From a virus: 26,805 nt of DNA. Below, in pieces: positions 1 to 26,805 of this stretch (the stretch's first letter is position 1; every line of letters begins with the position of its first letter). The DNA is taken from positions 1 through 26,805 of IMG/VR virus record IMGVR_UViG_3300048929_000754; one strand, 5' to 3'. The position numbers and the translations under genes were made by a program. Below the pieces are notes generated by a model. The model ran no database searches, was not told where the DNA came from, and saw nothing but the letters and a program-made list of their open reading frames with translations.

Positions 1-183
1 TGCACCCTTTTCAGCGCCGGCGTCTTTGTCCTGGCCCTTGTCAGCGCCGGTTTCGGCATCTGCGTCGGCATCACCGTCGCCGTCTTCCTCAAGACCTTCG
101 TCGATCGTGTCTTCGTCGAGCAGGCCTTCGCGTTCTTCGTCCGTCAGCATTTCGAGTTCTGCGGCATTTGGTTTGCCAACCAT
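1..183 (-). CDS. Acidic phage protein, likely scaffolding protein N-terminus (partial)
   Basis: An open frame starts at the ATG at 183-181 and runs off the left edge with no stop, giving 61 codons. The product starts MVGKPNAAELEML and soon becomes very rich in Asp, Glu, Gly and Ala (GDGDADADAETG), with alternating Lys near the edge. A strong AAGGAG site (196-191) overlaps the stop codon of the portal gene, so the two are translationally coupled. In P22-like and many tailed phages the gene after the portal encodes a scaffold or a protease/scaffold fusion, and these often have acidic, low-complexity N-termini. The function is inferred from position and composition only, because the conserved part lies outside the window. 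Confidence 0.6.
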   Translation of the reverse strand, partial: MVGKPNAAELEMLTDEEREGLLDEDTIDEGLEEDGDGDADADAETGADKGQDKDAGAEKGA

Positions 184-194
184 GGGAATGCTCC

Positions 195-2444
195 TTATGC
201 GCCGAGGCCGATAGCCATGGCGTCCTGCTGTTGCTGTTGAGGTGGTCGTTGAGCTGCTTGCTGCTGTTGTGCGGCCTGCGCCTCGAGCGCGGCCTGCTGC
301 ATGTTCTTCTCGCCCTCAGAGCGGGAGACGAAACCGGATTCGTGCAAGATGACGTCGCCGATATCGGCAATGCCAGGCGCGACGATTACTGCGCTTGCCG
401 CCTCGAGCGCTGACTTCTGCGCACCGACGTTGGCCGCCACTGTCTTTGCCTGGATGTCGTTAGCATGCGCCTCGTTGCGTGAGGCCTCAGACTGGATCTT
501 GCGCAGCTGCGCCATGGCTGTCTCGATCGCGAGCTGCTGTTGCTGCGCTGCAGCCTGCTCCTGCGCCTGCTCTTCCGGTGTCGGTGGCTGATCTTCGGCA
601 TCAGGGTCTTTCATGTTGGTGACCTGACGGATGCGTTTTACGATTTCCTCGCGCTGCGGGATGTCCATTGCCTCAACGACCAGGTCGAGCAGCACGATCG
701 CGATCTGGGGGTTAACCGGTGCCAGCTTGCCCAGAAGGTCGAGCAGCTCGGCGACCTGCGCCTGACGCACGGTGGCGCGCCAATCTTGCTCGTCGATGAT
801 GTAATCCGCCTTGGTTCGGACGATGTTATTTTCCGGCAGGCCATCGTTGACGGTCACATACTCCGGATTGCCGCGCATGTTCGTGATGCGGAATTGCTTC
901 TCTTCCGACATGAACTGCTCGATGTTGGCGAGGATCTTCTCGCCGCGCACCTGCTGGGCAAACCGGTGATTGTCGAACAGCTTGGCCGTCGCGAGCGCGC
1001 CCTGCTCCTGACGGGCTTGGATGGCAATGCCTGATACCGCGTTGGTGCTCCGGCCAAGGTTCTCGTCGGTCACACCCCCGACCTGCTGCACCATCTGGAT
1101 GTTGCGCGACATCAGCTCGAGGTGCCACTGGCTAAGCTCTCGATCGACGTCAAACTTGAATTGCTTGTTGGCGTTCACCTCGATGATTGCGTCGGGCTGT
1201 GCGATCTCAGTTCGCAGCTCTTCGATGTCATCGACAGCACCCTTGTCCATGATGACTTTGTTCGTCGACAGGATGTGCAGCGCTTTCGATGCGCGCTTGT
1301 TGATGTCGCTCTGAATGTCGCGGATGTTGCGAACCAGACCGTATGGCATGCCGTCGCGATCGCGGCGCTTGTTCCAGATCGGCGTGAACGGGTACCGATT
1401 GTGCCGGTAGATCGAAGGGGAGAGCCAGAGCATCCCCGCCGTGGTGAACAGCGCAACGTACATGCGCATGGTCGCCTTCTTGACTACTTCACCGTCGCCC
1501 TCGTCGATCGCTGAGAGATGACCGGGCGACATGTCGTCGTAAATGTCGCCGGCGAACGTGCCGCCCGAAATCTTCTCAGTCGTGACTGGCATCTTGAACC
1601 AGCACTCGATCACTCTGACGCGGTTACGCTGGTAGCCGGTGACGCGATCGGAAACGTATGTGGCGTCGCCCCTGCCCTGATTTTCCAGCTCTGGGCCGTC
1701 CATCGCCTCATCGCCATAGGCGTCGATCATCGCGAAATTGTCTGCGTCATCGACACTGCGAGTAAGCAACGACTTGCGCTTGGGGAAGATTGCCTGGGCG
1801 ACATCGAGGTCAAGCCACTTCATGCGCATCACGTAGCGGGCGTCGTCGAGGTCGTATTCAGTTGCGGCGCTGTCCCACAGCATGTTGCGCCACGATTCGT
1901 AGCGGGAGAACAGCGGCTCTCCCTCGTCGTCACCCTGATAGCCGTCTTCCATCCAGCCGAGGCCGACCTTGGCCGCATCCTCGAATCCACGGCTGACGTG
2001 GAAACCACTGCGGTTGACGTCGCTCAGATACTTCAGCAGCTCGGACTTGCGCTGCGCAGGCTTGCCATCCTCTTTGCGGCGAGGCAGCACCTTGAAGTCA
2101 GTACGTGCGCGCTTTTCGGTACCGATGACCCAATCGACCGTCGTGGCCGTCACGTTGAACACGAGAGGCGACTGGCCGCGCTCTTGCAGCACAGCCGCTT
2201 GCTCTTCGGTCCACTGGATGTTGTCGTAGAAGTCCGCATCGATCGCCATGTCGCGGCGGTTCTCCGCCTGGCGGTCCAGCTCGCGGGTGTAGAAGCCGAG
2301 GAGCCGCTTGTGCAGCTGGGTATTCTTGCCATTGTCGAGCGCGTTGCCCGTCTGTGGCCGCTTCGACGCTGGCGTGTCTGCCGGGATTGGCGATTCGTAC
2401 CGCTTCTTCCGCACCGATCCATCGTCAGCGTCGAGTGAAAACAT
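195..2444 (-). CDS. Phage portal protein, P22 type
   Basis: This 749-residue protein should form the dodecameric ring at one capsid vertex through which DNA is packaged and ejected. Length and order (terminase large subunit, small gene, portal, scaffold-like gene) fit the P22-type portal family. Visible features are an N-terminal region with conserved-looking text around FYDNIQW and PLVFNVTATTVDWVIG (about residues 90-135), a long alpha/beta core with WRNMLWDSAATEYD, and GIAIQARQEQG in the stem/wing region. The C-terminus is Gln/Ala rich (runs of Q near 590-600 and 705-745), which suits the helical barrel of this family. A GGGAAT ribosome site overlaps the preceding stop codon, and the start ATG lies 1 base beyond it. 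Family assignment is by recognition of overall sequence, not by a search. Confidence 0.85.
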   Translation of the reverse strand: MFSLDADDGSVRKKRYESPIPADTPASKRPQTGNALDNGKNTQLHKRLLGFYTRELDRQAENRRDMAIDADFYDNIQWTEEQAAVLQERGQSPLVFNVTATTVDWVIGTEKRARTDFKVLPRRKEDGKPAQRKSELLKYLSDVNRSGFHVSRGFEDAAKVGLGWMEDGYQGDDEGEPLFSRYESWRNMLWDSAATEYDLDDARYVMRMKWLDLDVAQAIFPKRKSLLTRSVDDADNFAMIDAYGDEAMDGPELENQGRGDATYVSDRVTGYQRNRVRVIECWFKMPVTTEKISGGTFAGDIYDDMSPGHLSAIDEGDGEVVKKATMRMYVALFTTAGMLWLSPSIYRHNRYPFTPIWNKRRDRDGMPYGLVRNIRDIQSDINKRASKALHILSTNKVIMDKGAVDDIEELRTEIAQPDAIIEVNANKQFKFDVDRELSQWHLELMSRNIQMVQQVGGVTDENLGRSTNAVSGIAIQARQEQGALATAKLFDNHRFAQQVRGEKILANIEQFMSEEKQFRITNMRGNPEYVTVNDGLPENNIVRTKADYIIDEQDWRATVRQAQVAELLDLLGKLAPVNPQIAIVLLDLVVEAMDIPQREEIVKRIRQVTNMKDPDAEDQPPTPEEQAQEQAAAQQQQLAIETAMAQLRKIQSEASRNEAHANDIQAKTVAANVGAQKSALEAASAVIVAPGIADIGDVILHESGFVSRSEGEKNMQQAALEAQAAQQQQAAQRPPQQQQQDAMAIGLGA

Positions 2445-2445
2445 T

Positions 2446-2868
2446 CTATTCCCTTATTTCGGCTTCGATCGTGCGCCCGGAGTTGGGGTCACGCATGGTG
2501 ACTTCGGCCACGGTTTGCTGATCATCTGGCGTGTAAGGGGGGATAGACAGGAGGTCGCCCAAAAGGTCGGCAATGAACATTGCCAGCCGGATCACGGTGC
2601 GACGGTCTGTTGATAGGCCAAGGATGTTTGCGAACTGGAGTGCCGTTGGTGCGGCTTGGGCAGGGTCGCCGACTTCCTCTGACCAGATCCATGCACGGTC
2701 CATAGTGACCACGCACGGTGTCAGCCTGTCGTCATATTCCCTGTCCGCTGGAATAAGAACCATACACGGGCGGAATCGATCATCCATCCGTATCCAAGTA
2801 CCGATAGCCATAAGGCCGTCTCTACGGAAAGTCCAGTGACGCTTATTGAGGTCCAAAGCTGCTGCCAT
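2446..2868 (-). CDS. Hypothetical phage protein between terminase and portal
   Basis: The 140-residue soluble protein is encoded between the large terminase and the portal, with an 11-base gap before it and 1 base after it. The start ATG has an AAGG site about 7 bases upstream. The sequence has Trp-rich N-terminal strands (KRHWTFRRDGLMAIGTWI) and a helical centre (TVIRLAMFIADLLGDLLSI). No signal peptide or membrane segment is evident. I do not recognise the family. Its place suggests a packaging or head-assembly accessory role, but nothing in the sequence proves that. Confidence 0.75.
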   Translation of the reverse strand: MAAALDLNKRHWTFRRDGLMAIGTWIRMDDRFRPCMVLIPADREYDDRLTPCVVTMDRAWIWSEEVGDPAQAAPTALQFANILGLSTDRRTVIRLAMFIADLLGDLLSIPPYTPDDQQTVAEVTMRDPNSGRTIEAEIRE

Positions 2869-2879
2869 TTCGATGCCTT

Positions 2880-4427
2880 TCAGAGGGTCATGGGGTCACG
2901 CGCTCGGCGGCGCGATGAGGAAGAAGAAGCGGTGACGGTGCCGCAGAGGCGTGCGACCTCGTCGCGGTATTGCGCCTTCTGGCGCAGCGCATCGGCGGCG
3001 TGCTGGTGGCCGTTCTTCGCCGGCGTCTCGGACCACACGCCCATGTTGGTGTTCCAAGACTTGCGATAGTTATCGAGGTGCAGGATGCCCTTCGCGCAGT
3101 TCTGCTCGTCGAAGACATAGTTGACCATGTCATCCTTCAGCGCGGGCATGCCGATCGCCATAAGATCAGTCGTTCGCGGAACGATGTGGACGTTCTTCAG
3201 GCCGAGGCCTTCGAGCATCTGGCGCGGCGTCTCGATGATGATAGCGCCTGGCCTGCGCTGGTCGCCGTCGTGCGGCAGGAAGTGATGTCCCCAGACGTAG
3301 CCGTGCCTCTGCATCTCGGCGATGACGTAGCTGTAGGGCTCGCTGCTGCACTCGAAGTAATTGATGAAGTGGTCCATCATGCCGACGGACTGGTGAAACC
3401 ATATCGCGATGTCGTCATCGACGCCCAAATCCCAGAACGTGTTGACCGTGAGGTTTGGCCGCCAAGGAACGCGCGTGATGCGCCCTTCGCTTCTCGCTCT
3501 GGTGAGCTGCTTGGCGAGGATCACGCCGGCGGTGGAAACCTTGAACGCCTCTTCGACGGTCGATGGGTATTCCTGCCACATCATCTCGTCTTCGTCGGAA
3601 TAGTCGTTCAGCCTGGTTGCGACATACCAAGCGCGCTTGCGCAGCGATATCTCGCGCCCAATCTCACGCTCCATCTCGTCGAAATACTTCTCGTCCTTCG
3701 CAGAGATTGTGATGCCGGTCGGATCAACCTCATACTCGTCAGCATCCCACCACGATGCAAAGTGCAGCCGGTATTGCAGGCGCGAGAGCTGCTTACCGGA
3801 ATCGGCGTTGGCCTTCGCCTCCATCACCATTTTGTAGTAGGCGCCGTCCCTGCCCTTCGCCGTGCTCTCGATGAAGGTTATGCCCTGCCCAGCCGCTGCA
3901 AGCGCGCCGGTAACGATCTTCTCAGCCTTCTTCGGCGACTCGAAGCAGATGATGCCGAACTCGGAGACGTGCAGCCAATTCAGCGTGTCACCACGCGCAG
4001 ACGTGGACACCTGTATCGAGGAGCCGTTGCTGAATATCTTTTCCGACACGTTGTCGGTTTCGATTGTCACCTGGTCGCGCAAGAACTCCGGCAGGCGTTC
4101 ATACGCGAACTCAATCTTGTTCCGCATGATCTTGCTTGCGGTGAACTGGTCCTGCGCGATGATGGCGGCGCGCTGGTTTTCATTGAACAGGCAGGCGTCA
4201 AGGATCAGCAGCTGGATTACGGTCGAGAAGCCACGCTGACGTGCCTTCGGTACGATGTTCCGGTGCCAGATGCGCTTGAGAAACTTCTCCTGCGCCTCGT
4301 TCGGCTTGAACAAGACCGTCTGACCATCTTTGTCGAGGATGTAGTAGAGGTTTCGTATGCGCCAGTTCGGGTCTTTCAGGTTCTCAAGGAACTGCTCTTC
4401 AGTCAGACCGGCAAGATGCTCGTACAT
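2880..4427 (-). CDS. Terminase large subunit (ATPase/nuclease)
   Basis: The 515-residue packaging motor cuts concatemeric DNA and drives it through the portal. The N-terminal ATPase has a terminase-style Walker A KARQRGFST (residues 61-69), a Walker B with catalytic acid in LHVSEF (E156) and a coupling-type motif FIESTAKG (185-192). The C-terminal RNase H-like nuclease shows FWDLGVDDD (D333), an acidic LPHDGDQ stretch (about 385-390) and a terminal AADALRQ (D479), in the expected order. The length is normal for the family. The ATG overlaps the TAA of the small subunit by one base, so the two are coupled. No frameshift or missing catalytic residue is visible. Confidence 0.93.
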   Translation of the reverse strand: MYEHLAGLTEEQFLENLKDPNWRIRNLYYILDKDGQTVLFKPNEAQEKFLKRIWHRNIVPKARQRGFSTVIQLLILDACLFNENQRAAIIAQDQFTASKIMRNKIEFAYERLPEFLRDQVTIETDNVSEKIFSNGSSIQVSTSARGDTLNWLHVSEFGIICFESPKKAEKIVTGALAAAGQGITFIESTAKGRDGAYYKMVMEAKANADSGKQLSRLQYRLHFASWWDADEYEVDPTGITISAKDEKYFDEMEREIGREISLRKRAWYVATRLNDYSDEDEMMWQEYPSTVEEAFKVSTAGVILAKQLTRARSEGRITRVPWRPNLTVNTFWDLGVDDDIAIWFHQSVGMMDHFINYFECSSEPYSYVIAEMQRHGYVWGHHFLPHDGDQRRPGAIIIETPRQMLEGLGLKNVHIVPRTTDLMAIGMPALKDDMVNYVFDEQNCAKGILHLDNYRKSWNTNMGVWSETPAKNGHQHAADALRQKAQYRDEVARLCGTVTASSSSSRRRARDPMTL

Positions 4428-5248
4428 TACGCCTCATCTTCTTCGACGGGCGAGAATGCATTGGGCGTGGTGGCGCCCTCCTCGACAGGCACAAACGTGC
4501 TGCCGCCGATCTTTTTAAGGAACGAGCCCAGCTCGCTGTCCTTCTCGACATCGTGCTTGATGTGACGCACGTCGCGCCACGTTCCCGGCTTCCGGTTCTG
4601 GAGCCACCACATCGCTGCCTTGGTGTCTGGCGGCACATGCTCGATGATCTCGACGCGCTGCGCCTCGCCCTCGATGACGACGATCTTTTCGCTATCGAAC
4701 GAATAGCCGGTGGCACGCTGAAATAGGCTGGTCTCGACACGCTTGTCGGCCTCGTCCTTGCCCAGCTCGAGCGCTTCGCGGAAGTCCGGATAGTCCAGCT
4801 TCCAGCGGTGGATAGTGCGGATGCTGACCTCGAAGGCCTGCGCGATCTCAAGATCGGTAGCGCCGAGGCTTGCGAGAGACTGAGCGATGGCGATGTTGCG
4901 ATCTTCCCAGACCGTGGGCCTGCCGCCGTAATTGCGCGGGTCTGGCCGGAACGCGTTGCCGAACTCCGGGTGCTCTTCCTTCCACCATTCGAGCTCCTCG
5001 ACGTCGATGCCGATGATGCCGGCGATCTCCTCATCCGAGACCTTGGCGAGGAACATCGTCCGCGCCAATCCGATGAACCGCTTGTCGTACTTGACCGCCT
5101 TGGGCTCTGGCTCTTTCGCAACCGCCGCTTTACGCACCTTCGGCTTTGCAACCTTGCCCCCAGCCTTCGCAGACCCGCTCCCATTCCGGGATTTCCGCTT
5201 TAGGGGTGACAAAACCTCATCCGACTTGCCAGATTTCTTCACTGCCAT
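4427..5248 (-). CDS. Terminase small subunit (DNA-binding)
   Basis: The 273-residue protein lies directly upstream of and overlaps the large terminase. It has a Lys/Ala/Pro-rich N-terminus (about 1-55), then two helix-turn-helix-like units: FLAKVSDEEIAGIIGIDVEELEWW (about 67-90, shown by LAKVSDEEIAGIIG) and a clear second one around SLGATDLEIAQAFEVSIRTI (about 125-150). A C-terminal WWLQNRKPGTWRDV segment (about 212-226) is typical of small terminases of tailed phages. It should recognise the packaging site and recruit the large subunit. It ends with an acidic tail (VEEDEA). Its ATG overlaps the upstream stop codon. The role is inferred from context plus HTH content, and I consider it firm. 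Confidence 0.85.
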   Translation of the reverse strand: MAVKKSGKSDEVLSPLKRKSRNGSGSAKAGGKVAKPKVRKAAVAKEPEPKAVKYDKRFIGLARTMFLAKVSDEEIAGIIGIDVEELEWWKEEHPEFGNAFRPDPRNYGGRPTVWEDRNIAIAQSLASLGATDLEIAQAFEVSIRTIHRWKLDYPDFREALELGKDEADKRVETSLFQRATGYSFDSEKIVVIEGEAQRVEIIEHVPPDTKAAMWWLQNRKPGTWRDVRHIKHDVEKDSELGSFLKKIGGSTFVPVEEGATTPNAFSPVEEDEA

Positions 5249-5439
5249 CAGCGTTTCACCTCAACGCACGATGGGCTGTCTTCGCCCAGGCACCAGCATG
5301 TGCGTTTCATCACCAGCCCGTGGCCGAGGTAGAGCTTGATCTCACCGGTGCAGTGACAACTGACACAGTCGCTCACTGGCCGAGACATCGGCTTCAAGAG
5401 GGCCAAAATTCTGCGAACTATCGAAAGCTTCCTCACCAC
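5248..5439 (-). CDS. Small cysteine-containing phage protein
   Basis: This is a 63-residue basic protein with four cysteines in the middle and C-terminal half (CVSCHC, then CWC and a late C). The spacing could bind zinc but does not match a named domain. The start is GTG (5439-5437), chosen because a near-perfect AGGAGGT site (5451-5445) lies 5 bases upstream, which is unusually strong for this operon. The gene overlaps the end of the DUF1376 gene by 7 bases and its TGA overlaps the terminase small subunit ATG. No function can be assigned. Confidence 0.6.
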   Translation of the reverse strand: MVRKLSIVRRILALLKPMSRPVSDCVSCHCTGEIKLYLGHGLVMKRTCWCLGEDSPSCVEVKR

Positions 5440-6056
5440 GATCGACCTCCTGCCCTCGCTCGACGAGCGGCTTGAGCTGCGGCTGCACCCGATCCGGTTC
5501 TACCGTCCAGGCTGTTGATCAATCGATGCGATGCTGTGATTGGCGGAGGATCATCGGGAACGGCTAAAACCTGTTCCCTCCTTGCCCGCCTATCCTCAAA
5601 CTCCGAAGAGCTATTATTATTCTTATATGGCTCTGGTACTGGTATTACAGCGCAATTGTTCAGCAATTGCTTGACTGGATCATTGAATTTATTGGATGTT
5701 TTAGGCTTCTCGCTTGAATTATCTTTCCGTTTCGATCCGTTTTCAGCGCGTTTTCGCGAGATTTTCAGCGAATTTTCTATCTCGCTCTCAGCGCGGTGAT
5801 TGCTCAGTTTGCCGCCCACTGTGACGTAGATTTTGCGCAGCTGGATCAACTCGTCGAGGATGACCTTAGCCTTTCGGAGGGAGCAATTTAGCTCACCAGC
5901 GAGCCAGCGCTCGTTCCGATCAATTGGACCGCCCTCGTCGTAGATCAGGTCAAGGATCGTCGTGTATGCGCCTCGCTGCTCGAGCGTGAGCTTGCGATAT
6001 CCTTGCAGCGCGTCGCCATGATACCGGCGGTGATAGGGCATGGTACGGCGGCTCAT
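5433..6056 (-). CDS. DUF1376 (YdaU-type) replication-associated protein
   Basis: Residues 1-95 match the DUF1376 pattern found in phage replication proteins: YHRRYHGDALQGYRKLTLEQ, then GAYTTILDLIYDEGGPI and a winged-helix-like WLAGELNCSLRKAKVILDEL. It lacks a visible helicase or DnaC-type ATPase, so it is the short, initiator-only form (207 residues). Residues about 96-155 are an Asn/Ser/Lys-rich linker encoded by strikingly AT-rich DNA. The C-terminus is Ala/Arg rich. The ATG sits in an ATGA overlap with the upstream nuclease-like gene; a second Met at residue 6 is possible. By analogy with lambda O, it may bind iterons within its own gene. That part is inference. Confidence 0.75.
   Translation of the reverse strand: MSRRTMPYHRRYHGDALQGYRKLTLEQRGAYTTILDLIYDEGGPIDRNERWLAGELNCSLRKAKVILDELIQLRKIYVTVGGKLSNHRAESEIENSLKISRKRAENGSKRKDNSSEKPKTSNKFNDPVKQLLNNCAVIPVPEPYKNNNSSSEFEDRRARREQVLAVPDDPPPITASHRLINSLDGRTGSGAAAAQAARRARAGGRSW
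5601..5780. other. Candidate replication origin: AT-rich patch with phased TTTTC repeats
   Basis: Inside the DUF1376 gene the base composition drops sharply to AT (around ttattattcttatatgg and attgaatttattgg). Next to it four TTTTC motifs start at 5740, 5751, 5762 and 5773, exactly 11 bases apart. Two of them extend to TTTTCAGCG, and the second reads TTTTCGCG. Two copies of GCAATTG lie in the AT-rich part (about 5653-5670). Phased iterons beside an easily melted patch within an initiator gene is the layout of the lambda origin. No function has been shown, so this is a structural call only. Confidence 0.4.
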
Positions 6057-6796
6057 GCTGGCGTCCCTTCAAATGGCAGAGAAAGCGGCTCCTGGACCGG
6101 CTGAGGCGTCGGTACCGGATGATCGGGGTAGATTGGGGCGTCGGCTTCAGCGAACGATCGCTGGCGCAGCTGTCGGCAGACCGCGTGGGTAACTTCCTTG
6201 CCGGTGAGGTTCCAAGCCAAGGCGCTGATCATGTCGGGGCGCGTAGAGCGTGACGTGCATGACACGCGGTGCCTGTGGCACTCGGTCTGCAGCTCCGCTG
6301 CCCAAAGCATTTCAAGAAATTTTGTCGCGTGTGGAATTCGATCGAACTGCCGCAAGCGGTCAAATGACCAGCTTGTGCCGTCTGGGCTGTATTTTGACCA
6401 CTCGCTCTCTGGCGGTTTAGGATACCGCCATATGTGTTTGTCATGGTTCCATCGACCGAAGAAAAGTGCATGGTTGAGCTGAGGAACCGACGGCCTGTCA
6501 TCTTTCCAGTATTTCTCCCGAAAGCCTGCAAAGTGCTTCTCGTGCGCCGCAACGACGACGAAGTGACACACCTTGTTGAATGCGACCCACTGCTCGTCCA
6601 GCCTCTTCAGCACGTCCTTCCGGGACTTGATCTCTACGCCAACGATATGCTCGGTACCGATCGCCGCGACATCGATGCGGTTGGACCCCTGCCCCGCAAC
6701 ATTCAGCTCGTGAACGATACGGTAGCCAGGCAGAAGCTCGCGCAGGCGAGCGACGACAGCATTCCGGATTTCCTGTTCGTCAAGGGAGCGCGTCAT
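6053..6796 (-). CDS. PD-(D/E)XK nuclease-like protein (MmcB-like)
   Basis: The first 100 residues have the restriction-endonuclease fold signature: NRIDVAAIG (D42), then IVGVEIKSRKD (E55, K57) and the helix LDEQWVAFNKVCHFVVVAA. This matches the family that includes MmcB-type DNA repair proteins and phage recombination nucleases. The C-terminal part (about 110-247) is aromatic and charged (GRWNHDKHIWRYPKPP), with a Pro-rich tail, and is unfamiliar. The active residues D, E and K are all present, so catalysis on DNA is plausible. It overlaps the following DUF1376 gene and the preceding 71-residue gene by 4 bases each. The substrate is unknown. Confidence 0.65.
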   Translation of the reverse strand: MTRSLDEQEIRNAVVARLRELLPGYRIVHELNVAGQGSNRIDVAAIGTEHIVGVEIKSRKDVLKRLDEQWVAFNKVCHFVVVAAHEKHFAGFREKYWKDDRPSVPQLNHALFFGRWNHDKHIWRYPKPPESEWSKYSPDGTSWSFDRLRQFDRIPHATKFLEMLWAAELQTECHRHRVSCTSRSTRPDMISALAWNLTGKEVTHAVCRQLRQRSFAEADAPIYPDHPVPTPQPVQEPLSLPFEGTPA

Positions 6797-7008
6797 AGCT
6801 TGCTCTCCAGATAGTGCTCGAGCGCAAGCGGCAGACCTTCCAAGGCGGTGTTGTAGCCATCACGATAGCCCTCCGGCTTCATGTCGACGACGTTCTCGCG
6901 GTCGAACACTTCCGCCGTGATGGTCCACTCCTTTGCGCACCACGCGGCAAACTGTTCGATCTCATGTTTCACCAGCTCGGCGACCGCTTGCTCTAATCTG
7001 TGGGACAT
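6793..7008 (-). CDS. Small hypothetical phage protein
   Basis: The product is a 71-residue acidic helical protein beginning MSHRLEQAVAELVKHEIE. I placed the start at the ATG at 7008 because an AGGGGT site lies about 6 bases upstream and the first 27 residues of the longer open frame (to 7089) are Arg-rich and overlap the nuclease gene in another frame. It overlaps the end of the VRR-NUC-like gene by 16 bases and the start of the next gene by 4. No domain is recognised. Confidence 0.6.
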   Translation of the reverse strand: MSHRLEQAVAELVKHEIEQFAAWCAKEWTITAEVFDRENVVDMKPEGYRDGYNTALEGLPLALEHYLESKL

Positions 7009-7346
7009 GGCTGACCCCTGCTGACCTGCAGCGCCCAAGCGATGGCCTCGTCGCGGCTGTGAAGCGTCACGACGGGCGAACCGCGCCACTCGCTGGCGAA
7101 GGCTTGCTGATTGTCGTTCAGCGCTTTGCCGTAGCCAGTGCGGCCGGATTTGAACTCGACGACATGCGTCACGCCACGAAAACCGACGAGTGCGTCGGTT
7201 GGCTCATGCAGGAGGAAGACGGACATGCCGAGAGCTTCGAGCGCCTTCACGATGTCGGGCTCGGTAGCATCACGCTTGGCGTTCCGACGTGCCATTGTGG
7301 TACGCTTCTTGGCCTTGCGGAAAGGATCATGCGTCCGCTGGTTCAC
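6993..7346 (-). CDS. VRR-NUC / Holliday-junction resolvase-like endonuclease
   Basis: This 117-residue protein has a compact PD-(D/E)XK core: E29 in TEPDIVKALEALG, D51 in TDALVGF, VVEFKSG (E64, K66) and Q80 in NDNQQAFASEW. Order and spacing fit single-domain VRR-NUC or phage-resolvase nucleases that act on branched DNA. The start ATG forms an ATGA overlap with the methyltransferase stop; an internal Met at residue 18 (MARRNAKRD) is an alternative that would still keep the whole core. It may resolve replication or recombination intermediates before packaging. The assignment is by motif. Confidence 0.7.
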   Translation of the reverse strand: MNQRTHDPFRKAKKRTTMARRNAKRDATEPDIVKALEALGMSVFLLHEPTDALVGFRGVTHVVEFKSGRTGYGKALNDNQQAFASEWRGSPVVTLHSRDEAIAWALQVSRGQPCPTD

Positions 7347-9325
7347 TCAGCAGCCTCCGCAAAGACGCGGCGGGCATTATGCTCGGCCAGAAGCTTGATC
7401 ATCTTCGGCGGCACACTGTTGCCGACGAGCTCGTATTTCTGGGTCTTGGTGAGCCGCTTCTCCTTGCCGTCCAGGATGATCGTGTCCGGCAGCGATCCTC
7501 TCGGAAAACCGTGTGAAGCTGCGCCCTCTTCCGGCTCGAGCATGCGCATGGCGATGTCGGTCAGCACATACTCGGTGCCTTTGACATTGACCATAACGAG
7601 ACCGTGCCGTGCCTTCTGCGTCAGCGCTCCGATAGGATCTTCGAGCGTCTGCTCGTACCCGCCATTGCCCGAATAGTAGGCTTGCAGGAATCCGAGAATG
7701 AGCCCGGCGTGGTTTCCGCCCGCGGTGATAGTTGCGCCTGGCTCTTGAATGTCCCGGCCATCCTTGTTGGTACCGCGCAGCGCAAGCAAGGATGCGGCGA
7801 CGACACCCTGTTGAGAGCCGCTTGTCGTTATCGTCGATGCTGGCTCTTCTGCCGACCGCACATTGGCGCCGGCGCGTGGCCCGTCGTTGTGCTGGGCGAG
7901 GAAGGCCGAAACGACGGCGTGGCGCGGTTCGGTGACGAATGTCTGAAGTGGTTCTTCGACATCTCCGCCGCGTCGGAGCCCTTGCTCCCCACCGTAGTAA
8001 GCTTGGATAGCCGCAGCTACGAGGGCCGTCTTCCCTTGACCATCTGGCGTGAATACCGGCAGCGGCTCTTCAACATCAGCACCGACGCTTTGACCGAACT
8101 GACGCTGCAAACTGACTGCCACAACACCTTTGCCCGAACTCCCGGCCATGGTGCGTGCGGGTTCTTCTATGCTCCATTCAGAGACACCGCGGCCTTGCCC
8201 CTCGCCATGAGCCGTGTCGATAGAGAACGGCGCTAGAGTGCTTGCCACTAGCGCGTGGTTGGCTCCTCCGGCAGTGAATGCATGGGCAGGATCATCGGCA
8301 CCGTAGAGCGGGTTGCGGGAATTTCGCATCACGCCAAAGTGCGGCACCGCCACCATCACCTCGCCACCTCTGGCCGTGGTGATGGTATTCAAAGGCTCAT
8401 CAGCAGGCCGAGGCCAGATATTGGCCTTGGTGTGGGTGATAGGCACTATGAACGGCTTCGCCGCATCGACGACATAGCGCATCACCCCTCGGGCGGTTCG
8501 CCGCAACGTTGCTTCTGCAAGGCTCTTCTTGCGTCCGAAGATGGACCTGACCGGCAGCGTCCAGTCGATAACCTCATGAACACCACGCCATGGCTTGAGA
8601 CCAAGCTTCTTCGCAAGTTTGCGGGGGGCATGGGTCCGCTCGGGCCAGACAACCGGCGAGCCGTCAGCCATAGCAACACCGAAATAGCGTGTGCGGATCG
8701 TGTGGATGCCGAAGTCTGCGCAGACCAGCTCCCGCCCTTCGAAGTTATAGCGCAGCCCAGCCATATGCTTCAGCCAGGCTTTCCAGATACGACTCTTGTG
8801 CTTCGGATCCGGGATGAGCCACTGTTCCTGCACTGGCACTCTTTCGCCACGGGCAGCGACGGAACCGTCCAGCCTCATAACTCGACCCGTCGTAGGGCAG
8901 CGCTTGGCGATCAGCGGTCCCCACGACTGGATTTCCTTCACATTCTCCAACGTGATCACTTCCGGCCGAACGGTTCCGGCCCAACGGCAGACAACCCAAG
9001 CCAGCGAGCGACGGCGCTTGGAAACGGGCTTACCGCCCTTGGCGACACTGAAATGCGTGCAGTCGGGCGAGGCGTGCAGAATGCGCACTCCCCTGCCCTT
9101 CGTCGCTTCCTTTGGGCAGACCTCGAAAACGTCGCAGCGCAGGTGCCGCGTGTGTGGATGTCTCTTTTCGTGGACCGCGACGGCGATCTTGTCATGGTTG
9201 ATGGCAAGGTGGACGTGGAAGCCCGCCTGTTCCAGGCCATCACAGCCACCGCCCATGCCGGCGAACAGCACGACGGTCATACGATTGTCGAGGTCGAAGA
9301 AACTCGAGCGTAGATGTGCGTTCAT
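7343..9325 (-). CDS. DNA (cytosine-5) methyltransferase with repeat-rich recognition region
   Basis: The 660-residue enzyme should transfer a methyl group from SAM to cytosine C5 in DNA. Motif I is FAGMGGG (21-27). The catalytic motif IV is written SPDCTHFS (C89) where most enzymes have PPCQ. Motif VI is LENVKEI (E127), motif VIII-like text is TIRTRYFGVA (209-218) and motif X is GNSVPP (635-640). Between motifs VIII and X lies an expanded region (about 300-600) with eight degenerate units, each centred on an E/D-E/D-P triplet near 309, 344, 387, 419, 457, 493, 527 and 562. It is a solitary enzyme with no restriction partner next to it, so it likely protects phage DNA or alters expression. Its ATGA overlap with the GcrA-like gene supports the start. 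Confidence 0.88.
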   Translation of the reverse strand: MNAHLRSSFFDLDNRMTVVLFAGMGGGCDGLEQAGFHVHLAINHDKIAVAVHEKRHPHTRHLRCDVFEVCPKEATKGRGVRILHASPDCTHFSVAKGGKPVSKRRRSLAWVVCRWAGTVRPEVITLENVKEIQSWGPLIAKRCPTTGRVMRLDGSVAARGERVPVQEQWLIPDPKHKSRIWKAWLKHMAGLRYNFEGRELVCADFGIHTIRTRYFGVAMADGSPVVWPERTHAPRKLAKKLGLKPWRGVHEVIDWTLPVRSIFGRKKSLAEATLRRTARGVMRYVVDAAKPFIVPITHTKANIWPRPADEPLNTITTARGGEVMVAVPHFGVMRNSRNPLYGADDPAHAFTAGGANHALVASTLAPFSIDTAHGEGQGRGVSEWSIEEPARTMAGSSGKGVVAVSLQRQFGQSVGADVEEPLPVFTPDGQGKTALVAAAIQAYYGGEQGLRRGGDVEEPLQTFVTEPRHAVVSAFLAQHNDGPRAGANVRSAEEPASTITTSGSQQGVVAASLLALRGTNKDGRDIQEPGATITAGGNHAGLILGFLQAYYSGNGGYEQTLEDPIGALTQKARHGLVMVNVKGTEYVLTDIAMRMLEPEEGAASHGFPRGSLPDTIILDGKEKRLTKTQKYELVGNSVPPKMIKLLAEHNARRVFAEAAE

Positions 9326-9930
9326 CGCATCAGCCTCGCTGGTACCGCCGACCGCTCTGCCCTCGAGCCGGTGCCGACGGAAAGCGCGGCGTGGAAATCG
9401 CAGTACGGCGTCTCGAGCCGCGTCGCACGCGCGCAGAAGAGCGTCTTCTCCCTGTTCCCGCTAACCGGCCAACGGCAATCGCAGCGCTCGAGCTGATAAA
9501 GCTCTAGGTTTTTCGGTACCGGCACCGGCAACGAAGCGACCGCATGGGCCTCGGGCTGCACGGCACGGCGAACAGGCACCGCGTGTTCGACAGGCTTAGG
9601 TTTCGGCGCAGGCTTTGGCTTCGGTGTGATGAACTGCATGCCGCTGGCAACCATCAACGCCGATGGTCTCCTTATCTTCTTCTCGGCTGGTTTGGCTTTG
9701 CCTGTAACGCCGCCAGCTGTCGCCTTTGATGGCCCTGTCAGGGGAACCGTCTTTAGCTTGTCGGCATGACGGGCGTACATAGAGATGACAGAGCTGCGCG
9801 TAATCTGCACCTTGAACCGGGCAGTGAGCGCTTCAGCGATCGTTCTGCCAGTCCCTTTGGTTGAGGGGTAAATCTCGACGATGGCGACGCACCGCTCGGC
9901 AGAGGTCATATCGGTCCAATGGGCTGACAT
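9322..9930 (-). CDS. GcrA-family transcriptional regulator (phage copy)
   Basis: GcrA is an alphaproteobacterial sigma70 cofactor that activates promoters carrying methylated GANTC sites. This 202-residue protein has an N-terminal HTH-like region (ERCVAIVEIYPSTKG through ITRSSVISMYARHADKL, about 11-59), a Lys/Pro-rich linker (KPKPAPKPKP, 104-113) and the characteristic C-terminus: CRWPVSGNREKTLFC (152-166) followed by PYCDFHAAL (175-183). That C-terminal pattern is what identifies the family. The N-terminal part is more diverged than in host GcrA. The gene starts 3 bases after the GapR-like gene with a GGAG site. It probably redirects host RNA polymerase or reads methylation, but the target is unknown. 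Confidence 0.8.
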   Translation of the reverse strand: MSAHWTDMTSAERCVAIVEIYPSTKGTGRTIAEALTARFKVQITRSSVISMYARHADKLKTVPLTGPSKATAGGVTGKAKPAEKKIRRPSALMVASGMQFITPKPKPAPKPKPVEHAVPVRRAVQPEAHAVASLPVPVPKNLELYQLERCDCRWPVSGNREKTLFCARATRLETPYCDFHAALSVGTGSRAERSAVPARLMR

Positions 9931-9933
9931 GTC

Positions 9934-10329
9934 TCACTCCATCCCCAGCGCGGCCATGTAGGTTTGGAGAATCGTCTCCTCCTCGATGCGCTCGTTGGCA
10001 TCCTTCTTGCGGATGCGGATGATGGTGCGGATAGCCTTGGTATCGTAACCTCGGGACTTTGCCTCACCCATCACGTCCTTGATGTCGTCGCTGATGGCGG
10101 ACTTCTCTTCTTCCAGACGCTCGACGCGCTCAATGATCTGGCGCAGCTCGGCAGCCGCGACAGTTTCAACCGTCGTCTCTCCGGTCTCGTCACGGTCGAA
10201 TGCCTCTGTCTGAAGAGGATCACGGGCCTTGTGGGCCTTACCCATTGCATCGGCGGTCAATCGCCGCGCCGCGTCCTTCAATATCGGGGCGTGCCCCTTC
10301 TCAAGCGTGAGTGTTACGGTGTTCGTCAC
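9934..10329 (-). CDS. GapR-family (DUF2312) nucleoid-associated protein
   Basis: Residues 57-131 match DUF2312/GapR closely: [36 protein letters not shown], then [18 protein letters not shown] and a final YMAALGM. GapR is a dimeric or tetrameric alpha-helical clamp that binds overtwisted AT-rich DNA ahead of replication and transcription forks. The N-terminal 55 residues ([19 protein letters not shown]) are an extension not expected in the core domain. Start is GTG at 10329 with a GAGGT site 6 bases upstream, overlapping the previous stop. A phage copy could help DNA replication or compete with host GapR. That role is inferred. Confidence 0.85.
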
Positions 10330-10742
10330 TGTTCGACCTCTTCGAGACTTTGCCTTGTTGCGAGACGTGCTTTTTCACGGCGAGCGATGCGGCTCGTCCT
10401 GTGCTTCAGCTCTGTTTCTGAAAGGATCCTGAGCCTGCCAAACGGCCTTGGCCTTGGCAGATAGACCGTCACGACGACACCTTCGGGCTGAGCGATCCGG
10501 GCCGAGAACTGACGGTTTCCGAAGGTCTCAAGTCCGAGGGCAGACGCGGCAGCCATGCCCTTCGTCCAAATAAGGCCCCTGACCTCTGCCACGGAGAAGC
10601 CAGCCGCATCAGCCAAGGCTTGCGCCTTCGCTTTTTCGGTCAAGAACTCCTGCGGTAGATCAATGAGCAGTATGTGTTGCACATAACGGGCAACGGCGTG
10701 GTAGCTGACCTTTTGCCGGTCATCCTCCGCGGTCTGGTGCAT
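10326..10742 (-). CDS. Hypothetical phage protein
   Basis: This 138-residue protein starts [18 protein letters not shown] chose the ATG at 10742 because a GGGGGA site lies 5 bases upstream; a longer frame to 10814 would overlap the previous gene by nearly 100 bases. The middle has a helical stretch ([20 protein letters not shown]) that could be HTH-like, followed by beta strands ([14 protein letters not shown]) and an Arg-rich tail. I do not recognise the family. It overlaps the start of the GapR-like gene by 4 bases. Confidence 0.65.
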
Positions 10743-11007
10743 TTCGGTCCCCCTTAAGAAGGTTTTTGGCCTGCACCAGTGCGGCGAGTTGAGCGCGTGC
10801 CTTGACGATCTCATGATCGGGACGTTTGTTGCGACCCTCAGAAAAGCGCTGTATCCAGCCGCTCTTGCTTCGGATCATTTCGTCCAGCCGTTGCCGGATC
10901 TGCTCTACACTGAGGGATGGTGTGCGAGCCCCTGCCACCACCTCCTGCAGCTGACGTTCTTCCGCTTCGCGGATCAATGAACTGACTGAAGTCGATTGCC
11001 CTGCCAT
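10720..11007 (-). CDS. Hypothetical helical phage protein
   Basis: The product is a 95-residue charged, probably all-helical protein (SSLIREAEERQLQEVV; VEQIRQRLDEMIRSKSGW; HEIVKARAQLAALVQAKNLL). The ATG at 11007 has GAGGT 6 bases upstream; a GTG one codon earlier (11010) would form a GTGA overlap and is equally possible. It overlaps the next gene by 23 bases. No domain is recognised. Confidence 0.6.
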   Translation of the reverse strand: MAGQSTSVSSLIREAEERQLQEVVAGARTPSLSVEQIRQRLDEMIRSKSGWIQRFSEGRNKRPDHEIVKARAQLAALVQAKNLLKGDRNAPDRGG

Positions 11008-11642
11008 CACGCGACCTCGCCGAATTTGGCGCGCTCACGTTGAAGGCGCATTATCTGATCGTCGATTTCTCGACGACGCTCCAACGCTGCTGCGTCGTTC
11101 ACCCAAACCGGAGGCGTTTCGAAGCACGCTGCGAGCAGCGACGGGCCGAAGACGGAAATAAGAAGCGAAAAATGATGCACCGACGGCTGTGATCGCCGGT
11201 GCAGCCAATTCTCGACACTGGCTGCGGGAATGCCCGTCTTTGCCTCGACGTGATGCGTCGTGGCTCGAGGGAACGTGCGCCTGAGCCAGGCTATAAGGCC
11301 TTCAACGTCGAACTGCGTTGCGGGGCCATACCCGCATTCCTGCGGGATTTTTCCTGCGGAACCGCCGCTACGTTTCGATGCAATGTCGAAACGTAGAGGT
11401 TCTTCTTCGGCGAAACCGAAGACGACCTGATCAAGAGGGGTAGAGGCGGTGCGGAGCGACGACAGGGCAATCAGGCGGCAAGGGTTGTTGCGGACAGAAA
11501 CCGCGATCATGGCCTGTCGTATGTTCCGCAGGAACTGTGAAAGGAGGGAATTGCCCGAGGCGGACGCACTACCTGATGCCTCGGGACCACGGTCAACACT
11601 CGGCGGGAGTGCTGGCGAGGATGGGAATGGGATGACGGTCAA
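11007..11642 (-). CDS. Putative HTH regulator of the leftward operon
   Basis: This 211-residue protein begins at a TTG codon (11642-11640) with a GGAGG site 7 bases upstream, in a TTGA overlap with the previous gene. The first 110 residues are Ser/Pro rich and poorly structured. Residues about 115-170 resemble a helix-turn-helix of the XRE/Cro type (AWLRRTFPRATTHHVEAK, TGIPAASVENWLHRR, HHFSLLISVFGPSLLAA). The C-terminal end (ALERRREIDDQIMRLQRER) is a short coiled coil. It could be a late-gene or early-gene regulator. Only the HTH-like part supports this. Confidence 0.6.
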   Translation of the reverse strand: MTVIPFPSSPALPPSVDRGPEASGSASASGNSLLSQFLRNIRQAMIAVSVRNNPCRLIALSSLRTASTPLDQVVFGFAEEEPLRFDIASKRSGGSAGKIPQECGYGPATQFDVEGLIAWLRRTFPRATTHHVEAKTGIPAASVENWLHRRSQPSVHHFSLLISVFGPSLLAACFETPPVWVNDAAALERRREIDDQIMRLQRERAKFGEVA

Positions 11643-11887
11643 GGGCGCGCCTCCGACTTTGCATAACGGTTCTGGTCAAACACGTGACGTGGGCGGTGTC
11701 GGCAGCGGCCTTCCATTTCGTGCTGGGCCAAGGCGTCCATGTCGGACGCAGGCCAAAAGCGGTTCGCGTATTCCAGCGGCACCGGCACGATGCAGTCAGC
11801 AATGGCGCGGGCGCTCAGCTCGCGCACGAGATCATCGTGCTTCTGCTGGAACAGCTCTGGAAGATCGTCGCCGGTTACACCTGTCAC
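11639..11887 (-). CDS. Small hypothetical phage protein
   Basis: This 82-residue protein starts at GTG (11887), in a GTGA overlap with the preceding small HTH-like gene, and ends in a TTGA overlap with the next gene. The N-terminal half is helical and acidic (DDLPELFQQKHDDLVRELSA) and the C-terminal half is His/Arg rich (RCRHRPRHVF). No domain is recognised. Confidence 0.55.
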   Translation of the reverse strand: MTGVTGDDLPELFQQKHDDLVRELSARAIADCIVPVPLEYANRFWPASDMDALAQHEMEGRCRHRPRHVFDQNRYAKSEARP

Positions 11888-12120
11888 AGCGCGGCCTCCT
11901 TTTCAGAGGTCCGTTCTGGGACATTGCGGCGCTTCCGTTCTCTCTCGATGAACTCGTCGACCTTCGCGCCGGTATCGAGATAGACCTGCCCGCCGCTGCG
12001 CAAGCGCCCGACCAGCTCAGAGTTACCCACAGCGCGTTTGCCGAAGTAGGACGCTCCCATACCGGTATCGGACAGGAACTTATCAATTTTCGAGAGGAGA
12101 TCGGCGCTTTGATCAGTCAT
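11884..12120 (-). CDS. Small HTH-like protein, first gene of leftward unit (possible Cro)
   Basis: This 78-residue basic protein contains LLSKIDKFLSDTGMGASYFG followed by KRAVGNSELVGRLRSGG and a charged C-terminus. The middle looks like a short HTH of the kind found in small phage regulators of alphaproteobacteria. It is the first gene read from the repressor-controlled leftward promoter and faces the repressor gene, which is the place of Cro in lambdoid phages. Its ATG lies only 9 bases after the predicted -10 box, so its transcript may be leaderless. The Cro role is inference. Confidence 0.6.
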   Translation of the reverse strand: MTDQSADLLSKIDKFLSDTGMGASYFGKRAVGNSELVGRLRSGGQVYLDTGAKVDEFIERERKRRNVPERTSEKEAAL

Positions 12121-12129
12121 GATGAGAGC

Positions 12130-12157
12130 AATATATCCTCGATAGAGGATACGTCAA
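12130..12157 (-). promoter_or_regulatory. Leftward early promoter PL
   Basis: On the minus strand TTGACG (12157-12152) and TATATT (12135-12130) are 16 bases apart. The operator at 12151-12134 begins directly after the -35 box and runs into the -10 box, so a bound repressor would block RNA polymerase. The ATG of the 78-residue gene (12120) follows the -10 box after 9 bases, and no ribosome site fits between them. Confidence 0.65.
12134..12151. promoter_or_regulatory. Repressor operator 1
   Basis: TATCCTCGATAGAGGATA is a perfect 7-base inverted repeat around a 4-base centre. It lies between the -35 and -10 boxes of the leftward promoter. Three related copies occur at 12185, 13515 and 13545. 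Confidence 0.75.
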
Positions 12158-12184
12158 CCATCCGATATGAAGGACGTGCGAAAA

Positions 12185-12202
12185 TATCCGAGATAGAGGA
12201 TA
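12185..12202. promoter_or_regulatory. Repressor operator 2 (imperfect left arm)
   Basis: TATCCGAGATAGAGGATA matches the 18-base consensus except for two bases in the left arm. It starts 51 bases from operator 1 and ends 9 bases before the repressor ATG at 12211, so it is well placed for autoregulation. The weaker match suggests lower affinity. Confidence 0.7.
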
Positions 12203-12210
12203 TTGTGCGC

Positions 12211-12513
12211 ATGGATAATGCGGACTGGAGAACGCGTCTGAGGGACGCTTTGGATAGGCGGGGGATGTCTGCGCGCGAGGTGTCGTTAGCCGCAGGCAAG
12301 GGACCGGGCTACATTCATTCTATTCTGAAGGAAGGTAGAGACCCCACTGTCGACAACTTGGTCGCTGTTTGCAAAGTGCTAGATGTCACCCTGGCTGAGA
12401 TCATTTACGGATACGAGATGTCTCCGGAGACGGCTGAGATCCTGTCTCTTCTGGAGGGCTCGCCGGATGCTCGTGAGGGCATTTTGAAACTGCTTCGGAA
12501 CGCGCGCTCTTAA
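12211..12513 (+). CDS. XRE-family phage repressor (CI-like, HTH only)
   Basis: This 100-residue protein has an HTH_3/XRE domain over residues 5-66 (WRTRLRDALDRRGMSAREVS, LAAGKGPGYIHSILKEGRDP, then LVAVCKVLDVTLAEIIYG) and a short acidic helical tail. It probably binds the four 18-base operators and holds the prophage silent. The open frame extends far upstream, but that part reads through the operators and the opposing genes. ATG 12211 is chosen; GTG 12205, two codons earlier, has GAGGA at better spacing and cannot be excluded. There is no S24 peptidase domain, so RecA-driven self-cleavage as in lambda CI is not expected. It is the only gene of the region reading right at this promoter. Confidence 0.8.
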   Translation: MDNADWRTRLRDALDRRGMSAREVSLAAGKGPGYIHSILKEGRDPTVDNLVAVCKVLDVTLAEIIYGYEMSPETAEILSLLEGSPDAREGILKLLRNARS

Positions 12514-12618
12514 ACTTTGCGAGACATGCGGCTTGCTCTTGCGCCGACAGCGATTTTAACGTCTCAACCAACATGGATACGCGCATAAACAACCCACCCT
12601 CACCGTTTGTTCAGAATG

Positions 12619-12633
12619 GAACATAGGGGGAAC
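12619..12633. promoter_or_regulatory. LexA-type SOS box (GAAC-N7-GAAC)
   Basis: GAAC at 12619-12622 and GAAC at 12630-12633 are separated by exactly 7 bases, the direct-repeat form known for alphaproteobacterial LexA (GTTC-N7-GTTC on the other strand). It lies in the 153-base gap between the repressor gene and the ClpP-like gene, 33 bases before that ATG. The pattern fixes only eight bases, so a chance match in a window of this size is possible. The position is what makes it credible. Confidence 0.45.
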
Positions 12634-12666
12634 AAAAACAAGTAGCGAAGAGGTGATAGCTAAGAA

Positions 12667-13509
12667 ATGATTAACACACCATCCTTCGCTACATGCGCCC
12701 TTCTCTCGTTTTTTGTGACCGCTCAGCCCGGAATTTCGATGGATTTTTCTGTGGGAAAAACGGTCGACCAAAGGCGCTACATCATCGGCACCGGCGATAT
12801 TCATCCACAGGATCAGGTGGTGCTTTCCGCCATGATTGCTTCACTTCCAGAAATCGCGACGGTTGTGCTCTCCTCGCCGGGCGGAAGTGTGACCGCGGCG
12901 ATCGCTATGGGCGAGACAATGCGGAGCGCTCACATCGACACGATGGTGGCTCCAAAAGGTCAATGCCTTTCCGCCTGCCTGTTCGCCTTCATCGGCGGGA
13001 CCAAGCGCCACGTGCCTGCCTCGGCGCAGCTCGGCTCGCATCAGTTTAGATGGTCGGACGACAGCCATACCGCGCAAGATGCGCAGATCGCGCAGGCGCT
13101 GTCAGCTCGAGTGCTCCGTCACTTCCTCGCAATGGGTGTTGACCCTGACGCGCTGACCTATGTTCTGGAAACGCCACCCAATGATATGTTTGTGTTTACA
13201 GACAAAGCACTGGAGAAGTTCAATCTCACCACTCCCTCTGCTGCGACCGAGAAGAAAGCGGTGATGGATCGCTGTACCGGCGAGGCCGCCAATGCTGGCT
13301 CGGGCGCAAAGTGCACCGATGAGGCGTACTGGCGCAACATCACGGTACCGGACTTCCTGGAGGCGCACCCAGAATATCAGAATGGCAGCGCTGCCCATGC
13401 AGCGCTGGACCGGGAGGTAAGGTTGATACAGTCAAGTGCGTCGAATCCTTTCGACCCGGACATCCTTATCAGAGCCCACAGACGCGTCATGGCCTCATCA
13501 CCTCAGTGA
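12667..13509 (+). CDS. ClpP-fold serine protease-like protein (COG3904 type)
   Basis: This 280-residue protein carries the ClpP/crotonase-type pattern VVLSSPGGSVTAAIAMGETM (67-85), then KGQCLSACLFAFIGGTKR (S102), AQLGSHQF (H125) and PPNDMFVFTDKALEKF (D173). The three residues fall in the same local contexts as the Ser, His and Asp of ClpP, so it may be catalytic. The first 24 residues are hydrophobic (CALLSFFVTAQPGIS) and could be a signal peptide, but they lack the usual positive charge; a cytosolic form starting at Met25 is possible. The C-terminal 90 residues are unfamiliar. It is read from between the repressor and the rightward promoter, so it is probably expressed in the lysogen, and a LexA-type box precedes it. 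Confidence 0.7.
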   Translation: MINTPSFATCALLSFFVTAQPGISMDFSVGKTVDQRRYIIGTGDIHPQDQVVLSAMIASLPEIATVVLSSPGGSVTAAIAMGETMRSAHIDTMVAPKGQCLSACLFAFIGGTKRHVPASAQLGSHQFRWSDDSHTAQDAQIAQALSARVLRHFLAMGVDPDALTYVLETPPNDMFVFTDKALEKFNLTTPSAATEKKAVMDRCTGEAANAGSGAKCTDEAYWRNITVPDFLEAHPEYQNGSAAHAALDREVRLIQSSASNPFDPDILIRAHRRVMASSPQ

Positions 13510-13514
13510 TTTTT

Positions 13515-13532
13515 TATCCTCTATAGGGGATA
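13515..13532. promoter_or_regulatory. Repressor operator 3
   Basis: TATCCTCTATAGGGGATA is an 18-base copy of the operator with one changed base in the right arm. It starts 5 bases after the ClpP-like stop codon and ends 6 bases before the -35 box of the rightward promoter. Confidence 0.7.
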
Positions 13533-13538
13533 CATAGA

Positions 13539-13566
13539 TTGACTTATCCTCAATAGAGGATATCTT
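13539..13566 (+). promoter_or_regulatory. Rightward early promoter PR
   Basis: TTGACT (13539-13544) and TATCTT (13561-13566) are 16 bases apart, and operator 4 starts at the first base after the -35 box. This is the same arrangement as at the leftward promoter. Transcription would start near 13573 and lead into the gene at 13622. Confidence 0.6.
13545..13562. promoter_or_regulatory. Repressor operator 4
   Basis: TATCCTCAATAGAGGATA has perfect 7-base arms and starts 30 bases after operator 3. It fills the spacer of the rightward promoter. Confidence 0.75.
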
Positions 13567-13568
13567 GA

Positions 13569-13615
13569 TCTCCATCGAAAGTTGCTTCGCCGCAACCTGA
13601 TTTCACCGATGGAGA
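13569..13615 (+). promoter_or_regulatory. Leader hairpin covering the ribosome binding site
   Basis: TCTCCATCG (13569-13577) is the exact reverse complement of CGATGGAGA (13607-13615), which contains the GGAGA ribosome site of the gene at 13622. Inside it AAA/TTT and GTTGC (13581-13585)/GCAAC (13592-13596) extend the stem, with a six-base loop and small bulges on the 3' side. The predicted transcription start (about 13573) would trim the outer stem to about 6 pairs, but the site would still be partly paired. It could delay translation of the first gene. It could also be a DNA-binding site. Confidence 0.45.
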
Positions 13616-13621
13616 AGACAT

Positions 13622-13750
13622 ATGCGGAGCCTGCTTGCCGTAGCGGGGACGATTTCGCTCGTCCTGTTTTTCAGCATCACCGATGACGGGTACGCCCGTT
13701 GCGCCAAGGCCGCGTCGTTCGCGACGTGCCACAGCACCTTGAACCGTTGA
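13622..13750 (+). CDS. Small membrane or exported peptide (42 residues)
   Basis: The peptide starts MRSLLAVAGTISLVLFFSI and ends with two Cys (RCAKAASFATCHSTLNR). One hydrophobic helix follows a single Arg, so it is a single-pass membrane peptide or a short exported one. GGAGAA at 13611-13616 is 5 bases before the ATG. It is the first gene of the rightward unit and its ribosome site lies in the leader hairpin. No family is recognised. Confidence 0.5.
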   Translation: MRSLLAVAGTISLVLFFSITDDGYARCAKAASFATCHSTLNR

Positions 13751-13759
13751 GGTGCTGCG

Positions 13760-14065
13760 ATGAGAAGATGGACCTGCACCAACTGCGGCAGCGTGGAACA
13801 GCTCACCATTTATCCTGACGGCTGTTCTTCCTGCGGCAGCGCCATGATCTGCGATGATGGACGCACCACGCATGGCGCGAACGACACCCACATCACCGAT
13901 TGCTACGAGCTGTTGTATGCGGCGGCGGAAGGCGACGCCGAGGCCAACGTGATCCTCTGGCAGGAGCGCGCACCGAAGACAGTCTACAACGCCGACATGA
14001 TCGCCGATCTGCTCCTACAGAACCGCATCGCGATGATGCAGGAGATCTACGGAGCCGCGGCATGA
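13760..14065 (+). CDS. Small zinc-ribbon phage protein
   Basis: The 101-residue protein opens with a CxxC-x14-CxxC zinc ribbon (CTNC at residues 6-9, CSSC at 22-25). The remainder is helical and acidic (CYELLYAAAEGDAEANVILW, MIADLLLQNRIAMMQEIY). A GAGGTG site precedes the ATG. It overlaps the next gene by 4 bases (ATGA). It may bind nucleic acid or a protein partner; the role is unknown. Confidence 0.7.
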   Translation: MRRWTCTNCGSVEQLTIYPDGCSSCGSAMICDDGRTTHGANDTHITDCYELLYAAAEGDAEANVILWQERAPKTVYNADMIADLLLQNRIAMMQEIYGAAA

Positions 14066-14304
14066 GAAACAACAATCTCCCCGTGCTGGTCTTGCACGAC
14101 CGCCGCATGACGCTCACCCCCGGCACCGTTATCTTCGACCGACGCAGCCGCAAGCTCCGACTGAGGGAGTGCTTGTCCGTCGCTGGAGCGGATGCGCCCT
14201 GCGACCTCTGGGAACGCGAAAGCGGATGGAGCACTGACACGGCTCGCGTCCGACCCGCCGACATCGAGTATGTGGAAGTCCTGCCCAAGAGGGTAGCGGA
14301 ATGA
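14062..14304 (+). CDS. Small hypothetical phage protein
   Basis: This 80-residue basic, mainly beta protein (LPVLVLHDRRMTLTPGTVIF; RRSRKLRLREC) starts at the ATG at 14062 in an ATGA overlap with the zinc-ribbon gene, and ends in another ATGA overlap with the gene at 14301. Both overlaps support the start and stop. No family is recognised. Confidence 0.65.
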   Translation: MRNNNLPVLVLHDRRMTLTPGTVIFDRRSRKLRLRECLSVAGADAPCDLWERESGWSTDTARVRPADIEYVEVLPKRVAE

Positions 14305-14582
14305 AGAAGACGCTCAACGAAATTGGCAAAGCAGCACTCGCTGCTGCGACTGAGGTGGCACCGGCACCGGACACGGTCCAGCACATCGCGTTCCGCGCCA
14401 TGCGGGCGCTATACCCGCAGGAAAGCGGATGGCTGCTAGGCATCGTGCTTTCCTTCCCAGCTCCTAACCTTGCAGAAGGCATGTCGGCGCTGTTCCAGGG
14501 CGTCGGCATTTTCGGCGACGTGGAAGTGGACCACGTCATCGGCGCGCTGGTCGCATCGCAGTATGGCGAAAGGGCGCTCTGA
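14301..14582 (+). CDS. Small hypothetical phage protein
   Basis: This 93-residue protein starts MKKTLNEIGKAALAAATEV and has a hydrophobic centre (GWLLGIVLSFPAPNLAEGM) and a Gly-rich end (FQGVGIFGDVEVDHVIG). It is probably soluble. The start is coupled to the previous gene by an ATGA overlap. No domain is recognised. Confidence 0.65.
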   Translation: MKKTLNEIGKAALAAATEVAPAPDTVQHIAFRAMRALYPQESGWLLGIVLSFPAPNLAEGMSALFQGVGIFGDVEVDHVIGALVASQYGERAL

Positions 14583-15165
14583 CTTGAGCAAGCACTCGTC
14601 CTTCGCCCGCAACAAGCACGACCGCTATCTGTCGCCCTACGAGGCCGCATTACCGCTGCGGCCCTTCCTGCAGGGCGTGGGCACGTTCTCGGAACCGTGC
14701 TGCGCGAATGGTCGCCTGATACGCTGGATCGAAAGCTTCGGCCCGACTTGCGTCCACAGCGGCGACATCCAGCTCGGCATTGATGCGCTGGTTGACCCGT
14801 GGCTGATGCGCAACCGCGTCGATGCGATCATCACCAACCCGCCTTACACATGGAAAATCCTCGATGCGCTGCTTCGCCGGTTTATCTCGATCGCGCCGAC
14901 ATGGCTGCTGCTCGAGAGCGACTTCGCTTTCAATCTCCAGAGCGCGCACTTCATGTCGATGTGCTCCGACATCGTTCCGATCGGCCGTGTCCGCTGGTTC
15001 AGCGAGAGCGAGCATGACAGCAAGGATAATTTCGCCTGGTACCGGTTTCACCAGCAGCACCGGCGCGGCCCGGTGATGCATGTGATGCAGACCATCGACA
15101 AGCGCCGCATCCGCAAGCTTTCCCGCCCTGAAATCGAATATCCGGAGATCGAGCGTGCTGCATGA
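14563..15165 (+). CDS. Phage SAM-dependent methyltransferase, NPPY type (probable adenine-N6 DNA MTase)
   Basis: The 200-residue protein carries a SAM-binding-like motif with Gly-rich text FLQGVGTFSEPCCANGRL (about 35-52) and the catalytic IITNPPYTW (about 90-98), the NPPY signature of amino-methyltransferases. An acidic strand (SGDIQLGIDALVD) lies between them. It is short and has no visible target-recognition domain, as in many phage MTases. ATG 14563 is chosen because MAKGRSD resembles the N-termini of related phage proteins as I recall them; TTG 14584 has AAAGGG about 10 bases upstream and is a fair alternative. It overlaps the preceding gene by 20 bases. The DNA site is unknown. Confidence 0.7.
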   Translation: MAKGRSDLSKHSSFARNKHDRYLSPYEAALPLRPFLQGVGTFSEPCCANGRLIRWIESFGPTCVHSGDIQLGIDALVDPWLMRNRVDAIITNPPYTWKILDALLRRFISIAPTWLLLESDFAFNLQSAHFMSMCSDIVPIGRVRWFSESEHDSKDNFAWYRFHQQHRRGPVMHVMQTIDKRRIRKLSRPEIEYPEIERAA

Positions 15166-15403
15166 TCCGACCAACGTTCCTTTGCCGCTGGCATTGCTCT
15201 GCGGCGTAGTCATCGCCGGCACCGTCTACGCCATCGGTGTCGCTCTTGGCCGTCTGTCACGTGAGGCAGAGCGCCGGCGCACTGAGCGTCAGATTTACGA
15301 GATCCACAAAAGCATCGCCCGCCACGACGCCATGATGGCCGAGGCGGAACGTGATTACCGCGCCCGCATGGGCTTACCCCTCAAAGGAGACTGCAATGCT
15401 TGA
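15155..15403 (+). CDS. Small single-pass membrane protein
   Basis: This 82-residue protein starts at GTG 15155 (GGAG about 8 bases upstream). It has one N-terminal membrane helix (LPLALLCGVVIAGTVYAIGV, residues 10-29) followed by a highly charged helix (RLSREAERRRTERQIYEIHK) that is probably a coiled coil on the cytoplasmic side. The layout resembles small phage membrane or spanin-like proteins, but no lysis gene is nearby, so I leave the function open. Confidence 0.6.
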   Translation: MLHDPTNVPLPLALLCGVVIAGTVYAIGVALGRLSREAERRRTERQIYEIHKSIARHDAMMAEAERDYRARMGLPLKGDCNA

Positions 15404-15818
15404 TAGAGCCCAACACGCCAAGATCCCGAACCCCGTCGATATCTATGTCGGCGGTCGCATCCGCACACGCCGCGCCGCTCTTGGCATGAGCCAGGAAAAG
15501 CTGGCCGAAGGCCTCGGCATCACGTTCCAGCAGGTCCAGAAATATGAGAAGGGCACAAATCGTGTCGGTGCAAGCCGTCTTCATCGTATCGCGGAGGTCC
15601 TGTCGGTCTCTCCAAGCTTCTTCTTCCACAACGCGCCAAGCCATGGCGTCGCGAAGTTCAGCAGCGAGGGCGAAGATACGCTGACCGAGTTCATGCAGCG
15701 TGCGGACGGGCAGAAGTTGGCCAAGGCGTGGCTGAAGATCGGCGACAGCGATGCCCGTCGGAAGCTTCTTACCGTGATCGAACTCGTCGCCAACAGATCC
15801 ACAAGCGACGAAATTTAA
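15396..15818 (+). CDS. XRE-family transcriptional regulator (rhizobial type)
   Basis: The 140-residue protein has an HTH_3 domain at residues 18-76 with VGGRIRTRRAALGMSQEKLA, EGLGITFQQVQKYEKGTNRV and ASRLHRIAEVLSVSPSFFF. This is the form repeatedly found in Rhizobium and Agrobacterium chromosomes and prophages. The C-terminal 60 residues are helical. ATG 15396 is chosen because AAGGAG lies about 7 bases upstream; the longer frame from 15351 would overlap the preceding gene heavily. It is a second repressor-like protein in the phage and lies in the rightward unit, so it would be made after induction, perhaps to shut down early genes. Confidence 0.8.
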   Translation: MLDRAQHAKIPNPVDIYVGGRIRTRRAALGMSQEKLAEGLGITFQQVQKYEKGTNRVGASRLHRIAEVLSVSPSFFFHNAPSHGVAKFSSEGEDTLTEFMQRADGQKLAKAWLKIGDSDARRKLLTVIELVANRSTSDEI

Positions 15819-15839
15819 TCTTCAACTTGAGGACTTCTT

Positions 15840-16721
15840 ATGAAGCCATTGTTTTTAATGGCGGCAATAGCCGTTATCGCGATCAGTTCTGAGGCCAAGG
15901 CGGCACCGATCCGACTATGCACCGGATCGGACAGCGGTGTCTACTTCGCCGCTGGCGATGCCATCGCCAAGATGGCCGGGAAAAGCGTGAGCGTGGTCAA
16001 CGTGCCGACGGAAGGCACGATCGACAACCTCGAGCGCGTCCTCGACCTCGACCCGGCCAATCCGGAGGCCTGCGACGCCATGATCGGCCAGCCGGACGGC
16101 CCGGTCTATGTCGGGCGCTCTTCCCCGGCCAAGGTCAAGAAGCTGCGTCAGGTCGCAACGCTGCACCGGGAATATCTGCACGTGCTGTGCGGCAAGAAGT
16201 CCGGCGTCGATGATCTGTCTGACCTGCCCGACGACCCGGCCAAATACTCGATCGCGATCGGCGAGCCCGGCAGCGGCGCGTGGTTGATCTGGCAGAACAT
16301 TATTGCCGAGGACGATTCCTACGGGAAGGTGCCGGTTCGCAATGAGGGCGGCGTTCTTGCCCTCTCGGCGGTGTCGAGCGGCGAAGCAACATGCATGCTC
16401 GTCCCGGCCGGGCTGCGAAACGGCACCGTGACGGAAGCAGATCAGACCTACGGCGATACCGTCATTCTCGCCGGCGCCAATGATCGCGACTTCGACGATG
16501 CGACCGATATCAAGGGCGACCCGCTCTATGAGTATCGCGACATCCCGAAGGGCACCTATCCCAAGTCGCTGCAATCCGGCTGGTTCGCATCCCGCAAAAC
16601 GATTTCGTGGCCCGCCGCTGTCTTCGTGAACACTGATCGAATCGATGCGAAGGCACTGCCCGGCTTCGTCCAGGCAGCGGCACGCGCCGCGCAAGGCATC
16701 AAGGCGGAGTACGGCAATTGA
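15840..16721 (+). CDS. TAXI-family periplasmic substrate-binding protein
   Basis: The 293-residue protein has a clean signal peptide (residues 1-21, ending SEAKA before APIRLCTGS). The mature start TGSDSGVYFAAGDAIAKMAG matches TAXI (TRAP-associated extracytoplasmic immunogenic) solute-binding proteins. Further typical text is IAIGEPGSGAWLIWQNII (about 139-156) and a C-terminal WPAAVFVNTD. Known TAXI proteins capture small acids and deliver them to a TRAP permease. No permease is present here, only a 56-residue membrane peptide coupled to it. In a phage it is probably a lysogeny or superinfection factor, or has been reused. Ribosome site: TTGAGGAC before the ATG. High GC agrees with the rest of the right arm. 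Confidence 0.75.
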   Translation: MKPLFLMAAIAVIAISSEAKAAPIRLCTGSDSGVYFAAGDAIAKMAGKSVSVVNVPTEGTIDNLERVLDLDPANPEACDAMIGQPDGPVYVGRSSPAKVKKLRQVATLHREYLHVLCGKKSGVDDLSDLPDDPAKYSIAIGEPGSGAWLIWQNIIAEDDSYGKVPVRNEGGVLALSAVSSGEATCMLVPAGLRNGTVTEADQTYGDTVILAGANDRDFDDATDIKGDPLYEYRDIPKGTYPKSLQSGWFASRKTISWPAAVFVNTDRIDAKALPGFVQAAARAAQGIKAEYGN

Positions 16722-16888
16722 TCGCCCAGGCAAAAGCGTGGGTGCGGCAGCGGGCGGAAGCAATCGTGGTTACCGCGGCGGTCGCGCTTGTCCTGCTGAT
16801 GATGCTGACGGGACCAATCATCGACTTCCTGATCTGCATCTGCCTGCTTGGGCTTCTCAAACTTTCACTCTGGCTGGGTAAGCGCTGA
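16718..16888 (+). CDS. Tiny membrane protein coupled to the TAXI-type gene
   Basis: A TTG start in a TTGA overlap with the stop of the TAXI gene encodes 56 residues: a basic amphipathic start (IAQAKAWVRQRAEA), then two hydrophobic stretches (IVVTAAVALVLLMMLTGP and FLICICLLGLLKLSLWL) and a final GKR. GGAG lies about 8 bases upstream. Two membrane helices with a short turn are likely. The strict coupling suggests that the two products act together at the inner membrane. The gene is far too small to be a TRAP permease. Confidence 0.6.
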   Translation: MIAQAKAWVRQRAEAIVVTAAVALVLLMMLTGPIIDFLICICLLGLLKLSLWLGKR

Positions 16889-16903
16889 CCCGCTCCGGTT
16901 TCT

Positions 16904-16919
16904 CCGCCTTTCGGGGCGG
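16904..16919 (+). terminator. Weak hairpin between transcription segments (doubtful terminator)
   Basis: CCGCC (16904-16908) and GGCGG (16915-16919) can pair across a 6-base loop just after the membrane peptide gene. The downstream bases are ggtttccc, without a real T run, so efficient termination is unlikely. It may only weaken read-through to the gene at 16951. Confidence 0.2.
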
Positions 16920-16950
16920 GGTTTCCCGAACAGGTCTGATGGAGAACGAA

Positions 16951-17364
16951 ATGACCGATACCGAGCCCACGGTGGCTGACCTCAAACAGCGCTGGGCGGC
17001 TGCCAATGAGCGCGTCGAGCTGCTCGACCAGCGGCGTTACAAAATCTTGGAACCTACCCAGCAGGAATGGCTCGAGGCACAGACGGCTTTCCAGAACGTG
17101 GTCGAAGAGTGCCAGAAGCAGGATGCGATTTTGTGCGAGCAATGCGGTGCGCCGATCTTCCCAGGCGACGCATATCACGCGGGGATTACTCCCCTCTGCA
17201 TTCAGTGTGCTCCCACCTATCAGGACTTCATCGATACCCCGGACGTCTTTCTCGACCCGGACGATGAACAGCCGTTACAGCCCGAAACGCTGAAAGCGTG
17301 GTTCGACGAGCATATCGCCAGCGGCGGGAAGCCCGAAGATAAGTTGGTGCGGATCTATGAATAA
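16951..17364 (+). CDS. Coiled-coil zinc-ribbon phage protein
   Basis: The 137-residue acidic protein has an N-terminal coiled coil (VADLKQRWAAANERVELLDQ and on to about residue 62) followed by a zinc-ribbon-like pair, CEQC (about 66-69) and CIQC (about 87-90), and an acidic C-terminus. I chose ATG 16951 because GGAGAA lies 4 bases upstream; ATG 16939, four codons earlier and in frame, is possible. It overlaps the ASCH-like gene by 8 bases. The function is unknown. Confidence 0.65.
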   Translation: MTDTEPTVADLKQRWAAANERVELLDQRRYKILEPTQQEWLEAQTAFQNVVEECQKQDAILCEQCGAPIFPGDAYHAGITPLCIQCAPTYQDFIDTPDVFLDPDDEQPLQPETLKAWFDEHIASGGKPEDKLVRIYE

Positions 17365-18055
17365 CCGCCCTATTCTTTTCAGCCGCTCGATGGTCGCTGC
17401 CCTCCTGGCTGGCCGCAAGACCCAGACACGGCGCTTGCTGCCTCACAGTGAGAACCTGACGAAGGTCCGGCGTCTGGATCACTCGACGTGGGAGTTTACC
17501 TTCGACCACAAGCCTGACGGCCCGATCGCAGCGCCGCCCCGCATCACCAAGGGCGACCGCTTCTACGTCTGCGAGACGCACTATCGCTACGGCCATTGGG
17601 AACCGAAGGGCGACGCCAAGACGCCTCTTGGAAAGCAGAAATGGCACTTCGTCGAGGACTCGGCGGAGGTCGTTTTCGAGACACCCTTGGTCTTCCGCAA
17701 GGGCATGCACAACGCTGACCCGCATACGCCGGCGTGGCACCGCCGCATGGGACGTTTTATGTTCCGGAAGCACTCACGCATGACGTTGGAAGTGAAAGAC
17801 GTTCGCATCGAACGGCTTCAAGACATCAGCGCCGACGACGCCATATCGGAAGGTTTGCAGAAGCTCCGCGCCTCCGGGCGCTACGTCGTGGATCAGGGCG
17901 ATCAGTATTTCGGTCTTGCCTCGCATGCCCCCCGTGAAGTTTTCGAATGGTTGTGGGATGTCATCAACGTCAAGCATCCATGGAAAACGAACCCGTGGGT
18001 GATCGCCTACACCTTCGTCACCATTAACGCCAACATCGACCAGGTGGCGGCATGA
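17357..18055 (+). CDS. ASCH-like phage protein
   Basis: The 232-residue protein begins with ILFSRSMVAALLAGRKTQTR (residues 6-25), the typical opening of a phage family related to ASCH domains, which have a beta-barrel fold like PUA and are thought to bind RNA or modified nucleotides. GDRFYVCETHYRYG and the C-terminal WLWDVINVKHPWKTNPWVIAY (about 198-218) are also characteristic. It is common in tailed phages, usually without known function. It overlaps both neighbours by 4-8 bases. Confidence 0.7.
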   Translation: MNNRPILFSRSMVAALLAGRKTQTRRLLPHSENLTKVRRLDHSTWEFTFDHKPDGPIAAPPRITKGDRFYVCETHYRYGHWEPKGDAKTPLGKQKWHFVEDSAEVVFETPLVFRKGMHNADPHTPAWHRRMGRFMFRKHSRMTLEVKDVRIERLQDISADDAISEGLQKLRASGRYVVDQGDQYFGLASHAPREVFEWLWDVINVKHPWKTNPWVIAYTFVTINANIDQVAA

Positions 18056-18480
18056 AGGCACAAGCTCACTTCGACACCCTGCCCCGCCGCAACCGTCGCC
18101 TGATCCTGCGCGATGAAGCGATCGCGCGCAGATCCGGCAAATGGAAGGCATGGGAAACCGTTACCTTCCCGCGCGGCAGCGTCTCGCCGCACGGCTGGAC
18201 CGCTGAGTTTACCACGGCGCACCGCAACGGGGTGTTCAGCGTCCTCGATCGGACTTTGCCCGACGGCACCCGCCACCTCGGCATTATGGCGCTTTCCGGC
18301 GTCCGACCGACGTGGACAGAGATGCAACGCATCAAGGACGAGCTGGCCGGCCCGGAAGCCACGGCGGTCGAAGTCTACCCGCCGAAGGCCGAAATCATCG
18401 ATGCGGCTGACATGTATCACCTGTGGGTGCTGCCAGCGCCCCTTCCCTTTTCTCTTTACCCGAGGACAAACCATGACTGA
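18052..18480 (+). CDS. Phage protein resembling DUF7694
   Basis: This 142-residue protein contains a conserved-looking core that I associate with a widespread phage family: VFSVLDRTLPDGTRHLGIMA (about 61-80), then PTWTEMQRIKDELAGPEATA (about 86-105), VEVYPPKAEIIDAADMYHLW and a final LPFSLY. These motifs suggest a small single-domain protein of unknown function. The family name is from memory and should be checked. It overlaps the preceding gene by 4 bases and the next by 8. Confidence 0.6.
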   Translation: MKAQAHFDTLPRRNRRLILRDEAIARRSGKWKAWETVTFPRGSVSPHGWTAEFTTAHRNGVFSVLDRTLPDGTRHLGIMALSGVRPTWTEMQRIKDELAGPEATAVEVYPPKAEIIDAADMYHLWVLPAPLPFSLYPRTNHD

Positions 18481-19168
18481 AACGGCACCGGCGAACCTGC
18501 AAGAATACGTTCTGGCGCAGGTCGCAGCGAAGACGTCGGAAGAACACATCCGTCAGCTGATCGACAAGAAACTCGACGAGGCCATCCAAGGCGCCGTCAA
18601 CGACGAGTTTAGCTGGAACGGCAATCTCAAGAAGCAGATCACAGAGGCGGTCAGCGGAGCGCTCCAAGTTGGAGGCAGGCTCGACCTCCCCGCCTACGGC
18701 GTCATGGTAATGGCGCTGCTTCGCGAAAAGCTCGACCAGAACATTTCCGAGCTGCTCAACAAGAAGCTGGCTGACGAAATGCAGAGCATGCTCCAGATCG
18801 CACCAAAGGAACTCAAGTTCTCCAGCGTCATCGAGGCTTTGACTGAGGAAGCGAAAGAGAAAGGCGACGGTTGGGGGAAAATTGCCGTCTTCATTAAGGA
18901 GAGCGAGGGGAAGGTGCTTGCAGGGTGCTACCATGTCGGTCTTGACCCAGATGGTGACATCAACCGAAGCTACCAGTGCGAAACTCATTTCTACGTCGGT
19001 TCGGACGGGGTTATCTCTAGCCTCTCCATCAACAAACGTGACGTAAGCAAGGTCGTCGGCATCGGCTCCTATTGGGGCTACCAGAAGATGATCTTCTCCG
19101 CCTATGCGTGCGGCTCTAAGCTCATCATGGACGAACTCGATCCGTCCCTCGAATATGGGGAGTATTGA
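18473..19168 (+). CDS. Hypothetical phage protein
   Basis: The 231-residue protein starts at ATG 18473 with GAGGA about 8 bases upstream; a longer frame upstream overlaps the previous gene in another frame and is rejected. The N-terminal half is helical and charged (HIRQLIDKKLDEAIQGAV; LREKLDQNISELLNKKLA). The C-terminal half is beta-rich with aromatic residues (CYHVGLDPDGDINRSYQCET; VVGIGSYWGYQKMIFSAY). It is the kind of accessory protein seen in phage early regions. No domain is recognised. Confidence 0.65.
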   Translation: MTETAPANLQEYVLAQVAAKTSEEHIRQLIDKKLDEAIQGAVNDEFSWNGNLKKQITEAVSGALQVGGRLDLPAYGVMVMALLREKLDQNISELLNKKLADEMQSMLQIAPKELKFSSVIEALTEEAKEKGDGWGKIAVFIKESEGKVLAGCYHVGLDPDGDINRSYQCETHFYVGSDGVISSLSINKRDVSKVVGIGSYWGYQKMIFSAYACGSKLIMDELDPSLEYGEY

Positions 19169-19170
19169 GC

Positions 19171-19761
19171 ATGGCGAGACCTGCCTCCCCCGTTTCCGAC
19201 CTCCTCATTGAGCGAGCCGTCGAGCTTTGGTGCCGCGCGCTGCGCAGCCCGAAATTTGACAACGGCGATAACAGCGAGCGCGGCTTCTTCGCCTCTGGGC
19301 TTGCGGGCATCAACAGCGACGCCGCGGCTGCCGAGGTCGACGAGTTCGACCAGGCGGTAGGGCGCTTTCGCAATATCCTTGTCACCAAGCTCAAGTTCCT
19401 TCGTGACCACGATGGGCAGCCGAGCGGCGAGCAGGGTCAGCACGGGCCGCGCTACTACTACTTCGACGGCTGCCTGAGCACTGATTACCAGCCGGACAAG
19501 GATTTAGCCGAGGCAGCGACCGAGGCCGGAATACCGCACAAGCTTTTCTCCTGGAAGTCGAGCGTCAACCTCTACAGCCCGGGCGCGGTTTGCTCGTCAT
19601 TCGGATACGGGGCTCCTGCAGTTTACCACTATCCAATGCCCGAAGGCCGGTGGCTCGTCACAATGCTGCGCGGGGAAGACATGCCATCCATCATCAAGGC
19701 GGTCGAAGAAGGTCGTTTGCCTGACTTACAGGTGGAAGAGTGGGTGCCCGCCAATGGCTGA
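19171..19761 (+). CDS. Hypothetical phage protein
   Basis: This 196-residue protein starts at ATG 19171 (GGGGAG 8 bases upstream; a TTG two codons earlier is also in frame). The first half is helical (DLLIERAVELWCRALRSP; AAAEVDEFDQAVGRFRNILV). The second half is rich in Tyr, Trp and Gly (GPRYYYFDGCLSTDYQPD; FGYGAPAVYHYPMPEGRWLV) and looks like a compact alpha/beta domain. It overlaps the following gene by 8 bases. No function can be given. Confidence 0.65.
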   Translation: MARPASPVSDLLIERAVELWCRALRSPKFDNGDNSERGFFASGLAGINSDAAAAEVDEFDQAVGRFRNILVTKLKFLRDHDGQPSGEQGQHGPRYYYFDGCLSTDYQPDKDLAEAATEAGIPHKLFSWKSSVNLYSPGAVCSSFGYGAPAVYHYPMPEGRWLVTMLRGEDMPSIIKAVEEGRLPDLQVEEWVPANG

Positions 19762-20441
19762 AACCTCCGCGATAGAGTGGTGCGACGCCACGGTAAACTT
19801 CTGGTGGGGCTGCACGAAGGTCTCCCCTGGCTGCGATCATTGCTATGCCGAGACATTGAACGCTTTCCGCGGCACCGGCGAGTGGGGCCCGAACGCGCCA
19901 AGGCGGAAGATCAAGGGCGCAGTCTCACTGCTGCGCATGCTGAACCGCAAATCCGCGACATCCTTCTTCAGCGAGCGTGGCCGCTCCATCCGTGTGTTCA
20001 TGCAGTCGATGTCAGACACCTTCGATAACGAGGTTTCTGACGACTGGCGCGCCGAGCTGTTCGCGGAAGCGAAGGAAGCCCGCTGGGTGAAGATCATCCT
20101 ATTGACCAAGCGCGGCGCAAACGTCCCAAAGATGGTCCCTCCCGACTGGCTGGACGCCTGGCCGAAACACATCGGCCTGATGTTCTCCATCACCAACCAG
20201 CGCGAAGCCGATCGAGACATCCCCCGCCTCATCGACCTGAAGAAGCGTCTCGGCTTGCCGTGGATCGGATTGAGCCTCGAGCCTCTCCTTGGCCGCGTCC
20301 GGCTAAAGGCGGAATGGCTCGATCATCGATTGGGTGATCGTCGGCGGAGAGAGCGGTACCGATGCCAGACCGATGCACCCGCAATGGCTCGACGATATCA
20401 AGAATGCATGGCGTACCGCAACAACGCCGCACACTAGATAG
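19754..20441 (+). pseudogene. Gp37/Gp68-family (DUF5131) gene, frameshifted and 3'-truncated
   Basis: The first 180 residues are a normal DUF5131 protein: SAIEWCDATVNFWWGCTKVS, then PGCDHCYAETLNAF (three Cys in the family position), RVFMQSMSDTFD, ILLTKR and WIGLSLEPLLG. After LKAEWL the frame breaks. The conserved IDWVIVGGESGTDARPMHPQ appears in the +1 frame from 20325, so one base was gained (or two lost) near 20320. The +1 frame stops at 20441, and the expected C-terminal FFFKQWG is absent in all frames. As written, the original frame ends at 20437 with an unrelated Arg-rich tail. The break coincides with the start of the AT-rich cassette. Confidence 0.75.
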
Positions 20442-20610
20442 GCAAATTTTTCGGTGGCGCCATGAGTGATCGCATCACCTTTGTAAACACGTCCTCCCTT
20501 GTGGCCACGAAGCTCGTATCCCCAATTTCTTTCGAGATCAACGCAACGAAAAGTTGACATGCCATGAAGCTATCCACATCCCTTTGATGAATGTGAGTTG
20601 GGGGCGCACA
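20442..20610. other. Intergenic boundary between phage arm and defence cassette
   Basis: This 169-base stretch has no supported gene. Composition changes here from GC-rich phage DNA to AT-rich DNA. A TTGACA hexamer at 20554-20559 could be a -35 box for the next gene, but no acceptable -10 follows at 15-19 bases. An antisense open frame (20560 to 20303) overlaps the pseudogene and has no good ribosome site. Confidence 0.4.
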
Positions 20611-21945
20611 ATGACGTTACAGAAGTTTAAGTGGGACACGGTTGAACTATTCGACCCAGAGAGTCTTGTGTTCGAAGGAAATGGCGCGAAGCATGAAGCA
20701 TCAGAAATCGCATTAGGACAACGCGACCTTCTTAATTTCATCGTGCGACGGGCGCTGGAATACGGAAGAGATATTCCCGCAATCACGAGTGTAGGGAATT
20801 ATTTCTTCGAAGCATTTGGTGGAGCCCTCGCAACATCCGTACGTGTGGTATCAGCTCAAAATGGCTCTTTCATCGTAGAAAGCCCCTACCCGGTCCTAAC
20901 CCATCAAAGGGTGGTGGATTGGGATAACCGAATTCGTTCCGAAATCGCCCGCGTTACGCGTGCTGAAACAAGGAACCTCGCGTGGTTTATATTGGGAGCC
21001 TTAGGCTTCTTTCAGTATCGCTCAAGTGAGGCACCAGGCGCAATCGAACCTGGCAGCTTCCCCCCCCAAATTTCCGGCATGATGGAATTCTCCGCGATGC
21101 TGACGCATAGACTGGCCTTCACTGAGGCAACTTCGGAGAGAGCTCAACGACTAAAGAGGCTCCATGATGATGCAGAGAAAGCGGTTGAAAAGATCGGTAT
21201 CGAGCGCGTTGCACACGAGGAGTTTATAAAGGTATTAAAAGAGAAACTTGCTGAGGTCGACACAGCATCGGACTTGTTGACAGCTAAAGTCAGCAAAGTT
21301 TCGAAATCCAATAGAGAGCAGTCATCGCACTTCACTCAACTCCTGCAGCAGCAGCGAGCCGAATTCGAAGCCACTCTGACTCAAGCTCAGACGGCCGCGG
21401 AGCAAAGTTTATTGGATCATTCTGCGCAGATAAGTGACCGGCTGAACTTAAGGCTCGTCACCCAGCGTTGGCACGACGTTAGAAAGCGAGCGAAGCGCAC
21501 TCTCTGGGCATCAGGTATCGCGATTTTTCTTATGTTTGTGTTGGCGTCGGCTATCATCGCTAGACATGGCCATGAAATACTGGATTTTTTGATGCCGTTT
21601 GATCTGAAAACGATGTATCTCAACACCACCGCTACCGGCGTTCTGAGTATGCAAATCGCTAGAATGGCCTTGGTAGCAGTTCCCATCGCGACATACTTCT
21701 GGCTACTCAAGATTATCGTGCGCATATTCATGCGGTCGCTTGTGCTCATGGACGACGCAGACCAACGCGCTACCATCATGGACAGCTACTATGCGCTGAC
21801 GGGAGACGGAATGACAGATGAGCGTGCCTTACCAATGATGCTCTGGGCAATTTTCCGTCCGTTACCCGGGCACGGGCCAGATGGGATTGAGCCACCAGAT
21901 TTTACTGAGGCGATAAACGCTGGCTTAAAAATAGGCTCAAAATAA
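20611..21945 (+). CDS. Membrane protein with long coiled coil (DUF6161-like)
   Basis: This 444-residue protein has three parts: a soluble N-terminal region (about 1-170) with FGGALATSVRVVSAQNG, a long coiled coil (about 170-285, rich in Glu, Lys and Gln), and two membrane helices (about 298-317, GIAIFLMFVLASAIIA; about 352-374, IARMALVAVPIATYFWLL). A cytosolic C-terminus follows, with RSLVLMDDADQRATIMDSYY and MMLWAIFRPLPGHGPDG. That tail resembles DUF6161, which I recall from membrane proteins of defence islands. ATG 20611 is preferred because GGGGG lies 6 bases upstream; 20587 and 20554 are in-frame alternatives. It precedes the KAP NTPase by 62 bases in the same direction and probably works with it. 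The DUF name needs a search. Confidence 0.65.
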   Translation: MTLQKFKWDTVELFDPESLVFEGNGAKHEASEIALGQRDLLNFIVRRALEYGRDIPAITSVGNYFFEAFGGALATSVRVVSAQNGSFIVESPYPVLTHQRVVDWDNRIRSEIARVTRAETRNLAWFILGALGFFQYRSSEAPGAIEPGSFPPQISGMMEFSAMLTHRLAFTEATSERAQRLKRLHDDAEKAVEKIGIERVAHEEFIKVLKEKLAEVDTASDLLTAKVSKVSKSNREQSSHFTQLLQQQRAEFEATLTQAQTAAEQSLLDHSAQISDRLNLRLVTQRWHDVRKRAKRTLWASGIAIFLMFVLASAIIARHGHEILDFLMPFDLKTMYLNTTATGVLSMQIARMALVAVPIATYFWLLKIIVRIFMRSLVLMDDADQRATIMDSYYALTGDGMTDERALPMMLWAIFRPLPGHGPDGIEPPDFTEAINAGLKIGSK

Positions 21946-22007
21946 ACTTGCTCGCGGATCGGCAGCGAGGTGCAGATCTCTACCTGCCTGTTTGCTTCGA
22001 GGAAACT

Positions 22008-24197
22008 ATGTCACAGATCGATACAGACCGCCCAATAACTGGCGTTGCAGACGATGAGTTCGGTTTCGCAGACACCGCTGAGAAACTAGCCGCGTCGATA
22101 GCTGGTCTCACCAAAAGCGAGGGCATGGTCTTCGGTGTTGAGGGTCAATGGGGATCTGGAAAATCAAGTTTTCTGAATTTCTTACGTTCAGCTATAGCCA
22201 CGCACCACACTCAGATTAATGTCGTAACTCTTTCGCCTTGGCTTACTGGCGACGCTTCGAGCTTGGTAAGCAGTTTGATGGCAGCAGTAGCCCCGGTATT
22301 AGAACAATTAGAAGACGATAAGAGCGGAGAGAATGAGGGCCGCGTCAAACAGAACATTGCCGACGCCGCTGATGTTCTGAGAAAGTATGCACTCAAGACG
22401 ACTCGGAGTTTGACACCAGTAGCACAATTCGCCGGCCTTTTTCTGCCAATGGCGGCCGTCATGAAGGAAGGGCTTGAAATCGCGTCCGGTACACTAGACC
22501 GACTGGGATCAGAGCCAACGGAAACAGCTCTCAAGCAAAAGATCATCGCGCGCATAACTGCGCTCGAAGCTCAATTTGTTGTGATGATTGATGACCTTGA
22601 CCGTTTGGAGCCTGCTCAGGCATTGGAGGTCGTGCGGTTGGTCCGCTCAGTAGCCGACTTTCCAAATTTCGTTTATGTACTCTGCTATGATCGAGCTGTT
22701 TTAGCCCATGCGATAAAGCTCGGTCTAAACGTCGTCGACGGCGATCAGTATCTGCAAAAAATTGTACAGCTTGCCTACACATTACCGATGCCGGAGCCCT
22801 TTGATCTAAGAATATCTTTCAGATCGAAAATTCTCGCTCTTTACGAAGAGGTTTATGGCGTACCGCTTTGCGGTGATGAGCTAGATGACCTTAACGCTGC
22901 AATTGATTCCGAGGGAGGAAGACTCTCCACCCCTAGAGAAGTCAAGCTTGCTTTCAACAACTTGGCTTTTGTTTTGAAGTCGATCAAAGACGATATCTAC
23001 TTCCCAGATTTGTGCCGAATAAGTTTAATGAAAGTGCTGCGACCCGCGCTCTACGTCTGGGTCCAGGAATATCTGGCAGTTCGCGCTTTGTTGGTTACCG
23101 GAGATGCACGTGTTGATGATGATGAGCGCAGAACCCTCGGCGAGCGAATGCTAGCTCTCGTATCACCCGACGATCCCAAATCCATGAAAATTTGGAAGAT
23201 GCGAGAATACCTCCCTGGAGTTGCGGGCAAAAGCGACCCCAAAGATATGGTTTTTGATACCGTATCTTCCCGCGAAATGAGGTTAGCAATCGAGAAGAAA
23301 AGGCTGGGTAGCCCCGTTAATCAAAGGCATTATTTTGCTCTCCAAGGTTCCAAGGCAATGCTTTCAACAGCTGACATGCTGCGACTAAGAACGCTTGCTG
23401 GCGAAGATGTTGATGATCTCGTAGATATTCTAACAAAATACATTCGGGAGCCACGTCCGGTAGGGAGAAGCTGGTTCAGCCATATCATTGCGAGATTGGA
23501 CGAAAACGAGCTAGCCAATTACTCGACCACCGAGCTATGTGGTCTTGTGGAGGCTACCGGGAAGGTAGCTGGAATTGCTTTGAGCAACTTGTGGCGACGC
23601 GGAGCTGTGTTCTCGATTGCGGATGAAATCGGCGAACTGATGAAATCCGCTCTTCGTCGCATCAAACTCATCGATACCCCCCTTTTTGATCTCACCCTCG
23701 ACACATTGCTTACGACTGCAAACGTTTCATGGCTGGTTTCGAGTTTTGTACGGCAAGCCGCCTTTGACAACGGCCTTGTAGGTGATCATGCGATACCAGC
23801 TGCCTCGAGAATCTTGTCAGACGAGCAAATACAACGAGCAAAGACGATACTCTCATCGCGATTAGAGGATGAGCGGGAGACACTGATGCCCATTCCGAAC
23901 CTCGCTGCATTTCTTTTCGGATGGAGAGACTTGCTGGGTTTGGAAGGCGCCCAAAAATGGGTTGAAGAAACCGCTGAGAGTGACGCCGGTCTTGTAGACT
24001 TTCTCGACGGTTTGCGCAGCTGGGCAATGAGTTCCTACGTCTACTATCCGCTATCCAAAAAAAGCGTATCGACTTTCGTCAATTTTGAAATCGTTGAAGC
24101 GCGATTGGCCGGAATTGAGGTGAGCGGGTCGGTTGAACTTCAGCGACGGGTCGCAGACATTCGAGTAGCTCTTTCTCAAGGTCGAGATGAGCTTTAG
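22008..24197 (+). CDS. KAP-family P-loop NTPase
   Basis: This 729-residue STAND-like ATPase has Walker A GQWGSGKSS (residues 46-54), Walker B VVMIDDLDRLEP (191-202) and the KAP sensor-type strand FVYVLCYDRA (221-230). Between the Walker motifs lies a hydrophobic stretch (VAQFAGLFLPMAAVM, about 138-152), where KAP proteins carry membrane segments. The region after 240 includes the KAP-typical LSTPREVKLAFNNL and a long helical C-terminus of unknown type. ATG 22008 is chosen for GAGGAAA upstream; the longer frame to 21948 has no ribosome site. KAP proteins such as PifA and QatA act in phage exclusion at the membrane. Here the partner is the coiled-coil membrane protein, not QatBCD. Confidence 0.85.
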   Translation: MSQIDTDRPITGVADDEFGFADTAEKLAASIAGLTKSEGMVFGVEGQWGSGKSSFLNFLRSAIATHHTQINVVTLSPWLTGDASSLVSSLMAAVAPVLEQLEDDKSGENEGRVKQNIADAADVLRKYALKTTRSLTPVAQFAGLFLPMAAVMKEGLEIASGTLDRLGSEPTETALKQKIIARITALEAQFVVMIDDLDRLEPAQALEVVRLVRSVADFPNFVYVLCYDRAVLAHAIKLGLNVVDGDQYLQKIVQLAYTLPMPEPFDLRISFRSKILALYEEVYGVPLCGDELDDLNAAIDSEGGRLSTPREVKLAFNNLAFVLKSIKDDIYFPDLCRISLMKVLRPALYVWVQEYLAVRALLVTGDARVDDDERRTLGERMLALVSPDDPKSMKIWKMREYLPGVAGKSDPKDMVFDTVSSREMRLAIEKKRLGSPVNQRHYFALQGSKAMLSTADMLRLRTLAGEDVDDLVDILTKYIREPRPVGRSWFSHIIARLDENELANYSTTELCGLVEATGKVAGIALSNLWRRGAVFSIADEIGELMKSALRRIKLIDTPLFDLTLDTLLTTANVSWLVSSFVRQAAFDNGLVGDHAIPAASRILSDEQIQRAKTILSSRLEDERETLMPIPNLAAFLFGWRDLLGLEGAQKWVEETAESDAGLVDFLDGLRSWAMSSYVYYPLSKKSVSTFVNFEIVEARLAGIEVSGSVELQRRVADIRVALSQGRDEL

Positions 24198-24430
24198 ATA
24201 GCGGGAGTTAGCGACGTTCTCTCAACTATTCGCCCGTTTGAAACGAGTTGATATACGCCGGTTGGCACCAATGGCGAAGCGCTCTCGCCATCACAAGGTG
24301 CGAATTCAAATCGTGAAAGCAATTAATAAAGGCGTCGTCGCGCTGATTGGTGGGCACCCAAATAGGGCGTCGAACGCGGGGGGCAGATGAAGGAAGTCAC
24401 GCGACGCGATATGGCCATACTAGCGACATA
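24198..24430. other. Gap between convergent genes with hairpin and short repeats
   Basis: The gap holds a perfect hairpin, ATGGCGA (24271-24277) and TCGCCAT (24285-24291) around a 7-base loop, but there is no T run on either side. An 8-base direct repeat CATACTAG occurs at 24416 and 24427, the second overlapping the stop codon of the HEPN gene. CACCAAT (24266-24272) is repeated inverted at 24346-24352. A 39-codon open frame from 24271 has no ribosome site. No terminator or gene is supported. Confidence 0.4.
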
Positions 24431-25174
24431 CTAGGCTACTGCTGCTGTTTGATTCTGTTGAGGTAAAGCTAGGGGAAGTACTGTGGCCAATCCCTGTCCA
24501 AACGCTTTCAAAAATCCCACGTCTTGCAAAAAGGCTTCGGGCCCTGCTGAACTTCCTGGATTTAGCGCGTGTGCAATACCATTCCTTTTTTCCATGAAGT
24601 CGTTCAGATCCACCATGAAACGACCGTGCGCCGCTCCCTCGCTATCCTCTCCGTAATGTGCTTTGACCGGATCAGACGCTGCTGCAACCAAGCAGACATT
24701 ACTTAAGCTGGAAACATTGAATAGCTGATTTATTTGAGTGGGTCGCATGTTGCTTTCGTTGTGTATCAACTCCTTGTAGATATCCTGCTCCAAATCACCT
24801 TCTATGAACGCGCATACTTTCTCAAAAGACGTCCTTGCCTCTCTAGCAATAGACGTCAATGAAACCGGTGTGCCACCGGTATCAATTTTCGCTCGCGCAA
24901 TCTCTTCAAGGGTTCGCTTCCACGCTGTCGCCGCGAATTTACGGGGTAACGACCCGGGGTCGCGCACTCGTGCAACCAGCAGCCTTGCGTACTGACGAGC
25001 CATTTCGCGCACGAACTCTTCGAACGTCGCAGCGAGTAACAAACTGGCAGAATTTACAGAAGCTATTTTCGTCTTTCTGGAGTTGCGCTGGTCCTGACAA
25101 AGCACGACGACTGCGGAGATAGCTTCAAGGTCACTCAAGAAATCTTCTAGAATGATGTCAAATTCCTCAACCAT
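24431..25174 (-). CDS. HEPN-domain RNase-like protein (MAE_28990/MAE_18760 type)
   Basis: The 247-residue protein has the HEPN catalytic motif in NDFMEKRNGIAHAL (R197, N198, H202: R-N-x3-H) and a first-helix pattern SASLLLAATFEEFVREMARQYA (about 42-63, shown by LLLAATFEEFVREM) typical of the MAE-type HEPN families. HEPN proteins with this motif cleave RNA, often as the toxic part of an abortive-infection or toxin-antitoxin pair. The gene follows the DUF262 gene by 7 bases on the same strand, a pairing known from comparative work on HEPN systems. The ribosome site is weak (GAG), so translation probably depends on coupling. The precise subfamily is my estimate. Confidence 0.7.
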   Translation of the reverse strand: MVEEFDIILEDFLSDLEAISAVVVLCQDQRNSRKTKIASVNSASLLLAATFEEFVREMARQYARLLVARVRDPGSLPRKFAATAWKRTLEEIARAKIDTGGTPVSLTSIAREARTSFEKVCAFIEGDLEQDIYKELIHNESNMRPTQINQLFNVSSLSNVCLVAAASDPVKAHYGEDSEGAAHGRFMVDLNDFMEKRNGIAHALNPGSSAGPEAFLQDVGFLKAFGQGLATVLPLALPQQNQTAAVA

Positions 25175-25181
25175 CTCTTAC

Positions 25182-26372
25182 TCACACTGGCTTTAAGATA
25201 TTTTGCAGCAAATCTATGCGATCGCGCACTGAATCTGCTGTATTTCCCCTGCCAACTAGTATTTCATATTTCACTGCTGTTGAATTTGCTTCCTCGAGGC
25301 GCTTTTGTATAGCATCTTTATCTTTCACAAGATTTTGACGCTCGCTCCATAGCCTATTAATTGCTACCATGGATGCGTCATACACGGCTGCAGAAACGCG
25401 TTCCTTGCCATCGGTCAATGTTCTTAGAGTGAATGGAGATCCGTCGAAAATCTCGTACAAAGCGGCGAACCGAGTTTTATATTCCTCTTCTGCTTCACGC
25501 GCTTGAAATTCATCCATTTTGACCTCTAAAGCTCTGTCCAACATGGACTTCATTGAGCCTCGAATATTGCGAGGGTCCTTTAGAGCGAAATAACGTAGGA
25601 CGAGCTCGCAATCCTTCATGCTGTTGTAGAGAGCGTTCCTCTGTCTTTCCGGGTTGATGTAATAGTCCTCAGCGTTCTTCTCAGTATACGGTGGGATACC
25701 AAAGACATGTGTGAACAGATCAAAACGGCTCAATCGCACGATAGCGTCGTTAAATTGGCCCGGGTTTTGAGCATTCCTCAGCTCTTGCGGATTGAGCTTC
25801 ATTCCACCTGTGTTGAGACGATCGAATACTAAGCGCCGAATATCGGTGAGTGATAACGACCCCTGCGCGTCTTTTTTCTCTGCTTCACTTTCCAGAAGAA
25901 GAACAATTGCCGAAAGACTGGCTCGATCTAAGGTCCGCTTCATTCTTGGGGGAGCAGACGGGTAGCGAAGCCCGTTCAACGGAGACAAAACCTTGAGCCC
26001 GGTTAAAGCAAACGAACCTGCAAAGAACTCCCTAATCGTGTTCAGACGCTGTTGACCGTCCATGACTTCATAGCGCGCGGCATCTGTCTCGTAAAAAAAG
26101 ACCGGAGGAACCGGGATATTTAATAGAAGCGACTCGATCAGGCGAGATTTCTGTGACTGCGACCACCTCAACCGGCGCTGGTACTCGGGGTGCAAGTTGA
26201 TCGCTTCACGCCTTTCGATCATGTCTCTGATCTGCGGCAACAGAAAATTATTGGTTTGGTAAATTATTCGAAATGCGTTTTGCGCCAGAAACTCATCCGG
26301 ATCGCGGACATCCTCGCCGGCTACTACTTCATCCGGCTCTTCGGTGTTCCCCAGATCAACATCGACAGTCAT
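25182..26372 (-). CDS. DUF262 domain protein (GmrSD N-like, ParB-type fold)
   Basis: The 396-residue protein shows the DUF262 signatures: HPEYQRRLRW (61-70), LIESLLLNIPVPPVFF (78-93), YEVMDGQQRLNTI (101-113; DGQQR is the nucleotide-binding/catalytic loop) and FDRLNTGGMKLNPQELRN (about 167-184). There is no C-terminal DUF1524/HNH nuclease as in GmrSD; the tail is helical and charged. ATG 26372 is chosen because CCGGAG lies about 7 bases upstream; the open frame extends 72 codons further without homology and crosses the opposite promoter region. DUF262 proteins act as NTP-dependent sensors or endonucleases in defence. Here it is most likely the sensor or partner of the HEPN RNase. Confidence 0.82.
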   Translation of the reverse strand: MTVDVDLGNTEEPDEVVAGEDVRDPDEFLAQNAFRIIYQTNNFLLPQIRDMIERREAINLHPEYQRRLRWSQSQKSRLIESLLLNIPVPPVFFYETDAARYEVMDGQQRLNTIREFFAGSFALTGLKVLSPLNGLRYPSAPPRMKRTLDRASLSAIVLLLESEAEKKDAQGSLSLTDIRRLVFDRLNTGGMKLNPQELRNAQNPGQFNDAIVRLSRFDLFTHVFGIPPYTEKNAEDYYINPERQRNALYNSMKDCELVLRYFALKDPRNIRGSMKSMLDRALEVKMDEFQAREAEEEYKTRFAALYEIFDGSPFTLRTLTDGKERVSAAVYDASMVAINRLWSERQNLVKDKDAIQKRLEEANSTAVKYEILVGRGNTADSVRDRIDLLQNILKPV

Positions 26373-26487
26373 TTGATAACTCCGGCTAAAAACAATACGA
26401 GGCGCACTTCGCTTTCGGCAGGAAGCGTTACGTCGCAAGCGTATAATAACGGTTAATCTGTATAGCAACGGTAGACGCACAATCGCA

Positions 26488-26517
26488 TTGACATCCATCT
26501 TCATGCCATAGCATACT
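26488..26517 (+). promoter_or_regulatory. Promoter of the AlpA-like gene
   Basis: A consensus TTGACA (26488-26493) is followed after 18 bases by CATACT (26512-26517). Transcription would begin about 55 bases before the ATG at 26578. The best -35 match in this gap points to the AlpA-like gene. Confidence 0.5.
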
Positions 26518-26531
26518 TTCCCATGCGGACA

Positions 26532-26553
26532 GAAACCGGCCGAGCGCCGGCTT
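26532..26553 (+). promoter_or_regulatory. Leader hairpin of the AlpA-like gene
   Basis: CCGGC (26536-26540) and GCCGG (26546-26550) form a GC stem with a 5-base loop; GAA/TTC extends it past one mismatch. It lies between the predicted start and the ribosome site. No T run follows, so it is not a terminator. The role is unknown. Confidence 0.3.
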
Positions 26554-26577
26554 CCCTCATCCTGTTTGGAGTTGCCA

Positions 26578-26805
26578 ATGTCCGACAATCCCGCAAATCT
26601 AGTATCGCTCGACAGCTATCTCACCCTAAGAGAGATCACATCCATCATGAAGGTAGCGACGTCCACCCTCTACCGCTGGATGGACGAGGGGAAATTCCCG
26701 CGACCGGTGAAGCTGGGCGAGAACTGCACCAGGTGGCGCGTATCCGACATTAAGGTGTGGCAGGACGCCCGGGAGAGAGAGCCCACTCTCAAAAAAACCG
26801 GCTGA
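26578..26805 (+). CDS. AlpA-family regulator / excisionase-like HTH protein
   Basis: The 75-residue protein has the MerR-like winged helix of AlpA: YLTLREITSIMKVATSTLYR (18-37) then WMDEGKFPRPVKLGENCT and WRVSDIKVWQDAR. AlpA proteins activate or accompany prophage excision, and many act as recombination directionality factors. GGAG lies 7 bases before the ATG at 26578; a TTG at 26566 is in frame but lacks a ribosome site. The TGA is the last codon of the window. In related prophages an integrase gene is often close by, so the attachment site probably lies just to the right. Confidence 0.85.
   Translation: MSDNPANLVSLDSYLTLREITSIMKVATSTLYRWMDEGKFPRPVKLGENCTRWRVSDIKVWQDAREREPTLKKTG

Follow-up and report, generated by a model that had tools for sequence, protein, structure and literature searches.

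We consider it probable that the stretch of DNA analysed here, hereafter the window (26,805 nt, IMG/VR virus record IMGVR_UViG_3300048929_000754), carries a lone-acting PifA homologue beside a separate accessory gene of the DUF6161 family, both within the defence cargo of a temperate phage whose relatives include Agrobacterium phage Atu_ph08. PifA, the long-known F-plasmid protein that shuts out phage T7, is poorly understood and known mainly from enterobacterial F-type plasmids; the homologue described here would extend its range to a rhizobial-type phage, supports the view of PifA as a lone-acting gene, and guards against classing an unrelated DUF6161 neighbour as part of some new system.

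Both genes are on the + strand, one after the other (20611–21945 and 22008–24197), with a gap of 62 bases, the first ORF running from an ATG at 20611 to a stop at 21945 (444 aa) and the second from an ATG at 22008 to a stop at 24197 (729 aa). Each product belongs to a conserved family, and both ORFs are therefore taken as real genes rather than chance frames. A preliminary description of this DNA had drawn their anatomy correctly: the ORF, two hydrophobic segments and a DUF6161 family match bear out a 444-residue coiled-coil membrane protein with a DUF6161-like tail, and the ORF, a Pfam KAP match and aligned motifs bear out, 62 bases downstream, a 729-residue KAP NTPase whose Walker motifs are intact. 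The same description proposed that the pair is an undescribed two-gene defence system, and named beforehand two results that would speak against this, namely the lack of recurrent pairing of the two families in other genomes and a match to an already described system. Both were found, as the pairing did not recur and the NTPase matches PifA, already described from F exclusion of phage T7, so that the two-gene reading largely fails; what survives of it is a defence gene that is plausibly abortive and membrane-linked.

The identification of the 729-aa protein, a KAP-family P-loop NTPase, as a PifA homologue is made by sequence, from a full-length PADLOC match together with its clade in the tree. 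Against the PADLOC PifA model the protein scores 734 bits (E = 6.5e-221), with residues 2–726 aligned to positions 3–719 of 720, while the next family reaches 74 bits and QatA 37 bits; Pfam KAP_NTPase (PF07693) is matched at E = 4.8e-44. The Walker A motif GQWGSGKS (residues 46–53; 22143–22166, +) and the Walker B region FVVMIDDLDRLEP (residues 190–202; 22575–22613, +) are intact and invariant in the PifA alignment. Homologues covering at least 80% of the protein occur in 974 plasmid records, including an annotated phage T7 exclusion protein that adjoins pifC on an E. coli IncFIA/FII plasmid. In a maximum-likelihood tree of 29 homologues, the window PifA falls with F-type PifA in a clade of ten (support 100/100), and it forms a supported trio with a PifA from a Rhizobium etli plasmid and one from a genome belonging to the same order of bacteria. 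Nearest in this tree is the R. etli protein (WP_040140273.1, plasmid pRetIE4771b), 44% identical over the full length but encoded by a lone gene without a DUF6161 neighbour.

The likeness to F-plasmid PifA, the protein of T7 exclusion, thus comprises full-length homology, the KAP NTPase domain, the Walker motifs and membership of the same clade, whereas the two proteins share 31–32% identity, and the window gene is carried by a rhizobial-type phage without the PifC repressor gene before it. PifC is not present directly upstream of the window gene, where the encoded protein is unrelated to it in sequence (the 444-aa protein was accordingly rejected as a PifC relative), nor does PifC occur near the rhizobial PifA homologues, which argues that it is a feature of the operon and does not define the PifA protein family. 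As to membrane association, the most hydrophobic part of the window PifA, around residue 134, is only weakly so (maximum 1.46); the structure model of the protein is too poor for use (mean pLDDT 62), and a PDB sequence search returned nothing meaningful. QatA was a further candidate for the NTPase, having in common with it a KAP-type ATPase region and a weak local match, and was rejected: the window protein scores only 35–37 bits (34.6 bits with the equivalog model) versus a cut-off of 600, and none of QatB, QatC and QatD was found among the four cargo proteins scanned, in agreement with the preliminary description, which had set Qat aside.

The upstream gene (20611–21945, +) encodes a membrane protein whose N-terminal domain is helical; it also has a coiled coil, a pair of hydrophobic segments and a C-terminal tail that is strongly conserved. 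Both segments are likely transmembrane: the first spans residues 298–316 (21502–21558; Kyte–Doolittle 19-residue mean 2.39) and the second residues 352–370 (21664–21720; mean 2.06), the two being centred near residues 309 and 363. The tail, DERALPMMLWAIFRPLPGHGPDGIEPPDFTEAINAGL (residues 403–439; 21817–21927, +), is near-invariant in close relatives, and in the alignment PGHGPDGIEPPDFTEAINAGL is nearly invariant among the closest of them. Judged from profile matches, the protein appears to be part of a divergent DUF6161 group; each of its ten aligned relatives matches DUF6161 (PF19658; best E = 9.3e-15), although the window protein itself matches weakly, at 24.5 bits (2.1e-05), just below the curated cut-off of 27. 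The predicted structure, of moderate confidence (mean pLDDT 75, pTM 0.43), shows, besides the helical N-terminal domain, one very long helix and additional long helices that pass through the hydrophobic segments. A fold search with this model gave no match at E < 0.001, its top entries being coiled-coil or all-helical noise, and a PADLOC search with the protein gave no match.

Do the two genes form a unit? The 62-base gap, the shared strand, the similar G+C and the absence of any promoter-like site in the gap suggest that the DUF6161 gene and pifA may be co-transcribed; in the promoter and terminator scan, sites were no more frequent than chance, and a single weak 9-of-12 promoter match lies inside the first gene (21811–21839). 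Moreover, sequestration of PifA has been reported for FxsA, a membrane protein of E. coli (PMC8125068), so that a membrane partner for PifA is not an absurd notion and a phage-specific link between the two is conceivable. The DUF6161 protein might then be a tether, sensor or restrainer of PifA, as FxsA is for E. coli PifA, and the close spacing, common strand and common composition fit such a functional unit, which we nevertheless hold to be quite improbable given that the pairing is found at no other collected locus, that close relatives of the DUF6161 gene reside in genomes without PifA, and that the nearest PifA relatives are lone genes.

The locus comparison behind this judgement covered 28 other DUF6161-group loci and 28 other PifA-family loci, most with several kilobases per side, each set being searched with the profile of the opposite family. 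No PifA was found in the flanks of the other DUF6161-group loci (0/28, about two thirds of which are distant relatives with profile scores of 29–180 bits), and no DUF6161-group gene beside the other PifA loci (0/28), leaving the window as the only one of the collected loci to hold both; PifA was likewise found nowhere in eight records with relatives of the DUF6161 gene, of which six are whole genomes and two are phage records. The sampling took in some hundreds of genomes for each order or class, so that a rare pair could escape it, and some locus flanks were short or ended by contig ends. As an informal positive control, the neighbouring HEPN and DUF262 genes (see below) were adjacent and in the same order in both genomes with a HEPN match (2/2), and from this recurrence we conclude that the flank check does detect conserved pairs. 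Immediately upstream of PifA, the sole gene to recur was PifC, seen in three plasmids of enterobacteria. A distant PifA copy adjoining an unrelated gene, in a pairing found nowhere else among the genomes searched, is close to ordinary, and it is quite unlikely that the two proteins cooperate here, with the DUF6161 protein, coiled-coil and membrane-bound, recruiting, restraining or triggering PifA as a cis-encoded FxsA counterpart. Most likely, the phage carries the DUF6161 gene as an accessory gene in its own right, from a family that usually travels without PifA.

Relatives in the DUF6161 group occur in Mesorhizobium, Rhizobium and Phyllobacterium genomes, on a plasmid from Rhizobium rhizogenes, and in phage contigs, where they adjoin terminase or primase genes. 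Their frequency is low, at 19 of 397 genomes of the order to which the Mesorhizobium genome belongs and 8 of 385 of its class, and searches of phage collections returned no DUF6161 relative and only two short KAP matches. A partner search over the collected loci identified phage genes as the recurrent neighbours of the family, and DUF6161-group genes repeatedly stand beside genes of phage type (terminase, primase, portal-like). DUF6161 proteins thereby stand out as an accessory gene family that recurs in rhizobial prophages. The location, the membrane anchor and the coiled coil suggest a role in exclusion or defence, which is a guess from these features. The gene might by itself, and independently of PifA, serve rhizobial prophages in superinfection exclusion or against phages in a way so far undescribed, a tentative proposal that we rate as less likely than not, and one compatible with the explanation preferred here. 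It draws on relatives beside terminase or primase genes in phage contigs and in prophage-like regions with common phage-type neighbours, on the strongly conserved tail, and on a literature search that found no paper naming DUF6161; weighing against it, the protein has no PADLOC match, and a defence function is read from location only.

For PifA, the most likely reading, drawn by analogy, is that the window protein acts alone as an abortive-infection protein, and its nearest relatives are lone genes. For F-plasmid PifA, sensitivity has been tied to the phage proteins Gp1.2 and Gp10, and death has been suggested to follow from membrane depolarisation or a general arrest (PMC8594841; PMC11990801; PMC8125068). 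Plasmid-borne F pifA, driven by a foreign promoter, has served to render T7 infection abortive (PMC10824729); one group's attempt at a working pifA construct away from F failed (PMC8594841), which counts against the lone-gene reading. The simplest reading is that the window homologue would act like F PifA against some podovirus of rhizobia. By this analogy, PifA would reside at the cytoplasmic side of the membrane, a product of the infecting podovirus would serve as its trigger, the KAP ATPase would be used for activation, and activated PifA would kill the infected cell by arresting its processes or making its membrane leaky.

The carrier of this cargo appears to be a temperate phage of rhizobial type. 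The window is related to Atu_ph08 and to Sinorhizobium phage PBC5 (about 76% nucleotide identity over parts) and carries a P22-type portal gene. To the left, the cargo is flanked by a DUF5131 phage gene (19754–20437, +) that, compared with its intact 306-aa counterpart in Atu_ph08, carries a frameshift and is truncated; the frameshift lies near 20325 and homology to Atu_ph08 ends at 20410, the apparent left junction of the block. To the right lies an AlpA-type regulator (26578–26805, +; Pfam Phage_AlpA, E = 6.4e-11), in which homology to Atu_ph08 resumes from 26595 (61% identity over 70 codons, tblastx) and whose stop codon is the end of the record. In Atu_ph08, alpA adjoins the integrase gene, and its orientation relative to DUF5131 is opposite to that in the window. 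Between these flanks lie four genes, encoding the DUF6161, PifA, HEPN and DUF262 proteins, with G+C contents of 0.48–0.50 versus 0.59 for the phage part. It is unlikely that this block belongs to a bacterial chromosome, or to a mobile island of its own, beside a decayed prophage: the damage to DUF5131 where the low-G+C block starts and the lack of most structural genes in the record are what such an origin would explain, but homology to the same phage returns at the right flank, in alpA, and with Atu_ph08 homology on both sides the block sits between two phage-derived parts. The block looks like an ordinary prophage-type accessory region loaded with defence genes, and a rhizobial-type temperate phage would carry this defence cargo beside its AlpA end (and, by comparison with Atu_ph08, beside its integrase).

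The remaining cargo genes, both on the – strand, encode a HEPN protein of RiboL-PSP type (24431–25174; Pfam PF18735, E = 4.4e-12) and a DUF262 (GmrSD_N) protein (25182–26372; Pfam PF03235, E = 4.8e-25), and this pair (24431–26372) converges on the PifA gene. PD-T4-2 is made up of a DUF262 protein and a HEPN protein of family PF18735 (PMC10952713), and genes for two such proteins stand next to each other at 24431–26372. By its domain content the pair resembles PD-T4-2, from which it differs in that the DUF262 protein scores better in PADLOC with NsnA (9.2e-61) than with PD-T4-2_A (8.2e-27). Elsewhere in the window, an ORF with a signal-peptide-like start (15840–16721, +) lies in a stretch that Sinorhizobium phage PBC5 also has; among the PBC5 features under this match is a substrate-binding protein of a C4-dicarboxylate ABC transporter, which may be an unusual passenger for a phage.
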